Below, piece by piece: positions 1 to 64,000 of a stretch of 64,000 nucleotides of DNA. The translations under genes and the position numbers were made by a program. How positions within the stretch are numbered: position 1 is the first letter of the stretch; every line of letters begins with the position of its first letter. Below the pieces are notes generated by a model that did not search any database, was not told where the DNA came from, and saw only the letters and a program-made list of their open reading frames with translations. Source of the DNA: Lysobacteraceae bacterium (GTDB lineage Bacteria; Pseudomonadota; Gammaproteobacteria; Nitrococcales; AK92); NCBI GenBank assembly GCA_012523465.1, contig JAAYIK010000028.1, positions 124,001-188,000 of the forward strand, given 5' to 3'.

Positions 1-120
1 CACGGTCTCCAGCAGCTCCCGGCCCGAGTAATGGCCGGTGACATAGTTTCTGAAATCGGCCCGATTATCGTGGTGGGCGGAGATGGTGCCGCCCGTCGCG
101 ATCAGCTTGATTCTCTTCAT
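1..120 (-). CDS. L-asparaginase family, N-terminal fragment
   Basis: Only the first 40 residues are in the window; the gene runs off the left edge. Residues 5-15 read KLIATGGTISA, the N-terminal signature of bacterial asparaginases, in which a threonine of the TGGT stretch is the nucleophile. The family hydrolyses L-asparagine to aspartate and ammonia. No signal peptide precedes the signature, so a cytoplasmic form is likely. The ATG lies 10 bases after the stop of the HEPN-type gene on the same strand, which suggests cotranscription. Type I versus type II cannot be decided from this fragment. Confidence 0.8.
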   Translation of the reverse strand, partial: MKRIKLIATGGTISAHHDNRADFRNYVTGHYSGRELLETV

Positions 121-130
121 GCCTGCTGCA

Positions 131-802
131 TCAAGCGGAAGCGCCGGGGACGGGATCCCTGACTACCGGGTAGCAGGGATCGCCCCAGAGCTGGTTCGGA
201 TTGTCCATCATGATCTCCAGCATCAGCGGCACGAACTTCTCCAGCAGGGCGACGCAGTCGCGCAACTGACCACGGTTGACACTGCTGTTCCAGGTGGCGC
301 CGCCGTGGATCAGCTGGTTACGCAGGGTGTAAATGCGGCTGAACACGATGGCCAGCACCGCTGCCGTATCGCGCCGCTCCAGCGCGCGCAACGCCGCCTG
401 CCTGGCTTTGGCGAAGCTCTCCTGCCACTGCTCGGCGTCGATCTTGCCATTGTGGTAGGCCCAGAACTCCTGGTGCACGTAGGGATTGTTGAGCAGCACT
501 CGGATGCTGCCAGGAAACTCCCGCCAGATCAGCGCTTCGATCCGCTGCTGCCGGTCTAGCCGGCAGAGGTTGTCGATGAATTGTCGGAACAGCCACTGCT
601 CGGTCAGTCGGGCGCGATCGTCGATGTCGTTGGCATAGGCGGCGTTGAAGGCGATCCAGAGGAAGATGAAGCGTCCATCCAAATCCTCGGCCTGCTCGGC
701 CCGCTGTAGCCAGCTCAGTGCCCGGTGGATGCGCAGATCGAGATTTGGATGATAGCTCTCGCGTTCCTGCCGTTGCCGGCGCTTTAGCCGCTCGTAGTCC
801 AT
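131..802 (-). CDS. HEPN-domain-like hypothetical protein
   Basis: A 223-residue, mostly helical soluble protein that I do not recognise by name. Residues 161-166 read RNQLIH, which fits the R-polar-x3-H motif of HEPN-superfamily ribonucleases, and this motif follows a long helical region as in Apea- or MAE_28990-like HEPN proteins. The ATG at 802 is chosen over an in-frame upstream start at 820 because an AGGGGGG ribosome-binding sequence precedes it. HEPN proteins often act as toxins or defence RNases, but no nucleotidyltransferase antitoxin gene sits beside it. Its only close partner is the asparaginase gene 10 bases downstream. RNase activity is inference from one motif. Confidence 0.6.
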   Translation of the reverse strand: MDYERLKRRQRQERESYHPNLDLRIHRALSWLQRAEQAEDLDGRFIFLWIAFNAAYANDIDDRARLTEQWLFRQFIDNLCRLDRQQRIEALIWREFPGSIRVLLNNPYVHQEFWAYHNGKIDAEQWQESFAKARQAALRALERRDTAAVLAIVFSRIYTLRNQLIHGGATWNSSVNRGQLRDCVALLEKFVPLMLEIMMDNPNQLWGDPCYPVVRDPVPGASA

Positions 803-910
803 CGCTGCCCCCCCTGCCACAAAGCCGCGGAACCCTTGCCCTGCATCGGCAGCGCCGCGGCCACCACCGGCCGGGCGCCACCGCCATGCTATCAGGTTTG
901 GCCGGGGAGG

Positions 911-926
911 GCGTGGATGCCCACGC
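911..926 (-). terminator. Short hairpin just after ubiA
   Basis: GCGTGG and CCACGC form a six-base-pair stem with a four-base loop directly after the ubiA stop codon. There is no U-tract, so terminator function is weakly supported. Confidence 0.25.
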
Positions 927-1832
927 TCACTGCAGCAGGTAATGCAGGAACACGCCGAGGAAGATCGCCCCGCCCAGGTAGTTGTTGTTGAGAAAGGCGC
1001 GGAAGCAGCCTTCGCGCGAACGATCGCGGATCAGGTGCTGCTGATAGGCGAACATGCCGGCGGCGGCCACCAGGCTGACGTAGTACAGCCCGCTCAGCTC
1101 GGCCCGCAGCCCGATCAGGACCAGGCAGATCAGCATCAGCACCTGCAGCACGCCGATGATGAGCCGGTCGGCATCGCCGAACAGGATGGCGGTCGATTTC
1201 ACGCCGATCTTGAGGTCGTCGTCGCGGTCCACCATGGCGTACTGGGTATCGTAGATCACCGCCCAGACCACCGCAGCGATGAAGATAAGCCAGGCCACCG
1301 GCGGCGTGCTCTCGGTGATCGCGGTGAAGGCCATCGGCACCGCCCAACCGAAGGCGGCCCCCAGCACGACCTGCGGCAGATGAGTGTAGCGCTTCATAAA
1401 CGGGTAGGACGCCGCCAGCACCACCGCGACGAAGGACATGTACACCGTCAGCCGGTTGAGCAGCAGCACCAGGCCGAAGGCCAGCAGGCACAGCGCCACG
1501 AACAGGATCAGCGCATTGCGCGGCGGAATCTCGCCGCGAGCCAGCGGCCGGTCCTTGGTGCGCTTGACGTGGCCGTCGAAGTTGCGGTCAGCGAAGTCGT
1601 TGATGACGCAGCCGGCAGCCCGCATCAACAGCATCCCGAGCAAAAAGACGGCCAGAATCTTCGGGGCGGGCATGCCCTCGGCGGCGATCCAGAGCGCCCA
1701 CAGCATCGGCCACATCAGCAGGAAATTGCCGATCGGCCTGTCCAGCCGCATCAGCCGCACATACGGCATCAGCCCCTGCAGCTCTGGTCGCGGCAAGCGC
1801 TCAAACCAGGCTTTGACGGTACGCTGCACCAT
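927..1832 (-). CDS. ubiA: 4-hydroxybenzoate octaprenyltransferase
   Basis: A 301-residue integral membrane prenyltransferase that attaches the polyprenyl tail to 4-hydroxybenzoate in ubiquinone synthesis. The two Asp-rich motifs of the UbiA superfamily are visible: NDFADRNFD at about residues 79-87 and [12 protein letters not shown] at about 195-206. These bind Mg-prenyl diphosphate. Several hydrophobic segments separate them. The ATG at 1832 is chosen because it gives the usual family length and N-terminus. An in-frame start at 1886 would lie deep inside ubiC. The start overlaps the 3 prime end of ubiC by 32 bases, so the two genes, which catalyse consecutive steps, are probably translationally coupled. 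Confidence 0.95.
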
Positions 1833-2379
1833 ATTCCAACTCCGGCAGAAACACCTCGGTGACCAGGATAGGGGCGCCGGCGACACTCAGCACGGAACGC
1901 CGGGCCCACAGCTGCGGCACGACCGCCGGCTCCACCAGGCGCCGGTCGGGCAGCAGCGGGTCGGCGGCCTGCAGCCGCCGCAGCTCGAATTCGCTGCGCT
2001 CGACTTCGCGGCCGGTAAAGAGTACCGCACCCAGCGCACGCGCTCCCAGCCTGCGCAGCAAGCCGCGGCCGCCGCGCAGGCTGGCTTGTGGCATCACGGT
2101 ACGTCCCAGAATCCACGGCGTCTCGCCGCAGTTGAGCGTGACAATGCGCACCCAGGCCTCCTGCTGCAGCGGCAGCCGCAAGCGCCGCGCCTCGTCGACG
2201 CGGGGCCGTCGCCAGCCTTCGGCGAGCACGCGCACCTGGAAGCATTCCCTGCAGTTTGCCCGTATCCGGGCGGTCATCGATCCCGGCGTATCCAGCCAGC
2301 TTCGCAACGGAGGCGGCAGTAAGGCATTGAAGACGGCGCGCCGCGGACGCCAATGCAGGTAATTGTTCACGTGGTACAT
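1801..2379 (-). CDS. ubiC: Chorismate--pyruvate lyase
   Basis: A 192-residue UbiC-family protein that removes pyruvate from chorismate to give 4-hydroxybenzoate, the first committed step of ubiquinone synthesis. Family landmarks include the WVRIVTL segment with its substrate-binding arginine, the following [10 protein letters not shown] stretch, the late Gly-rich [11 protein letters not shown] segment, and LVTEVFLP near the C-terminus with the glutamate that contacts product. The protein is slightly longer than E. coli UbiC at its C-terminus, which overlaps the ubiA start. No strong ribosome-binding site precedes the ATG. Confidence 0.93.
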
Positions 2380-2429
2380 CGGTAAGGACAGCTGCTACGC
2401 CCGAGTTCGGGCGCAAACGCAGCCGGGGA

Positions 2430-4532
2430 TCATACCTGAGCGTAGCGCTCGCCGGAACCAACCCAGCGCGCGATCAAGGCCTGGGCCAGCTGCGGCGACT
2501 CCTCCAGCAGCCGCCGAGCACCGCGCTGCACCTGCGGCAGCAGCGGCGCATCGCGTACCAGATCGGCGACCCGATAGCGCAGCTCGCCGGTCTGGCGGGT
2601 GCCGAGGAATTCGCCCGGCCCCCGCAGTTCGAGATCGCGCTGGGCGATCTCGAAGCCGTCGTTGCTCTCGCGCATAATGCCCAGCCGCAGCCGGGCGTGA
2701 GCCGACAGCGGCGGCTGGTACATCAGCACGCAGCTGCTGGCCACCGCGCCGCGCCCCACCCGTCCCCGCAGCTGGTGCAGCTGGGCCAACCCCAGCCGCT
2801 CGGCGTTCTCGATGATCATGAGGCTGGCATTGGGCACATCCACCCCGACCTCGATCACCGTCGTGGCGACCAGCAGATCAAGCTCGCCGTGGGCAAACGC
2901 CGCCATCACCGCTTCCTTTTCGGCGTTCTTGAGCCGGCCATGGACCAGGCCGACCCGCAGCTCCGGCAGCTCCTCGGTCAGGCGCTCGGCGGTCGCCGCC
3001 GCCGCTTGCGCCTGCAGCGCCTCGGATTCCTCGATCAGGGTACAAACCCAGTAGGCCTGCCGACCCTCGGCGCAGGCGGCCCGCACCCGGGCGATGACTT
3101 CCTGCCGGCGAGTGTTGGGCACCGCCACAGTGGTAACCGGCGTCCGTCCCGGCGGCAGCTCGTCGATCACGGACACGTCCAGGTCGGCATAGGCTGTCAT
3201 AGCCAGCGTGCGTGGAATGGGCGTGGCGGTCATGATCAGCTGATGCGGCTGCAGGCCGTCGCGCTCGCCCTTCTCGCGCAGGGCCAGGCGCTGGTGCACG
3301 CCGAAGCGATGCTGCTCGTCGACGATGACCAGCCCCAGGCGATGGAAGTGCACGCTCTCCTGGAACAAGGCATGGGTTCCGACCACCACCGCTGCCTCGC
3401 CGCTGGCGACGGCCGCCAGGGCGCTTTCGCGTTGGCGCCCGCTCATGCGTCCGGACAGCCAGCCGATCTCCACCCCCAGCGGCCCCAACCACTGCGAGAA
3501 ATTGCGGAAATGCTGCTCGGCCAGCAGCTCGGTCGGCGCCATCACGGCCGCCTGCCAGCCGCTTTCCACCGCACGCAGCGCCGCCAGCGCCGCCACGACG
3601 GTCTTGCCGGAACCGACATCGCCTTGTACCAGCCGCAGCATGGCGCGGGAGCTGGCCAGATCCCGGGCGATCTCGGCATCCACCCGCTGCTGCGCGGAGG
3701 TGAGCTGGAAGGGCAGGGATTCCAAGAACCGCCGCCGCAACACGCCGTCGCCTGTCAGCCGCGGCGCCTGCGCCACTTCCTGCAGCTTCTGCCGCAGCCG
3801 CAGCAGACTGAGGTGGTGGGCCAGCAGCTCTTCGAAGGCCAGCCGCCGCACCGCCGGGTGGCTGCCGTCGACCAGCGCCGCCAGATCGGCGTCGGCCGAC
3901 GGCGCATGGATCAGCCTCAAGGCTTCCAGCAGGGGCGGCACCCCCAGCTCCTGCCGCAGCCAGGGTGGTAGCAAATCGTCCAGCGCTCCCGGCGCCTGCG
4001 CCAGCTCCAGTGCGGAACGCACCAGCCGGCGCAGCTGGGTCTGGTTCAAACCCTCGGTGGTCGGATACACCGGCACCAGCCCGGCCTCCTCCGTCGCTGG
4101 CGACGGCTCGCCCAGCTGGTAGTCCGGATGGGCCATGGTGAGAGTGACCAGGCCCGGACGCACCTCGCCGAAGGCGCGGATGCGCACCCCGCGCCGGAAC
4201 TGCTTGATCTGGTTGGGGTAGAAGTTGAAGAAAAGCAGCGTGAGCTGTCCGCTGCCGTCGCTGACCCGCACCACCAGCCGCGGCCGCCGGCCACGCACCA
4301 CCTCGGCCAGCTCGACCCTGGCGTCGATCAGCGCCTGCTGGTCCGGCCGCAGGCTACCGATAGGCACCACCGTGCCGCGGTCCTCGTAGCGCAGCGGCAG
4401 ATGCCACAGCAGGTCTTGCACCGACTCCAGCCGCAGTCGCGCCAGCCGTTCGGCCAGCCGTGGCCCGACGCCGCGCAGGCTGCGCAGCGGCCGGCGGGCA
4501 AGACTATCACCGGCAAAGGCGGGGATTGCCAG
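2430..4532 (-). CDS. recG: ATP-dependent DNA helicase RecG, apparent non-AUG start
   Basis: A superfamily 2 helicase that regresses stalled forks and branch-migrates Holliday junctions. Walker A GDVGSGKT lies at about residues 304-311, then VIVDEQHRFG (motif II), MTATPIPRT (motif III) and LHQLRGRVGRG (motif VI). The conserved N-terminal segment LRSLRGVGPRLAERL lies upstream of the first ATG/GTG/TTG codon in frame, the GTG at 4421. The frame opens at a stop just inside the end of ridA and holds no ATG, GTG or TTG before 4421. A CTG at 4532-4530 is preceded by GGAGG at five-base spacing and gives a 700-residue protein of normal RecG length. ATC at 4526 is a weaker alternative. The start abuts the ridA stop, suggesting coupling. 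Confidence 0.9.
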   Translation of the reverse strand: MAIPAFAGDSLARRPLRSLRGVGPRLAERLARLRLESVQDLLWHLPLRYEDRGTVVPIGSLRPDQQALIDARVELAEVVRGRRPRLVVRVSDGSGQLTLLFFNFYPNQIKQFRRGVRIRAFGEVRPGLVTLTMAHPDYQLGEPSPATEEAGLVPVYPTTEGLNQTQLRRLVRSALELAQAPGALDDLLPPWLRQELGVPPLLEALRLIHAPSADADLAALVDGSHPAVRRLAFEELLAHHLSLLRLRQKLQEVAQAPRLTGDGVLRRRFLESLPFQLTSAQQRVDAEIARDLASSRAMLRLVQGDVGSGKTVVAALAALRAVESGWQAAVMAPTELLAEQHFRNFSQWLGPLGVEIGWLSGRMSGRQRESALAAVASGEAAVVVGTHALFQESVHFHRLGLVIVDEQHRFGVHQRLALREKGERDGLQPHQLIMTATPIPRTLAMTAYADLDVSVIDELPPGRTPVTTVAVPNTRRQEVIARVRAACAEGRQAYWVCTLIEESEALQAQAAAATAERLTEELPELRVGLVHGRLKNAEKEAVMAAFAHGELDLLVATTVIEVGVDVPNASLMIIENAERLGLAQLHQLRGRVGRGAVASSCVLMYQPPLSAHARLRLGIMRESNDGFEIAQRDLELRGPGEFLGTRQTGELRYRVADLVRDAPLLPQVQRGARRLLEESPQLAQALIARWVGSGERYAQV

Positions 4533-4533
4533 C

Positions 4534-4920
4534 TCAGCCTCCCAGCACCATCACCGCATCTATTTCCACCGCCGCTCCCCGCGGCAGGCTGGCCACGCCG
4601 ATCGCCGCCCGCGCTGGGTAAGGCTCCGTGAAGTACTCGGCCATGATGGCATTGACCCGGCCGAAGTGGGCGAGATCGGCCAGGTAGATGGTTAGCTTGA
4701 CGATGTCGGCCAGGGAGCCGCCGGCAGCCTCGCAAACGGATTGCAGGTTGTCGAACACCTGGCGGATCTGGGCGTCGATGTCCTCGCCCACCAGCTCCAT
4801 GGTGGCAGGGACCAGCGGGATTTGACCGGAGAGATAAACCGTATCGCCTACCCGCACGGCCTGCGAGTAGGTGCCGATGGCAGCAGGTGCTTGGTCGGTA
4901 TGGATGGTTTCGCGGGCCAT
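4534..4920 (-). CDS. ridA: RidA family enamine/imine deaminase
   Basis: A 128-residue YjgF/YER057c/UK114-family protein, normally a cytoplasmic homotrimer that hydrolyses reactive 2-aminoacrylate and other enamines released by PLP enzymes. The active-site set is present: Tyr18 in GTYSQA, Arg104 in [12 protein letters not shown] and Glu120 in VEID. Length matches the family exactly. It sits between spoT and recG, the same order as in many Gammaproteobacteria, and its last bases carry the ribosome-binding site for recG. Confidence 0.95.
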
Positions 4921-4963
4921 GGCGGCCTCTCCTTCGCAGCTTGGTTGGAATTGGGGAAATCGG

Positions 4964-7132
4964 CTACGAGCGCCGGCGGGTCAAGCGCACGACGCTATTG
5001 AGGACCCGCAGGCGGCGCATCACCCGCGCCAAGTGGGTACGGTCGGTGACGCTGATGGTGAAGCGAATGGTGGCGATCATGCCTTCCTTTTCGTCCAGCA
5101 TCACGCTTTCGATATTGCTTTCGGCATCGGCGATGGTGGAGGCCAGCTCGGCCAGCACCCCACGCTTGTTGACCACGTCCACCGCCAAAACCACAGGGAA
5201 TTCGCCCTGGACCTTGTCCTCCCACTGGACGTCGATCCATTTGTCGGGGTGATTGCGGTACTCGCGCACGTTAGGACAGTCGCGCTGGTGCACCACCACG
5301 CCGCGGCCGGTGCTGGCGAAGCCGACGATGGGGTCGCCCGGGATCGGGTGGCAGCAGCGGGCGAAGGTGACCACGGCCCCCTCGGTGCCGCGTATGACCA
5401 GCCTTTGGCCCTGGCGCATGGTCTGCGCCTGCGCCGACTCGCTACTGATGCCGGTCAGCTGCTGCGCCACCAGCCAGGGCATGCGCTGGCCCAGCCCGAT
5501 TTCCTCCAGCAAGGCCTCGACATTGGCAGCCCCCAGATTCTCGAGCGCTTTCTGCAGCTGTTCACCAGGCAAGGTGTCCAGGGAACAGCCAAGGGCATTG
5601 AGCGACTGCTCCAGCAGGCGCCGGCCCAGGTTGACTGCCGCCTCGCCCTTGAGTCGCTTGAGCGACTGCCGGATGGCGGAACGGGCGCGGGCCGTGACCA
5701 CGAAATCCAGCCAGGCGGGGTTAGGACGGGCACCGGGGGCGGTGATGACCTCCACCGTCTGGCCGTTGCTGAGCTCGGTGCGCAGCGGGGTCAGCCGGTG
5801 GTCGACCAGAGCGGCGATGCAGCTGTCGCCGATGTCGGAGTGCACCGAATAGGCGAAATCGATGACCGTGGCCCCGCGGGGCAGCTTCATAATGTCGCCC
5901 TTGGGCGTGAACACGTAGACTTCGTCGGGCTGCAGGTCGACCTTGACGCTTTCGATGAATTCCAGCGGGTTGGCCGTGGAGCGCTGCATCTCCATCAAGC
6001 CCTTGATCCACTCCCGCGCCCGCGCCTGGGCGGTGTTGCTGACCTGCTCGTTTTCCTTGTACATCCAGTGGGCGGCGATGCCGGACTCGGCCACCTTGTC
6101 CATCTCGTAGGTGCGCACCTGGGCCTCGATGCGAATCCGGCGCGGCCCGATCAGGCTGGTGTGAAGGGATTGGTAGCCGTTGGCCTTGGGGATGGCGATG
6201 TAGTCCTTGATACGGCCCGGCTTGGGCTTGTACAGCCCGTGCAGGAGACCGAGCACGCGGTAACAGCTGTCGACGTCCTCGACCAGGATGCGGAAGCCAT
6301 AGACGTCGAAGATGTCCTGGAAGTCGCGGTTCTTGGAGCGCATCTTCTGGTAGATGCTCCAGAGATGCTTCTCCCGGCCGATTACCTCCCCGCGCACGCC
6401 GGCTTCCGCCATGCTGTTCTCGATGACTTTCTTGACCTGCTCGATGGTCTCGCCACGCACCCCACGCTGGCGCCGCAGCTTTTCTTTCAACACCCGATAG
6501 CGCATCGGGTGCATGGCGGCGAAGCTCAGATCCTCCAGCTCCACCCGCATGCTGTTGATGCCAAGGCGGTGAGCGATGGGCGCGTAGATCTCCAGGGTCT
6601 CCTGCGCGATGCGGCGGCGCTTGTCGGGCCGCATCACCCAGATGGTGCGCATGTTGTGCAGGCGGTCGGCCAGCTTGATCAGGATGACGCGGATGTCCCG
6701 CGACATCGCCAGTACCATCTTGCGAAAATTCTCGGCCTGGGCTTCGGCCTTGGACTTGAAGTCGATCTGGGTCAGCTTGCTGACGCCGTCGACCAGCTCG
6801 GCGATCTCCTCGCCGAACTCCCGCGCCACGTGCTCCTTGGCGGTAGGAGTATCTTCGATGACGTCGTGTAGAATGGCGGCGGCGATGCTCTGGTAGTCCA
6901 GCCGCATCTCGGCCAAGATCTGCGCCACCGCCAGCGGATGGGTGATGTAAGGCTCGCCCGAGAGGCGACGCTGGTGGGCATGGGCCTGAGCGCCGAATCG
7001 GTAGGCACGATAGACCAGCTCGACCTGCTCAGGCTCCAGATACGTGCTGAGCAGGCGACAGAGCTCCTCCGCCTTGCGCTCGGGATCGGAGGCAGGGCGC
7101 TCGTCTGTTATCGCATGGCCCGCTCGACCCAT
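4964..7132 (-). CDS. spoT: Bifunctional (p)ppGpp synthetase/hydrolase
   Basis: A RelA/SpoT homologue of 722 residues that makes and degrades the stringent-response alarmone. Domains in order: an HD hydrolase with an intact HDVIED motif at about residues 89-94; a synthetase domain with the [18 protein letters not shown] and GYQSLHT stretches; a TGS domain beginning near VYVFTPKG; and a C-terminal ACT domain. The intact HD motif separates it from RelA. The ATG at 7132 is preferred. A TTG at 7150 overlapping the rpoZ stop as TTGA is possible and would add six residues. It is cotranscribed with rpoZ. Confidence 0.95.
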
Positions 7133-7146
7133 ACCCCAGCTCGATG

Positions 7147-7419
7147 TCAACTCTCCGCGTCGCCCGCCGCCTGCTCGTCTGCCGCCTCATCGTCGGCCGC
7201 AGCCTCCGATGACGCTTGCTGCTGCGGCGGGGCCTTGATCTGATCGAGGTAGCCGGCCGCGATCTCGCGCAGCGCAACCACCGTCGGCTTGTCGTTGTCC
7301 CAGTCCACGAACGGAGTCGCCCCGTTGGCGAGCTGACGCGCCCGCTTCGAGGCGACCAGCACCAGCTCGAAGCGATTGCTGACGTGCTCCAGACAATCTT
7401 CTACCGTGACTCGCGCCAT
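7147..7419 (-). CDS. rpoZ: RNA polymerase omega subunit
   Basis: A 90-residue omega subunit. The N-terminus [20 protein letters not shown] is the family signature, followed by the conserved [11 protein letters not shown] helix that embraces the beta-prime C-terminus. The last 25 residues are Ala/Glu/Asp/Gln rich and of low complexity, a common variable tail. Omega supports polymerase assembly and forms part of the ppGpp site in proteobacteria, which fits its position next to spoT. Its stop overlaps the possible TTG start of spoT. Confidence 0.95.
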
Positions 7420-7524
7420 CTATCCCAAACTCCCAACACCAGTATCGAAATTCGCTCAGGGAACCTTGCAGTCTACCCTCATCGCCGGCTTGCCGGAAGC
7501 GGCGGAGGCAAAAACCCCAAAAAA

Positions 7525-8145
7525 TCAATCATCTTCCGCCAGCAGTTCCTGAACCTGCCGGCCCAAGCGCTCGATCTGAACGCTGCAGCGCAAGCGGCGA
7601 GCGCGCACGATGGCCTGCAGATCCGCCAGCGCCTCGTCGAAGGAATCGTTCACCAGCACGTAGTCGTACTCGCGGAAGTGCGACATCTCCTTCACCGCCT
7701 CCCGCATGCGCTGGGCGATCACGCCATTGCTATCTTGTTTTCGACCGCGCAAGCGCCGCTCCAGTTCAGCCCGCGATGGCGGCAGGATGAAGATGGACAC
7801 GCAGTCTTCGATCGCCGCCCGCACCTGCCGGCCGCCCTGCCAGTCGATCTCCAAAATGACGTCGGTACCGGCCGCCAGGCTCTCCAGCACCTGGCTGCGG
7901 CTGGTGCCGTAATAATTGCCGAAGACCTTGGCGTGCTCCAGGAACTCACCGGCCGCCACCATGCGCTGGAAGGTATCGACGTCGATGAAATGATAATGGA
8001 CACCGTCGATCTCGCCTGGCCGCCGCGGCCGGGTGGTATGCGACACCGAGACCTTGAGGTCGGGCAGCGAGCGCACCAGGGCATCGACCAAGCTGGTCTT
8101 ACCGGCTCCAGAGGGGGCGGAAACGATGTAGAGGGTTCCAGTCAT
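7525..8145 (-). CDS. gmk: Guanylate kinase
   Basis: A 206-residue kinase that phosphorylates GMP to GDP using ATP. The P-loop [11 protein letters not shown] is at residues 9-19, and the GMP-binding region [13 protein letters not shown] follows, then GVHYHFID and [11 protein letters not shown]. Length is normal. It lies between yicC and rpoZ on the same strand. A T-rich stretch follows its stop before rpoZ, so some termination or processing may occur there. Confidence 0.96.
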
Positions 8146-8153
8146 CTGCGTGC

Positions 8154-9020
8154 CTATTCGATGTTCTGAACCTGCTCCCGCATCTGCTCGATGAGCAGCT
8201 TCATCTCGACGGCAACGGCGGTGGTTTCGCCGTCGGCGGACTTCGACGACAGCGTATTGGCCTCGCGGTTGAGCTCTTGCATGAGGAAGTCGAGGCGCCG
8301 ACCGACTGGCTCGCGCCGCTGCAGCACGCGCTGCACTTCGTCCACATGCATGCTCAGCCGCTCCAGCTCCTCTTCCACATCCAGCCGCTGCGCAATGTAC
8401 ACCAGCTCCTGCTCCAGCCGCTGGGGGTCGGGGCTACCGTCCAGCTCGCGCAGCCGGCTGAGCAGCTTTTCGCGCACCTTGGCGTTGACCTCCAGCCGCC
8501 GCGCGCGCACCTGCTCCACCAGCGCAGCGATGCGCTGGGCACGCTCGCGGATCAGCTCGGCCAGCTTGGCGCCCTCGCGCTCGCGGCTGGCGATGAAGCC
8601 CTGCAGGGCTTGATCCAGCAGCTCCAGCGCCGCTGCGGCGATCGGCTCCAGATCGAGCTCGGTCTGCTGCAGCACACCCGGCATCTTCAGCACGTCGAGC
8701 GGGCTAATGGGCGCCGGGTTGGGCAGCTTGGCGGCGACCGCGGCAGCGGCAGTGGCCAGCTGGTCGACATAAGGCCAGTTGATCTCGAGCCCAGTGGTCA
8801 CGCCCAAGGCCGGCTGAAAGCGCAGCGTGCACTCCATCTTGCCCCGCGCCACGACGGCCGCCACCCGCTCCCGCACCAGCGGCTCCAGCTGCCGCAGTTC
8901 CTCGGGCAGCCGCGGCGAGATGTCCAGGTAGCGATGGTTGACCGAGCGCAGCTCCCAGCTCAGCCGCCCCCATTCCTCCACCCGTTCCTGGCGGTCATAA
9001 GCGGTCATACTCCGTATCAT
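8154..9020 (-). CDS. yicC: YicC family endoribonuclease
   Basis: A 288-residue YicC protein. The N-terminus [10 protein letters not shown] and the following [22 protein letters not shown] are diagnostic, and the C-terminal domain ends with the conserved [16 protein letters not shown] segment. E. coli YicC has been described as an endoribonuclease acting on small RNA, so RNA cleavage is the likely role by family. The ATG at 9020 is chosen because MIRSMTAY is the universal start; an upstream in-frame start at 9053 adds 11 unconserved residues. A GAGGAG sequence precedes it. The gene is divergent from rph and 8 bases from gmk. Confidence 0.92.
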
Positions 9021-9067
9021 GGCGACTCCTCGAACTGGTTGCTCTTGCGGCACGGAAATAACGCGCC

Positions 9068-9094
9068 ATCTTACGCGTTCTCCGGGAGGAGCAA
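9068..9094 (-). promoter_or_regulatory. Candidate promoter of yicC-gmk
   Basis: Reading the minus strand, TTGCTC and TAAGAT are separated by 15 bases, about 50 bases upstream of the yicC ATG. The spacing is short, so this is tentative. Confidence 0.3.
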
Positions 9095-9112
9095 AACCGC
9101 AGGCTTGCGGTT
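9095..9112. repeat. Inverted repeat between yicC and rph
   Basis: AACCGCA and TGCGGTT flank a four-base spacer in the divergent intergenic region. It could be an operator or a small leader hairpin of rph. Nothing else supports either reading. Confidence 0.3.
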
Positions 9113-9155
9113 ATGGTCGGCTTGCGCCCCCTGGTGTCTTAGTGAGGACAAAGCG

Positions 9156-9872
9156 ATGCGTCCAAGCGGTCGCCGCCCCGACGAACTGCGTCCCGTCAGT
9201 ATCGTCCGCAGATACAACAAATACGCCGAGGGCTCCGTGCTGATCAAATTCGGCGATACCCACGTGCTCTGCACCGCCAGCGTGGAAGACCGGGTGCCGC
9301 ATTGGCTGCGCGGCAGCGGCCGCGGCTGGGTCACAGCCGAATACGGCATGCTGCCCCGCTCGACCCATACCCGCAACGAGCGTGAAGCGGCGCGCGGCCA
9401 GCAGCAGGGCCGCACCCTGGAGATCCAGCGCCTAATCGGTCGCGCGCTGCGCGCCGCCGTCGATCTGGAGGCGCTGGGCGAGCGGCGCATCATCATCGAT
9501 TGCGACGTGCTGCAGGCCGACGGCGGCACCCGCACCGCCGCTATTACTGGCGGCTTCGTCGCGCTGTGGGATGCCGTGCGCCACCTGGAACGGCAGGGCC
9601 TGATTACCAATCCGGCGCTGCATGGCCAGATCGCCGCAGTCTCGGTCGGCATTTATCGCGGCCAGCCGGTGCTGGATCTGGACTATGAGGAAGACTCCGA
9701 AGCCGAGACCGACATGAACGTGGTGATGAACGACGCCGGCGCCTTCATCGAGCTCCAGGGCACCGCCGAAGGCCACGCTTTCCGGCTGGACGAGCTCAAC
9801 AGCATGGCGGAACTGGCCAGCAAGGGCATTACCGAGCTGCTGGAAATCCAGCGCCAGGTGCTGCAGGACTAG
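9156..9872 (+). CDS. rph: Ribonuclease PH
   Basis: A 238-residue phosphorolytic 3 prime exoribonuclease that trims tRNA precursors. [16 protein letters not shown] is the typical start, followed by [14 protein letters not shown], the phosphate-binding [12 protein letters not shown] stretch, and [18 protein letters not shown] with the catalytic aspartates. The longer open frame to the left is antisense to yicC and is ignored. The start at 9156 follows AGTGAGGACAAAGCG. rdgB follows after four bases. Confidence 0.96.
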
Positions 9873-9876
9873 CCCT

Positions 9877-10476
9877 ATGGAAGAAGTGGTGTTCGCCAGC
9901 AACAACGCCGGCAAAACTCGCGAAGTTGCCGCCGTGCTTGCCGAACTCGGCATACGCGTGGTTCCGCAATCGGAGTTCAACGTCACCGAGGCCGAGGAGA
10001 CTGCACCGACCTTCGTCGAGAACGCCCTCATCAAGGCCCGCAACGCCTGCCGCCAGACCGGCCGGCCGGCCATTGCCGACGACTCCGGCCTCGAGGTCGA
10101 TGCGCTCAACGGCGCCCCCGGCGTCTACTCCGCCCGCTTCGCCGGGCCGGGCGCCACCGACGCCGCCAACAATGCCCGTCTGCTGGAGGCGCTGGCCGAC
10201 GTGCCGGACGAGCGGCGCACTGCCCGCTACCAGTGCGTGCTGGTCTACATGCGTCACGCCGCAGATCCCACTCCCATCATCGCCCAGGCTTCCTGGGAGG
10301 GCAGGATACTGACCGCGCCGCGTGGCAGCGGCGGCTTCGGCTACGATCCGCTGTTCTGGCTGCCGGACCGCCAGCAGACGGTGGCGGAGCTGGACCTGGC
10401 CACCAAGAACCGGCTCAGCCACCGCGGCCAGGCCCTGCAGCAGCTGCTGGCCAAGCTGCGCCCTGTCGTCGGCTAA
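9877..10476 (+). CDS. rdgB: XTP/dITP diphosphatase (HAM1 family)
   Basis: A 199-residue house-cleaning pyrophosphatase that hydrolyses dITP, XTP and related non-canonical purine nucleotides. The signature VFASNNAGKTREV opens the protein, with ETAPTFVENALIKAR, ADDSGLEVDALNGAPGVYSAR, GSGGFGYDPLFW and the final SHRGQAL all present and ordered as in the family. It sits four bases after rph and six bases before hemW, so the three form an operon, a common gammaproteobacterial arrangement. Confidence 0.96.
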   Translation: MEEVVFASNNAGKTREVAAVLAELGIRVVPQSEFNVTEAEETAPTFVENALIKARNACRQTGRPAIADDSGLEVDALNGAPGVYSARFAGPGATDAANNARLLEALADVPDERRTARYQCVLVYMRHAADPTPIIAQASWEGRILTAPRGSGGFGYDPLFWLPDRQQTVAELDLATKNRLSHRGQALQQLLAKLRPVVG

Positions 10477-10482
10477 CCGACC

Positions 10483-11652
10483 GTGCTGCACTTCTCCGCG
10501 CCACCCCCGCTGAGCCTCTATATCCACCTGCCCTGGTGCGTGCGCAAGTGCCCGTATTGCGATTTCAATTCGCATCCGCTGCGCAGCGCGCTGCCGGAAC
10601 AGGACTATCTGGAGGCGCTGCTGCGCGACCTGAAGCTGGAAGCACGGCGGGCCGGCGGTCGCCCGGTGCAGACGGTCTTCATCGGCGGCGGCACGCCCAG
10701 CCTGTTCAGCCCCGCCGCCATCGAGCGACTGCTCGGCGCCGTGCGTGAGCAGCTCGACCTGCGGCCGGACGCTGAGATCTCCCTCGAAGCCAATCCCGGC
10801 ACCGTCGAGCAGGAACGCTTCGCCGGCTACCGAGCCGCCGGGGTCAACCGGCTATCCATCGGCATCCAGAGCTTCAGCGACCATAAGCTGCGGCTGCTGG
10901 GCCGCATCCACGACGGCGCCGAGGCGCTGCGCGCCGTCGACAGCGCGCGCCAGGCCGGCTTCACCAACATCAACCTGGACCTCATGTACGGCCTGCCGCA
11001 GCAAGACGCTGCCGGCGCCCTGGCCGACCTGGAGCAGGCCATCCGGCTGCAGCCCAGCCACATCAGCCACTACCAGCTGACGCTGGAACCCAACACGCTG
11101 TTCCATGCCCGGCCGCCAGCCGGGCTGCCAGACGACGACACCTCGTTCGCTATGCAGCAGGCCTGCCAGACCCGGCTGGCCGAGGCTGGCTATCGGCACT
11201 ACGAAGTCTCCGCCTATGCCCGTCCCGGCCGGGAAGCCAGGCACAACCTCAACTACTGGACCTTCGGCGACTATCTGGCACTGGGCGCCGGCGCTCACGG
11301 CAAACTGACCGATCCGCTCCGCGGCGAAATCGTTCGCTACTCCAAGCGCCGCCATCCGCGCGATTATCAGCAACACGCCGGCACCGCCGCCGTCGTTGCT
11401 CAAGAGCACCGGCTCACCCCGGCCGACATTCGGCTGGAATTCATGATGAATGCCCTGCGGCTACGGGACGGCTTCCCGATCAGCCTGTGCGAGGCCCGCA
11501 GCGGCCTGCCATGGGAAGCGTTCCAGCCAATGGCAACAGAAGCCGTGGCGCGCGGCTGGCTGCGGATCGCGGACGGCCAGGTACGACCTACCGCCAGTGG
11601 GCTCCTGTATCTGAACGAGCTGTTGCAGCTGTTCGTGCCGGATCCGGCTTGA
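10483..11652 (+). CDS. hemW: Radical SAM heme chaperone HemW
   Basis: A 389-residue HemN-like radical SAM protein. The iron-sulfur motif WCVRKCPYCDF (CxxxCxxC) is at about residues 19-29, followed by GGGTPSLF and the SIGIQSF stretch. HemW lacks the coproporphyrinogen-oxidase residues of true HemN and is known in other bacteria as a heme-binding protein that inserts heme. Its place directly after rdgB supports HemW over HemN. The start is GTG at 10483, six bases after rdgB. Confidence 0.9.
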   Translation: MLHFSAPPPLSLYIHLPWCVRKCPYCDFNSHPLRSALPEQDYLEALLRDLKLEARRAGGRPVQTVFIGGGTPSLFSPAAIERLLGAVREQLDLRPDAEISLEANPGTVEQERFAGYRAAGVNRLSIGIQSFSDHKLRLLGRIHDGAEALRAVDSARQAGFTNINLDLMYGLPQQDAAGALADLEQAIRLQPSHISHYQLTLEPNTLFHARPPAGLPDDDTSFAMQQACQTRLAEAGYRHYEVSAYARPGREARHNLNYWTFGDYLALGAGAHGKLTDPLRGEIVRYSKRRHPRDYQQHAGTAAVVAQEHRLTPADIRLEFMMNALRLRDGFPISLCEARSGLPWEAFQPMATEAVARGWLRIADGQVRPTASGLLYLNELLQLFVPDPA

Positions 11653-11712
11653 ATGTCGGCATGGCTGCCTTCATGCTGGCAACCCATCGGCTTTGATCAC
11701 GCTGATCTGCCC

Positions 11713-11949
11713 ATGAGCACGTACCGCCCCATTCCCTGCCAGATTTACGCCGAGCTGGAGCTGGCGATCATGCACCGGGTCTGGCTGCGGCTGGCATGGA
11801 CGTCGCCGGCCGGTAGCACGCGGCTGGAGCAGGTCCTGCCAGGCGATCTCCTGACCCGCGCCGGCGAAGAGTTCTTGCTGGCCCGAACCCGCCACGACCA
11901 GCCGCTCGAGATCCGGCTCGACCGGATCCGCGGCTTCGCTCCCTTATGA
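11713..11949 (+). CDS. rof: Rof-like Rho-binding antiterminator
   Basis: A 78-residue protein resembling E. coli Rof/YaeO, which binds transcription terminator Rho and blocks RNA loading. The pattern MSTYRPIPCQIYAELELA, then a beta-rich centre, then PLEIRLDRIRGF matches the family in order and length. The ATG at 11713 fits the family N-terminus but has no clear ribosome-binding site. An in-frame ATG at 11653, immediately after the hemW stop, would add 20 residues and allow coupled translation, so the true start is uncertain. A strong hairpin follows. Confidence 0.72.
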   Translation: MSTYRPIPCQIYAELELAIMHRVWLRLAWTSPAGSTRLEQVLPGDLLTRAGEEFLLARTRHDQPLEIRLDRIRGFAPL

Positions 11950-11954
11950 ATGCG

Positions 11955-11988
11955 CTGCCCGCCAGAGCCGGCTTGCTCTGGCGGGCAG
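11955..11988. terminator. Perfect 14-bp hairpin between convergent genes
   Basis: CTGCCCGCCAGAGC and GCTCTGGCGGGCAG pair perfectly around a six-base loop, between the rof stop and the lipoprotein stop. It is placed as a bidirectional terminator but has no T-tract on either side. Confidence 0.6.
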
Positions 11989-12012
11989 ATGATGGAGAGG
12001 AACGCTGCCGGC

Positions 12013-12507
12013 TTACTGCAGCGTGCGGATCGCCTCGTTGGAATACTTACTGACGTTGCCTTGCGCATCCACAGCGCGCACCGCGAAATACCAGGAGCCG
12101 GTGCCCAGATCTTCGACCAAGTAGCTGTAGCTATGCACAGGACCGCAGTCCGTGGTGCGCCCGGTCTCGGAAAAGGCCATGCCTTCGACATCGACCGTAA
12201 TGGTCTTGTCGTAGTTGCCGGGCGACAGGCCGTAGCTGATCTCATAAGCGGTCAGGGCGTCGAGACAGCTGCCGTCCTCGCGGGTCACCGGCGCTTCCCA
12301 GGTCAGCACCACGTAATGCTTCCCGTCCTGCGGCGGATTGCCGACGCCGCTGCCGCCACCCGGCTGCCCGATGTCACCAATGGCATCGCTCGGGCCGCTC
12401 GGCGTTCCGCCGCCGCCACCGCCACCACCGCCGCCGCAGGCGGTCAAGGCAGCAGCCAGGGCAGTCAGCACGATGGCATGTCGCAGCTTGCTTGGCACAA
12501 AGCTCAT
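12013..12507 (-). CDS. Poly-glycine lipoprotein with fibronectin III-like domain
   Basis: A 164-residue predicted lipoprotein. The signal peptide ends in a lipobox LTAC, and the acylated Cys is followed by ten glycines, a flexible tether seen in some surface-exposed lipoproteins. Residues from about 64 to the end look like one fibronectin type III beta-sandwich: VVLTWEAPV, TAYEISYG, SYLVEDLGTGSWYFAVRAVD, then NVSKYSNEA. This suggests a cell-surface or outer-membrane binding role; the ligand is unknown. A GGGGA ribosome-binding sequence precedes the ATG. It ends at a hairpin shared with rof and has no operon partner. Confidence 0.75.
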   Translation of the reverse strand: MSFVPSKLRHAIVLTALAAALTACGGGGGGGGGGTPSGPSDAIGDIGQPGGGSGVGNPPQDGKHYVVLTWEAPVTREDGSCLDALTAYEISYGLSPGNYDKTITVDVEGMAFSETGRTTDCGPVHSYSYLVEDLGTGSWYFAVRAVDAQGNVSKYSNEAIRTLQ

Positions 12508-12911
12508 AGTTTTTCCCCGTCTCAGCGCAGTCCGCTTGGAACGCGCGATGGATTGATACGGAAAGGCCCGAAAATTCGAGCTTTCGTCGTCGATGACAGG
12601 GGAATTTATCCAGAAAGAAACGCATGCACTGTGGCATGCTTCACCAATCGATCAGCGCAATAGGAAAGGCTTCACAAAACGGAAAGCGCTAGCTTTATTA
12701 TGTGATTGCTTTTGCATTTTTATCGGAAACGACGCACGGAAACGGCGTGCGCGATTTCACATGCCAACCGGCCGGAACGGCGTACCCAGCCTAGCCGCAG
12801 CATGGCAGAAGCCAGCTTTCACCGGCGCCGGCAGCAAGCTGTAGGCAGGCCCGTCTTTCGGAAATTCCCGGGCAGACGCGATACGTCGGTAACGAGGCGC
12901 AACCGATGTTT
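12508..12911. other. Intergenic region with AT-rich patch
   Basis: About 400 bases between the lipoprotein start and the rimO stop. The stretch 12600-12725 is clearly AT-richer than the rest of the window and probably holds the lipoprotein promoter, though I cannot pick a convincing -35/-10 pair. GCATGC occurs twice, at 12622-12627 and 12634-12639, around a six-base spacer. I looked for a c-di-GMP riboswitch and found none. No plausible gene is visible. Confidence 0.4.
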
Positions 12912-14237
12912 TCATGCGGCCGGGGATTCCAACCGACCCCACAAATCATGCTCGTCTGCGGCGACAATCCGCACACGTACGAACATTCCATGAGTCAGTC
13001 CTTCCGCATTATCGATATAAACCCGGCCGTCGATTTCCGGCGCATCCCCCCTGGTCCGGCCGACGGCAGTGCCATCCTCCATCTCGTCGATCAGCACCTG
13101 TTCGATCTTGCCGATCCGACGCTGCAGCTTCTCAGCGCTGATCCGGGCCTGCAGCAGCATGAAGCGCTTCAGTCGCTCCTCCTTGACCTCCTCCGGCACG
13201 GGGTCCGGCAAGGCGTTGGCGGCCGCTCCCTCCACCGGGGAGTACTTGAAGCAGCCGACCCGATCCAGCCGGGCCTCCTCAAGAAAAGCCAGCAGCTCTT
13301 CGAAATCGGCCTCGGTCTCGCCGGGGAAGCCAACGATGAAGGTGGAACGCAGGGTGATGTCCGGGCAGATTTCCCGCCAGGCCTGGATGCGGCTCAGCGT
13401 GCGTTCGCTGGCGGCGGGCCGCCGCATGGCCTTGAGTATGCGGGGGCTAGCGTGCTGCAACGGCACGTCCAGATAAGGCAGGATCTTGCCCTCCGCCATC
13501 AGCGGGATGATCTCGTCGACATGCGGGTAGGGGTAGACGTAGTGCAGCCGCACCCATGCTCCCAGCTCGCCCAGGGCCTGGCACAGCTCGGCAAGCCGCG
13601 TTCGGATCGGCCGCCCCCGCCAAAAGCCGTGCCGGTAGCGGAGATCCACGCCATAGGCACTGGTATCCTGTGCGACCACCAGCAATTCCTTGACGCCGGC
13701 GGCGACCAGGCGCTCGGCTTCCTCCAGCACCTCGCCGATGGGGCGGCTGACCAGGTCGCCCCGCAGCGCCGGGATGATGCAAAAGGTGCAGCGATGGTTG
13801 CAGCCTTCGGAAATCTTCAGATAAGCATAGTGGCGCGGGGTGAGCTTGATGCCTTGCGGGGGCACCAGGCTGGTGAAAGGATCGTGCCGCGGCGGTAGGT
13901 GCTCGTGCACGGCCTGCAGCACGTCCTCGTAGGCGTGCGGCCCGGTCACGGCCAGCACGTTGGGGTAGCGCTCGCGGATGGTCTCGGTTCTGGCACCCAG
14001 ACAACCAGTGACGATCACCCTACCGTTCTCCGCCAGCGCCTCGCCGATGGCTTCCAACGACTCCTCCACCGCGGCGTCGATGAAGCCGCAGGTGTTAACC
14101 ACCACCAGATCGGCGTCCTGATAGGTTGGCACCAGCCGATAACCCTCGGCCCGCAGCTGCGTCAGGATACGCTCGGAGTCCACCAGCGCCTTGGGGCAGC
14201 CGAGGCTAACGAATCCAATCTTGGGCTCTCTGCTCAT
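12912..14237 (-). CDS. rimO: Ribosomal protein S12 methylthiotransferase RimO
   Basis: A 441-residue radical SAM enzyme that adds a methylthio group to an aspartate of ribosomal protein S12. The N-terminal domain has the three cluster-binding cysteines in [19 protein letters not shown] and TGCLGAR. The radical SAM motif [13 protein letters not shown] follows at about residues 143-155, and a C-terminal TRAM domain begins near [14 protein letters not shown]. The S12-type CPKALVDSE sequence separates RimO from MiaB. It stands alone on the minus strand, divergent from the DUF3135 gene. Confidence 0.95.
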
Positions 14238-14417
14238 AGCGACCTACTCTGCGGACCTTGCAAATCCTGCGCGCTGCCATAATTGAAGGAATAGCCGGCC
14301 GGGCCACGGCGGCCACGTCATTGGCTGGCTACCGCCGACAGGCGCGGCCGGGACAGGTGCCGGATTATGCGGCAGCAACGGCCATTGGACCAAGGCCTGA
14401 CGAGGCGGTGGAACACC

Positions 14418-14795
14418 ATGCCCGACAACCGACGCCGTGAGTTCGATTTCGACGCCTGGGCGGAGCTGGCCAGGAAAGATCCGGAAGCTTTCGAGCGGCT
14501 GCGCGCCGATACCATCGAAGCCTGGCTGCAGCAGGCCCCGACCCACCGCCAGCAACGGCTGCGGCGCCTGCAATGGCGCATCGACCGCACCCGCGAACAG
14601 GCCGACAATCCCATGGCCGCCTGCATCCGCCTCTCGCAAATGATGTGGGACTCGTTACTCGGCCCGGGCGGCCTGCTGGAGAACCTGGAGGCGCTGCGCG
14701 GCCATCTCAGCGCACGACAACAGCCGACCGTGACTTCGCGGCGCGCCCGTGTGCTAGAATTCCCGCGCCATGGTAGAATTCGGCGCCCACACTAG
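14418..14795 (+). CDS. DUF3135 family protein
   Basis: A 125-residue helical, basic protein. The N-terminal pattern [18 protein letters not shown] is that of the DUF3135 family, small proteins of unknown function in Gammaproteobacteria. The ATG at 14418 places this motif at the usual position; an in-frame upstream ATG at 14367 adds 17 unconserved residues. No membrane segment or signal peptide is seen. The last 45 bases overlap two TAGAATTC repeats that look like promoter elements for rpmE2. Function unknown. Confidence 0.75.
14755..14781 (+). promoter_or_regulatory. Tandem TAGAATTC elements, possible -10 sites
   Basis: TAGAATTC occurs at 14755-14762 and 14774-14781, 19 bases apart. The first is preceded by TGC, giving an extended -10 form TGCTAGAAT. 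Both lie in the end of the DUF3135 gene and could start transcripts toward rpmE2. Confidence 0.4.
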
Positions 14796-14806
14796 CCGGC
14801 GGTGGC

Positions 14807-14835
14807 TTGCCAGCCGCTGGCGTGGTCGCTATGAT
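14807..14835 (+). promoter_or_regulatory. Sigma-70-type promoter of rpmE2
   Basis: TTGCCA and TATGAT are separated by exactly 17 bases, ending 55 bases before the rpmE2 ATG. This is one of the best promoter matches in the window. Confidence 0.65.
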
Positions 14836-14890
14836 TGCCGCCTTTCCGATTCGCCTGTCGGCGAATCGTCACCGCCTCAAGGTGCAGGTC

Positions 14891-15151
14891 ATGAAGAAAG
14901 ATATTCACCCCGAGTACCGTGAAGTGGTCTTTCAGGACCTCTCATCGGACTTTGCGATTTTGACTCGGTCGACCGTTCGGACCAAGGAAACCATTACTTG
15001 GACCGACGGCAAGGAGTATCCACTCTACAAGATCGAGGTATCGAGCAAGAGCCATCCTTTCTACACCGGCCAACAGCGTCTGGTGACTACCAGCGGTCGG
15101 GTGGATCAGTTCCGCAAGAAGTTCGGCGGTCTGACCTCCAGCAACAAATAA
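14891..15151 (+). CDS. rpmE2: 50S ribosomal protein L31 type B
   Basis: An 86-residue L31 of the zinc-independent type: [16 protein letters not shown] start, [11 protein letters not shown] near residue 57, and the [11 protein letters not shown] end. It contains no cysteine, so the zinc-binding CxxC pair of type A L31 is absent. In many bacteria this paralogue replaces the zinc form under zinc limitation. Here I see no Zur-type palindrome upstream, and the promoter looks constitutive, so it may be the only L31. The ATG at 14891 is chosen by family alignment and an AAGGTGCAGG sequence. Confidence 0.95.
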
Positions 15152-15165
15152 CCGGAAACGGTGTG

Positions 15166-15190
15166 AGAAGGCGCCTCCTTGGCGCCTTCT
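15166..15190 (+). terminator. Terminator hairpin after rpmE2
   Basis: AGAAGGCGCC and GGCGCCTTCT form a ten-base-pair stem with a five-base loop, 14 bases after the rpmE2 stop. The T-tract is weak. Confidence 0.65.
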
Positions 15191-15418
15191 TCGCATACAG
15201 CGCTGCTCCTCGGTCCTTGGGCTTCCGCCTCTGCCGACCGGTCCTACCACAGGGGTGCCGTCTCCCGGCCACCCGTCCTACCAACACCGGACCCGCTCGT
15301 GACAGCCAAGGCCAGCCGGGGCTTGCGCATGGACTACAGTGCGAGCATCCTGCTCGCCGCTAAGCTGCCAGGGCAGCACCAGATTGGCAATGTGCGAAGA
15401 GCATTAGGAGAGCGTTCC

Positions 15419-16717
<1,299 letters not shown>

Positions 16718-16725
16718 GCTGTCCT

Positions 16726-16751
16726 GGCGCCGGCCAGCCCTGGCCGGCGCC
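16726..16751 (+). terminator. GC-rich hairpin after gltA
   Basis: GGCGCCGGCC and GGCCGGCGCC pair around AGCCCT, eight bases after the gltA stop. It has no T-tract. Confidence 0.5.
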
Positions 16752-16880
16752 GTCCGCCTAGGCCCACCCGCGCCTGCCCGGCTTGCCCCCCGGCAACCGC
16801 TGGCCACTTGCCGGTGGATGAAAAATCGACGGGAGCAGGGCATCATTCAGTCCGTTCGGGAAAAACAATAAGGAAGGATC

Positions 16881-17387
16881 ATGCGGAAGACGGCCTTATT
16901 CCTTGCCCTCCTGTTCGCTGCCCCCATGGCGCAAGCCGACAACCAGTACTGGGCCATCGCGCCCGGCTATAGCAAGGTCGAAAGCGGCCCTGGGGATGAT
17001 CTCGAGTTCTTCACTCTGAGCGCCCTTTATGGCTACGAGCTGCATCCGCATCTCGGCATCGAAGGCCGCGTTGGCACCACGCTGGTGCGCGAGGAGCTCG
17101 ACGCTGACCACAAGTACAGTGTCGATTTCTTCGGCAGCGCCTTCGTTCGGATCAATGTGCTGAGCGAGGACGTACGCCCCTACGTCCTGCTCGGGGGGAC
17201 CTACGCCAAGGCCGTGGCGAGCGGACCGCTGGTCAGCGGCAGCGACGAGGAAAGCGATTTCTCCTGGGGGGTCGGCGTCAGCCTGCACGTGCGCCAGCAC
17301 GGCTTCCACCTGGAGTACATTCGCTACCTGGACAAGAGCGATTTCGAGTTCAACGGCATCAACCTCGGCTACACCGGCCGCTTCTGA
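16881..17387 (+). CDS. Small outer-membrane beta-barrel protein
   Basis: A 168-residue exported protein with a signal peptide cleaved after AQA at about residue 19. The mature part alternates polar and hydrophobic residues in strands, with GYELHPHLGIEGRVG, RPYVLLGGTYAKA, SWGVGVSLHV and a final NLGYTGRF ending in Phe. That is the pattern of an eight-stranded OmpA/OmpW-like barrel (porin-family OMP_b-brl). An AAGGAAGGATC ribosome-binding site precedes the ATG. It stands alone after gltA. Ligand or substrate unknown. Confidence 0.75.
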   Translation: MRKTALFLALLFAAPMAQADNQYWAIAPGYSKVESGPGDDLEFFTLSALYGYELHPHLGIEGRVGTTLVREELDADHKYSVDFFGSAFVRINVLSEDVRPYVLLGGTYAKAVASGPLVSGSDEESDFSWGVGVSLHVRQHGFHLEYIRYLDKSDFEFNGINLGYTGRF

Positions 17388-17435
17388 CGCGGCCGGCGGC
17401 GCCCCGGCTGAGCTCTTCGCCGGACACGCGAAGCA

Positions 17436-18050
17436 TCAGCCGGCAGCCAGCAACTCCCGTACTGCAGCGATGGCAGCCCGCTCCATGGGCTGGCCGTCGA
17501 TGCGGCTGCGCGGCGCCTCGCGCAAGCCGTTGCGCGGGAACACCGCCAGGTCAACCGTCAAATCGCCGGCCAGCAGCCTAAACACCGGCACGTTGACATA
17601 ATCGTCCCGACCGAAGCGGAAGCGGCGTTCGCCGACTTCGTGCGGGATATCGTGGTCCATCAGGAAAATCGCCAGTTCCTCGGGCGTGTCCGCGAACAAG
17701 TGCAAGTTCACGTCCGAATGCTCGGTGGCGGTGCCATGCAGCACGGATCCGACCAGGCGTGGCTGAAAGCGTTCCAGGAACTGCATGGCCTCGACGGCCA
17801 CCTCCCGCAGCTTGCGCAGTAGAGCAGGCCGCTCGCTGCCGCCGAAAAGACGCTGGTATTCGATCAGCGCTTCCTGGATCTCGCGGTTGCCGGGTAGATT
17901 GCGGGTGTCGGGAGCGCCGATGCGCTCCGCCGCCTTGCGCTTGGCCACCAGGTAGTCGCTGATGCCTTCCTGAGCCATGATGCGCGCCGCCTCCTGCGTC
18001 ACCAGTAGACGCACGCGGGCATCCCTTGTCGTCACCGGGCGCTTGGCCAT
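17436..18050 (-). CDS. Nucleotidyltransferase-fold protein, UPF type
   Basis: A 204-residue protein. Residues 100-119 read VGSVLHGTATEHSDVNLHLF, close to the GS-x10-DxD active-site pattern of the polymerase-beta nucleotidyltransferase fold, but the second carboxylate is Asn (D113, N115). The N-terminal half is helical with a conserved-looking VAKRKAAERIG segment. Related hypothetical proteins occur in Beta- and Gammaproteobacteria. Whether it still transfers nucleotides is doubtful given the DxN. The ATG at 18050 is preferred over an in-frame GTG at 18059 because GGAG lies eight bases before the ATG. It is followed by no partner gene. Confidence 0.6.
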   Translation of the reverse strand: MAKRPVTTRDARVRLLVTQEAARIMAQEGISDYLVAKRKAAERIGAPDTRNLPGNREIQEALIEYQRLFGGSERPALLRKLREVAVEAMQFLERFQPRLVGSVLHGTATEHSDVNLHLFADTPEELAIFLMDHDIPHEVGERRFRFGRDDYVNVPVFRLLAGDLTVDLAVFPRNGLREAPRSRIDGQPMERAAIAAVRELLAAG

Positions 18051-18097
18051 GGCACTCACTCCAACCTCTTCATGACAGGACTCGCGCCTACCCGATC

Positions 18098-20494
18098 CTA
18101 GAACAGCGACCGCTCCGGGACCTGGCCGCCACTGCTACGGGCCGGCTCCAGCGGCGGCACCTCGTCGGCCCGGAACACCTCGAAGCTGGCGCTGGGATTG
18201 TCGGCCCGCGCCATCAGTCCGGTTTCGGGATCGATGCGCACTGTGACCAACCCCTCCGGCAGCGGCATCGGCTGTTCCGGCACCCCGTCGAGGGCGACGC
18301 GCATGAACTCGAGCCACATGGGCAGGGCATTGCGGGCTCCAGTCTCGCCCGCGCCCATGGGATGGGACTGATCGAAACCGACCCACGCGGCCACAGCCAG
18401 ATGCGGCGTGAAGCCGCCAAACCAGCCATCACGCTGGTCGTTGGTGGTGCCGGTCTTGCCGGCCAGATCGCTGCGCCCCAGTTCCAGCAGGCGTCGGCCA
18501 GTGCCGTACTGGACCACGTCCTGCAACATGCTGGTCATCAGATACGCGTTCTGGGCGCTGATCACCCGCGGCGCCGGATTGACCTCAGGCGCCAGGGCGC
18601 TGGCGGCCACGGGTTGCAGCGGCGAGGCCTCGGTCGCTTGCTCGCACTCGGGGCAGACTCGTGGGGGATTGGCTTCGTAAATAACGTTGCCGTCAGCGTC
18701 CTCCACCCGCGCGATCAGGTAGGGCGTGACGCGGTAGCCGCCGTTGGCGAACACGGCGTAGCCGGCAGCCAGTTCCAGCGGCGTGACGCTGGCGTTGCCC
18801 AGTGACAGCGAAAGGTTGGGCGCGAGCCGCTCGCGATCGAAGCCGAAGCGAGTGATGTAGTCGACCGCATAGGCCACGCCGATGTCACGTAGGACGCGGA
18901 TGGAAACCAGGTTGCGGGACTGGGTCAGCCCGACCCGCAGCCGGGTCGGGCCATAGAAGCGGCCACTGTAGTTTTCCGGCCGCCAGGTGCCCTCGAGCGC
19001 TTCGTCCCGGAACACCACCGGCGCGTCATTGACGATGGTAGCCGGGGTGAAGCCCTTCTCCAGGGCGGCCGAGTAGACGAAGGGCTTGAAGGCCGAGCCG
19101 GGCTGGCGCTGCGCCTGGGTGGCGCGGTTGAACTTGCTGCGGAAGAAGTCGAAGCCACCCACCAGCGCGCGAATCGCCCCATCCAGCGGCGACAACGCCA
19201 CCAGCGCACCCTCGACCTCGGGCAGCTGCACCAGCTGCCAGCCGTCGTCCCAGGGCTGCACGTAGATGACGTCGCCTGGCTGCACCACGTCGCCAGGCCG
19301 CTTAGGCGGATCACCGACCACGTCCCGGTTGATGAACGGCCGCGCCCATTTCATGCCTTCGAACGGCAGCTCTTGCGGCTCACTCAAGCCCTGCACCACC
19401 ACCGTGGCGGCAGCGTCGTCCAAGGCGGTGACGACCGCCGGCCGCAGGTCGCCATAGCGGGGGTGCGCGGACAAGGCCTGCTGCAGCTGCTGCTCGCTCT
19501 GCAGCTGCTCGCGCGGAACCTGCGCCACCGGCCCCCGGTAGCCGTGACGCCGATCGTAGTCCAGCAAGGCCTTGCGCACGGCCGCCACCGCCGCCTGCTG
19601 GGCGCGTCGGTCCAGCGTGGTATAGACGCGGTACCCATCGGTGTAGGCGGCCTCGCCGTAGCGTTCCACCATCTCGGTCCGCGCCATCTCGGCGGCATAA
19701 TGGGCCTCGGCGTCAAGCTGCACCCGGAACGCCCGCGCGGTATTGGGCATGGCACTGGCTTCGGCGTACTCCTGGTCGGAGATGAAGCCCAGCTCGCGCA
19801 TGCGCCGCAGCACGTAGGCACGCCGTAGCATGGCCCGCTCCGGGTTGGCGACAGGGTTGTAGGCCGACGGCGCCTTGGGCAAGCCGGCGATCATGGCGAT
19901 CTCGGCCAGATCCAGCTCCGACACCGGCCGGCCGTAATAGACCTGCGCCGCCGCGCCGACGCCGTAAGCACGGTTGCCGAGGTAAATCTTGTTCAGATAG
20001 AGCTCGAGGATTTGCTCCTTGCTTAGCTCGCGCTCGATCTTGAGCGCCAGCAGGATCTCGTTGGCCTTGCGCAGATAGGTCTTCTCACTGGAGAGGAAGA
20101 AGTTGCGCGCTACCTGCATGGTGATGGTGCTGCCGCCCTGGGTGCGCTCGCCAGTGAGAACCAGATTCCAGAATGCGCGCAGCAGCCCTTGATAGTCTAC
20201 GCCCGGATGCTTGAAGAAACGGTCGTCTTCGGCCGCGATGAAGGCCTTGACCATCAGCTCCGGGATCTCTTGATACTGCAGCGGAATGCGCCTCTTCTCG
20301 CCAAACTCGGCGATCAGCCCGCCGTCGGCGGTATAGACGCGCAGCGGCACCTGGAAGCGCACGTCGCGCAGCACTTCCACGGACGGCAGCTTGGGCACTA
20401 GGATCGCAACGGCGACCCCCGTCCCGACGGCTCCCGCCAGCAGCGCCGCCAGAAACAAGGCTGCCAACGTATAAACGAGATAACGCAGTTTCAT
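18098..20494 (-). CDS. mrcA: Penicillin-binding protein 1A
   Basis: A 798-residue class A PBP that polymerises and cross-links peptidoglycan at the inner membrane. A short cytoplasmic N-terminus and one membrane anchor (residues 7-32) come first. The GT51 glycosyltransferase domain has the catalytic Glu in EDDRFFKHPG (about 89) and GSTITMQ (121-127). A PBP1A-type OB-like insert precedes the transpeptidase domain with SAFK (S467), SRN (526-528) and KTGT (680-683). The ATG at 20494 gives a standard start; seven upstream codons are open but unconserved. It is divergent from pilM, the usual arrangement in Gammaproteobacteria. Confidence 0.96.
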   Translation of the reverse strand: MKLRYLVYTLAALFLAALLAGAVGTGVAVAILVPKLPSVEVLRDVRFQVPLRVYTADGGLIAEFGEKRRIPLQYQEIPELMVKAFIAAEDDRFFKHPGVDYQGLLRAFWNLVLTGERTQGGSTITMQVARNFFLSSEKTYLRKANEILLALKIERELSKEQILELYLNKIYLGNRAYGVGAAAQVYYGRPVSELDLAEIAMIAGLPKAPSAYNPVANPERAMLRRAYVLRRMRELGFISDQEYAEASAMPNTARAFRVQLDAEAHYAAEMARTEMVERYGEAAYTDGYRVYTTLDRRAQQAAVAAVRKALLDYDRRHGYRGPVAQVPREQLQSEQQLQQALSAHPRYGDLRPAVVTALDDAAATVVVQGLSEPQELPFEGMKWARPFINRDVVGDPPKRPGDVVQPGDVIYVQPWDDGWQLVQLPEVEGALVALSPLDGAIRALVGGFDFFRSKFNRATQAQRQPGSAFKPFVYSAALEKGFTPATIVNDAPVVFRDEALEGTWRPENYSGRFYGPTRLRVGLTQSRNLVSIRVLRDIGVAYAVDYITRFGFDRERLAPNLSLSLGNASVTPLELAAGYAVFANGGYRVTPYLIARVEDADGNVIYEANPPRVCPECEQATEASPLQPVAASALAPEVNPAPRVISAQNAYLMTSMLQDVVQYGTGRRLLELGRSDLAGKTGTTNDQRDGWFGGFTPHLAVAAWVGFDQSHPMGAGETGARNALPMWLEFMRVALDGVPEQPMPLPEGLVTVRIDPETGLMARADNPSASFEVFRADEVPPLEPARSSGGQVPERSLF

Positions 20495-20531
20495 CAGGGA
20501 CCGGCCCCTGTCCAATTCGAAGAATTTGCAG

Positions 20532-20537
20532 AGTATA
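20532..20537 (-). promoter_or_regulatory. Possible -10 element of mrcA
   Basis: TATACT on the minus strand, about 38 bases before the mrcA ATG. No convincing -35 hexamer sits at the right distance. Confidence 0.3.
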
Positions 20538-20573
20538 TCAGCCGCCGCGAGCCGACTGTGACGCTGGCACTAT

Positions 20574-20600
20574 CTGACTCTTGGCCCTTTGCTCTATAGT
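20574..20600 (+). promoter_or_regulatory. Candidate promoter of pilMNOPQ
   Basis: CTGACT and TATAGT with a 15-base spacer, 72 bases before the pilM start. The -10 matches well; the spacing is short. Confidence 0.35.
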
Positions 20601-20672
20601 TAGGCATATTATTGAAACCAACTTCGGACCTGCTGCCCCTAAGAGGCGACAAACTATAAGGAAAATAACAAA

Positions 20673-21734
20673 GTGGCCCTGTTCAAGAAATCGAACCAGC
20701 CGCTGCTAGGCATCGACATCAGCTCCACTGCCGTCAAGCTGCTGGAGTTGAAACGCCAGGGCTCGCGCTACCGGGTCGAGAGTTATGCCGTCGAGCCTCT
20801 GCCGCCCAATGCCGTGGTGGAGAAGGTGATCACCGACGAGACGGCCGTGGCCAATGCGATCCGGGCTGCGGTCAAGCGCTCCGGGACCAAACTCAAGCAA
20901 GCGGCAGCAGCCGTCCCGGCCTCGCTGGCGATCAGCAAGACCATCGCCATGCCGGCCAACCTCGACGACCGCGAAATGGCCGCCCAGATCGCCCTGCAGG
21001 CCGACCAGCACGTCCCTTACCCACTTGAGGAACTGAATTTCGATTTCCAAGTCCTGGGCCCCTCCGAGCACAATCCCGACGAGGTCGACGTGCTGCTGGT
21101 GGCCTCCCGCAGCGAGAACGTCGACGCCCGGGTGGCGGTGCTGGAAGCGGCAGGCCTCAAGCCCCGGGTCATCGACGTCGAAAGCTATGCGATGGAGAAC
21201 GCGTTCTCCCTGCTCGCCGAGCAATTGCCGGGCGGCAGCCAGGATCGCGCCATCGCCATGGCCGACGTCGGCGCCACCATGACCACGCTGACCATCATCG
21301 AAAACGGCCAAACCATCTACACCCGCGAGCAGATCTTCGGTGGCCGCCAGCTCACCGAAGAGATCATGCGCCGCTACGGCCTGTCGTACGAGGAAGCGGG
21401 GCGGGCCAAGCGCCAGGGCGGCCTGCCCGACAGCTACGAAGAGGAAGTGCTGGAGCCGTTCAAGGAAGCCATGGCGCAACAGGTCAGCCGTGCGCTGCAG
21501 TTCTTCTTCAGCGCCAGCCGCCACAACCGTGTTGACCACATCGTGCTGGCGGGCGGTTGCGCCGCCATCGCGGGAGCGGCCGAGGCCATCCAGGAGGCGA
21601 CCGACACACCGACCACCGTGGCCAACCCGTTCAGCGCCATGGCCGTCGCCTCCAGCATTCGTCCCCAACGTCTGGCCGAGGATGCCCCGGCTCTGATGGT
21701 GGCATGCGGCCTTGCCCTGAGGAGCTTCGACTAA
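20673..21734 (+). CDS. pilM: Type IV pilus assembly protein PilM
   Basis: A 353-residue actin-like cytoplasmic ATPase-fold protein that recruits the PilN cytoplasmic tail to the inner-membrane alignment complex of type IV pili. LLGIDISSTAVKLLEL is the phosphate-1 loop, MADVGATMTTLTII the phosphate-2 loop, and HIVLAGGCAAIAG the adenosine motif, in actin/FtsA order. The start is GTG at 20673 after AAGGAAAATAACAAA. It is the first gene of a tightly packed pilMNOPQ operon. Confidence 0.95.
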   Translation: MALFKKSNQPLLGIDISSTAVKLLELKRQGSRYRVESYAVEPLPPNAVVEKVITDETAVANAIRAAVKRSGTKLKQAAAAVPASLAISKTIAMPANLDDREMAAQIALQADQHVPYPLEELNFDFQVLGPSEHNPDEVDVLLVASRSENVDARVAVLEAAGLKPRVIDVESYAMENAFSLLAEQLPGGSQDRAIAMADVGATMTTLTIIENGQTIYTREQIFGGRQLTEEIMRRYGLSYEEAGRAKRQGGLPDSYEEEVLEPFKEAMAQQVSRALQFFFSASRHNRVDHIVLAGGCAAIAGAAEAIQEATDTPTTVANPFSAMAVASSIRPQRLAEDAPALMVACGLALRSFD

Positions 21735-21735
21735 C

Positions 21736-22326
21736 ATGACCAGAATCAACCTGCTCCCTTGGCGTGAAGAGCTCAAGAAACAACGCCAGAACCAGCTGAT
21801 TCTCATGCTCCTCGCCGCCGTCGTCGCCGGCCTGGGCGTATGGTTCGTCGGCCACTCCTACTACGACGACCTGATCAGCTATCAGAACCACCGCAACCGC
21901 CTGCTGGAGCGTGAGATCGCCGAGCTAGACAAGCGCATCGCCAAGATCCGCGAGCTGGAGAGCACCAAGGCCAAGCTGAAGGCGCGCATGGAGGTCGTGC
22001 AGGAGCTGCAGCAAGGTCGGCCGCTGGTGGTGCACATGATGCACCAGCTGGTGGCGACGCTGCCCGACGGGGTGTATCTCACCAGCGTCAAGCAGACCGG
22101 CAGCAACATCGTGCTGACCGGCGTCGCCGAATCCAACGCCCGCATCTCCAGCTTCATGGAAAACCTGGACAAATCGGGTTGGCTGTACGATCCGCGGCTG
22201 ACGGTGATCCAGGTCAAGGAAGCCCAAAACCGGCGCCTGAGCGAGTACACGCTGCAGGTTCGTCAGCGCACCGGCTCCGTCTCGGAACAGGCTGCGGCCG
22301 CACCCGGTGCAGGGAAGAGCACTTGA
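21736..22326 (+). CDS. pilN: Type IV pilus assembly protein PilN
   Basis: A 196-residue bitopic inner-membrane protein. The conserved cytoplasmic tail MTRINLLPWREE binds PilM; one membrane helix spans about residues 22-40; a coiled coil and a ferredoxin-like periplasmic domain follow, the latter around LVATLPDGVYLTSVKQ. It starts one base after the pilM stop. With PilO it forms the heterodimer that aligns the pilus machine across the periplasm. Confidence 0.95.
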   Translation: MTRINLLPWREELKKQRQNQLILMLLAAVVAGLGVWFVGHSYYDDLISYQNHRNRLLEREIAELDKRIAKIRELESTKAKLKARMEVVQELQQGRPLVVHMMHQLVATLPDGVYLTSVKQTGSNIVLTGVAESNARISSFMENLDKSGWLYDPRLTVIQVKEAQNRRLSEYTLQVRQRTGSVSEQAAAAPGAGKST

Positions 22327-22336
22327 GGGAAAGGCC

Positions 22337-22933
22337 ATGAATCTGTCCGATCTGCGCAATCTCGACCTGCAGGACGCCGCCTACTGGCCGGTTCCGGTCA
22401 AAGCGGCCGCCATCTTATTGGTGTTCGCGCTTACCGTGGCCGCCGGCTGGTATTTCGACTGGAGCAACCAGGCAGCCACGCTGGAACGCACCGTGGCCAA
22501 GGAAGCCGAGCTCAAGCAGTCCTTCGAGCTGCGCCAGCGCCGCGCCGCCAATCTCGAAGCCTACGAGCAGCAGCTGGCGGACATGGAGGCCAGCTTTGGC
22601 GCCATGCTGCGGCAACTGCCGAGTCAGGCCGACGTGCCCAAGCTGTTGGTGGACATTTCCCAGACCGGACTGGCCAGCGGCCTGGAATTCGAACTGTTTC
22701 AACCGGCACCGGAGGTGAAGCGGGAGTTCTATGCCGAGCTGCCTGTCAAAATCCGCGTCCGCGGCAACTACCACCAGTTCGCCCGTTTCATCAGCGCCGT
22801 TGCCAACCTGCCCCGCATCGTCACCCTGCACGACATCGCCATCGAGCGGGCGTCGCGCGCCGAGGGGCTGGTCATGGAATTGACTGCCAAGACTTACTGG
22901 TACCTGGAAGAAGATGCAGGAGTGACCAAATGA
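22337..22933 (+). CDS. pilO: Type IV pilus assembly protein PilO
   Basis: A 198-residue bitopic inner-membrane protein, partner of PilN. After MNLSDLRNLDLQDAAYWP, a membrane helix spans about residues 22-39, followed by a coiled coil and a periplasmic ferredoxin-like domain including VDISQTGLASGLEFELF. The ATG at 22337 follows GAGGGAAAGGCC and matches family N-termini; ten upstream in-frame codons overlap pilN and are not used. Its stop overlaps the pilP ATG as ATGA. Confidence 0.94.
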   Translation: MNLSDLRNLDLQDAAYWPVPVKAAAILLVFALTVAAGWYFDWSNQAATLERTVAKEAELKQSFELRQRRAANLEAYEQQLADMEASFGAMLRQLPSQADVPKLLVDISQTGLASGLEFELFQPAPEVKREFYAELPVKIRVRGNYHQFARFISAVANLPRIVTLHDIAIERASRAEGLVMELTAKTYWYLEEDAGVTK

Positions 22934-23481
22934 CAGCCAGCATCTTGCGTCTCCCCTGCGCCAAGTCGACGTACAGCAAGCTGGCCGTCGTCCTGCTGGC
23001 GCTTGCCGCCCTGGCCGGCTGCGCGCGCGACAGCAGCGACCTGGAGCGCTACATCAGCGAAGTGAAGGCACGGCCGGCCGGGCCGATCGAGCCCATCCCC
23101 GAGATCAAGCCGTTCGAGTCCTTCACCTATCCCGAGGGAGCCTTGCGCGACCCCTTTGCTCCGCTCGATTTCAGCCCGGCCCAGGCGAGCAGCCAAGCCG
23201 GCGGCCCGCGGCCCGACCCCAACAGACCGCGCGAGATCCTGGAAGACTTCCCGCTGGATACCTTGCGGATGGTGGGGATCCTGCAGCAGCACGACAATCT
23301 GTGGGCGCTAATACGCGATCCTAGCGGCACCATCCACCGGGTTCAAACCAACAATTATCTCGGCCAGAATCACGGGCGCATCATCGAGATCAGCGAGCGG
23401 GCCGTGGTGCTGCGCGAGCTGATCCCCGATGGTATGGGCGGCTGGATCGAGCGCGAAGCCTCGCTCGCCGCCAGGGAATGA
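22930..23481 (+). CDS. pilP: Type IV pilus lipoprotein PilP
   Basis: A 183-residue inner-membrane lipoprotein linking PilN/PilO to the secretin PilQ. The signal peptide ends in a lipobox LAGC with acyl-Cys at about residue 31. An unstructured Pro-rich linker follows, containing the conserved LRDPFAPLDF segment. A C-terminal beta domain carries LDTLRMVGILQQ and WALIRDPSGTIHRV. The start overlaps pilO by four bases. Confidence 0.94.
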   Translation: MTASILRLPCAKSTYSKLAVVLLALAALAGCARDSSDLERYISEVKARPAGPIEPIPEIKPFESFTYPEGALRDPFAPLDFSPAQASSQAGGPRPDPNRPREILEDFPLDTLRMVGILQQHDNLWALIRDPSGTIHRVQTNNYLGQNHGRIIEISERAVVLRELIPDGMGGWIEREASLAARE

Positions 23482-23500
23482 CGTCCTCAGGAGCGACATA

Positions 23501-25624
23501 ATGACAATAACCGACCTCTTCTCCCCCAAGCTGCCGAAACGGCGTTCGGTTCCGAAGTTGCTGGTCCTGGCCTGCGCCACCCTGGCGGTGCTGGGGACGC
23601 CCAGCCCTGCCTGGGCCCGCGCCCTGACTACCATCGACTATGCCGGCCTGAGTGGCAATAAGGTCCAGCTTACCCTGACCCTGGACGAGCCGATCGAGGA
23701 ACCGCACACCTTCGCCATCAAGGATCCGGCCCGCATCGCGATCGACCTGCCGGCCACCGAGAACCGCATCCGCCAGCGCAACACCGAGATCGGCGTCGGC
23801 GCCGTCGAAGGCGTCACCACACTGAGTGCCGACGGTCGTACCCGGGTGGTCGTACGGCTGACCCAGCTGGTGCCCTACGAACTGGAGACCAGCGGCAGCG
23901 TCATCCGCCTGCTGATCGACTCCCCGGGCAGCATGCCGACGGCCGACGAGGGTGGCGCGAGCGACTTCGCCGGTGCTGCCCACACCATCACCGACATCGA
24001 CTTCCGCCGTACCGAGGAAGGCGTCGGCCGCATCATCCTGAAGCTGACCAACGGCTCCGCTCCGGTCAATATTCGCGAGGAAGGCGGCCGCATCATCGCT
24101 GACTTCCTCAGCACCAGCCTGCCGGCCGAGCTGGAGCGGCGGCTCGACGTCACCGACTTCGCCACCCCGGTGAAGACCATCGACCTGCGCCGCTTCGGCC
24201 AGAACGTCCGTATGGTGGTAACGCCGACCGGCACCTACGATCAAATCGCCTATCAAGCCGGCGACACCTTCACCGTCGAGCTGAAGCCGATCACCCCCGA
24301 GCAGCTGGAGGCGCGCCTAGCGGAGGAAGGCCGTTACACCGGCGAGCGGCTGTCGCTGCACTTCCAGGACATCGAGGTCCGCGCCGTGCTGCAGCTGATC
24401 GCCGACTTCACCGGCCTCAACATCGTCGTCAGCGACAGCGTCGCCGGCAACATCACCCTGCGCCTGCAGGACGTGCCCTGGGACCAGGCGCTGGACATCA
24501 TCCTCAAGACCAAGGGGCTGGACAAGCGCAAGGAAGGCAACGTGCTGCTGGTGGCGCCGGCGGAAGAGATCGCCGCCCGCGAGCGGCTGGAGCTGGAGAC
24601 GCTGCGCCAGGCGCAAGAGCTGTCACCGTTGCGCTCCGAGTTCATCCAGGTCAACTACGCCAAGGCCTCTGAGCTGGCCGAGCTGATCCAGAGCGGCGAT
24701 TCCTCGCTGCTGTCCGAGCGCGGCACGGTCAAGATCGACCCCCGCACCAACACCCTGATCGTGCGCGACACCGCTTACAACCTGGAGCAGATCCGCAACC
24801 TCGTGCAGCGACTCGACATCGCTGTGCGCCAGGTGCTGATCGAATCGCGCATCGTCATCGCCACCGACGACTTCTCCCGTGACCTGGGCGTGCGCTTCGG
24901 CGTCGCTGGAACCCAGACTTCCAACAACGGCCGCGATTTCATCACCATCGGTGGCTCCAACACCGGCTACGTCGATTTCGGCCCGGGCAACAACGCCGGC
25001 TACATCACCCGCGACCGCGACGACACCAAGGACACCGCCGGCTTGATCGTCGACCTGCCAATCGCCGACCCGGCCGGCGCCATCAGCTTGGCCGTGGGCC
25101 GCATCGGCACCGCCCTGCTGCAGCTGGAACTGGCCGCCATGGAGAACGAGGGCAAAGGCAGCATCATCTCCAGCCCGCGGGTTATCACCGCCAACCAGAA
25201 GTCGGCCACCATCGAGCAGGGCGTGGAGATTCCCTACGAGGAAGCGACCTCCAGCGGCGCGACCAGCATCTCCTTCAAGAAGGCTGTGCTAGGCCTCACC
25301 GTGACGCCGCAAATCACGCCGGACGACCGCGTGCTGCTGGATCTCTCGGTCAGCAAGGACAGCCGCGGCCAGGACACCGCTGCCGGCCCCGCCATCAACA
25401 CCCAGTCGGTGACCACCCAGGTGCTGGTGGACAACGGTGAGACGGTGGTCCTCGGCGGCATCTACGAGCAGACCAACGTCGAGGGGCGGCGCCGAGTGCC
25501 GCTGCTGGGCGAGCTGCCGCTGATTGGCTGGCTGTTCCAGTCCACCACCAAGGTGGACGACCGCAGCGAGCTGCTGATCTTCGTCACGCCAAAAATCCTC
25601 AAGGAATCGCTCAGCATGCATTGA
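23501..25624 (+). CDS. pilQ: Type IV pilus secretin PilQ
   Basis: A 707-residue outer-membrane secretin through which the pilus passes. A signal peptide is cleaved near residue 33 (AWA). AMIN-type beta domains follow ([18 protein letters not shown] and a second near TITDIDFRR), then the STN/N0 domain ([20 protein letters not shown]), one secretin N1 domain ([13 protein letters not shown]) and the C-terminal secretin channel with [15 protein letters not shown]. The ATG at 23501 has AGGAGCGACATA before it. It ends the pil operon and is followed by a strong terminator. Confidence 0.96.
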
Positions 25625-25655
25625 TGCCGGCTTCCCTGCTCCCGGCAATCAGCTT

Positions 25656-25684
25656 GCAAGAAAGGGCCACTGGCCCTTTCTTGC
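25656..25684 (+). terminator. Rho-independent terminator after pilQ
   Basis: GCAAGAAAGGGCC and GGCCCTTTCTTGC form a perfect 13-base-pair stem with loop ACT, followed by TTTCT. It separates the pil operon from aroKB. Confidence 0.85.
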
Positions 25685-25709
25685 TTTCTCGGATACTGTG
25701 AGAGACTCC

Positions 25710-26237
25710 ATGCACAGCACCCGCATCTTTCTGATCGGCCCCATGGGGGCTGGCAAGACCACCATTGGCAAGCGGCTGGCGCAGCAGCTGGCGCTGCCGT
25801 TCTACGACAGCGACAAGGTGATCGAGGAACGCACCGGAGCCAGCATCCCGCTCATCTTCGACATCGAGGGCGAGGCCGGCTTTCGCCGCCGCGAAGAGGC
25901 CGTGATCGACGAGCTCAGCCAGCTGGACCAGGTGGTCCTGGCCACCGGCGGCGGCGCCGTTACGGTGGCCGCCAACCGCCGCCGCCTGCGCGAACGTGGC
26001 ACGGTCGTGTATCTTGAAGCCTCGGTGGAAAAACAGTACGAACGCACCCGCCTGGACAGGAATCGGCCGCTTCTGCAGACGGAAGACCCCAGGGCCAGGC
26101 TGCAGGCCCTGTTCGACCAGCGACGGCCGCTTTATTTAGAAACCGCGCACGTAGTGGTATCGACCGATCGTGGCAGCGCGCGCAGCATAGTTGATGAGAT
26201 CCTGCGCCGCTTACAGGACCTGAACGGCAAAGCATAA
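25710..26237 (+). CDS. aroK: Shikimate kinase
   Basis: A 175-residue kinase that phosphorylates shikimate in aromatic amino-acid synthesis. The P-loop [11 protein letters not shown] is at about residues 9-19, then [12 protein letters not shown] with the shikimate-binding Asp, FRRREE, and ATGGGAV. The lid region DRNRPLL is present. The ATG at 25710 is preferred by family length; a GTG at 25698 is in frame. It pairs with aroB nine bases downstream, the standard gammaproteobacterial order after pilQ. Confidence 0.96.
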
Positions 26238-26246
26238 GGATTCGAC

Positions 26247-27326
26247 ATGCGTACCCTGAACGTCGACCTCGGCGCCCGCAGCTATCCGATCTACATCGGC
26301 ACCGGCTTGCTGCGCGCCGACCTGATTGCTCCGCACATACCCGGCCGGCACGTCCTGATCGTCACCAACGACAGCATCGCGCCGCTCTACCTTGAACGCG
26401 CGCAGGCCATGCTGAGCGGCTTCGACACCGCCTCCCTGGTGCTGCCCGACGGCGAGCGCCACAAGACCCTGGAGACGGTCAGCCGCATCTACGACGTGCT
26501 GCTGCAGCGGCGCATGGACCGCCAGACCACCCTGATCGCCCTAGGCGGCGGCGTCATCGGCGACATGGTCGGCTTCGCCGCCGCCACTTACCAGCGCGGC
26601 GTCCATTTCATCCAGATCCCGACCACCTTGCTGGCACAGGTGGACTCCTCGGTAGGTGGCAAGACCGGCGTCAACCACCCCCTGGGCAAGAACATGATCG
26701 GTGCCTTCTACCAGCCGCGTGCGGTACTGGCCGACATGGACACCCTGACCACCCTGCCGCCGCGGGAGCTCAGGGCCGGCCTCGCCGAGGTCATCAAATA
26801 CGGCCTGATCATGGACGCCGAGTTCCTCGACTGGCTGGAAGGCCACATGCCGCAGCTGCTGGCCATGGAGCACGACGCCTTGGCCGTGGCGGTGGAACGC
26901 TCCTGCCGCAACAAGGCCGCCGTCGTGGGCTGTGACGAGCGGGAAGCGGGCGAACGCGCCCTGCTCAACCTCGGCCACACCTTCGGCCACGCCATTGAGA
27001 CCGCCACTGGCTACGAAAGCTGGCTGCACGGTGAAGCGGTAGCAGCAGGCATGCACATGGCGGCCTACATGTCACAGGAGCTGGGCTGGCTGTCCGCAGC
27101 CGAGGTGGAGCGGGTGCGGCAGCTACTGCTAGCGGCCGAGCTGCCAGTCCGCCCGCCAGCCATCGCGCCCGAGCGCTTCCGCGAACTGATGGCAGTGGAC
27201 AAGAAAGCGCTCGCCGGCCGGCTGCGGCTGGTGCTGCTCAAGGCGCTGGGCCGCGCCGTAGTGACGGCGGAGTTCGACGACGCGGCACTGACCCGCACGC
27301 TGCAGCACTTCGCCAGCGCCGGATAA
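26247..27326 (+). CDS. aroB: 3-dehydroquinate synthase
   Basis: A 359-residue NAD- and metal-dependent enzyme that converts DAHP to 3-dehydroquinate, the second shikimate-pathway step. Landmarks are [10 protein letters not shown], the NAD-binding [21 protein letters not shown] split as GGGVIGDM and [32 protein letters not shown] with a metal-ligand Glu, and [11 protein letters not shown] with metal-ligand histidines. Length is normal. It lies between aroK and the dGTPase-like gene with short gaps. Confidence 0.97.
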
Positions 27327-27334
27327 GTCCTGCC

Positions 27335-28504
27335 ATGCCAGACGTCGAAACCACCATCACGCGCGCTCCCTATGCCGCCGACCCGGCGCGCAGCCGTGGT
27401 CGGCGCTACCCGGAATCGCCGCCGCGCTACCGCAGCGAGTTCCAGCGTGACCGCGACCGCATCATTCATAGCTCGGCCTTCCGGCGGCTGGTCTACAAGA
27501 CCCAGGTCTTCGTCAATCACGAAGGCGATTTGTTCCGCACCCGACTGACCCACAGCCTGGAAGTGGCCCAGATCAGCCGCACCGTGGCCCGGGTGCTAGG
27601 CCTCAACGAGGATCTGGCGGAAGCCATCAGCCTGGCCCATGACCTCGGCCACACGCCGTTCGGGCATGCCGGCCAGGAGGCGCTCAACGCCTGCATGCAG
27701 CCCTACGGCGGCTTCGAGCACAACCTGCAGTCGCTGCGCATCGTCGATCTGCTGGAAGAACGCTACGCCGAGTTCCCAGGGCTCAATCTGACCTTCGAAA
27801 CCCGCGAGGGCATCCTCAAGCATTGCAGCCGCCGCAACGCCGAGCAGTTGGGCGAGCTGGGCCGGCGCTTCCTCGAGCGCACCCAGCCCAGCCTGGAGGC
27901 CCAGCTGGCCAATCTGGCCGACGAGATCGCCTACAACGCGCACGACATCGACGACGGCCTGCGCGCCGGCCTGCTCAGCATCGAGCAGATGCGCACGGCT
28001 CCGCTGGTCGGCGCGCTGTTCGAACAGGTCGAGCGACAGCATCCGAGCCTGCCGCAGCGCCGCCTGATCTACCAAGTGGTGCGCCATCTGATCGACCGCC
28101 TGGTCACCGATCTCATCGAAGCCAGCCGGGCGGCGATCGCCGAGGCGGCCCCGGCCGACATCGACGACGTGCGCACCCAGCCCAAGCCGCTGATCCGGTT
28201 CAGCGAGACTACCCGGCGCGAGCTGCGACATTTGAAGGCGTTCCTGTTCCGCAACCTTTACCGCCACCATCGGGTTTACCGGATGATGAGCAAATCCAAG
28301 CGGGTCATCACCGATTTGTTCGAGGCCTTCTTCAACGATCCCCAGCTGCTGCCGCCGCAACAGCAGGCACAGGCCGCCGCGCTGGAAGCTGTCGAGCAGG
28401 AAGCTGGCCGCGCCCGCGCCGTCGCCGACTACATCGCCGGCATGACCGACCGCTACGCCATCGCCGAGCACGAACGCCTGTTCGATCCGCTGCGGCTGAC
28501 CTGA
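27335..28504 (+). CDS. dgt: dGTPase-like HD-domain triphosphohydrolase
   Basis: A 389-residue HD-superfamily protein of the short dGTPase-like class, which releases triphosphate from dNTPs. The signature [30 protein letters not shown] (first His), and [14 protein letters not shown] (the HD pair plus a further His) are intact, and [19 protein letters not shown] supplies the late Asp. It is shorter than E. coli Dgt, and is better called dGTPase-like; nucleotide preference is not predictable. It follows aroB by eight bases, an arrangement common in Gammaproteobacteria. Confidence 0.9.
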
Positions 28505-28554
28505 GCGCCGCTGCCAACTCGCCCCGACCGTGCCTTCCGCATGATGTTAAACTG

Positions 28555-28570
28555 AGCGCAGTTCTGCGCT
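28555..28570 (+). repeat. Inverted repeat directly before the hemE ribosome-binding site
   Basis: AGCGCAG and CTGCGCT face each other around TT, and AGGAGG begins two bases later. In RNA the centre would open, giving a short hairpin. It may keep the ribosome-binding site clear or act as a weak control element. Confidence 0.35.
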
Positions 28571-28581
28571 TAGGAGGTGCC

Positions 28582-29673
28582 GTGACCACGCTCAAAAATG
28601 ACCGTCTGCTGCGCGCCTTGCTGCGCCAGCCCGTCGATCGTACGCCCATCTGGGTCATGCGGCAGGCTGGCCGCTACCTGCCGGAGTACCGCGAGGTACG
28701 CCAGCAAGCCGGCGACTTCATGTCGCTGTGCCGCAATCCCGAGCTGGCCTGCGAGGTGACGCTGCAGCCCTTGCGTCGCTTCCCGTTGGATGCCGCCATC
28801 CTCTTTTCCGACATCCTCACCATCCCTGACGCCATGGGGCTGGGGCTGTACTTCGAAACCGGCGAAGGTCCGCGCTTCGAAAGGCCGGTACGCAGCGCGG
28901 CAGACATCGACGCCCTGCCGATCCCCGATCCGGAAGGGAAGCTGCGCTACGTGATGGACGCAGTCCGCCTGATCCGCCGCGAGCTCGACGGTCGGGTGCC
29001 GCTGATCGGCTTTGCCGGCAGCCCCTGGACGCTCGCTACCTACATGGTGGAAGGCGGTCCCAGCAAGAACTTCAGCCGCATCAAGGGGCTGCTCTACGGT
29101 CAGCCCAAGCTGTTGCACCAGCTGCTGGACAAGCTCAGTCAGGCAGTGGCCAATTACCTGAATGCCCAGGTGGCGGCGGGCGCGCAGGCGCTGATGATCT
29201 TCGACAGCTGGGGCGGCGTGCTGTCGACACCGGCCTTCCAGGAGTTTTCCCTCGACTACGCCGCGCGGGTGCTGGCCAACCTGCAGCGCGAAGCCGACGG
29301 CCGGCGCGTGCCGGTAATTTTCTTCACCAAGGGCGGCGGGCAGTGGTTGGAGCGCATGGCCGCGGCCGGCTTCGACTGCCTCGGCATCGACTGGACCCTG
29401 GAAATGAAAGACGCCCGCGCCAGGGTCGGCGACCGGGTCGCCCTGCAGGGCAACCTGGATCCAGCGACGCTATACGGACCGCCCGATGTCATCCGCGCGG
29501 AAGTCGCCCGCACCCTCGCGTCCTACGGACATGGTCCCGGCCATGTGTTCAACCTGGGGCACGGCATCCACCCACAAGTCGATCCAGCCCACATGCTGGC
29601 GCTAGTCGAGGCGGTCCATGAGCTCAGCGCGCCGTACCACCGGCCGGAGCGACCCGGCTCCGCGCTCGACTAG
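28582..29673 (+). CDS. hemE: Uroporphyrinogen decarboxylase
   Basis: A 363-residue cofactor-free enzyme that removes four acetate carboxyls from uroporphyrinogen III to make coproporphyrinogen III in heme synthesis. The two family signatures are present: [17 protein letters not shown] and [31 protein letters not shown] carries the catalytic Asp and [13 protein letters not shown] lies near the end. The GTG at 28582 is supported by an AGGAGG at four-base spacing; the longer open frame upstream overlaps dgt. The 3 prime end overlaps the Nudix gene by 56 bases. Confidence 0.96.
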
Positions 29674-30112
29674 GGCCCGAACGCGGCCCAAGATCCTGTC
29701 CGCCGGCATTATTCCCGTGCGGCGGGACGAGGGCCGCTGGCTATATTTGCTGCTGCGCGCCTACCAGTACTGGGATTTCCCCAAAGGCAAGACCGAGCCG
29801 GGCGAAACGCCCCTGGAGGCCGCTCTGCGCGAGTTGCGCGAAGAAACCGGCATCGAGCAAGTCACTTTCACCTGGGGACAGGACTTCATCGAGACCGGCC
29901 CCTACGCCCGCGGCAAAGTGGCCCGCTACTACCTGGCCGAAACTGCCACCAGCGAGGTGGTGCTGGGTTATGTTCCCGAGCTGGGGCGCGCCGAGCACCA
30001 CGAATTCCGCTGGATGACCTACGACGAGGCCTACCGCTGCACCACGCCGAGAGTCCGCCAGGTGCTGGCCTGGAGCCGGCGGCAGATGCAGTCCGCGGAC
30101 GTGCGGCGCTGA
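29618..30112 (+). CDS. Nudix hydrolase (Ap4A-hydrolase-like)
   Basis: A 164-residue protein with a complete Nudix box at about residues 57-79: [13 protein letters not shown] followed by [11 protein letters not shown], fitting Gx5Ex7REUxEExGU. The flanking [15 protein letters not shown] and WMTYDEAY resemble bacterial diadenosine tetraphosphatases. The N-terminal 25 residues are Arg/Ser-rich and unconserved. The start lies inside hemE, preceded by GAGGCGG, so the two are translationally linked. Substrate is inferred only from family resemblance. Confidence 0.85.
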
Positions 30113-30131
30113 TCCAGCCCCTCTCCGCCAC

Positions 30132-30782
30132 TTACGACGGCAGCCAGAGCCGCCGCAGCAGTCGCGGCAGAAACAGCAAGGCCGCCAGCACCACCAATCC
30201 CAGCAAGAGTATGCGCACCTTGGCCTCGCCGCCCACGGCAGCGGCTCCCATCGCCCCCAGCCAAGCATAGGCGGCCGTGCCGGGTAGCATGCAGATTACT
30301 GTGGTTGCGAGGTAGGTGCCGAAACTCAGTCGGGTCAGCCCCAGGCCGTAATTGACCAGACTGAACGGGAACACCGGCACCAGACGCAGGAAGGCGACGA
30401 AGCGCCAGCCTTCCGCTTCCGCCCCGGCGACTATCCGCGCCAGCGAACTGCCGCCGCGGCGGGCAACGGCGTCGCCGGCGGCGTAGCGCGTCAGCAAGAA
30501 ACCAAGACTGGAAGACGCGGCGGCGGCGAGCAAAGCATAGCCGGTGCCGGCCACTGGGCCGAACAGCACCCCGCCGGCCAGGGTGAGCGGCGTGGCCGGG
30601 ACGAAGGCCAATCCCGCCAGCAGGTAGACCGCCACATAGACGACGGGCGCCCAGATGCCGAAATCCGCAAACCACTGGCGCAGTGCCAGCGGGGAGAGAT
30701 CGGACCAGGCCGCAAGTGCCCCGCTCTCTACCACCAACAAGGCAACCGGTAGGATAATGAGGCCTATCGTCCGTGGTCGCAT
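30132..30782 (-). CDS. TVP38/TMEM64 family membrane protein
   Basis: A 216-residue inner-membrane protein of the SNARE-associated/VTT family. Hydrophobic segments occur at about 5-22, 44-90, 128-170 and 190-210. The family core is visible: PATPLTLAGGVLFGP near residue 62 and FVAFLRLVPVFPFSLVNYGLGLT near 129. Relatives include bacterial YdjX/YdjZ and eukaryotic TMEM41B/VMP1, the latter lipid scramblases; bacterial DedA/VTT proteins are implicated in polyprenyl-phosphate or phospholipid flipping. It stands alone, convergent with the Nudix gene and divergent from hemB. Confidence 0.88.
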   Translation of the reverse strand: MRPRTIGLIILPVALLVVESGALAAWSDLSPLALRQWFADFGIWAPVVYVAVYLLAGLAFVPATPLTLAGGVLFGPVAGTGYALLAAAASSSLGFLLTRYAAGDAVARRGGSSLARIVAGAEAEGWRFVAFLRLVPVFPFSLVNYGLGLTRLSFGTYLATTVICMLPGTAAYAWLGAMGAAAVGGEAKVRILLLGLVVLAALLFLPRLLRRLWLPS

Positions 30783-30843
30783 CGCGTCTCTGGCCTACAA
30801 TGTGATGCCTGCTTGCTGCGCCGGCGCGCGCCCGCAGGCATAA

Positions 30844-31893
<1,050 letters not shown>

Positions 31894-31903
31894 AGTCAGG
31901 CTG

Positions 31904-32578
31904 ATGATGAGTTATTTCTCCGGAATTTTTGGCACGTCGCCCATCAAGCCTCTGCAGCGGCACATGAAAACGGTGCTGGAATGCACTCGCGAGCTGGTGC
32001 CGCTGTTCCAAGCCGCCAACCGTGACGATTTCGACATGATGGCGACGGCCCAGGCACGGGTCTCGCAGCTGGAGCGGGAGGCGGACACGCTCAAAAAAGA
32101 GCTGCGTCTCAATCTGCCCGGCACCTTGTTTCTGCCGGTAAATCGGCGCGATCTGCTCGAGCTGCTGCGGGTCCAGGACCAGGTGGCCAACAAAGCCAAG
32201 GACATCGCCGGGCTGGCGCTGGGCCGGCAGATGCGCATCCCGTCCATCATGCAGAAGGATTTCGAGGCCTTTCTACTGCGCTGCTTGGACGCAGTGGAAA
32301 TGGCCCTGAACGCCGTCAACGAGATGGACGAGCTGGTGGTCACCGGCTTCCGCGGTGCGCAGGCGGAAATCGTCCACGACATTCTCCGCAAGCTCGACAG
32401 CATCGAGAACGACACCGACCGCATGCAGGTCGCCCTGCGCGCCACCCTTCGCACCATCGAACGTGACATGCATCCCATCGATGTCATGTTCCTCTACAAA
32501 ATCATTGACTGGACGGGCGATCTCGCAGACCATGCGCAGCGCGTCGGCAGCCGACTGCAACTGATGCTGGCGGGCTGA
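31904..32578 (+). CDS. PhoU-like DUF47 protein, Pit accessory
   Basis: A 224-residue all-helical protein of the TIGR00153/DUF47 family, distant relatives of PhoU. It begins MMSYFSGIFGTSPIKPLQRH and has repeated amphipathic helices with Glu/Asp-rich stretches such as SQLEREADTLKKELR and DSIENDTDRMQ. These resemble the metal-binding ExxxD motifs of PhoU. Members are almost always encoded directly before a Pit phosphate permease, as here (19 bases). The likely role is modulation of that permease. ATG at 31904 or 31907 is possible. Confidence 0.88.
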   Translation: MMSYFSGIFGTSPIKPLQRHMKTVLECTRELVPLFQAANRDDFDMMATAQARVSQLEREADTLKKELRLNLPGTLFLPVNRRDLLELLRVQDQVANKAKDIAGLALGRQMRIPSIMQKDFEAFLLRCLDAVEMALNAVNEMDELVVTGFRGAQAEIVHDILRKLDSIENDTDRMQVALRATLRTIERDMHPIDVMFLYKIIDWTGDLADHAQRVGSRLQLMLAG

Positions 32579-32597
32579 CGCAGAGAGACTCTCAATA

Positions 32598-33848
32598 ATG
32601 GAAGACGGGACGATCTACCTGGTCCTGGCGGCCGCCTTTGGCCTTTTTATGGCCTGGGGCATCGGAGCCAACGACGTCGCCAATGCCATGGCGACCTCAG
32701 TCGGCGCCAAGGTACTGACGATTCGGCGCGCCGTCATGATTGCCGCGGTCTTCGAGTTCGCCGGCGCCGTGCTGGCCGGCGGCGAAGTCACCGCCACCAT
32801 CCGCAGCGGCATCCTCGACATGGAGACCGTCGGCCATGACGCTAGGCGACTGGTGCTGGGCATGCTAGCCTCGCTGCTAGCCGCCGGCGTCTGGCTACTG
32901 ATCGCCTCCCGCCGGGGCTGGCCGGTCTCCACGACCCACTCCATCGTCGGCGCCATCGTCGGCTTCGGCATCGCCGCCTTCGGCTGGAGCACCGTGCAGT
33001 GGAGCGGCCTGCTGCGCATCGCTTCCAGCTGGATCGTCTCGCCGCTGCTCGCCGGCGTTGCGGCTTATCTGCTGTTCCGCACCGTGCAGTGGCTGATACT
33101 CGACCGCTGCAATCCGCTGGAGAGCGCCAAGCGCTACGTGCCTTATTACATCTTTCTAGCCGGCTTCATCATGAGCTTGATGACCATGCTCAAAGGGCTC
33201 AAGCATGTCGGTCTGGCGCTCACCACTGCGCAAGCCTATTTGCTGGCGGCCCTGATCGGCACCGTCCTCATGCTCATTGGCAGGAGCATCATCGCCCGCC
33301 TTCGCTTTGATCCCACCGTCGAGCGCGAAGCCCACTACGCCAACGTCGAGCGGGTGTTTGCCGTGCTCATGGTGGTCACCGCCTGCTCCATGGCCTTTGC
33401 CCACGGTTCCAACGACGTCGCCAATGCCGTCGGTCCGGTAGCGGCTGTCATCGCCGCCGTGGGAAGCGGCGGCGAGATCGGGCAGCAGGCGCCGATCCCG
33501 AGCTGGGTATTGCTGCTCGGCGCGGTCGGCATCGTGGTCGGCCTGCTGACCTTGGGGCAGCGCGTCATCGCCACCGTGGGCCAGGAAATCACCCAACTCA
33601 CCCCCAGCCGCGGCTTCGCCTGCGAGCTGTCCGCCGCCGGCACGGTGGTGTTCGCCTCGGCGATGGGCTTGCCGATCTCGACCACGCATGCCCTGGTCGG
33701 CGCGGTTCTCGGCGTCGGCATGGCGCGCGGCATGGCAGCGCTCAATCTGGCCGTGGTGCGCACCATTTTCCTGTCATGGATCGTGACCCTGCCGATCGGC
33801 GGTTTGCTGGCCATCCTGTTCTTCTGGATCATGAACGCCATCTTCTGA
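32598..33848 (+). CDS. Low-affinity inorganic phosphate transporter (Pit family)
   Basis: A 416-residue polytopic permease. The duplicated Pit signature is visible: WGIGANDVANAMATSVGAK at about residues 20-38 and AHGSNDVANAVGPVAA at about 269-284, each with the GxNDVANA core. VSTTHSIVGAIVG and ISTTHALVGAVLG form a second repeated pair. Roughly ten membrane helices. Pit carriers move metal-phosphate with protons or sodium. It forms an operon with the DUF47 gene and is followed by aroE after 15 bases. Confidence 0.93.
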   Translation: MEDGTIYLVLAAAFGLFMAWGIGANDVANAMATSVGAKVLTIRRAVMIAAVFEFAGAVLAGGEVTATIRSGILDMETVGHDARRLVLGMLASLLAAGVWLLIASRRGWPVSTTHSIVGAIVGFGIAAFGWSTVQWSGLLRIASSWIVSPLLAGVAAYLLFRTVQWLILDRCNPLESAKRYVPYYIFLAGFIMSLMTMLKGLKHVGLALTTAQAYLLAALIGTVLMLIGRSIIARLRFDPTVEREAHYANVERVFAVLMVVTACSMAFAHGSNDVANAVGPVAAVIAAVGSGGEIGQQAPIPSWVLLLGAVGIVVGLLTLGQRVIATVGQEITQLTPSRGFACELSAAGTVVFASAMGLPISTTHALVGAVLGVGMARGMAALNLAVVRTIFLSWIVTLPIGGLLAILFFWIMNAIF

Positions 33849-33863
33849 ACGGAGCCGCTCCTC

Positions 33864-34673
33864 ATGGACCGCTATGCCGTGCTGGGCAACCCCATCGCCC
33901 ACAGCAAATCGCCGCAAATCCACGCCCTGTTCGCCCGACAGTGCGGCCACCACATCCGCTACGACAAGCTGCTTGTCCCCCTGGACGGCTTTGCCGATAC
34001 CGTGGCGACGTTCCAGCAGCAGGGCGGCAAGGGTTGCAACGTCACCCTGCCTTTCAAGGAAGAGGCTTGGGCATTGGCGGACGTGCGCACGCCTCGGGCC
34101 GAGGCGGCCGGCGCGGTCAACACCCTGCTGTTCCAGGCGGACGGCACCCGTTTCGGCGACAACACCGACGGCATCGGCCTAGTACGGGACCTGCGCGACA
34201 ACCACGGGACGCCGCTTGCCGGACGCCGCGTGCTGGTGCTCGGCGCTGGCGGCGCCGTGCGTGGCCTGCTGCCGGCGCTGCTGGAGGAGCGGCCGGCCGA
34301 GGTCGTCATCGCCAACCGCACCTTGAGCCGTGCCGAGCAGCTGGTCGAGCGCTTTCGCGGCCCGGTGCCGCTGCGAGCCGTCGATTTCACCGCAGCAGGC
34401 GCCTTGCGGCCGGAGATCGTCATCAACGGCACCTCGTCCGGCCTGAGCGGCGAGGTCCCGCCCCTGCCGCCCGCCTGCATCCAGGGCGCGGTTTGCTATG
34501 ACATGCTCTACGGCGACGAACCGACTCCCTTCCTGCGCTGGTCTGCCCAGCATGGCGCCACCAAAACCGTCGACGGCCTGGGCATGCTGGTCGAACAGGC
34601 GGCGGAATCGTTTTTCCTCTGGCGCGGGGTGCGGCCGCAGACGGCGCCGGTAATCCAGGCCCTGCGCTCGTGA
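33864..34673 (+). CDS. aroE: Shikimate dehydrogenase
   Basis: A 269-residue NADPH enzyme that reduces 3-dehydroshikimate to shikimate. AVLGNPIAHSKSPQIHALFA holds the shikimate-binding serines. NVTLPFKEEA carries the catalytic Lys, NTDGIGLVRDL the catalytic Asp, and LVLGAGGAVRGLLPALL the nucleotide-binding loop. NRTLSRAEQL resembles the NADP-phosphate-binding NRT motif. It is probably the distal gene of the DUF47-pit transcript. With aroK and aroB it gives three shikimate-pathway genes in the window. Confidence 0.96.
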   Translation: MDRYAVLGNPIAHSKSPQIHALFARQCGHHIRYDKLLVPLDGFADTVATFQQQGGKGCNVTLPFKEEAWALADVRTPRAEAAGAVNTLLFQADGTRFGDNTDGIGLVRDLRDNHGTPLAGRRVLVLGAGGAVRGLLPALLEERPAEVVIANRTLSRAEQLVERFRGPVPLRAVDFTAAGALRPEIVINGTSSGLSGEVPPLPPACIQGAVCYDMLYGDEPTPFLRWSAQHGATKTVDGLGMLVEQAAESFFLWRGVRPQTAPVIQALRS

Positions 34674-34692
34674 CTGGCCGCCCAGGCGCCGC

Positions 34693-35465
34693 TCAAGCGA
34701 CCAGATAAAAGCGCGTGCCGCCGATGACCAGACAGTCGTCGACCACGACCACGCCGTGGCGGCTGGCTTGCGCGAGCAGCCGGGAGCGATCGACCACCCG
34801 CAGATCCAGTCCGCCAAGCCCGTCCCCGCGACCGTCGCGGTCGGGCACGAAGCGCAAAGCGGCGTTGGCCAGCTTGACCACCGGCATGCCATCCGCCCGA
34901 CTCAGCTCGGCTCCAGCCACCGCCGCCCAACGCCTGGCCAACCGCTCCGGATCGCTGCTCTGCAGCTCGACGGCGACGATGTCAGCCACCACCTCGGTCG
35001 ACACCATGTCCTGCCAGCGGCTGCCGGCAGGTGGCCAGTGGCCGTCGGGCTCTGCCTGCTCGTTCCAATCCACCTCGAGAAAGGAGGCTCCCATGTCGGC
35101 AGGATGCAGCTGCATGACGTTCCAGCTGCCGCGCTCCGCTTCGTAAGCAACGCGCACGCCCTGCTCCGCAGCCCTGGCCCCCGCAGCGCGGCCTGCTCGA
35201 CCCGGCTGAGCGCCTGGCAGATCACCATGTAGCCGCCGTCCCCGCCGCGCCGCTCGAGAAAGCGCCCGGCCGCCGTGTTTTCTCCTATCGGCGCGACCAC
35301 CTCAAGGAACTGGCTACCCACCGCCAGAATGCAGTTCTCGAGTCCGAAAGCGCTGACCGCGGGATCAACGTGGCAGACAGGGATGGAAAACACCTGGCTC
35401 AAGGCCTCGGTCACCGGCTCCAGCCGAGCGGCGACCAGGCAGACCTGCCGCAGATAAATCGCCAT
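34693..35465 (-). pseudogene. VOC (glyoxalase-like) family gene with frameshift
   Basis: Two overlapping frames together encode one VOC-family protein of about 257 residues. The first frame (from ATG 35465) gives YLRQVCLVAARLEPV, FGLENCILAVGSQFLEVVAP and RFLERRGGDGGYMVI. The second gives GVRVAYEAERGSWNVMQLHP and SFLEVDWN. The join falls at a run of five C on the plus strand, 35178-35182. One more base there restores a continuous frame reading RVEQAALRGARAAEQGVRV. So it is either a one-base deletion in a homopolymer or a sequencing error. VOC enzymes are metal-dependent isomerases, dioxygenases or lyases; no specific reaction is assignable. It sits beside the acyl-CoA ligase on the same strand. 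Confidence 0.75.
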
Positions 35466-35505
35466 CTCCTCTCCTCCCCCTTCGACCGACGCCGCTCGGA
35501 CAGGC

Positions 35506-37242
35506 TCAGCGCGGCGGCCCGCCGGCCAGGCACAGCTGTTGCAGCGCGCGCCGGTCCAGCTTACCGGTGGCTCCCCGCGGCAACGGCTCCGTCCACAGCC
35601 AGATGCGCTCCGGAACCTTAAAGTGCGCGAGGCGGCCAGCGAGATACTCGGCCAGTTGCCGACCGTCGATCACAGCACTGCCCGGCCGCAGCCGCACAGC
35701 CGCCCCGACTAGCTCGCCCAGGCGCTCGTCCGGCACCGGGAAGACACAGGCTTCCAGCACGTCCGGATGTTGATGCAGGGCATCCTCGACCTCGAGCGTG
35801 GCAACGTTCTCCCCGCCGCGGATGATGATGTTCTTGATCCGGTCGACGATGTAGATCAACCCGTTTTCATCCATGCGCGCCAAATCACCGGTATGCAGCC
35901 AGCCATCCCGCAGGACCTCGGCGGTGGCCTCGGGCTGATTGAGGTAGCAGCGCATGTTGGCCGGGCTCTTGACGATCAGCTCGCCCACTTCGCCGCAGGG
36001 TACCTCGCGCCCCGTGGCGTCGACGATCCGCATCTCCTGCAGCGGCGGCGTCGGCCGCCCCGCCGCATCCGGATGCGCCAGATAGTCGTCGCCAGCCAGC
36101 ATGATGCCCAGGGCGTTGGTTTCGGTCATGCCCCAGCCGGTGCTGACCACGGCGCCGGGAAAGGCTTGCGCCAGCTGCCCCACCTGCGCTGCGGGCCGCT
36201 TGGCTCCGCCGGAGCCGATTTGCTGCAGCGTCTCCAGCTTGGCTCCCAAGCGGCGCGCGGCTTCCAGCAGGTCGGCCGACTGGGTCGGTACGCCGCTGAT
36301 GCGAGTGACCCGCTCCGTCTCGATGATACGCACCGCCTCCTCGGCGTCCCACTTGTAAAGCAGGATCAGCTTGGCGCCGGCGGCCAAGCCGAGCAGAAAG
36401 TTGGCCTGCAGGGCGGTGACGTGGAACAGCGGGGTGGTGATCAGCCAGGACGGCGGCTGCGTCGGCGCCGCCAGGCCGCTAACCAGCGGCCCCAGCTCCC
36501 GCCACAGCAGCCAGGAGTAGACGGCAGAAATGGCGCTACGGTGGGTCAGCACCACGCCCTTGGGGCGGCCGGTCGAGCCGGAAGAGTAAAGAATGGCGAA
36601 ATCGTCGTCCGGGTCGATGGCGCAGCTCGGCCAGGCGCTGCCGGCGCGGTCACGCAACGCCTCGTAGCGAAGCGGGCCGGCGGCGCCGCGCACCGCCACC
36701 AGCGGCAGACCGAGGCGGGCGGCAGACGGCGCAATCCGTCCATAGCGCCCTTCGTCGGCAAAGACCGCCTTAGCACCGCAATCCTCCAGGGCGTAGGCGA
36801 ATTCCGGCTCCGACCACCAGCCATTCATCGGCACGGCGATCGCACCCGCGCTGGCGGCGGCCAGGATGAGAACCGGCAGCTCCGAATAGTTGCGCATGGC
36901 CAACGCGACCCGGTCGCCAGGCCGGATGCCCAGTTCATCGGTCATGGCGTTGGCCAACTGCCGCACCTCGGCGACGAAGCGCGAGTAGCTCCAGCGCTCG
37001 TCTTGAAAGACCAGAACCTCGCCGTCGTCGCCATAGCCAGCAGCCGCGCTCTGTAGAAAGGCGCGCAGGTTGGGCGGCGCATTGCGGAAAACGCGATAGC
37101 TGACGCCGCAGATCTCGGCCTCGGTCAGCTCGAAGCGCGGATCGCTGGCAATCAGGTGGGCGACTGCCTCCTCCTGCGTCATGGCCGGCCGGGTTGGGCG
37201 GCTCGGTCCGATTGCGCCGGTGCGCCCATCGCAGCTCCTCAT
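35506..37242 (-). CDS. AMP-dependent acyl-CoA synthetase/ligase
   Basis: A 578-residue ANL-superfamily enzyme that activates a carboxylic acid to its acyl-CoA through an acyl-AMP. The P-loop-like ILYSSGSTGRPKGVVLTH, the GWGMTETNA adenine motif, the TGDLARMDENG Asp motif, YIVDRIKNIIIRGGENV hinge region and the C-terminal PRGATGKLDRR catalytic Lys are all present. The substrate is unclear; the family spans fatty, aromatic and cyclic acids. GGAGGAGAGC lies just before the ATG at 37242, supporting that start although conservation begins about 20 residues later. It diverges from the enoyl-CoA hydratase gene across two TetR-type palindromes and belongs to the TRAP cluster. Confidence 0.93.
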   Translation of the reverse strand: MRSCDGRTGAIGPSRPTRPAMTQEEAVAHLIASDPRFELTEAEICGVSYRVFRNAPPNLRAFLQSAAAGYGDDGEVLVFQDERWSYSRFVAEVRQLANAMTDELGIRPGDRVALAMRNYSELPVLILAAASAGAIAVPMNGWWSEPEFAYALEDCGAKAVFADEGRYGRIAPSAARLGLPLVAVRGAAGPLRYEALRDRAGSAWPSCAIDPDDDFAILYSSGSTGRPKGVVLTHRSAISAVYSWLLWRELGPLVSGLAAPTQPPSWLITTPLFHVTALQANFLLGLAAGAKLILLYKWDAEEAVRIIETERVTRISGVPTQSADLLEAARRLGAKLETLQQIGSGGAKRPAAQVGQLAQAFPGAVVSTGWGMTETNALGIMLAGDDYLAHPDAAGRPTPPLQEMRIVDATGREVPCGEVGELIVKSPANMRCYLNQPEATAEVLRDGWLHTGDLARMDENGLIYIVDRIKNIIIRGGENVATLEVEDALHQHPDVLEACVFPVPDERLGELVGAAVRLRPGSAVIDGRQLAEYLAGRLAHFKVPERIWLWTEPLPRGATGKLDRRALQQLCLAGGPPR

Positions 37243-37281
37243 GCTCTCCTCCCGCTTGGTTGTTCTTGCTGCGACCGCAAG

Positions 37282-37295
37282 CTGACAACTGTCAG
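37282..37295. promoter_or_regulatory. TetR-type operator 1 (acyl-CoA ligase side)
   Basis: CTGACAACTGTCAG, a near-perfect palindrome, 40 bases upstream of the acyl-CoA ligase ATG. It contains a minus-strand TTGTCA resembling a -35 hexamer, but no good -10 is visible. The same 18 bases, ending TCCA, recur at operator 2. Confidence 0.75.
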
Positions 37296-37343
37296 TCCAA
37301 GCTAGGGCGGCCGGGTGGCGCTGTCAAGCGTGCCGGCGGCGCG

Positions 37344-37372
37344 TTGCAGCCGCCTCCAGGGACGGCTACAGT
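37344..37372 (+). promoter_or_regulatory. Candidate promoter of the enoyl-CoA hydratase gene
   Basis: TTGCAG and TACAGT with a 17-base spacer. The -10 ends five bases before operator 2, so a bound repressor would cover the transcription start. Confidence 0.5.
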
Positions 37373-37376
37373 TTTC

Positions 37377-37390
37377 CTGACAACTGTCAG
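37377..37390. promoter_or_regulatory. TetR-type operator 2 (enoyl-CoA hydratase side)
   Basis: CTGACAACTGTCAG, identical to operator 1 including the following TCCA, 57 bases before the hydratase ATG and just downstream of a -10-like TACAGT. Confidence 0.78.
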
Positions 37391-37447
37391 TCCAGGCCGC
37401 GGCGCCGGCTGCACCAAGGCGACGATTGGCACAGCGAGGAGAAGCCA

Positions 37448-38293
37448 ATGAGCGACTACCAGGACATCATCGTGCAGACCGAGGAACGCGTCACCACCAT
37501 CACGCTGAATCGCCCGGATCGGCTCAATGCCTGGACCGCTCGGATGGGAGAGGAGCTGCGCACTGCAGTAGTGTGCGCCGGCAACGACCCCGCCACCCGC
37601 TGCATCATCATCACCGGCGCCGGCCGTGGCTTCTGCGCCGGCGCCGACATGGAACTGCTGGAGGACACTGCCAACAAGGGCGCGTCCCGCCCCCGCGGCA
37701 ATGCCAGCCCCGAATTTGCCTTCACCATCGATGAGCCCGGGCTAGACCTCAGCGCGGCCTATCCCGGCCAGTTCGGCTATCTCTATGCCTGCCCCAAGCC
37801 CGTCATCGCCGCCATCAACGGCCCCTGCGCCGGCATCGGCCTGGTGCTGGCGCTCTACGCCGACCTGCGCTTCGCCGATCAGACGGCCAAGTTCACTACC
37901 GCCTTCGCCGCCCGCGGCCTGATCGCCGAGCATGGCATCGCCTGGTTGCTGCCGCGCCTGATCGGCGAGGCCAATGCGCTCGATCTGCTGCTCACGGCCC
38001 GCAAGTTCACCGGCACCGAAGCCGCCGCCATGGGGCTGGTCAACAAGGCACTGCCGGGCGACGCGCTGATGGAGCACGTCCAAGCCACCGCGCGGGTGCT
38101 GGCCAACGAGGTCTCGCCCCGCTCGCTGGCCATTATCAAGCGCCAGGTACGCGCCGCGCTCTCACAAAGCTTCAGGAAATCGCTGGCCATCGCCGACCGG
38201 CAGATGGAGCAAAGCTTCACCACCTTCGACTTCAAGGAGGGTGTGCGCAGCTTCATCGAGCGGCGGCCGCCGGCTTTCGAAGACCTTTCCTGA
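37448..38293 (+). CDS. Enoyl-CoA hydratase/isomerase family protein
   Basis: A 281-residue crotonase-fold enzyme. TITLNRPDRLNAW opens the fold; GAGRGFCAGADMELL is the CoA oxyanion-hole loop, and KPVIAAINGPCAGIGLVLALYADLRFA the second. In the region of the two catalytic glutamates of true hydratases, ARGLIAEHGIAWLLPRLIG keeps the second (Glu in LIAEHG), while the first-Glu position in the AGIGLVLAL helix is hydrophobic. An isomerase or other crotonase reaction is therefore as likely as hydration. GAGGAGAAGCC precedes the ATG. It is the first plus-strand gene of the TetR/TRAP cluster and presumably acts on the CoA ester made by the divergent ligase. Confidence 0.88.
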   Translation: MSDYQDIIVQTEERVTTITLNRPDRLNAWTARMGEELRTAVVCAGNDPATRCIIITGAGRGFCAGADMELLEDTANKGASRPRGNASPEFAFTIDEPGLDLSAAYPGQFGYLYACPKPVIAAINGPCAGIGLVLALYADLRFADQTAKFTTAFAARGLIAEHGIAWLLPRLIGEANALDLLLTARKFTGTEAAAMGLVNKALPGDALMEHVQATARVLANEVSPRSLAIIKRQVRAALSQSFRKSLAIADRQMEQSFTTFDFKEGVRSFIERRPPAFEDLS

Positions 38294-38330
38294 GCACCGC
38301 CCTGAGGGGTGCTTCGAGAACCACGCGCTG

Positions 38331-38360
38331 TTGACTAGGGAACAAAGCCCAACCTAACCT
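38331..38360 (+). promoter_or_regulatory. Candidate promoter of the TRAP receptor gene
   Basis: TTGACT (five of six consensus bases) followed after 18 bases by TAACCT, whose last two bases overlap operator 3. The -10 is weak, as often in regulated promoters. Confidence 0.45.
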
Positions 38361-38372
38361 GACACCTGTCAG
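38359..38372. promoter_or_regulatory. TetR-type operator 3 (TRAP receptor)
   Basis: CTGACACCTGTCAG, with the same half-sites as operators 1 and 2 and a different centre (CC), overlapping or adjoining the -10 region of the receptor promoter. Confidence 0.75.
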
Positions 38373-38600
38373 GCGTAATCACCAGCGGCGAGCAGGCCGC
38401 CTCAAAGGAGGAAAGCAGCGACCGAAGCATTCATGCGAGACCCCTACACACAGCACCGACGGCGCTAACCATGCAACGGCTCCGGACGAGTCCGGCAGCG
38501 TAGCTGTTCGGGCCCGTCCCGCGCGGCAAACGACAAACGGTTCTACACCAGCAAAACAAGCCGCGAGATAGCGAGCCACACAACTGGAGGAGGGAGAACA

Positions 38601-39800
38601 ATGCGGAGCATTGGCTTTTGGCACGGGCTCGGGATTGCCGTCTCAGTTGCGGCAGCCTTGGTGTTCAGTTCCGTCAGCGCTGCCCAGAACAGCGACTTTC
38701 GATGGCCGCGACTGCTGGTCGTCGCCACCCCTGGCACGGCGAGCGGCAGCTTCGCCTCGACCAACGGCTGGACTCCGATCTTTCAGCAGCACAACGGCGC
38801 GACCGCGCGCGTGATCCCGGAGGACAGCGAGCTTATCCGCTACCAGCGCCTGATGGTGCAGCGAAACGTTCACATGAGCTCTGTGTCTGCAGCCGAGATG
38901 AGCTTCCAGATCCAGGGCATAGGCGCTTATGCCGCCGCCGAGCCGGTCGCCCAGCGGGTGCTCTGGCATCACAATGACACCCCCTGGGGCTACGTGGTCG
39001 CGGGCAATTCCCCGCTCCAGAGCGTCGAAGACATTAAGAAGGGTGGCATTCGCATCGCCAAGGGCGTGTGGTCGCCGCCCATGATCGCGGCCGTCACCGC
39101 CGCGCTGCCGGCCTATGTCGGCCTGTCGCCGGAAGAGGCCGAGAAGCTGATCCGCTACGTGCCCATCAGCAGCTACGCGGAAAACTGCCGTGCCGTGGTG
39201 GAGGGCAAGGTGGACATCGCCTACTGCGCCACCGTCAGCTCAGTCCTTTCGGAGATGGAAGGGGCGCCGGGCGGCATCCGCTGGCTCTCGCTGGACCTCG
39301 ACAACAAGGCGGGCTGGGAAGCTTATCTGGAGCACCGCCCCATGGTCATCCCGACCAGGATCGACCTCGGGGTGCGCTCGGCGCACGGGGCGGTCGGCGT
39401 CACCTCAAACTTCCTCTACGCCGTGCCCGCGGACATGGACGTTGACTACGCCTACCACATGGCGAAATGGCTCCATACCGCCTACGACGAGTACAAAGAC
39501 ACCCACCCGCTGGCAGCCCGGATGTCGCTGGAGCACTTCCGCAACTACCTGGACCGCAGCCCACTGCCTGTTCACGAAGGAACGGTGAAATACCTGCGTG
39601 AGATCGGCGCCTGGACCGAGGAGGACGACGCCTGGAACAACCAAGCCATCGCCAAGATGGAACGCTGGCTGGAGGCGCGCAGGGCGGCCATGGAAGAGGC
39701 ACGCAAGGCGCGGGTCAGGATCGATTTCCAGAATCCGGCTTACCTCGAGATCTTCGCCAAGCACACGCAGGGGCTGGAAGGCTTCCGGTCGCGGCTCTAG
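38601..39800 (+). CDS. TAXI-family TRAP transporter solute receptor
   Basis: A 399-residue periplasmic binding protein. The signal peptide (residues 1-28) ends VSSVSAAQ. The mature N-terminus LLVVATPGTASGSFASTNGW matches the TAXI family strand plus glycine-rich loop, and SSVSAAEMSFQIQG, ADMDVDYAYHMAKWLH and the late helical region fit as well. TAXI receptors deliver organic acids to a fused TRAP permease, which follows here. The C-terminal 45 residues are an unusual charged helix rich in Glu, Ala and Arg. Ligand unknown; the acyl-CoA ligase next door implies a carboxylate. Confidence 0.9.
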   Translation: MRSIGFWHGLGIAVSVAAALVFSSVSAAQNSDFRWPRLLVVATPGTASGSFASTNGWTPIFQQHNGATARVIPEDSELIRYQRLMVQRNVHMSSVSAAEMSFQIQGIGAYAAAEPVAQRVLWHHNDTPWGYVVAGNSPLQSVEDIKKGGIRIAKGVWSPPMIAAVTAALPAYVGLSPEEAEKLIRYVPISSYAENCRAVVEGKVDIAYCATVSSVLSEMEGAPGGIRWLSLDLDNKAGWEAYLEHRPMVIPTRIDLGVRSAHGAVGVTSNFLYAVPADMDVDYAYHMAKWLHTAYDEYKDTHPLAARMSLEHFRNYLDRSPLPVHEGTVKYLREIGAWTEEDDAWNNQAIAKMERWLEARRAAMEEARKARVRIDFQNPAYLEIFAKHTQGLEGFRSRL

Positions 39801-39819
39801 GCGACGCAGGCCATGACGA

Positions 39820-39843
39820 CAGGCCGTGCTCACGCACGGCCTG
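39820..39843 (+). repeat. Intercistronic hairpin between receptor and permease
   Basis: CAGGCCGTGC and GCACGGCCTG pair perfectly (10 bp) around TCAC. It lies 19 bases after the receptor stop and 35 bases before the preferred permease ATG. It could stabilise the receptor mRNA or attenuate the permease. Confidence 0.55.
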
Positions 39844-39878
39844 CATCCCTCCGGAACGGATCGAGCGAGCGTACAGCC

Positions 39879-41810
39879 ATGACCAGTACCACCCCTGCAG
39901 TCGAGGAAGCGCTGCCGCAGTCGGAAGTGACCCGGCTCGGCGCGCCGACATCCTGGCAAAGCATCGTTTTCGTCATTCTCTGTGTATGCGGCCTGGCCAC
40001 CGGGGTCGCCTACCTCTTCGGCTTCACCTGGCGCGGCGCACCGCTGCTGGAGGCCCAGTATTACTGGATTTTCATCGGCTGTTTCATGGCCGCGGCCTTC
40101 ATCGCCCTGCCGGCATTGCGCGGCCAGAATAGGATCCCCGTCTACGACATCGCCGCGGCCATCGTCGCTTTGGCGATCAGCCTGTATTTCTCCGGTCACG
40201 CCTGGGAAATCATTCAGGCCGGCTGGGCCAATACCGCCCTCGGCACCGTGATCTGGCTGCTGATGCTGGAGCTGGCGCGCCGCAGCGGCGGCCTGCCCTT
40301 CCTGCTCGTCGTGCTGCTGCTGGGCCTCTATCCCTTGGCCGCCGACCGCTTCCCCGGTCTGCTGATGGGGATTCCCTACGGCTTCGACGGCATGATCGCC
40401 GCCCACATTTTCCGCGCCGAAGGGATGATGGGCATCACCACCAAGATCGTGGCCGAGATCATCTTGGGCTTTCTCGTCTTCGCCGGTGTGCTGTTGGCAA
40501 CCGGCGCCGGGGCCTTTTTCATCGATCTGGCCAACGCCTTCTTCGGCCGCTATCGCGGCGGACCGGCCAAGGTCTCGGCGGTAGCCAGCGCATTCTTCGG
40601 CAGCCTGTCCGGCTCGGTGTTCTCGAACATCGCCGGTACCGGCTCCATCACCATCCCGGCCATGAAGAAGGTCGGCTACCCGCCGCACTATGCGGCCGCC
40701 ATCGAAGCCTGCGCCTCGACGGGCGGCGTCATCATGCCGCCGGTGATGGGAGCCATCGCCTTCGTCATGGCAATCACCATCGGGGTGGACTACGCAACGG
40801 TGCTGGTGGCCGCCATCATTCCCTCGCTACTGTACTACCTCGGGCTGCTGCTGCAGGTGGACGCCTACGCCGCCCGCACCGGCATCAAGGGCATGCCCAG
40901 CAGTGCGGTTCCGGCCGTCGGCCCGGTGCTCAAGCGCGGCTGGCCCTACTTGCTGGTCCTGGTGTTCCTGATCTGGGGCCTGCTCTACATGCGCTGGGAG
41001 TACTATGCACCCTGGTACGCTGCGGCCTTGATGATGGCCCTGTCCTTCCTGCGCCGCGAAACCCGGATGACGCCGACAAGGCTGTACCAGACCGTGCGCC
41101 AGATCGGTGTCCTGGTGACGCAGACGGCGGCCATCATCCTGCCCATCGCCTTCGTCGTCAGTGCTTTGACCATCACTGGCGTCACCGGGTCGGTCACGTC
41201 CGGGCTAGTCAGCCTCGGCGGCGGGAACCTCTATCTCATCATCCTGTTCGGCGCACTGGCCTGCTTCATCATGGGCATGGCGGGCCTGTCCATCGTCGCC
41301 TACATCTTCCTGGCCGTGACCATGGCACCAGCCATCATCCAGGTAGGCGGGCTGGACACGATCGCCGTGCATTTGTTCATCGTCTATTACGCCATGCTGT
41401 CGGCGATCACCCCGCCGGTCGCCCCGGCGGCCTTCCTCGCCGGCACCATTGCCGGCTCCAAGCCGATGCTGACTTCGTTCACGACCATGCGGCTTGGCAT
41501 TGTCATCTATTTCGTGCCGTTGTTCTTCCTGTTCCAGCCGGCACTGGTCCTGCAGGGCGATCTGCTGCCGCTGCTTTATGTCTTGCCGTCCATCGTCATC
41601 GGGATTTGCCTGATCGCCGCCGGCCTCGAGGGCTGGCTGCTGGGGGTAGGAGCGGTCAGACCGGCGCTTCGGTTGCCACTGGCAGCTGCCGGGTTCGCTT
41701 TCAGCTTCCCCGGCCCACTCGCAACCCTGCTTGCCGGCATCGCCTGTGCGGCGCTGGTCGCCATCATCTGGCTGGACAATCGCCGGCAAGTGCCCATTCC
41801 TGCCAAGTGA
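39879..41810 (+). CDS. TRAP transporter fused permease (4TM/12TM)
   Basis: A 643-residue polytopic protein combining the small DctQ-like and large DctM-like subunits, the form that pairs with TAXI receptors. The SGSVFSNIAGTGSITIPAMKK segment, just under 260 residues in, is a family hallmark, as are ASTGGVIMPPVMGAIAF and ITPPVAPAAFLAGTIAGS. About 16-18 hydrophobic segments span the protein. Transport is driven by the sodium or proton gradient. The ATG at 39879 is preferred because an ATG at 39813 would put the intercistronic hairpin inside coding sequence; the extra 22 residues are unconserved in character. Confidence 0.9.
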   Translation: MTSTTPAVEEALPQSEVTRLGAPTSWQSIVFVILCVCGLATGVAYLFGFTWRGAPLLEAQYYWIFIGCFMAAAFIALPALRGQNRIPVYDIAAAIVALAISLYFSGHAWEIIQAGWANTALGTVIWLLMLELARRSGGLPFLLVVLLLGLYPLAADRFPGLLMGIPYGFDGMIAAHIFRAEGMMGITTKIVAEIILGFLVFAGVLLATGAGAFFIDLANAFFGRYRGGPAKVSAVASAFFGSLSGSVFSNIAGTGSITIPAMKKVGYPPHYAAAIEACASTGGVIMPPVMGAIAFVMAITIGVDYATVLVAAIIPSLLYYLGLLLQVDAYAARTGIKGMPSSAVPAVGPVLKRGWPYLLVLVFLIWGLLYMRWEYYAPWYAAALMMALSFLRRETRMTPTRLYQTVRQIGVLVTQTAAIILPIAFVVSALTITGVTGSVTSGLVSLGGGNLYLIILFGALACFIMGMAGLSIVAYIFLAVTMAPAIIQVGGLDTIAVHLFIVYYAMLSAITPPVAPAAFLAGTIAGSKPMLTSFTTMRLGIVIYFVPLFFLFQPALVLQGDLLPLLYVLPSIVIGICLIAAGLEGWLLGVGAVRPALRLPLAAAGFAFSFPGPLATLLAGIACAALVAIIWLDNRRQVPIPAK

Positions 41811-41816
41811 GCGTGC

Positions 41817-41847
41817 GCTGGCGGCAGCTCGAAGAGCTGCCGCCAGC
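41817..41847. terminator. Perfect 14-bp hairpin between TRAP permease and tetR
   Basis: GCTGGCGGCAGCTC and GAGCTGCCGCCAGC pair around GAA, between the convergent permease and tetR stops. No T-tract follows on either strand. Confidence 0.6.
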
Positions 41848-41863
41848 GGACAGGCTGCTGGAG

Positions 41864-42571
41864 CTAGGCCTGCCGGTGGCCACCGGCCCGGGGCGGCTGC
41901 ACTGCCTCCTCGGCCAGCTGCTCAACCATGGCGGCCACGCCAGCAGCCACGGTCTGCAGCATGAGCTCGGCGTCGATCTCGCGCGTCAGCCAGTCGCGCA
42001 TCGGCGCGAACGCTGCGAGAAAGCCGATCAGATTGGCCACGATTTCGGCCCTCTGATCATCCTCCGGCAGTCCGGTAAGCTTGCGCAGGCGGGCAGCCAA
42101 TTCGTCGATGAGGGCACGATCCCGGGCCCGCATCGTGCGGCGGTCCTCCTTTTGCAGGTAGGGAACGCTGCGATAGGCCAGGATGGTGCCCTTGCGCTTG
42201 ATGGTCCAGGCGTCGCGGAAAAAGGCCGCCAAATGCTCCTGCAGCGGAGCGTCAGGATTGCGATCCAGCCGCTCGACCAGCGACGGCACGTCAGGCCGGA
42301 ACCAGAGCTTGTTTAGCAGCCGCCGCAGGATGTCGTTCTTGTTGGCGACATAGTCGTAAATGCTGCCCTGGTTGACGCCGGAACGGGCGCAGATGTCGCG
42401 TATGGTGGTGGAAGCGAAGCCTTTCTCGAGAAACAGCTCCAGCGCCGCCTCGCAGATCTGCTCGCGCCGCCGCTCCACCAGCTCCGGATCCTGCACGCCG
42501 TCGACCACGGCTTCCTGCAACACCACTGTCTTGCTCGCCGCATGAGTCGCCGGCTCGTCATCCAAGGCCAT
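41864..42571 (-). CDS. TetR family transcriptional regulator
   Basis: A 235-residue repressor. The DNA-binding domain lies near residues 32-85: RREQICEAALELFLEKGF, TTIRDICARSGVNQGSIYDYV (helix-turn-helix, split here as TTIRDICARSG and VNQGSIYDYV) and NKNDILRRLL. The C-terminal ligand-binding domain is helical; the KRKGTILAYRSVPYLQKEDR segment resembles regulators of acyl-CoA and hydrocarbon genes (TetR_C_33-like). The ATG at 42571, with GGAGAGG before it, is chosen over a GTG at 42619. It faces the TRAP operon and has an operator in its own promoter, so it probably represses the cluster and itself until an acyl-CoA or the carboxylate binds. Confidence 0.9.
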   Translation of the reverse strand: MALDDEPATHAASKTVVLQEAVVDGVQDPELVERRREQICEAALELFLEKGFASTTIRDICARSGVNQGSIYDYVANKNDILRRLLNKLWFRPDVPSLVERLDRNPDAPLQEHLAAFFRDAWTIKRKGTILAYRSVPYLQKEDRRTMRARDRALIDELAARLRKLTGLPEDDQRAEIVANLIGFLAAFAPMRDWLTREIDAELMLQTVAAGVAAMVEQLAEEAVQPPRAGGHRQA

Positions 42572-42645
42572 CGTCGTCCTCTCCAAGCCCTTAGCCCCCG
42601 CCGCCTGCGCCGGGAACACGCGCGGCTCGGCGGCCCTTGTCCGCC

Positions 42646-42674
42646 ATTTTAGTCCGCCTGCGTCACACTGACAG
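42646..42674 (-). promoter_or_regulatory. Candidate promoter of tetR
   Basis: On the minus strand CTGTCA and TAAAAT are exactly 17 bases apart. The -35 hexamer is part of operator 4. It also lies in the C-terminal extension of the neighbouring barrel gene. Confidence 0.5.
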
Positions 42675-43326
42675 ACGTCAGCCGCACGGACGGGAAGATA
42701 GGAACCCCGCTGACGTGGCGCAAGTGCCTGGCACCGACGGGCCGCCGGGAAGACCTACCGCTTGCCGCAGCAGGGGCAGCGATGGCGGCCGCCGTTGGTG
42801 GGCAAAAATTGTAACCGGCCCCGAAGCTGTAGGCGTAGGCGCCGTCGTCGATATTGGACGACAGCTCGCTGGCACCGCGGAAACGAAATTGATACTCCAT
42901 TTGGACGAACAGGAAGGCCGCCGGCTGGACGTAAAACTTGAGCCCCGCTTCCGGCCCGGCGAACAAAATGGTATCGACTTCGCTGCTGTCGCGCTTCTTG
43001 CCGTAGGCGATGCCAAAGCTGGCGCCGAGATAAGGCCGCCACTGCCCGCTGCCGAAGTGGTAGTCACTATAGAGCCGGGTAGCGCCGTCCCAGAACGTCG
43101 TCTCCTCGTTCTTGCTCCAGCTGAAGCTTTGCCGTATCCCGAATTCCAATCGCGGCGAGTAGTACCAGCCCAGTTCACCGGTGGCAGAAACGCTGCCGGC
43201 ATCGAATTCACGGGAACTGCTGCCAGACCCCGACAGCGTCAGCTCCCGCAGGCCACGGCCGAACTGCGCCTGGCTGACCGTCGGCAGCAGGACCAGCAGA
43301 AGCGCTAAGACGGATACGATTCTCAC
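42649..43326 (-). CDS. Outer-membrane beta-barrel protein with apparent lost stop
   Basis: A 225-residue exported protein. The signal peptide ends VSQAQ at about residue 22; the barrel strands follow (LRELTLSGSGSSSREF, GSVSATGELGWYYSPRLEFGIRQSFSW, PYLGASFGIAYGKK, AYAYSFGAGYNF). Such barrels end in a terminal Phe recognised by the BAM complex. Here Phe174 is followed by TGC (42804-42802) and 51 more residues rich in Ala, Pro, Ser and Arg that do not look like barrel. TGC differs from TGA by one base, so a stop seems lost. The tail runs across the tetR promoter. The GTG at 43326 is preceded by GAGGATGAGGTC. Confidence 0.7.
   Translation of the reverse strand: MRIVSVLALLLVLLPTVSQAQFGRGLRELTLSGSGSSSREFDAGSVSATGELGWYYSPRLEFGIRQSFSWSKNEETTFWDGATRLYSDYHFGSGQWRPYLGASFGIAYGKKRDSSEVDTILFAGPEAGLKFYVQPAAFLFVQMEYQFRFRGASELSSNIDDGAYAYSFGAGYNFCPPTAAAIAAPAAASGRSSRRPVGARHLRHVSGVPIFPSVRLTSVSVTQAD
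42668..42681. promoter_or_regulatory. TetR-type operator 4 (autoregulation)
   Basis: CTGACAGACGTCAG, one mismatch from the CTGACA-N2-TGTCAG pattern, overlapping the -35 of the tetR promoter, about 97 bases before the tetR ATG. Confidence 0.65.
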
Positions 43327-43399
43327 GACCTCATCCTCTAAGACGAAATGCGGCGCTCGCTTTTGGATTTGCTTATCGTTCCTGCCCCGACACGAAGCG

Positions 43400-43418
43400 G
43401 CGGCAGGGTCGCTGCCGC
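43400..43418 (-). terminator. Hairpin after sixA
   Basis: GCGGCAG and CTGCCGC form a seven-base-pair stem with a five-base loop immediately after the sixA stop. There is no T-tract. Confidence 0.35.
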
Positions 43419-43421
43419 GCC

Positions 43422-43904
43422 TCAGCGCAGCAGCAGCGGCGCATCGAAATGACGCAGCCTGCCCTCTCCAAGCGCTTCCCAATCGGGGCCGGGGAACTCG
43501 ATAGCAGCGACGCCCGCCGTCGGCAGGTCGTCCAGACCGACCTGCGCCAACTCCCGCACCAGCTGGGTCATGCCCGGATTGTGCCCGATCAAGGCTATGG
43601 TCCTGCTATCGCCGCCGTAGCGCAAGAGCGCGTGGCGCAAGACATCGCTGCCGGCAAGATAAAGCTCCTGGTCGAGGAGCAGGGGAGGACGGCCAAGGTA
43701 AGAGGCCAGAATGGCCGCCGTGGCCTGTGCCCTAGGCGCTGCGCTGGCGATGATGCGCTCCGGCTGCCAGCCGAGCCCGGCCAGGCGTTCGGCGACGATG
43801 GCGACCTCACGCTCCCCGCCAGGGCTCAGCGGCCGGTCGAAATCCGACTGCCCCGGCCGCGCCGGCGCGGCATGGCCGTGCCGCATCAATATCAATTGTT
43901 TCAT
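43422..43904 (-). CDS. sixA: Phosphohistidine phosphatase SixA
   Basis: A 160-residue histidine-phosphatase-superfamily protein. LILMRHGHA at residues 4-12 has the catalytic RHG, SDFDRPLSPGG and SAAPRAQATA are SixA-like, and ALIGHNPGMTQLV carries the second active-site His. E. coli SixA dephosphorylates HPr-like phosphohistidine domains. The ATG at 43904 overlaps the marC stop as ATGA, so the two are coupled. The longer in-frame upstream region overlaps marC and is not used. Confidence 0.9.
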   Translation of the reverse strand: MKQLILMRHGHAAPARPGQSDFDRPLSPGGEREVAIVAERLAGLGWQPERIIASAAPRAQATAAILASYLGRPPLLLDQELYLAGSDVLRHALLRYGGDSRTIALIGHNPGMTQLVRELAQVGLDDLPTAGVAAIEFPGPDWEALGEGRLRHFDAPLLLR

Positions 43905-44506
43905 GTGGCTAGGATTCCGTTGACAAGAAACTCGCGCAACCCGTTCAGGAACATCTGCACGGCCATGACCACCAGCAGCATGCCCATCAACCGCTCCAGG
44001 GCTGCCAACCCCCGCTCGCCCAGGAAACGATAGCAATAGCCGGATGCCAATAGGATAAGCGCCGTCGCCAGCCATGCCAGCAGTAGCGCGATCAGCCAGT
44101 CCAGCACCCGCTCTGGCGCGGAGCGCACCAGCAGCAGCAGGGCGGCAACCGTGGAGGGACCGGCGATCAGAGGCACGGCCAGCGGCACCAGGAACGGTTC
44201 GCTGTCCAGCTCGTCAGCCAGCGCGCCGCCGCGGCGCTCCGGGAAGATCATACGCAAGGCGATGATGAATAGAATGACCCCGCCGGCGATGCTGATCGAT
44301 TCCGGTTCCAGCCGCAGGAAATCCAGCACCACCTGCCCCGCCAGCAAGAACCCCACCAGCACCGCCAGCGCGAACAGCAACTCGCGCAGCAGCACCCGGC
44401 GTCGGCGCTCCGGCGGCACTCGCTGCAGCAAGGTCAGAAACACCGGGATGTTGCCGATGGGATCCAGAATCAGAAACAGCAGAAAGCCTGCCGCCCAGAT
44501 GCTCAT
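43901..44506 (-). CDS. MarC family integral membrane protein
   Basis: A 201-residue MarC/YhgN-family protein with six hydrophobic segments. Family motifs are LFLILDPIGNIPVFL near residue 9 and PLAVPLIAGPSTVAALLLL near 108. Despite the name, E. coli MarC is not required for multiple antibiotic resistance and the function is unknown; some relatives are linked to amino-acid export. It lies between the rhomboid and sixA genes and shares four bases with sixA. Confidence 0.9.
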   Translation of the reverse strand: MSIWAAGFLLFLILDPIGNIPVFLTLLQRVPPERRRRVLLRELLFALAVLVGFLLAGQVVLDFLRLEPESISIAGGVILFIIALRMIFPERRGGALADELDSEPFLVPLAVPLIAGPSTVAALLLLVRSAPERVLDWLIALLLAWLATALILLASGYCYRFLGERGLAALERLMGMLLVVMAVQMFLNGLREFLVNGILAT

Positions 44507-44548
44507 ACTCAGACTGCTCCCTGCCCGACGGACCGGGCGCCCCTCGCC

Positions 44549-45211
44549 TCAAAGCTGGCGCAGTGCCCGATAGCGCCAGTACTGGATGAGCAGGAAACCG
44601 AACAGCATCCCGCCCAGGTGCGCGAAATGGGCTATCCCCGTCATGGTGCCGGTAATGCCCGCATACAGCTCGAACGCGCCGTACAAGATCACGAACCATT
44701 TGGCTCGGATGGGAATGGGCGGGAACAGCAGCATGATGCGCTGGTTAGGGAACATCATGCCAAAGGCCAGCAGCAGGCCGAACACGCCACCGGACGCGCC
44801 GATGGTCGGGTAAGGCCCGGTTTCCGCCACGGTCATGCTGGCCACCAGCAGCTGCACCGCCCCGGCCCCGATGACGCAGACGAAGTAGTAGACCGCGAAC
44901 ATCCGCGCCCCCCACAGCCGCTCGATCTGGGTGCCGAACATCCACAGCGCAAACATGTTGGTGAACAAGTGCAGCAGTCCGCCATGGAGGAAGGAGTAGG
45001 TGACGAGCTGCCAGAGCCGGAAGTCGGGCACCTGCAGCAATCCCAGCATGCGTGCTGCCGTATCCGGCACGTGCAGCGGCCAGAGCGCGAAGTTGGCGAT
45101 CAGCCACTGTGCCCGCAGCGGCAGGATCAAAAACAGCAAGCCATTGATGAACAAAAGGCTGGATACGACCGGGGTCGACAGGGAGGGGCGCGCCGGCGGA
45201 TGGTAGTGCAT
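44549..45211 (-). CDS. Rhomboid family intramembrane protease
   Basis: A 220-residue membrane protein with six hydrophobic segments. The first catalytic-core helix has HGGLLHLFTNMFALWMFG, with the HxxxN oxyanion element. GASGGVFGLLLAFG carries the serine nucleophile, and AHFAHLGGMLFGF the His of the Ser-His dyad. So catalytic residues look complete. Substrates of bacterial rhomboids are mostly unknown. The ATG at 45211 fits the family start. It is the first of a marC-sixA-containing minus-strand group with a 42-base gap. Confidence 0.9.
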   Translation of the reverse strand: MHYHPPARPSLSTPVVSSLLFINGLLFLILPLRAQWLIANFALWPLHVPDTAARMLGLLQVPDFRLWQLVTYSFLHGGLLHLFTNMFALWMFGTQIERLWGARMFAVYYFVCVIGAGAVQLLVASMTVAETGPYPTIGASGGVFGLLLAFGMMFPNQRIMLLFPPIPIRAKWFVILYGAFELYAGITGTMTGIAHFAHLGGMLFGFLLIQYWRYRALRQL

Positions 45212-45384
45212 GCGATCTCCGTTGGCTTCGAGAGAAGAATCGCAAAACCCTTGGCGACCGTTGGTCCAAGCCCGGGCCAACCGGCCGCAGCGGCAGTTTT
45301 GCGCCTCATCTACCATACCGCAAAGGCTTGGGATCGGCGGCAGTTTCGGCAAGCAATCGGGCAAGGCTTTCGCGGCGGCGGACC

Positions 45385-45564
45385 TTATTCCTCATACCGC
45401 TCGAAGAAGGCGCTGCCGTCGTCACGGTGACGCAGCCGGATGCGAAACAGGCGTCGTAGCACTTGCTGTCCGCGCCGATCGGCGCCCTGCTGCCGGCCCT
45501 GCCTGGCACGGCGCGCCGGCGCGTCTCGGCGGCCGCCTGCAGCGGCATCGGTCTTGGATCCCAT
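45385..45564 (-). CDS. Small basic hypothetical protein
   Basis: A possible 59-residue protein, very rich in Arg and Gln in the middle, ending LRHRDDGSAFFERYEE. A GAGG sequence lies five bases before the ATG at 45564, and the C-terminus reads like a folded protein end, which is why I list it. I recognise no family, and compositional bias alone could produce such a frame. Another in-frame ATG is at 45585. Confidence 0.35.
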   Translation of the reverse strand: MGSKTDAAAGGRRDAPARRARQGRQQGADRRGQQVLRRLFRIRLRHRDDGSAFFERYEE

Positions 45565-45857
45565 GCCAACCTCACGCAATCCCATGCCCCGGCCAAGCGA
45601 GGCAAGAATCGCGCCAGCCGCGCTTGCCAGCGCCTGGCACGGGCAAATTGCATGCCCACGGGCAGGAATTGCGGCTGCCGGGCAACGCCCGACTGTCGCC
45701 TCCAGGACACGAATCCCGGCAAGAAACCAGCAAGACCTTGTTATTTCAGTATTTCATGTCGTCGTCAATAAGCAACGCTAGGCATCTGTCGCGATTTGCG
45801 TCAACGGCCCGCCGCCCCAACCTGGCGGAAAGAGGCTTTCATGGGGAGACGACAACG
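45565..45857. other. Intergenic region with AT-rich stretch
   Basis: Roughly 290 bases upstream of the 72-residue gene. Positions 45735-45785 are AT-rich for this genome and may contain the promoter for that gene, but no clear -35/-10 pair is seen. Confidence 0.3.
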
Positions 45858-46076
45858 ATGGTCGAGAAAATGAACTGGTCACAGGTCAGGCAGCGGATCG
45901 ACAACGGCGAGACCGGCGACAAGGTGAAGCATCCCGACCCGGCGGCAGCCCCGCTTGGCACCGACGAGGAGGCCGGCGGCGCCCGCACCTCCGAAGAGGA
46001 CATCGCGCGCGCAGAAGGACGGCACGGATCCCGCGCCCCGGGCGAGCGTCCCGGCGCCGCTCCGTCCGGCGAATGA
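45858..46076 (+). CDS. Small polar hypothetical protein
   Basis: A 72-residue soluble protein: MNWSQVRQRIDNGETGDKV, then HPDPAAAPLGTDEEAGG, then a Glu/Arg/Gly/Pro-rich end. The RGETGDK-like plus DPAAAPLGTDEEA pattern looks like that of small uncharacterised proteins in other Gammaproteobacteria, though I cannot name a family. GGGGAGA lies nine bases before the ATG. The composition suggests a helix followed by a disordered tail. Function unknown. It is convergent with the CbiM-like gene after six bases. Confidence 0.6.
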   Translation: MVEKMNWSQVRQRIDNGETGDKVKHPDPAAAPLGTDEEAGGARTSEEDIARAEGRHGSRAPGERPGAAPSGE

Positions 46077-46082
46077 GTGGAT

Positions 46083-46670
46083 TCAGCGACTGTAATAGCG
46101 CCGCTGCCGGGGCAGTGTCATCAGCCACTTCGGCCGCAACGCCGCCACTGCGGCAACCGCACCGGCATTGAGCAGCGACTCTTGCAGCAGCGCCAGCCGG
46201 CCCATGGCAGCAGCGACAATGGACCCCAGCACGGTGCAGATGGCGAGATAGCCAACGACGCTGTGCGGTAGCATCCGCCTGGTCAAGCGCCACACCCAGT
46301 GGGTAACACCAATGGGAACCACTGCCAGGAGCAAGCCGGAGAGCCCGGCCGTTTGCCAGGGCTCGACCCCGGCAAACGCCGTCCCGAACACCGGGAACAA
46401 CGATCCCACCATGGCCTGGCGCCATCCGACCAACAACGTCAATGCAGTCATGCCCAGCAGGTGGGCGCCGGGACCGGGCAGCACGCTGCCGCCCGCCAGC
46501 CACAGCGCCATGACCGCGACCGCGCTGGCGAAGAACACGTGCAGCTTTTGCACATCGCAACGCAGCCGCCAGTGCTCAAGGCCCGACCAGGCCCAGCCGA
46601 CCAACGCCCCGTAGGCGACGAAGCCGGCGAGCAGCCAGGGGATGGGCAAGAGCTCCTGCCATGCAGCCAT
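46083..46670 (-). CDS. Orphan CbiM-like membrane protein
   Basis: A 195-residue protein with about six hydrophobic segments, resembling the CbiM/energy-coupling-factor S-component fold: LHVFFASAVAVMALWLAG, PGPGAHLLGMTALTLLVGWRQA and a late SVVGYLAICTVLGSIVAAA. Classic CbiM proteins import cobalt with CbiN, CbiQ and CbiO, and begin with a metal-ligand His at the processed N-terminus. None of those partners is nearby and the N-terminal metal motif is not obvious here. Stand-alone relatives occur widely in Gammaproteobacteria. The ATG at 46670 is preferred over a TTG at 46703. Confidence 0.7.
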   Translation of the reverse strand: MAAWQELLPIPWLLAGFVAYGALVGWAWSGLEHWRLRCDVQKLHVFFASAVAVMALWLAGGSVLPGPGAHLLGMTALTLLVGWRQAMVGSLFPVFGTAFAGVEPWQTAGLSGLLLAVVPIGVTHWVWRLTRRMLPHSVVGYLAICTVLGSIVAAAMGRLALLQESLLNAGAVAAVAALRPKWLMTLPRQRRYYSR

Positions 46671-46777
46671 GACCGGGCGACCGTCCTTGAGTAGCAGCCG
46701 CAAGGGCTAGGGATGTCTGCAGAAATTGGTGGCGCCGACTCGGCCGCACAAGCCGGCTTGGCTTGCCTGGGAAGCGC

Positions 46778-47023
46778 TTACGGCAACTCCTCGTCCTGCG
46801 GCGGCAGCTGGATATAGCAGCCCTGGTGCAGCAGATGGCGCATCACCGCCACGGCCTCCGCCCTGGCCAGCCGCCGCTGCGGCGTCAGCACCAGGTCCAT
46901 GACGTGCTCCAGCCGCCCCAGGGACTGCAGGACGGCAGCCGGGACAGCACCGAAGTCGTCCTTGACCGGCACGAACAGATAGGTATCAGGCTTGCGCCGC
47001 CCTTTGTAGATCGCACAGAGCAT
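46778..47023 (-). CDS. YcgL domain protein
   Basis: An 81-residue YcgL-family protein: MLCAIYKGRRKPDTYLFVPVKDDFGAVPAAVL start region, then LARAEAVAVMRHLLHQGCYIQLPP near the end, as in the family. YcgL proteins have a known small alpha/beta fold but no established function. In many relatives the gene follows rnd; here no rnd is adjacent. It stands alone on the minus strand. Confidence 0.85.
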   Translation of the reverse strand: MLCAIYKGRRKPDTYLFVPVKDDFGAVPAAVLQSLGRLEHVMDLVLTPQRRLARAEAVAVMRHLLHQGCYIQLPPQDEELP

Positions 47024-47182
47024 GAACGCCCTCTTTGCCTTGCCTCGACGGATGCCGGACTCGGAAGCCCGGCCGCAGGGCAGACCATAGACGCCCCGCG
47101 CCGGTCAGACAAGCGCCAGAGAGCGGCTCGGCCGCGGCCGCCGCCCCGAGACGGCGAGGGCGGCAAGCCGCGGCGCGGCAAC

Positions 47183-47623
47183 TCAGTGACGTTGGCTGTG
47201 CTGCCCTCCCGGCTCGGAGATGTGCCGCAGCATCTCGTCGGTCAAAGGCGCCCGCCCCAAGACCCTGGCAATGTCAGCCTGCGACAGCATGCCGACCGGC
47301 TGATCCTGTTCGTCGCACACCATGAGACGGCGGATTTGCTGTTCTTCCATGATGTTGGCCGCGGTCTCCAGATCGTCGTTCTGGTAGCAGGAAATCACGT
47401 CCCGGCTCATGAACTGGGACACCTCGCTTCCAGCGTCGACGCCGGCGGCAACGGCGCGCACGGTGATGTCCCGATCGGTGATGATGCCGATCACCTGCCC
47501 ACTGTCGTCGCTGACGAACAGGGCGCCGATATCCTGGTCGCGCATGCGCTGCGCCGCCGCCTGCAGGCTCTCGCCGGCTCCGATGGTCTCGCACCCCAGT
47601 GTCATCACTTCGCTTACTTGCAT
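47183..47623 (-). CDS. CBS-pair domain protein
   Basis: A 146-residue protein made of two CBS domains and a short tail. The first runs VSEVMTLGCETI through GQVIGIITDRDITVRAVA; the second VSQFMSRDVISC through DQPVGMLSQADIARVLG. Each ends in the DxD/AD-type ribose-phosphate loop (TDRDI and SQADI) that usually binds adenosyl ligands. Stand-alone CBS pairs are thought to sense energy or redox state. No partner enzyme is adjacent. Confidence 0.88.
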   Translation of the reverse strand: MQVSEVMTLGCETIGAGESLQAAAQRMRDQDIGALFVSDDSGQVIGIITDRDITVRAVAAGVDAGSEVSQFMSRDVISCYQNDDLETAANIMEEQQIRRLMVCDEQDQPVGMLSQADIARVLGRAPLTDEMLRHISEPGGQHSQRH

Positions 47624-47791
47624 GATTCCGCTCCTCGTCTGCTGGGTTCATCACTTGCATTGCTTTCTTAGGAAGTTCTAATTCGGGGTGCTGCCGGCCG
47701 GCCGCAAGCCCATGGCTTGCAAACGCGGCGGTCCTCCCACATCCAGGAATCGCTGTCAGGCTGCGCCTGGCGCCGTCACGAGGGAGTCGCC

Positions 47792-48556
47792 ATGAGGATG
47801 CGCCTGTCGAACCGCACGGCCTCGCTGGCCCGCCTTGCCAAGCTGCGGCCCGTCAACGTTGGCGCCCGGGAGCGCTGGGTATCGATTGCCGGCGGCGGTC
47901 TCGCGCTGGCCTTCGGACTGCGGCGACGCGGCTGGGCCGGCGGCCTGCTGAGTTGGCTGGGCAGCTATCTGCTGCTGCGCGGGTTGAGCGGTCGCTGCCT
48001 GCTGTACCGGACGTTGGGAGTGACGTCGGCTAGGGCGAACGACGGCGGCCTATGGGGACACTACACAGTCCACGTGCACGAACGGATCCAGGTTCGGCTG
48101 CCGCGGGAGGCCGTCTACCGGGCGTGGCGCAACCTGGAACTGCTGCCGCAGGTCATGCGCCACCTCCGCGTCGTCCGTGTCGACGGTAACCGCTCGCACT
48201 GGCAGGCCCGGATGCCGCCGGGCTTGCGGGCCCGGTGGGAGGCGCAAATCGTCCAGGACACGCCGCACGCGCGCCTGGTCTGGCGCTCCACGCCCAGCTC
48301 TCGTATCGAAAACCGGGGCGAGGTCAGATTCCGCCCGAGCGTCCCCGATGCCACGGAGATCGACATCGACCTGTACTACCGGCTCCCTGGAGGCATGCTG
48401 GCTCGGCTGCTGGCGCTCCCCTTCGGGAGCCTGTCGGCCCGGCTGATCCGCCAGGATCTGGAGCGCTTCCAGGAGTTCCTGGAAACCAGGGAAGCGCCCA
48501 GCGAGGTGCACGACCAAGGGCTGGGGCGGGAGGAGGCCATGCCGCGTCACGGCTGA
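47792..48556 (+). CDS. DUF2892-SRPBCC fusion protein
   Basis: A 254-residue protein. Residues 25-75 look like a YgaP/DUF2892 membrane pair (VGARERWVSIAGGGLALAFG, then GGLLSWLGSYLLLRGLSGRC). The rest is a SRPBCC (START-like, cyclase/dehydrase) domain from about 100: VHVHERIQVRLPREAVYRAW, LLPQVMRHLRVVR, and the late LARLLALPFGSLSARLIRQDLERFQEFLE helix. That fold binds hydrophobic ligands. The ATG at 47792 follows GAGGGAGTCGCC; upstream in-frame codons are unconserved. Function unknown. Confidence 0.75.
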   Translation: MRMRLSNRTASLARLAKLRPVNVGARERWVSIAGGGLALAFGLRRRGWAGGLLSWLGSYLLLRGLSGRCLLYRTLGVTSARANDGGLWGHYTVHVHERIQVRLPREAVYRAWRNLELLPQVMRHLRVVRVDGNRSHWQARMPPGLRARWEAQIVQDTPHARLVWRSTPSSRIENRGEVRFRPSVPDATEIDIDLYYRLPGGMLARLLALPFGSLSARLIRQDLERFQEFLETREAPSEVHDQGLGREEAMPRHG

Positions 48557-48704
48557 CCTGCCTACCGAGCGGGCGAGTTGGCAAACCAGCGCCGCAACCC
48601 AATTGTTTTCCCCGACGGCCAGCGAGCCGCCAGCGGCGGCATCTGTCGCGGCTCATGGTCTGCGGCTTGATGGGGCTGACAATCATGGAAAAAGGAGGCG
48701 GCCA

Positions 48705-50261
48705 ATGAAGCTGCCGGGCACCCTGCGTGTGCTGCGGCTGGGAGGCTTGTTGCTCGCGGCTGTCCCGGGGCTGGCGGCAGCGTTCACCTTCGCCGATGTC
48801 ACGGCCAGGGCGCAGCAGCTGGCAGCAAGACCCTACCAACCTCCGGCGCCGATTCCGCAATGGCTGCACGAGCTCAGTTACGACCAGTGGCGCGACATCC
48901 GGTTCAGGCCCGCGCACGCGCTTTGGCGCGGCGAGGGCCTGCCGTTCGAGGTGCAGTTCTTCCACCCCGGCCTCTACTACGACCGCAGCGTCGTGGTGCG
49001 CGTGATAGAGCCCGGCCAGGTGCGGCCGCTCCCCTTTGCCAGCGATCATTTCGACTACGGCAAGAATGCCGTCCCGGAGGCCGTTCCACCCGATCTCGGC
49101 TTCGCTGGGCTGCGCATCCATGCGCCCATCAAGACTCCCGATTACTACGACGAGGTCGCGGTGTTCCTAGGCGCCAGCTATTTCCGCGCCGTGGGAGCGG
49201 ACAACGTCTACGGACTTTCCGCTCGCGGCCTGGCCATCGATACCGCCGAATCCGGCGGTGAGGAGTTTCCCTGGTTCCGCGAGTTCTGGCTGGTCAGGCC
49301 AGAACCGCAGGACCGCCAGCTGACGCTGTATGCCCTGCTCGACAGCCCCAGTCTCGCCGGCGCCTACCGGTTTGTCATCACCCCCGGCAAGGCCACCGTC
49401 ATGGACGTCGACAGCGTCCTCTTCCCCCGCCGCGCCATCGGCAAGCTGGGCATCGCGCCGCTCACCAGCATGTTCTTCTACGGCGAGAATCGCAGCCAGC
49501 GGCCGGTCAACGATTATCGCCCTGAGGTGCACGATTCCGACGGGCTGGCCATCGTCATGGCGGACGGCGAGCGGCTGTGGCGCCCGCTGCACAATCCCGC
49601 TCGGCTGGCCCTCAACAGCTTCGCCGCCGCCAATCCGGCCGGCTTCGGCCTGCTGCAGCGGGACACGGCGTTCGACCATTACCTGGACCTGGAGGCCCGC
49701 TACGAGCTGCGCCCCAGCGCCTGGGTGGAGCCACGGGGAGAGTGGGGCGAAGGCCGGGTTGAGCTGATCCAGATCCCCTCGCCCAACGAACTCAACGACA
49801 ACATCGTCGCCTTCTGGGTGCCCGCAGCCGAGATCGCTCCCGACCGTTCGCTGGCCTATGCCTATCGGTTGCGCTGGTTCTCGTTCGATCCGCGGCAGGA
49901 GCCGGCCGGGCATGCGGTCGCCACCCGGATCGACAACCACCATGCCGCCAGGGGCGAAGATGACGGCATAACCCGCTTCATGATCGAGTTCGAGGGAGCC
50001 GCGCTGCGGGAACTGCCGCCCGACGCCGAAGTGGAGGCCGTCATCGATGTCACCCCGGAGGGCAGGCTGCTGGAGGCCCAGGTGATGAAAAACCCGGTCA
50101 CCGGAGGCTGGCGCCTGGTGTTCCAGCTTGACAACGGCAAAGCCAACCCCATCAGGCTCATGCTGGAGACGGAGCAGGTCCAGCCCATCGAGCTGCGCGC
50201 CTTTCTGCGCAGCGGCGAGGATACCTTGACCGAAACCTGGAGTTATACCTATCGACCGTAG
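48705..50261 (+). CDS. opgG: Periplasmic glucan biosynthesis protein OpgG
   Basis: A 518-residue periplasmic protein needed for osmoregulated periplasmic glucan backbone synthesis, probably for branching. A signal peptide ends near GLAAA at residue 26. The family beta-sandwich carries FTFADVTARAQQLA, YDQWRDIRFRP, FFYGENRSQRPVNDYRPEVHDSDGL and RSLAYAYRLRW. AAAGGAGGCGGCC precedes the ATG at 48705, which decides the start within a longer frame. It is followed after seven bases by the two opgH segments. Confidence 0.94.
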   Translation: MKLPGTLRVLRLGGLLLAAVPGLAAAFTFADVTARAQQLAARPYQPPAPIPQWLHELSYDQWRDIRFRPAHALWRGEGLPFEVQFFHPGLYYDRSVVVRVIEPGQVRPLPFASDHFDYGKNAVPEAVPPDLGFAGLRIHAPIKTPDYYDEVAVFLGASYFRAVGADNVYGLSARGLAIDTAESGGEEFPWFREFWLVRPEPQDRQLTLYALLDSPSLAGAYRFVITPGKATVMDVDSVLFPRRAIGKLGIAPLTSMFFYGENRSQRPVNDYRPEVHDSDGLAIVMADGERLWRPLHNPARLALNSFAAANPAGFGLLQRDTAFDHYLDLEARYELRPSAWVEPRGEWGEGRVELIQIPSPNELNDNIVAFWVPAAEIAPDRSLAYAYRLRWFSFDPRQEPAGHAVATRIDNHHAARGEDDGITRFMIEFEGAALRELPPDAEVEAVIDVTPEGRLLEAQVMKNPVTGGWRLVFQLDNGKANPIRLMLETEQVQPIELRAFLRSGEDTLTETWSYTYRP

Positions 50262-50268
50262 GATCACG

Positions 50269-50610
50269 ATGAGGCAGCAACCCGCCAGCGGCGGGCGCAG
50301 CCGAGCCACGACCGCAGCCAAACGGCGCCTGCTACAGTACCTGCAGGCCCTGGGCTGCCCGCCCGCTGAACGCGAGCGGCTGGCCGAGCTGGCCCTGGCC
50401 AAGGCAGCCGGCACCACCGCCCCCCTGGCGGCCGCCCTGGCGACGCTACAGAAGTTGCTGCCGGCCGAGGTGCTGCCGCGGCCGCTGCCGCCGCGGCGCC
50501 AGTCCATGGTCCCCGAACCACTCAAGCGCGGGCTGCAGGGGCAGCCGTTGCTGACTCGCTGGCGGAGACGCTGCCGCCTCCTGCGCCTTCTTCGACCGGC
50601 GAGAGGCTAA
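50269..50610 (+). CDS. OpgH N-terminal cytoplasmic segment as a separate frame
   Basis: A 113-residue basic frame between opgG and opgH. Its RRQSMVPEPLKRGLQGQPLLTRW stretch resembles the cytoplasmic region of E. coli OpgH before the first membrane helix (compare KRSSMFPDPWRTNPVGRFW). So this looks like the detached OpgH N-terminus and not an unrelated gene. The stop at 50608-50610 is one base before the next ATG. Removing a single base near 50597 would join it to the opgH frame as LLRRREANMRRREF. A real split, with coupled restart, and a frameshift are both possible. Confidence 0.6.
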   Translation: MRQQPASGGRSRATTAAKRRLLQYLQALGCPPAERERLAELALAKAAGTTAPLAAALATLQKLLPAEVLPRPLPPRRQSMVPEPLKRGLQGQPLLTRWRRRCRLLRLLRPARG

Positions 50611-50611
50611 C

Positions 50612-52714
50612 ATGCGCCGGCGGGAATTCAGGCACGAGCCGTGGAGCCGCCGGGCAGCAACCCGCCGCAGCCTGTTCCTGCTGCTCATCCTGGCACCTAC
50701 CCTAATCAGCAGCGGCTACATGGCCGATGTGCTGCCGCACAAGGGCACCACGCCGCTGGAGCTGGCCATCGTAGTGGTCTTCGCCGCCCTGTTCGCCTGG
50801 ATCTCCATCGGCTTCTGGACCGCCATGCTGGGCTTCTACACCCTGGTGCGTCGCACCGACCGCTTTGCCATCACGCAAGGGCGCTGGATCGACGGACGCG
50901 CTGCCATCAAGCCCGCCATCCGCACAGCCATTCTCATCCCTATCTACAACGAGAATGTGCCGGAAGTGTTCGCCCGCATCCGGGCCACCTTCGATTCGTT
51001 GCGCGCCACGGGCCAGCTGGAGCGCTTCGCGTTCTTCATCCTCAGCGACAGCGATGATCCCGACCAGTGGGTGGAGGAGGAGATGGCCTGGGCCAGGCTG
51101 CGTGCGCAGACTGGTTACGCCGACATCTACTACCGACGGCGGCGCAACAACATCAAGCGCAAGAGCGGCAACATCGCCGATTTCTGCCGCCGCTGGGGGA
51201 GCGCCTTCCGCTACATGGTGGTGCTGGACGCCGACAGCATCATGAGCGGGGCGACCCTGGTGCGCATGGTGCAAATCATGGAACGGCGACGCGACGTCGG
51301 CATCCTGCAAACCGCCCCCATGTGCGTCAATCGGGAAACCCTGCTGGCCCGGGTGCAGCAGTTCGCCAACCGCTTGTACGGCCCGATGTTCGCTGCCGGA
51401 TTGCACTTCTGGCAGCTGGGCGACGCCCAGTTCTGGGGCCACAACGCCATCATCCGCATCGAGCCCTTCGTCAAGCACTGCGCCCTGCCGCGCCTGCCGG
51501 GCCGGCCGCCGCTGGGCGGCGACATCCTGTCGCACGATTTCGTCGAGGCCGCTCTGATGCGTCGCGCCGGTTATGGCGTCTGGTTGGCCTACGACCTGGG
51601 AGGCAGCTACGAAGAAGTGCCGCCGACCCTGCTGGACGAGCTCAAGCGCGACCGCCGCTGGTGCCAAGGCAACATGCAGCACATGCGGCTGCTGTTCACC
51701 CGCGGGCTGTTCCCGGCCCACCGCGCCCTGTTCCTCAACGGCGCTATGACCTACGTCTCGGCGCTGCTGTGGTTCCTGCTGCTCACCCTGAGCACTGCCG
51801 CCGCGCTGCTGGAAGCCCTGCGACCGCCGGCCTACTTCGGCCCCGAGCCCGGCCTGTTCCCCAACTGGCCAGTCTGGCATCCCCAGTGGGCTCTCACCTT
51901 GCTCGTGTCGACCGCCGTCGTGCTGTTCCTGCCCAAGCTGTTCAGCATCCTGCTGGTGCTGCTACAGAGGCGTGGCAGCGAGTTCGGCGGCACAGCGCGC
52001 CTGCTGGCGGGCGTAGCCGGCGAAATCGTAGTCTCCACCCTGCTAGCCCCAGTCCGCATGCTGTTCCACAACAAGTTCATCTTCATCACCTTGCTGGGCG
52101 GTCAGATTGGCTGGAGCTCCCAGAACCGCAGCGATGCCGCCACCAGCTGGTCGGAAGCCTGGCGCTTCCACGGCGGCGGCAGCCTGCTGGCGGCCGCCTG
52201 GGGCGCCGTAGTTTATCTGGTCAACCCGGGATTCTTCTGGTGGCTCAGCCCCATCCTGATCGCCCTGCTGCTGGCGGTTCCGCTGTCGGTGCTAACCAGC
52301 CGGCCTGAGCTGGGCCGCACCGCTCGCAAGCTGGGGCTGTTCCTGACCCCGGAGGAGGTCGCGCCGCCGCCCGAACTGTGCGCCTTCCGCGCCCATCTCA
52401 CCGACAGTCGCGCCCAGGCCACGGCGCCGCCAGGCTGCGTGCGGGCCGTGACCGATCCGCGCACGCATCGGCTGCATCTAGCGCAGATCGGGCAACCGCG
52501 GCGGCTCAAGCCCGAGATCCGGCGACGCCGTCAAGTGCTGGTGGCCCGCGCGCTGCAGGACGGCCCGGAGGCGCTAAGCGCACGCGATAAGCTGGAGCTG
52601 CTGCAGGACCCGGCCAGCCTGCAAGCCCTGCATCTGAGCGTCTGGCAGCTGCCGGAAGAACAGTCGGCGCGGCATTGGGGTCTGCCGCGGCTGGAAGCGG
52701 TCACGGCGATTTAG
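50612..52714 (+). CDS. opgH: Glucans biosynthesis glucosyltransferase OpgH (core)
   Basis: A 700-residue inner-membrane family 2 glycosyltransferase that polymerises beta-1,2-linked glucose from UDP-glucose. Two membrane helices come first (residues 18-40 and 50-75). The catalytic domain has LIPIYNENVPEVFARI, LSDSDDPDQW, VVLDADSIMSG and RDRRWCQGNMQH (the QxxRW-type motif), and several C-terminal membrane helices follow. AGAGG lies five bases before the ATG at 50612, so independent initiation is feasible. E. coli OpgH has a cytoplasmic N-terminus of about 140 residues; here that part is encoded by the preceding frame. Confidence 0.92.
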   Translation: MRRREFRHEPWSRRAATRRSLFLLLILAPTLISSGYMADVLPHKGTTPLELAIVVVFAALFAWISIGFWTAMLGFYTLVRRTDRFAITQGRWIDGRAAIKPAIRTAILIPIYNENVPEVFARIRATFDSLRATGQLERFAFFILSDSDDPDQWVEEEMAWARLRAQTGYADIYYRRRRNNIKRKSGNIADFCRRWGSAFRYMVVLDADSIMSGATLVRMVQIMERRRDVGILQTAPMCVNRETLLARVQQFANRLYGPMFAAGLHFWQLGDAQFWGHNAIIRIEPFVKHCALPRLPGRPPLGGDILSHDFVEAALMRRAGYGVWLAYDLGGSYEEVPPTLLDELKRDRRWCQGNMQHMRLLFTRGLFPAHRALFLNGAMTYVSALLWFLLLTLSTAAALLEALRPPAYFGPEPGLFPNWPVWHPQWALTLLVSTAVVLFLPKLFSILLVLLQRRGSEFGGTARLLAGVAGEIVVSTLLAPVRMLFHNKFIFITLLGGQIGWSSQNRSDAATSWSEAWRFHGGGSLLAAAWGAVVYLVNPGFFWWLSPILIALLLAVPLSVLTSRPELGRTARKLGLFLTPEEVAPPPELCAFRAHLTDSRAQATAPPGCVRAVTDPRTHRLHLAQIGQPRRLKPEIRRRRQVLVARALQDGPEALSARDKLELLQDPASLQALHLSVWQLPEEQSARHWGLPRLEAVTAI

Positions 52715-52750
52715 CGGCCAGGCTGCCGTTTTCTGAAAGGATTTTGCGGC

Positions 52751-52785
52751 AAAAAAAAGACGCTGATACGAGGTATCAGCGTCTT
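52751..52785. terminator. Bidirectional Rho-independent terminator
   Basis: AAGACGCTGATAC and GTATCAGCGTCTT form a perfect 13-base-pair stem with loop GAG. Eight A precede it on the plus strand, which gives a strong U-tract for minus-strand transcripts from the 72-residue gene; TTAATTT on the other side serves opgH. Confidence 0.88.
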
Positions 52786-52900
52786 AATTTCAGCCGGCAA
52801 GTTCGTTGGTATTGCGCTTAAGCGGCTTGCCGCCCCTACCGGCCAACGCAAGCAACTTTAATCCTTTCCGCTGGCGCTGCCTCTGAACTGTATCACGCTT

Positions 52901-53119
52901 TCACCGATTTGCCATTTTTGCTTCCTGCAATTTCTTGACGATGGCCAGCTGCTGCTGGGCGATGGCATAACGGCGGGCAGCGGTCAAGTTTTGCAGCGCC
53001 ATGGCCGCCTGCTGCAACTCCCGCAAGGCCGTCGGTTCCAGCCCCAGCAGCGCTTGGCGGGCCGAATCGTAATCCCGCCGTAGACAGGCCTGCAGCGCCG
53101 CCGACGCGATCTGGTCCAT
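52901..53119 (-). CDS. Small helical hypothetical protein
   Basis: A 72-residue protein predicted to be all alpha: MDQIASAALQACLRRDYDSA, then ALRELQQAAMALQNLTAARRY and a Gln/Lys-rich end. A GGGAGGATGC sequence directly before the ATG at 53119 is an excellent ribosome-binding site, so translation is likely, although the open frame extends upstream. It lies 83 bases after the large barrel gene on the same strand and is followed by a strong terminator. It may be the last gene of the exported-protein operon. No family recognised. Confidence 0.65.
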   Translation of the reverse strand: MDQIASAALQACLRRDYDSARQALLGLEPTALRELQQAAMALQNLTAARRYAIAQQQLAIVKKLQEAKMANR

Positions 53120-53202
53120 GCATCCTCCCGATGTCTTCGTCTTCTTCCTTGAAGGCCCCCCTTTGACAGTGTAGCCCGCCGAAACCGGGAAGCGCGGGCG
53201 GC

Positions 53203-54816
53203 TCATCCCGTGCTGCCAAGGTCCTTCCCGAGGTCGTAGCGCCAGTACATGCCGACCCGCCAGGCTTCGGTCTCCTCGCCGATGGCCGGATCGCGCACGC
53301 TGCGGTCGATGTCGACGCCGAAGCTGTGCTTGCCGCGCCGGACCTCATAGCTGAGCGCCACCCGCCGGGTCTCGACGTCCTGGCCCGGATCATCCGCGTC
53401 CAGCTCCGTCTGGCCGAGCTCCAGCGCCAGCCGTTCGTTGGCGCTGGTGGCAGTCACGACCAACGTCGGACCGGCGCTGAATTCGTCCTCGCCGGCGTCG
53501 ACCTCGGTCAAGCTCACGCCCGGCGCCAGCGTCAAATCCAGCCCGCCGAGCTTCAGCCTGGCAGAGTGGCCGGCGGAAAATCGCCGGGTCCTGCGCTCGA
53601 GGCCGGACTGATTCAAGTCGTCCACGGTGGCGACCGAGCCGCTCAGGCGGGTCTGATGACTGGAGTTGTGGTTGAAGACAATGCTACCGTCGACGGTCCT
53701 GGCCTGCTGGTCGACGGCGCCGCTCTCGCTCTCGCGCTGCTGGACGTTGAGGCTCAAGCGGCCGGTCAGCCGCTGCGGATCGCCCGGCAACAGCGGAGCG
53801 CTAAGGTCCAAGGCAGCGCTATCGGTCGTCAGCGGGTCATGGCTGGATAGCTGCGTCCGGCTGCGCTGCAGGCGACCGCGCAGGCTTACGTGCTGCTTCA
53901 CCCGAACGCCCCCCTCAGCCAGCATGGACTCGCTGTCGGCCAGCGCGCTGCCGCCGCTGGGGCGGAAATCACGGCCGTAGCGCTCATAGCGCAAGCGGTA
54001 GTCGAGCGGCCTGGTTTGGCTGCGACCGCTGAGCTCGGTGAAGTAGCCGATCCCGCTGCGACGGCGCTGATCCGCCGGCAAGTGACGGGTAGCGGCCGAC
54101 TCACCATGGAAGTAAGCCAGCTCGCTGCGCAGGTTGAGATCCTGGCCAGCTACGTCGAAACTGCGCTGCGCGGTCATGCTGGCGGTCCACTGGTCGAGCC
54201 GCGGCTGCCTGCCTTCTGCCTTTTCGCTGTGCTCGACCAGATAGAAGCTGTAGCTGCCCAGGGTCCGGTCCTGCATGCCCAGGCTAAAACCGCGATAAAG
54301 GTTGGCGGCAAAATCGAGGTCGCGCCATTCCTGACCGTTGCTGCCGACCACCGCGCTCACCCAGTAGTTGCGGCCAGCGACACCGCTGTTGGGGCGCAGC
54401 GTGAGCCGACCGGCCTTGAGGGTGCGGTTCAGGGTCAGATCGGAGAAGTGGACGTTCTGGTCGCCGATGTCCACCCGGAACGGCAGGGCAGCCGTGGTAT
54501 TGTCGTAGGACATCCGCAGCACCTCCGGCACCAGGCCGGTGAAGCGGCTGCGGTAGGGCGAATCGGTGAGCGCGCCGGAGAAGTCGAAGCGCCAGACCTC
54601 GCCCGGCCGGCTGCTGCCGGTCACGCTCAGATCCAGCTCGTGGGAGAAGAACGTGCCTTCCTCGGCATAGGGGCTGTAGCGCTCGTTGCCATCGACCTGA
54701 TAGGTGTCCACCCGCAGCGTGCTGGAACCGTTGAGCTGCCAAGCAGCGTCAACCGGCAGCGCCAGCAGAACGGCGCTCAACGGCAACAGGGCCTGCCCGA
54801 GGCGCCGCTGGCTCAC
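53203..54816 (-). CDS. Large outer-membrane beta-barrel protein of unknown function
   Basis: A 537-residue exported protein. A signal peptide ends near LPVDAAW (residue 24). The remainder is a long series of amphipathic strands with YxVxL-type alternation and aromatic girdle residues, for example SHELDLSVTGSSRPGEVWRF, RLDQWTASMTAQRSF, DYRLRYERYGRDF and SFGVDIDRSVRD, ending WRVGMYWRYDLGKDLGSTG. This fits a roughly 20-strand or larger barrel. The C-terminus lacks a final Phe or Tyr, the last aromatic being eight residues from the end. The GTG at 54816 overlaps the previous stop as GTGA. I do not recognise the family. Confidence 0.72.
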   Translation of the reverse strand: MSQRRLGQALLPLSAVLLALPVDAAWQLNGSSTLRVDTYQVDGNERYSPYAEEGTFFSHELDLSVTGSSRPGEVWRFDFSGALTDSPYRSRFTGLVPEVLRMSYDNTTAALPFRVDIGDQNVHFSDLTLNRTLKAGRLTLRPNSGVAGRNYWVSAVVGSNGQEWRDLDFAANLYRGFSLGMQDRTLGSYSFYLVEHSEKAEGRQPRLDQWTASMTAQRSFDVAGQDLNLRSELAYFHGESAATRHLPADQRRRSGIGYFTELSGRSQTRPLDYRLRYERYGRDFRPSGGSALADSESMLAEGGVRVKQHVSLRGRLQRSRTQLSSHDPLTTDSAALDLSAPLLPGDPQRLTGRLSLNVQQRESESGAVDQQARTVDGSIVFNHNSSHQTRLSGSVATVDDLNQSGLERRTRRFSAGHSARLKLGGLDLTLAPGVSLTEVDAGEDEFSAGPTLVVTATSANERLALELGQTELDADDPGQDVETRRVALSYEVRRGKHSFGVDIDRSVRDPAIGEETEAWRVGMYWRYDLGKDLGSTG

Positions 54817-55220
54817 CGCGGTACCTCGCGGGTGATGCGCAGGATATACTCCGCCGTGCCTTCGCGCCGCTGCAGCCCCTGCCCGGGCTGCTCCCATTCC
54901 GCCTGCGCCCGCACCCGCACCGACACCAGACTGGTCAGGGTTCCCGCGCCGCGCTGCTGCTCGAGAACCTGCACCGGACCGATGGCCAGAATGCGCAGGC
55001 GAGCGGTCGCCGGCACGTCGAAAGTCAGCGCTGCCAGCAGCTGGTCTCGGCCGGCGAAGTCCGCCGCCAGCCAGTGACCGAGCTCGGGCGTGTTCCAGGC
55101 CGTCAGGATCTGCTCGATGGCCTGCCGGGCTAGCCGCGCTTCCGGCGGGGGAGTTTGCGCCAGGCCCGCATTCGCCCACAGCAGGGCGGCCGCAACCAGT
55201 GCGGTCAACCAGCGTCGCAT
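54813..55220 (-). CDS. Exported hypothetical protein (possible NTF2-like fold)
   Basis: A 135-residue protein with a signal peptide ending NAGLAQ at about residue 21. The mature part begins with helices (ARLARQAIEQILTAWNTPELGHWLAADF) then turns to beta strands (ATARLRILAIGPVQVLEQQ, LTSLVSVRVRAQAEWE, GTAEYILRITRE). One helical pair followed by a curved sheet resembles the NTF2/SnoaL cone fold, a guess from pattern only. It starts two bases after the stop of the 112-residue gene and overlaps the barrel gene by four bases, so all three are coupled. Confidence 0.65.
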   Translation of the reverse strand: MRRWLTALVAAALLWANAGLAQTPPPEARLARQAIEQILTAWNTPELGHWLAADFAGRDQLLAALTFDVPATARLRILAIGPVQVLEQQRGAGTLTSLVSVRVRAQAEWEQPGQGLQRREGTAEYILRITREVPR

Positions 55221-55222
55221 GG

Positions 55223-55561
55223 CTAGCGTCCGGCGGGGGCGGCGCCGAGGGGCTGCGCGCGATCGAAGAAATCGACCCCCCGCAGGGGCTCGACACGAAC
55301 CAAGGCAGCTTCGACCCGGGCGCAATCAGGAAGGGCGAAGATGGCGTCTTCCAGGGCAGCGACGACCGCTGCCCACTCGGCAGCGTCGGCCCGGTAATGG
55401 CGATGGAGTGCGATCAGCCGCTCGCAGTCGGCTGCCGCCACGGCGGCGGCTACCGATTCCGGCAGCGGGGACGGCGCATTTGTGGGGTTGTTGTCAGCCG
55501 CCAGGGCTGCCAGAGGAAAGATGGCAAGCAGCCGGATGCAGCATTTGCTGAACGGTTTCAC
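55223..55561 (-). CDS. Exported hypothetical protein, operon leader gene
   Basis: A 112-residue protein with a signal peptide ending AALAAD at about residue 22. The mature part is Ala-rich and helical, with two cysteines (ADCERL and LPDCARV) that could form a disulfide in the periplasm, and ends in VEPLRGVDFFDRAQPLG. The start is GTG at 55561, with AGGAGA eight bases upstream lying within one arm of a long hairpin. It is the first gene of a three-gene operon of exported proteins. No family recognised. Confidence 0.6.
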   Translation of the reverse strand: MKPFSKCCIRLLAIFPLAALAADNNPTNAPSPLPESVAAAVAAADCERLIALHRHYRADAAEWAAVVAALEDAIFALPDCARVEAALVRVEPLRGVDFFDRAQPLGAAPAGR

Positions 55562-55566
55562 CGGCT

Positions 55567-55618
55567 CTGTCTCCTGACTGGGGCCCGGCGCGAGGAGCCG
55601 GGCGAGGTCAGGAGACAG
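55567..55618 (-). promoter_or_regulatory. Leader hairpin burying the ribosome-binding site
   Basis: CTGTCTCCTGAC and GTCAGGAGACAG pair perfectly (12 bp); inside them GCCCGGC and GCCGGGC pair again around seven bases. In the minus-strand mRNA the 3 prime arm contains AGGAGA, the ribosome-binding site of the exported-protein operon, six bases before its GTG region begins. It could be a translational switch or a terminator for the upstream ATPase gene; no U-tract is present. Confidence 0.65.
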
Positions 55619-55686
55619 TCTAGGAAGGCGGGTGGCGGTGCGACGCCGGCCAGGTCACAGTTTCGGCAATCCGCTTGTGACCTCGT

Positions 55687-57987
55687 TCACGCCATGGCCG
55701 GTTGGGCGTCTTCCGCCGCAATGCTCTGGAACAACTCCTCCTCTTGCGCGAAATGCAGCCGCAAAATGGCGGCCAGGCTATGGAGGATGCGGCGCAGCTC
55801 GACCAGCTCGACCTCCGCCAGCGGTCCCTCCGGCAGGTCCTCGACGAGGCGGCTGAACAGCCGCGCCAGATGGAAGATCTCGCGGTGGGTGCGGCTCATC
55901 GCTCCCAGCGGATCGAAGCCACTGAGGAGCTCGGCCAGCCGCGGATACAGCACTTCCTCGTCTTCCCGCTCGTGCGGCAGCAACTGCTCTCGCAGCAGCA
56001 CGTCGAGAGCCATCAGCTCGTCCCGCGCCACCTCGGGAGCGGGGCCGGCGATCACGGCAGCGACGGCATCGACCCGATCCAGCACCGGCAGCAGCTGCTG
56101 ATGCTCGCGATACAGGTGCTCCACCACATCAGCCGGCAGGCGCGGCCGGCGGCGTCCATCCGGTCCGGGCCGCAGCGCCCGCAGGGCATTGAGGATGGCG
56201 ATTACGTCGATGGCTTCCTGCAGCAGCGCGCCGGCAACCGGCGTCAGCCAGCCGGCAGCGGCGCACAGCATGCCTGCGACCGCCAGCGACATGCCGACGG
56301 TGACACTTTGCAGAGCGATCCGTCGGCCGCGGCGAGCGATGACTAGCGCCTCCGGCAGCCGATCCAGCCGATCCACCAGCAGCACCACGTCGGCCGCCTC
56401 GGCCGAGGCGGCGGCGCCCCGCGCACCCATGGCGACCCCAACATGGGCGGCAGCCAAGGCTGGCGCGGCGTTAATGCCATCGCCGACCATGATGGTCACG
56501 CCACGAGCTCGCTCGGCCCGTACCGCCGCCACCTTTTCCGCCGGCGAGCGTTCCGCCAGCACCGCGTCGATACCCAAGGCGCCGGCGATGGTCTCGGCCA
56601 CGTCCTGCCTGTCGCCGCTCACCATGACGGTGCGGCGGATGCCGGCACGATGCAGGCTGCGCAGCGTGCGCGGCGTCTCCAGGCGGATCTGGTCGGCCAG
56701 CAGCAGAGCGCCGGCAGGCTGGCCGTCGATGGCGACGAACGCCCCCGAGCAGCCCTGGTAGGACATGCGCCGCAGCACCTGCCGCAGCCAGTCACCTTCC
56801 AATCCCAGGTAGTCGGCCTGTCCGACCCGCACCCGCCGGCCGGCGACGATACCGTCCACTCCCGCGCCCGGCACCTCACTGACCTTGGCCGGCATCTCCA
56901 GCCGCAAGTCCCGCCGTCGGGCCTCGGCGACGATGGCCTGCGCCGTGACATGCTGCGACACCTGATCCACCGATGCCGCCAGCCGCAGCACTTCCTCGGG
57001 CTCCTCGCCGCCGGCCGGGACGATCTCCACCAGCCGCGCCTTGCCCGTGGTCAGCGTGCCGGTCTTGTCGAACATCATCACTTCCGCCTGCGCCAGCAGC
57101 TCCAGGGCGCCACCGCTTTTCACCAGGATGCCGCGCCGGGCAGCCTGCGAGGTGGCGGAAACCAGCGCGATGGGCACCGCCAAAATCAGCGGACAGGGAG
57201 TGGCGACCACTAGCACCGCCAGTGCCCGCACCGCATCGCCCGACCACCACCAGGCAGCGCCGGCCAGGAGCAGGGTCAGCGGGATGAACAGCAAGGCGTA
57301 GCGGTCGGCCAGGCGGGTGAAGGGTGCCTTGGCTTCCTGGGCCTGCTCCGCCAGGCGCACGATGCCGGCATAAGTGCTGCTGGCAGCGTCAGCGAGCGCG
57401 CGCATCTCCAACGCCTCCCCGGCGTTGACCACGCCGCTGGACAGGCGCTCGCCGCGCTGGCGGCTCACCGGCATCGCCTCACCGGTGAGGGCGGACTCAT
57501 CCAGCAGCGCAGTGTCCGACAACAGCAGCCCGTCCACCGGCAGCACCTCGCCCGGGCGCACCAGCAGTCGGTCCCCGGGCCGCACCTGGGCGACCGGGAT
57601 CTCGACCAGCTCGCCGTCCTCGAAACGGTGGGTAATGCGTGGCGCGCGCGCCAGCAGCGCCGACAGCTCGCGGCGAGCCCGGCCGGCAGCGTATTCCTCC
57701 AGCGCCCGGCCGCTGGCCAGCATGACCGCGATCACTGCCCCAGCCAGGTATTCCTGCAGCAGCACAGCGCCGGCGATGGCCAGCAGCGCCAGCAGGTCGA
57801 TGCCGGCTTCACGCCTAGCCAGGGTTCGCACGGTCTCAACCGCAAGAATAGCCAGCATGAGCAGGGACACCGCCAGCCAGGCGCCATTCTGCAGAGCCGT
57901 GTTGCCAAGCAGCCAACCCAAGGCACCGGTGGCCAGGGCCGTCAGGCAAACTGCGAACAGGGTGAAGTGGTATCGATTAGCAGTCAC
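55687..57987 (-). CDS. P1B-type metal ATPase fused to hemerythrin (P1B-5-like)
   Basis: A 766-residue metal-transport ATPase. No N-terminal metal-binding domain. The TGE actuator loop is at 168-170, the membrane metal motif TPCP at 263-266, DKTGT with phosphorylated Asp307, and the HP motif region reads SQHV. TPC plus a C-terminal hemerythrin-like four-helix domain (from about 615; EHLYREHQQL, HEREDEEVLYP, HREIFHLARLF, LHFAQEEELF) defines the P1B-5 group, linked to nickel/iron efflux. Unusually, the hinge motif reads GDGINAAPAL: position 507 is Ala (GCC, 56469-56467) where nearly all P-type ATPases have Asp. The GTG at 57987 follows GGAGGG. Divergent from corA. Confidence 0.88.
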   Translation of the reverse strand: MTANRYHFTLFAVCLTALATGALGWLLGNTALQNGAWLAVSLLMLAILAVETVRTLARREAGIDLLALLAIAGAVLLQEYLAGAVIAVMLASGRALEEYAAGRARRELSALLARAPRITHRFEDGELVEIPVAQVRPGDRLLVRPGEVLPVDGLLLSDTALLDESALTGEAMPVSRQRGERLSSGVVNAGEALEMRALADAASSTYAGIVRLAEQAQEAKAPFTRLADRYALLFIPLTLLLAGAAWWWSGDAVRALAVLVVATPCPLILAVPIALVSATSQAARRGILVKSGGALELLAQAEVMMFDKTGTLTTGKARLVEIVPAGGEEPEEVLRLAASVDQVSQHVTAQAIVAEARRRDLRLEMPAKVSEVPGAGVDGIVAGRRVRVGQADYLGLEGDWLRQVLRRMSYQGCSGAFVAIDGQPAGALLLADQIRLETPRTLRSLHRAGIRRTVMVSGDRQDVAETIAGALGIDAVLAERSPAEKVAAVRAERARGVTIMVGDGINAAPALAAAHVGVAMGARGAAASAEAADVVLLVDRLDRLPEALVIARRGRRIALQSVTVGMSLAVAGMLCAAAGWLTPVAGALLQEAIDVIAILNALRALRPGPDGRRRPRLPADVVEHLYREHQQLLPVLDRVDAVAAVIAGPAPEVARDELMALDVLLREQLLPHEREDEEVLYPRLAELLSGFDPLGAMSRTHREIFHLARLFSRLVEDLPEGPLAEVELVELRRILHSLAAILRLHFAQEEELFQSIAAEDAQPAMA

Positions 57988-58162
57988 CGCGTGCAACCCT
58001 CCTGGCGCGCCCGCGCACGCATTCCCGCTGCGGTTCACCAGCCCGACCATCGCCGCTAGGCATCGGCTTGCCATGGTTGAAAAACCGCCGCCGCCGCAAG
58101 GCTACGCGTATACTATCGGCGCCGACACCCTAACCGTCCACTCTTCGGAACTGGAAGCGCCG

Positions 58163-59107
58163 ATGCTGACTGCCTTCACTCTCACCAACGGGATCCTGGA
58201 ACAGGTCAACGACAACGAGCCGGCAGATCTGGAGCAGGCCATCTGGATCGATCTTACCAACCCCGATGAGACCGAACGCCAGCGCGTCCGCGCCATGTAC
58301 CAGCAGCAGCTGCCGGCGGTGGAAGAGATGGAGGAAATCGAGGCCAGCGCCCGCTCCTACGAGGACGAGAATGGCCTGCACATTCATTCGCTGTTCCTGC
58401 AGGAGGTCGACGGCCGCACCACCAACGTCACCGCCGCCTTCACCCTCAGCGGCGATCGCCTGTTCACTCTGCACGAGCACAGTCTGGCGGTGTTCCGCCT
58501 GGTGCGCCTGCGTGCCCGGCGCGAGCCCGGGCTGGTCACCGACGCGGTGTCCCTGCTGCTGGCCCTGTTCGAAACCAAGGTCGAAAACCTGGCCGACCGG
58601 CTGGAGCGAGTGCACACCAAGCTGGAGGCGGTCAGCGAGATGGTGCTGGCGGAAAAGAACGCCGACATGGAAGAGGCCATCGACGAGCTGACCCGGCAGG
58701 AGGACATCAACGGGAAGGTGCGGCTATGCCTGATGGACACCCAGCGCGCCCTCACCTTCTTGCTTCGGCGCGGCCATTTCGACGCCGAGCAGCGCGATTG
58801 GGTGCGGGAGATCCTGCGCGACGTCGACTCGCTGCTGCCGCACAACACCTTCCTGTTCGAAAAGGTGAACTTCCTGATGAACGCGGCGATGGGCTTCATC
58901 AACATCGAGCAAAGTCAAACCATCAAGATCTTCTCCATCGCCGCGGTGGTATTCCTGCCGCCGACCGTGATCGCCAGCATCTACGGCATGAACTTTCGCT
59001 ACATGCCCGAGCTGGACTGGCTGTTCGGCTATCCGCTGGCGCTGCTGCTGATGGCCATGTCAGGCGTAGCCCCCTATCTCTACTTCAAGCGCAAAGGCTG
59101 GCTGTAG
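58163..59107 (+). CDS. corA: Magnesium/cobalt transporter CorA
   Basis: A 314-residue CorA channel, homopentameric in the inner membrane, admitting Mg, Co and Ni. The cytoplasmic funnel begins MLTAFTLTNG; the long stalk helix includes VRLCLMDTQRALTFLLRR; two C-terminal membrane helices flank the signature YGMNF; the end APYLYFKRKGWL matches E. coli CorA closely. The ATG at 58163 is chosen by that alignment, the open frame being much longer upstream. It shares a 175-base divergent region with the P1B ATPase; a TATACT at 58109-58114 could be a -10. Confidence 0.95.
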   Translation: MLTAFTLTNGILEQVNDNEPADLEQAIWIDLTNPDETERQRVRAMYQQQLPAVEEMEEIEASARSYEDENGLHIHSLFLQEVDGRTTNVTAAFTLSGDRLFTLHEHSLAVFRLVRLRARREPGLVTDAVSLLLALFETKVENLADRLERVHTKLEAVSEMVLAEKNADMEEAIDELTRQEDINGKVRLCLMDTQRALTFLLRRGHFDAEQRDWVREILRDVDSLLPHNTFLFEKVNFLMNAAMGFINIEQSQTIKIFSIAAVVFLPPTVIASIYGMNFRYMPELDWLFGYPLALLLMAMSGVAPYLYFKRKGWL

Positions 59108-59232
59108 CGCACGGCGGGTCGACCGCGGCAGGGAGCAAAAGGCCGCGGCAGCGGCTAAAGTTATGGAAGGATGGCGGCCGCAGACAAGGCGGCCGCCCGG
59201 GTCAAGCGGCAAGTTCGGTCCGGGCAGACACC

Positions 59233-60192
59233 ATGCGCAGGCTAGACTATCGCATCAACGCCGACGACGCCCGCTCCCTGCAGCTCTACTGCTGGCTGCC
59301 GCAGGCCGCGCCGCGGGCCACCATCCAGCTGATTCATGGCATCTCCGAACATGCCGCCCGCTACCACGAGCTAGCCACCGTGCTGGCCGAGGCCGGCTAT
59401 GCGGTCTACGCTCACGACCAGCGCGGCCACGGCCGCACCGCCGAGTCTTCCACCGCGCTCGGTTACGTGGCTCCCAGCGGCGGCTGGCACCGCCTGCTGG
59501 GCGACGTGATGACGGTCTACTGCCATCTCTCCGAGCGACACCCGAACCTGCCGCGCATCCTGCTGGGCCACAGCATGGGATCGCTGCTGGCGCAGCACTT
59601 CGCCATCGAGCACGGCGCGCTGCTGGATGGCCTGGTGCTGAGCGCCACCACCTTCCGTACCGACCCGCTGCCGGCCTTCGGCGCCTGGCTGGCCAGCCAG
59701 ATGATCCGTTGGCGCGGCGCTTCCCATCGCAGCGTGTTGCTGGATTTCCTAACCGTCGGCGTGCTGCGCCTGATGGTTCGCAAGCGCCGCACGCCCTTCG
59801 ATTGGCTCAGCCGTGATCCGGCCGTCGTCGATGCCTACATCGCCGACCCGCTCTGCGGCAATGTGCCCTCGGTGGCGCTCTGGCGCGCTGTCTATGAAGG
59901 CGTGCGCTTCATAGCCCGGCGCGAGCACCAGGCCAGAATCCCACGCTTCCTGCCCATTCTGCTGCTGGCCGGCGGCGCCGATCCACTCAGCGGAGGCGGC
60001 CGCAGCGTCAGCCGCCTGGCCGAGCGCTACCGCTCCCTCGGTATTGCTGACGTGACCTGCCGCATCTACCCCGGCGCCCGGCACGAGATTTTCAACGAAA
60101 TCAACCGCAGCGAAGTCCATGCCGATCTGCTCGACTGGCTGGACCTGCGGCTAAACCAGGCAGCCGCGCCGGAACGAACCGGCACGGAGTGA
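59233..60192 (+). CDS. Alpha/beta hydrolase, monoacylglycerol lipase-like
   Basis: A 319-residue serine hydrolase of the Hydrolase_4/S33 type. HGISEHAARY is the oxyanion-hole region, AHDQRGHGRT follows strand 4, LLGHSMGSLLAQH holds the nucleophilic Ser, GGADPLSGGG the acid and GARHEIFNE the His, the last being characteristic of lysophospholipases and monoacylglycerol lipases. No signal peptide. It lies upstream of fadI on the same strand, with a gap of about 100 bases, so it may supply fatty acids to beta-oxidation; that is inference. Confidence 0.85.
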   Translation: MRRLDYRINADDARSLQLYCWLPQAAPRATIQLIHGISEHAARYHELATVLAEAGYAVYAHDQRGHGRTAESSTALGYVAPSGGWHRLLGDVMTVYCHLSERHPNLPRILLGHSMGSLLAQHFAIEHGALLDGLVLSATTFRTDPLPAFGAWLASQMIRWRGASHRSVLLDFLTVGVLRLMVRKRRTPFDWLSRDPAVVDAYIADPLCGNVPSVALWRAVYEGVRFIARREHQARIPRFLPILLLAGGADPLSGGGRSVSRLAERYRSLGIADVTCRIYPGARHEIFNEINRSEVHADLLDWLDLRLNQAAAPERTGTE

Positions 60193-60294
60193 GCCGGCCC
60201 TGCTGCCGCTTGCGGTAGCATCGCTGCGCACTGATACTTGTGCCTCGTTGGTCGCTAGGCGGGCAAGCCCCGCGGTTGCCAGAGGAGAATGGTC

Positions 60295-61605
60295 GTGCCG
60301 TCATCCCACAGCCCCCAGAACGCAAGCCAGGACAGGATCGCCGTCGTCGGCGGCCTGCGCACGCCTTTCGCGCGTCAGTTGACCGCGTTCAAGGACACCA
60401 GCGCCATCGAGCTTGGCGCCATGGTGGTCAGCGAGCTGGTGACACGGCTGGACATCGACCCGCAGCTGATCGACCGCGTGGTCTATGGCCAGGTCGGCAT
60501 CCTGCCGGAAGCGCCCAATGTCGCCCGTGAAGTGGTTCTCGCCGCCGGACTGCCGCCAACCACCGATGCCTACAGCGTCTCCCGCGCCTGTGCCACCAGC
60601 TTCCAGGCCACTGCCGACATCGCCAATGCCATCCGACTGGGCGACATCGAGATCGGCATCGCCGGCGGTGCCGACTCCACCTCGGTGCTGCCTATCCAGG
60701 TCTCCAAGAAGCTTTCCCGCGCGCTCATCCATGCCAGCCGCACCAAGTCGACGCTGGAGCGGCTCAAGCTATTCCGGGGCATCACCCTGAAGGACCTGGC
60801 ACCGCAAGCACCAGCGGTGAAGGACTACTCCACCAACCTCACCATGGGCGACATCGCCGAGCAGATGGCCAAGGACTGGAAGATCAGTCGCGAGGATCAG
60901 GACGCCTTTGCCCTGCGCTCGCACCGGCTGGCCCACCAGGCCTGGGAAGAAGGCAAGCTGCGTGACGAAGTGATGATCACCTTCACCGGACCGCAGCAGG
61001 AGCCGCTGGAGCGCGACAACAACATCCGCCCTGATTCCACGTTGGAACAGCTGGCCAAGCTGCGGCCAGCCTTCGACAGGGAGCACGGCACCGTCACCGC
61101 CGCCAACTCCACACCGCTCACCGACGGCGCCTCGGCCCTGTTGCTGATGAAGGAAAGCCGCGCCCGCCAGCTCGGGCTGGAACCGCTGGGCTACATTCGC
61201 TCGCAGGCGTTCCGGGCCATCAACCCCTTCCGCGATGCCTTGATGGGGCCGTCCCACGTCGCCCCCATCGCCCTGGAGCGGGCCGGCGCGAAGCTCGCTG
61301 ATATGGCCCTGATCGACATCCACGAAGCCTTCGCCGCCCAGACCCTGGCCAACATTCGTCAATGGGGCTCCCGCAGCTTCGCCCGCGAAGTGCTGGGCCG
61401 GGACGATCCCATCGGCGAGGTCGACGAGGACAAGCTCAACGTGCTGGGTGGCTCGATCGCCTACGGCCATCCGTTCGCCGCCACCGGCGGGCGCATGATC
61501 GTGCAAACCCTCAACGAGCTGCGCCGGCGCGGCGGCGGGCTGGCGCTGGTGACCGCCTGCGCGGCCGGTGGCTTGGCAGCCGCCATGGTGCTGGAGGTGT
61601 CCTGA
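60295..61605 (+). CDS. fadI: Acetyl-CoA C-acyltransferase (thiolase)
   Basis: A 436-residue thiolase completing each beta-oxidation round. The nucleophilic Cys is in [11 protein letters not shown] (about residue 97), the acid/base His in [17 protein letters not shown], and the second Cys in [13 protein letters not shown]. Length and the long loop domain match FadI rather than FadA. GAGGAG lies seven bases before a GTG at 60295; an ATG at 60289 has no room for a ribosome-binding site, so GTG is preferred. The stop overlaps the fadJ start. Confidence 0.93.
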
Positions 61606-63773
61606 TGGAAGAGACCACCATGAACCAAGCAGCAGGGCAGGCGTTTCGCCTGGACATCCGCGACGACGGTGTCGCGGTCATCACCATCGACGTCCCCGGC
61701 GAAACTCAGAACACGCTCAAAGCTGAGTTTTCCGACCAGGTCAAGGACTTGTTCGCGCAGCTAGAACGGGACGCCCGGATCAAGGGGGTGGTGTTTTTCT
61801 CCGGCAAGCCAGGCTCCTTCATCGCCGGTGCCGACATCAGGATGCTGCAGGCCTGCACGACGGCGGCCGAAGTCACCGAGCTGTCCCGCACCGGCCAGGA
61901 ATTCTTCAACCGCATTGAACGCTTCCGCCTGCCGGTGGTGGCTGCCATCCAGGGCGCTTGCCTTGGAGGCGGGCTGGAGCTGGCGCTAGCCTGCCACGCC
62001 CGCATCGCCGCCGACGATCCCAGGACCGTGCTCGGCCTGCCGGAAGTGATGCTGGGACTGCTACCCGGCAGTGGCGGCACCCAGCGCCTGCCGCGCCTGA
62101 TCGGTTTGCCCAACGCCCTCGACCTGATGCTAACCGGACGTCAGATCCGCGCTGACAGGGCGCGCCGGCTCGGCCTGGTGGACGAGGTAGTGGCCCCGTC
62201 CATTCTGCTGGAAGCGGCGGTCAAGCGGGTCCGCAAGCTGGCCGCGACCCGGCAGCGGCAGGATGCAAACCGGGGCGGCCTGCTACGCTGGGCCCTGGAA
62301 GGCAACCCTATTGGCCGCAATCTGGTGCTCGAGCAAGCCCGCAAGCAAATGCTGGCCAAGACCAAGGGCCACTATCCGGCGCCCAAGCGCATACTCGAAG
62401 TGGTGCGCAAGGGGCTGGAGGATGGCTTCGAGGCCGGTCTCAAGGCGGAAGCCGAGGCCTTCGGCGAGCTGGCGATGACGCCGGAAGCACGCCAGCTGAT
62501 GCACCTTTACTTCGCCACCACCGAGCTGAAGAAAGACAGCGGCGTCGCGGACCCCGACGTCCGTCCGCGCCAGCTGCGCAGGATCGGGGTACTGGGCGCC
62601 GGCCTCATGGGCGCCGGCATTGCCTACGTCACCACGGCCCGCGCCGGCTTGCCAGTCCGCCTCAAGGACCGCGACGCCGCCGCCCTGGGCCGCGGCATGC
62701 AGTACATCCACGAACGCATCCAGCGGCGGCTGAAGCGGCGCGACATCCCGGCCATCGAAGCCGCCCGGCAGCGCAACCGGGTCACCGCCACGCTGGACTA
62801 CAGCGGCTTCCGCCAACTGGACCTGGTGATCGAGGCGGTCTTCGAGGATCTCGCGCTCAAGCATCAGATGGTCAAGGACGTGGAGGCCCACTGCGGTGAA
62901 CACACCATCTTCGCCACCAACACCTCGTCTATTCCCATCAGCCGCATCGCCGAGGCGGCCGCCCGCCCCGAGAACGTCATCGGCATGCACTACTTCTCGC
63001 CAGTCGACAAGATGCCGCTGCTGGAAGTCATCGCCACCGACAGGACCAGCCCCGAGGTCATCGCCACCGCGGTCGAGATGGGCCGCCAGCAGGGCAAGAC
63101 AGTGATCGTGGTCAAGGACGGCGCCGGCTTCTACGTCAACCGCATTCTCGCGCCGTACATGAACGAGGCTGCCCACCTGCTCAAGGAGGGCGTGCCCATC
63201 GACCGCATCGACCAGGCGCTGACCCGCTTTGGCTTCCCGATTGGCCCCTTCGCCCTGCTGGACGAAGTCGGCATCGACGTCGGCTCCAAGGTCGGCCCGA
63301 TCCTGTACCAGGCCTTTGGCGAGCGCATGAGGCCAGTGGACGCGGCCGAGCGACTGCTGGCCGATGGCCGCTACGGCAAGAAGTCGAAGAAGGGTTTCTA
63401 CAAGTACGACGGCAGCCGCAGTGGCGAGCGCAAGGTCGACGAGAGCGTCTACGCCCTGCTCGGCATCACGCCGGACAAGCGGTTGCCAGCCGAAGAGATC
63501 ATCGACCGCTGTGTGTTGCTAATGATCAACGAAGCCGCCCGCTGCCTGGACGAAGGCGTCATCCGCTGCGCCCGCGACGGCGACATCGGCGCCGTCTTCG
63601 GCATCGGCTTCCCACCCTTCCGCGGCGGTCCGTTCCGCTACGCCGACAAGCGCACCTGCAAGCAGGTGGTGGCCCGCCTCCAGGAGCTGCAGGCCGCCCA
63701 CGGCGAGCGCTTCGCCCCGGCCGAGCTGCTGGTGCGCATGGCAGAGGAAGACGGCAAGTTCTACCCGGACTGA
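61605..63773 (+). CDS. fadJ: Fatty acid oxidation complex alpha subunit
   Basis: A 722-residue bifunctional enzyme. N-terminal enoyl-CoA hydratase domain: [35 protein letters not shown] and [19 protein letters not shown] with the catalytic Glu residues. C-terminal 3-hydroxyacyl-CoA dehydrogenase: NAD loop [38 protein letters not shown] with the catalytic His, and [18 protein letters not shown]. The order fadI-fadJ and the gene lengths match the E. coli fadIJ pair. The ATG at 61605 overlaps the fadI stop as TGATG with GGAGG before it; a second ATG is at 61620. Confidence 0.94.
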
Positions 63774-64000
63774 GCGCGGACCCGTTCGTTTGAACCTGCT
63801 GGCGGGGCTGGAGACATCCAGCGCCTGCCGGCCTTCACGAGGCGCCAGCAGGAGCTTTCCGCTCCGACGCGGATGTCGTGGCGGCATCGGCCGCAGCTGT
63901 CGACCTGGTTGCAGGGGAAGAGGCACGGCGCGTCCCTGCGCCGGGAGAAGCGCGCAAAATCGCGTTCGTCAGAAACCGCGGACTTTCACGCAGTGCCGTC
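63774..64000. other. Region after fadJ with inverted repeat
   Basis: No gene is evident. CCTGCTGGCG (63795-63804) and CGCCAGCAGG (63843-63852) can pair, enclosing a smaller CTGGA/TCCAG hairpin. It may end the fadIJ transcript, though no T-tract is present. Confidence 0.4.

Follow-up and report, generated by a model that had tools for sequence, protein, structure and literature searches.

The locus was read in a 64,000-nucleotide stretch of contig JAAYIK010000028.1 of a Lysobacteraceae bacterium (positions 124,001 to 188,000), referred to here as the window. Four genes and an intrinsic terminator lie on its minus strand. Gene A (55561..55223, minus strand; defined by its ORF and translation) has a GTG start and encodes an exported protein of 112 aa. 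Gene B (55220..54813, minus strand; translation, AlphaFold2 and VIA-align) has an ATG start and encodes an exported protein of 135 aa with a predicted NTF2-like fold, and gene C (54816..53203, minus strand), which starts with GTG, encodes a putative outer-membrane protein of 537 aa with 26 strands in the model. Gene D (53119..52901, minus strand) encodes a helical protein of 72 aa and is located between C and the terminator (52785-52757, minus strand), a hairpin with a 13-pair stem and a loop of 3, followed by TTTTTT. As described in the initial annotation, A, B and C are in tight series, with 2 bases between A and B (55221-55222), a GTGA overlap between B and C (54813-54816), and all three on the same strand. 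Each was also said to begin with a signal peptide, and a signal-peptide-like start was indeed recognised by eye on all three. When the window was compared with its nearest relative (genome G002, locus L020), the differences were concentrated in third codon positions, and the pN/pS values were 0.58 for A, 0.39 for B and 0.53 for C, with 0.35 for the adjacent opgH. On the basis of this third-position bias and of these values, A, B and C are constrained coding genes.

A leader hairpin is present upstream of A (55567..55618, minus strand), and its 3' arm contains the Shine-Dalgarno stretch of that gene (GTCAGGAGACAG). The hairpin is made up of an outer stem of 12 bp and an inner stem of 7 bp, with an RNA fold of -43.7 kcal/mol (z -4.7). 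The pairing of the Shine-Dalgarno region of A ranked second among the 84 genes compared. Upstream of A in L020 the hairpin was partly diverged, and in L021 a different hairpin was found. Leader hairpins in front of A could provide translational control of the unit.

The 72-residue protein had been listed as following the three genes ahead of a strong terminator. The ORF and the terminator are both present, but membership of D in a conserved unit was not upheld. None of the relatives read had D next to A-B-C, and its sole relative among the 54 genomes of the order, in G053, adjoins an unrelated gene, so D was rejected as a member. This relative (L095 1471-1713, plus strand) is 50% identical and is located beside an oligopeptidase-like gene. 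D represents a small helical family and, in the window, may be co-transcribed with A-B-C.

None of the products of A, B and C reached a Pfam or NCBIfam cut-off, and neither did the relatives of B. For the 18 members of C, the only match was to the generic porin model Porin_4, obtained for 4 of the 18. Profile searches of PDB sequences gave no match for C and chance-level matches only for A and B; those of A to a cytochrome c555 construct (E 0.0029, 23 residues) and of B to BPSL1050 (E 1.4) were judged to be due to chance. Pfam and NCBIfam matches to CATASP, DUF7283, SOAR, DUF6301 and Porin_4 were below cut-off or generic and were not used. A search of open-licence papers found no description of a 26-strand barrel with an NTF2-like partner. 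The refuting result named in the initial annotation, clear matches of all three genes to a named system, was not obtained in the Pfam, NCBIfam and PDB searches.

The AlphaFold2 model of B (pLDDT 80.7) consists of three helices followed by three long strands, and has the cone shape, with helices on a curved sheet, that defines the NTF2-like fold. In the fold comparison (VIA-align), Z values of 8.3-9.6 were obtained to many NTF2-like chains, and nearly all of the matches were NTF2-like or cystatin-like. The possible NTF2-like fold proposed for B is supported by this model and comparison. By sequence, the 17 members of B gave no noteworthy Pfam or PDB match to a known NTF2-like family. B contains no Cys.

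C was modelled with AlphaFold2 from the first row of alignment A1. The model has 26 strands with a mean pLDDT of 90.6, in support of the earlier view that C would be a large outer-membrane barrel. Every inter-strand stretch or loop in the model is of 15 residues or fewer, and hence it lacks a plug domain. MtrB (6r2q_B) was the top fold match in both Foldseek and VIA-align (Z 20.0, 440 residues aligned, rmsd 4.7). Ushers came next (Z 15-18), then AlgE and porins; C was also fold-similar to LptD. A family that did not appear in the fold lists was not taken to be ruled out. As the model aligns with MtrB, C probably closes into a single barrel. Its location would be the outer membrane. A circular barrel of 26 strands would have a C-alpha radius of ~23-25 Å by geometry calculation only. 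Given that none of the loops exceeds 15 residues, the lumen would have to be sealed by something else. An unplugged barrel of this size would breach the outer membrane unless it were filled, and A or B would be the obvious candidate, with MtrA in MtrB and LptE in LptD as precedents. The translation of C contains no Cys. The C proteins of other orders have a conserved C-terminal domain of ~170 residues, which is missing in most members of the window's order and gave no Pfam or PDB match; it is exemplified by the last ~170 residues of the protein at L063 7717-9954 (plus strand), with the stretches QRQRLVL and GIPRRLDGQVRMEIQ.

The mature protein A has two Cys residues, at positions 46 and 80, with a helical region between them. 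Both had been pointed out in the initial annotation, and in an alignment of 11 relatives C46, C80 and G95 were invariant. At its C terminus A has the sequence AALVRVEPLRGVDFFDRAQP. An exported protein of 204-1272 aa, here called X, occupies the slot of A in other orders and, within the window's own order, in G053. The X proteins are very diverse. They are Cys-rich with coiled coils in L060, L062 and L063, carry HYR and GEVED surface domains in L066, and have tandem repeats with a unit of 45-60 bases in L065, L068 and L083. A Gly/Ser-rich linker and a C-terminal part often follow.

A motif of the form [VI]x[VIL]xxV...GxNPFDxxxP is common to A and X. In the window it corresponds to residues 84-104 of A (55250..55312, minus strand; EAALVRVEPLRGVDFFDRAQP), as located by profile search and leave-one-out, and examples in X are VEVLNVISLFGNNPFDRQNP (L062), VKVVRVIPQSGVNPFDAANP (L081) and VQVQQVYHITGNNPFDPQDP (L063). 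When an HMM built from ten X motifs only was run against every six-frame ORF of each locus, A ranked first in 8 of 11 loci. In the window A was first among 1103 six-frame ORFs, with an E value (0.65) that is weak in absolute terms, and an E value of 6.5e-8 was obtained for A in L021. In the leave-one-out test X ranked first in 10 of 13 loci, and in L068 (G053), which was never part of the training, X was first with an E value of 2e-6. The motif was weak or absent in A of genus g5 (L023, L026 and L029) and in X of L064, L065 and L067.

A second B-X pair was found in G053 (L068 7672-10049, plus strand; B 7672-8142, X 8976-10049), on a different contig from that of the genome's only C. The X of this pair is repeat-rich, with tandem repeats of ~15 residues and the NPFD motif. 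In G016, A and B are fused as one ORF (L032 8068-8736), and the same fusion is probably present in G017 (L030), where the start of the ORF lies off the contig. The fusion speaks for a periplasmic location of A in the genus of G016.

C was detected in all four genomes of the family and in 18 of the 54 genomes of the order; B was present in 14 of the 54, every one of which also had C (Fisher p 9.4e-10, kinship of genomes ignored). In the class sample, C was found in 11 of 369 genomes, one of them (G197) with a weak partial match, and all nine genomes with B also had C (Fisher p 1.7e-16, again with kinship ignored). Profile searches for co-occurrence had been proposed as a check on the unit, and B was always accompanied by C in the order and in the class sample. 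Where C occurred without B, it was damaged: in G012 and G013 the N-terminal part was missing (the match starts at profile position 115-117), in G030 the C-terminal part was missing, and in G005 the gene was cut by the contig end. Outside the class, B was found in three genomes, near C in two of them (L081 and L083) and with no C within the stretch read in the third (L082). A FecR-domain gene is located within the unit at L081 (6011-7186, minus strand) and a similar gene was seen at L082 (11134-12276, minus strand), both in genomes from outside the class. B gave no new loci in the further orders sampled, scanning genome contigs with C as a single protein gave no matches, and C was not found on plasmids. 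Six named relatives of C were identified, including Alkalilimnicola ehrlichii AK92 and several Ectothiorhodospiraceae MAGs, which places the genome of the window in the Ectothiorhodospiraceae group.

Absence of conserved synteny in relatives was the other refuting result named in the initial annotation, and synteny was conserved across genera, families and orders. Within the order, the A-B-C arrangement was kept while the flanking genes varied, so it is the unit that is conserved and not its neighbourhood. The genes are arranged as C-X-B in G135 and G547. The flanks in the window's genus (window and L020) are opgG/opgH and a P-type ATPase. Elsewhere they are an AstE/AspA-like and a polyketide-cyclase-like gene (G003), an alcohol dehydrogenase (G001), a rhomboid gene (G010) or a MatE transporter (G053). 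The gene directly upstream of A in the window encodes a heavy-metal P-type ATPase that carries a hemerythrin (HHE) domain at its C terminus (55687-58074, minus strand), and a small gene of 113-127 aa is located between opgG and opgH (window 50269-50610, plus strand; L020 5261-5644, plus strand). A link of the unit to opgGH or to the hemerythrin-P-type ATPase was rejected, as the adjacency is found only in the window's genus.

A, B and C form a real, conserved and undescribed envelope unit. Our tentative reading of its function, to which we give a little less than an even chance, is that C acts as a wide conduit through the outer membrane, with B as a dedicated adaptor in the periplasm and A or X as a cargo or plug that docks by means of the motif. 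A-B-C would then be a small version of a rare, patchily distributed unit for outer-membrane export or surface display. The wide 26-strand barrel of C, without a plug of its own, would be served by B as NTF2-like periplasmic adaptor or chaperone, and A would fill the cargo or plug slot, with the motif holding A at the barrel or threading it through, assisted by B. A large X of surface type would take this slot in other lineages, its motif preceded or followed by tandem repeats, coiled coils or Ig-like domains, and the full-size system would bring X to the cell surface or beyond it. That X is the protein exported or displayed by the barrel is suggested by its surface-type domains and by the X-B pair found apart from C. 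A may have lost, or may never have had, such passenger parts, and would most likely remain inside the barrel or at the opening to the periplasm; in the window's lineage this small protein could serve as a plug and not as a cargo. As A lacks a passenger region, the window itself gives no sign of A leaving the periplasm.

The initial annotation had seen in the locus an envelope secretion, export or adhesion unit, a view that is supported in part. In its favour are the repeat-rich or Ig-like exported X proteins in the slot of A and the motif that they have in common with A; D has dropped out of the unit, and export is a step that we infer. A broader proposal, possible but held with greater reserve, is that an unplugged 26-strand barrel and an NTF2-like adaptor recognise the NPFD motif and display or secrete the proteins that carry it, one barrel serving several cargo-adaptor pairs. 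This would amount to an undescribed class of outer-membrane protein export.

To our knowledge, only a few barrels have as many as 24-26 strands, and each of those known (LptD, MtrB and the ushers) lies at the centre of a major transport machinery. The LptD barrel is plugged by its small partner LptE. C resembles LptD in its 26 strands but lacks the N-terminal periplasmic domain and the Cys residues, and no match to the LptD/OstA/LptE profiles was found (LptD/OstA tested on C and 18 members). The chaperone-usher systems (FimD/PapC) likewise combine a wide barrel, a dedicated periplasmic helper and exported subunits. C, however, has neither a plug nor the N- or C-terminal usher domains, the helper here is NTF2-like and not Ig-like, there was no pilin match, and no usher family was matched in Pfam or NCBIfam. 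In ZirTS and two-partner secretion, as in the present unit, the gene of an outer-membrane barrel adjoins that of a secreted protein (PMC2270342), but ZirT belongs to the intimin/invasin family, the two-partner secretion barrels carry POTRA domains, and neither has an NTF2-like third part. POTRA, ShlB and TPS-domain profiles gave no match in C or the X proteins. In GfcABCD/YjbEFGH, too, the gene of a large barrel shares an operon with genes of small exported proteins; GfcD, the barrel of this capsule operon, comprises a middle domain and two barrels, one of 12 and one of 13 strands (PMC11494523). A, B and C had no match to the YjbF/GfcB, GfcC and GfcD/YjbH profiles (Pfam, NCBIfam). In its proposed mode of action the unit resembles barrel-plus-cargo systems (two-partner secretion, ZirTS) or plugged wide barrels (LptDE, MtrAB), yet it fails the sequence tests of each.

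The closest of these in fold is MtrAB of Shewanella. MtrB (PF11854) forms a barrel of 26 strands that MtrA fills; its periplasmic opening measures ~30 Å, and its size is similar to that of LptD and FimD (PMC7198977). C has the same number of strands and, like MtrB, would have a wide lumen occupied by a periplasmic protein with a gene of its own; with MtrB as its best fold match, C might be thought to sheathe a redox protein in an MtrCAB-like electron conduit. However, C had no PF11854 match at E <= 1 and 18 relatives had none at E <= 0.1, none was found in the window's own genome, and profile-profile comparison of C with ten PF11854 proteins (hhalign) gave a probability of only 21-41%. A true PF11854 MtrB is present as a separate gene in G068 and G090. 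The partners differ too: in place of haem proteins there is one NTF2-like protein and one small protein with two Cys. C itself has no Cys, CXXCH was absent from A, B, C and 12 X proteins, and the unit contains no cytochrome gene. With neither PF11854 nor CXXCH and with a weak profile match, an Mtr-type electron conduit is scarcely conceivable and is for practical purposes refuted.

The position of the unit next to opgG and opgH in the window and L020 might instead indicate that C passes a small molecule or a glycan (for example a periplasmic glucan or an exopolysaccharide), as a gated channel with A and B as plug and gatekeeper, comparable to LptE with LptD or the small Gfc proteins with GfcD. 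Such a channel would fit the folds of LptD and of the alginate exporter AlgE, to which C is similar, and the small size of A. It would also fit the A-B fusion, which points to a fixed periplasmic part. This explanation is nevertheless unlikely: opgGH adjoins the unit only in the window's genus, with unrelated neighbours in other genomes, no glycan gene is common to the loci, and a channel would not account for the large X proteins, Ig-like or repeat-rich, that take the slot of A. The short form in the window's order might also be a reduced remnant of an ancestral export system which has lost the cargo and the C-terminal domain and is now a structural or porin-like complex only. The absence of the ~170-aa domain from most C proteins of this order, the lack in A of the passenger parts of X, and the genomes in which only truncated barrels are left agree with such a loss. 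Even so, we regard it as improbable to a greater degree than the channel, since A, B and C are intact in the window and constrained by their pN/pS values, and most members of two families retain the three as a group.

If the conduit-and-adaptor reading of A-B-C is correct, a further barrel family in the 24-26-strand size range, with two partners of its own, would represent a new route by which proteins are moved to, or anchored at, the outer membrane. The presence of a short common motif in very different exported proteins makes the docking idea directly testable, and a relative of the unit is available in a named strain, Alkalilimnicola ehrlichii AK92.
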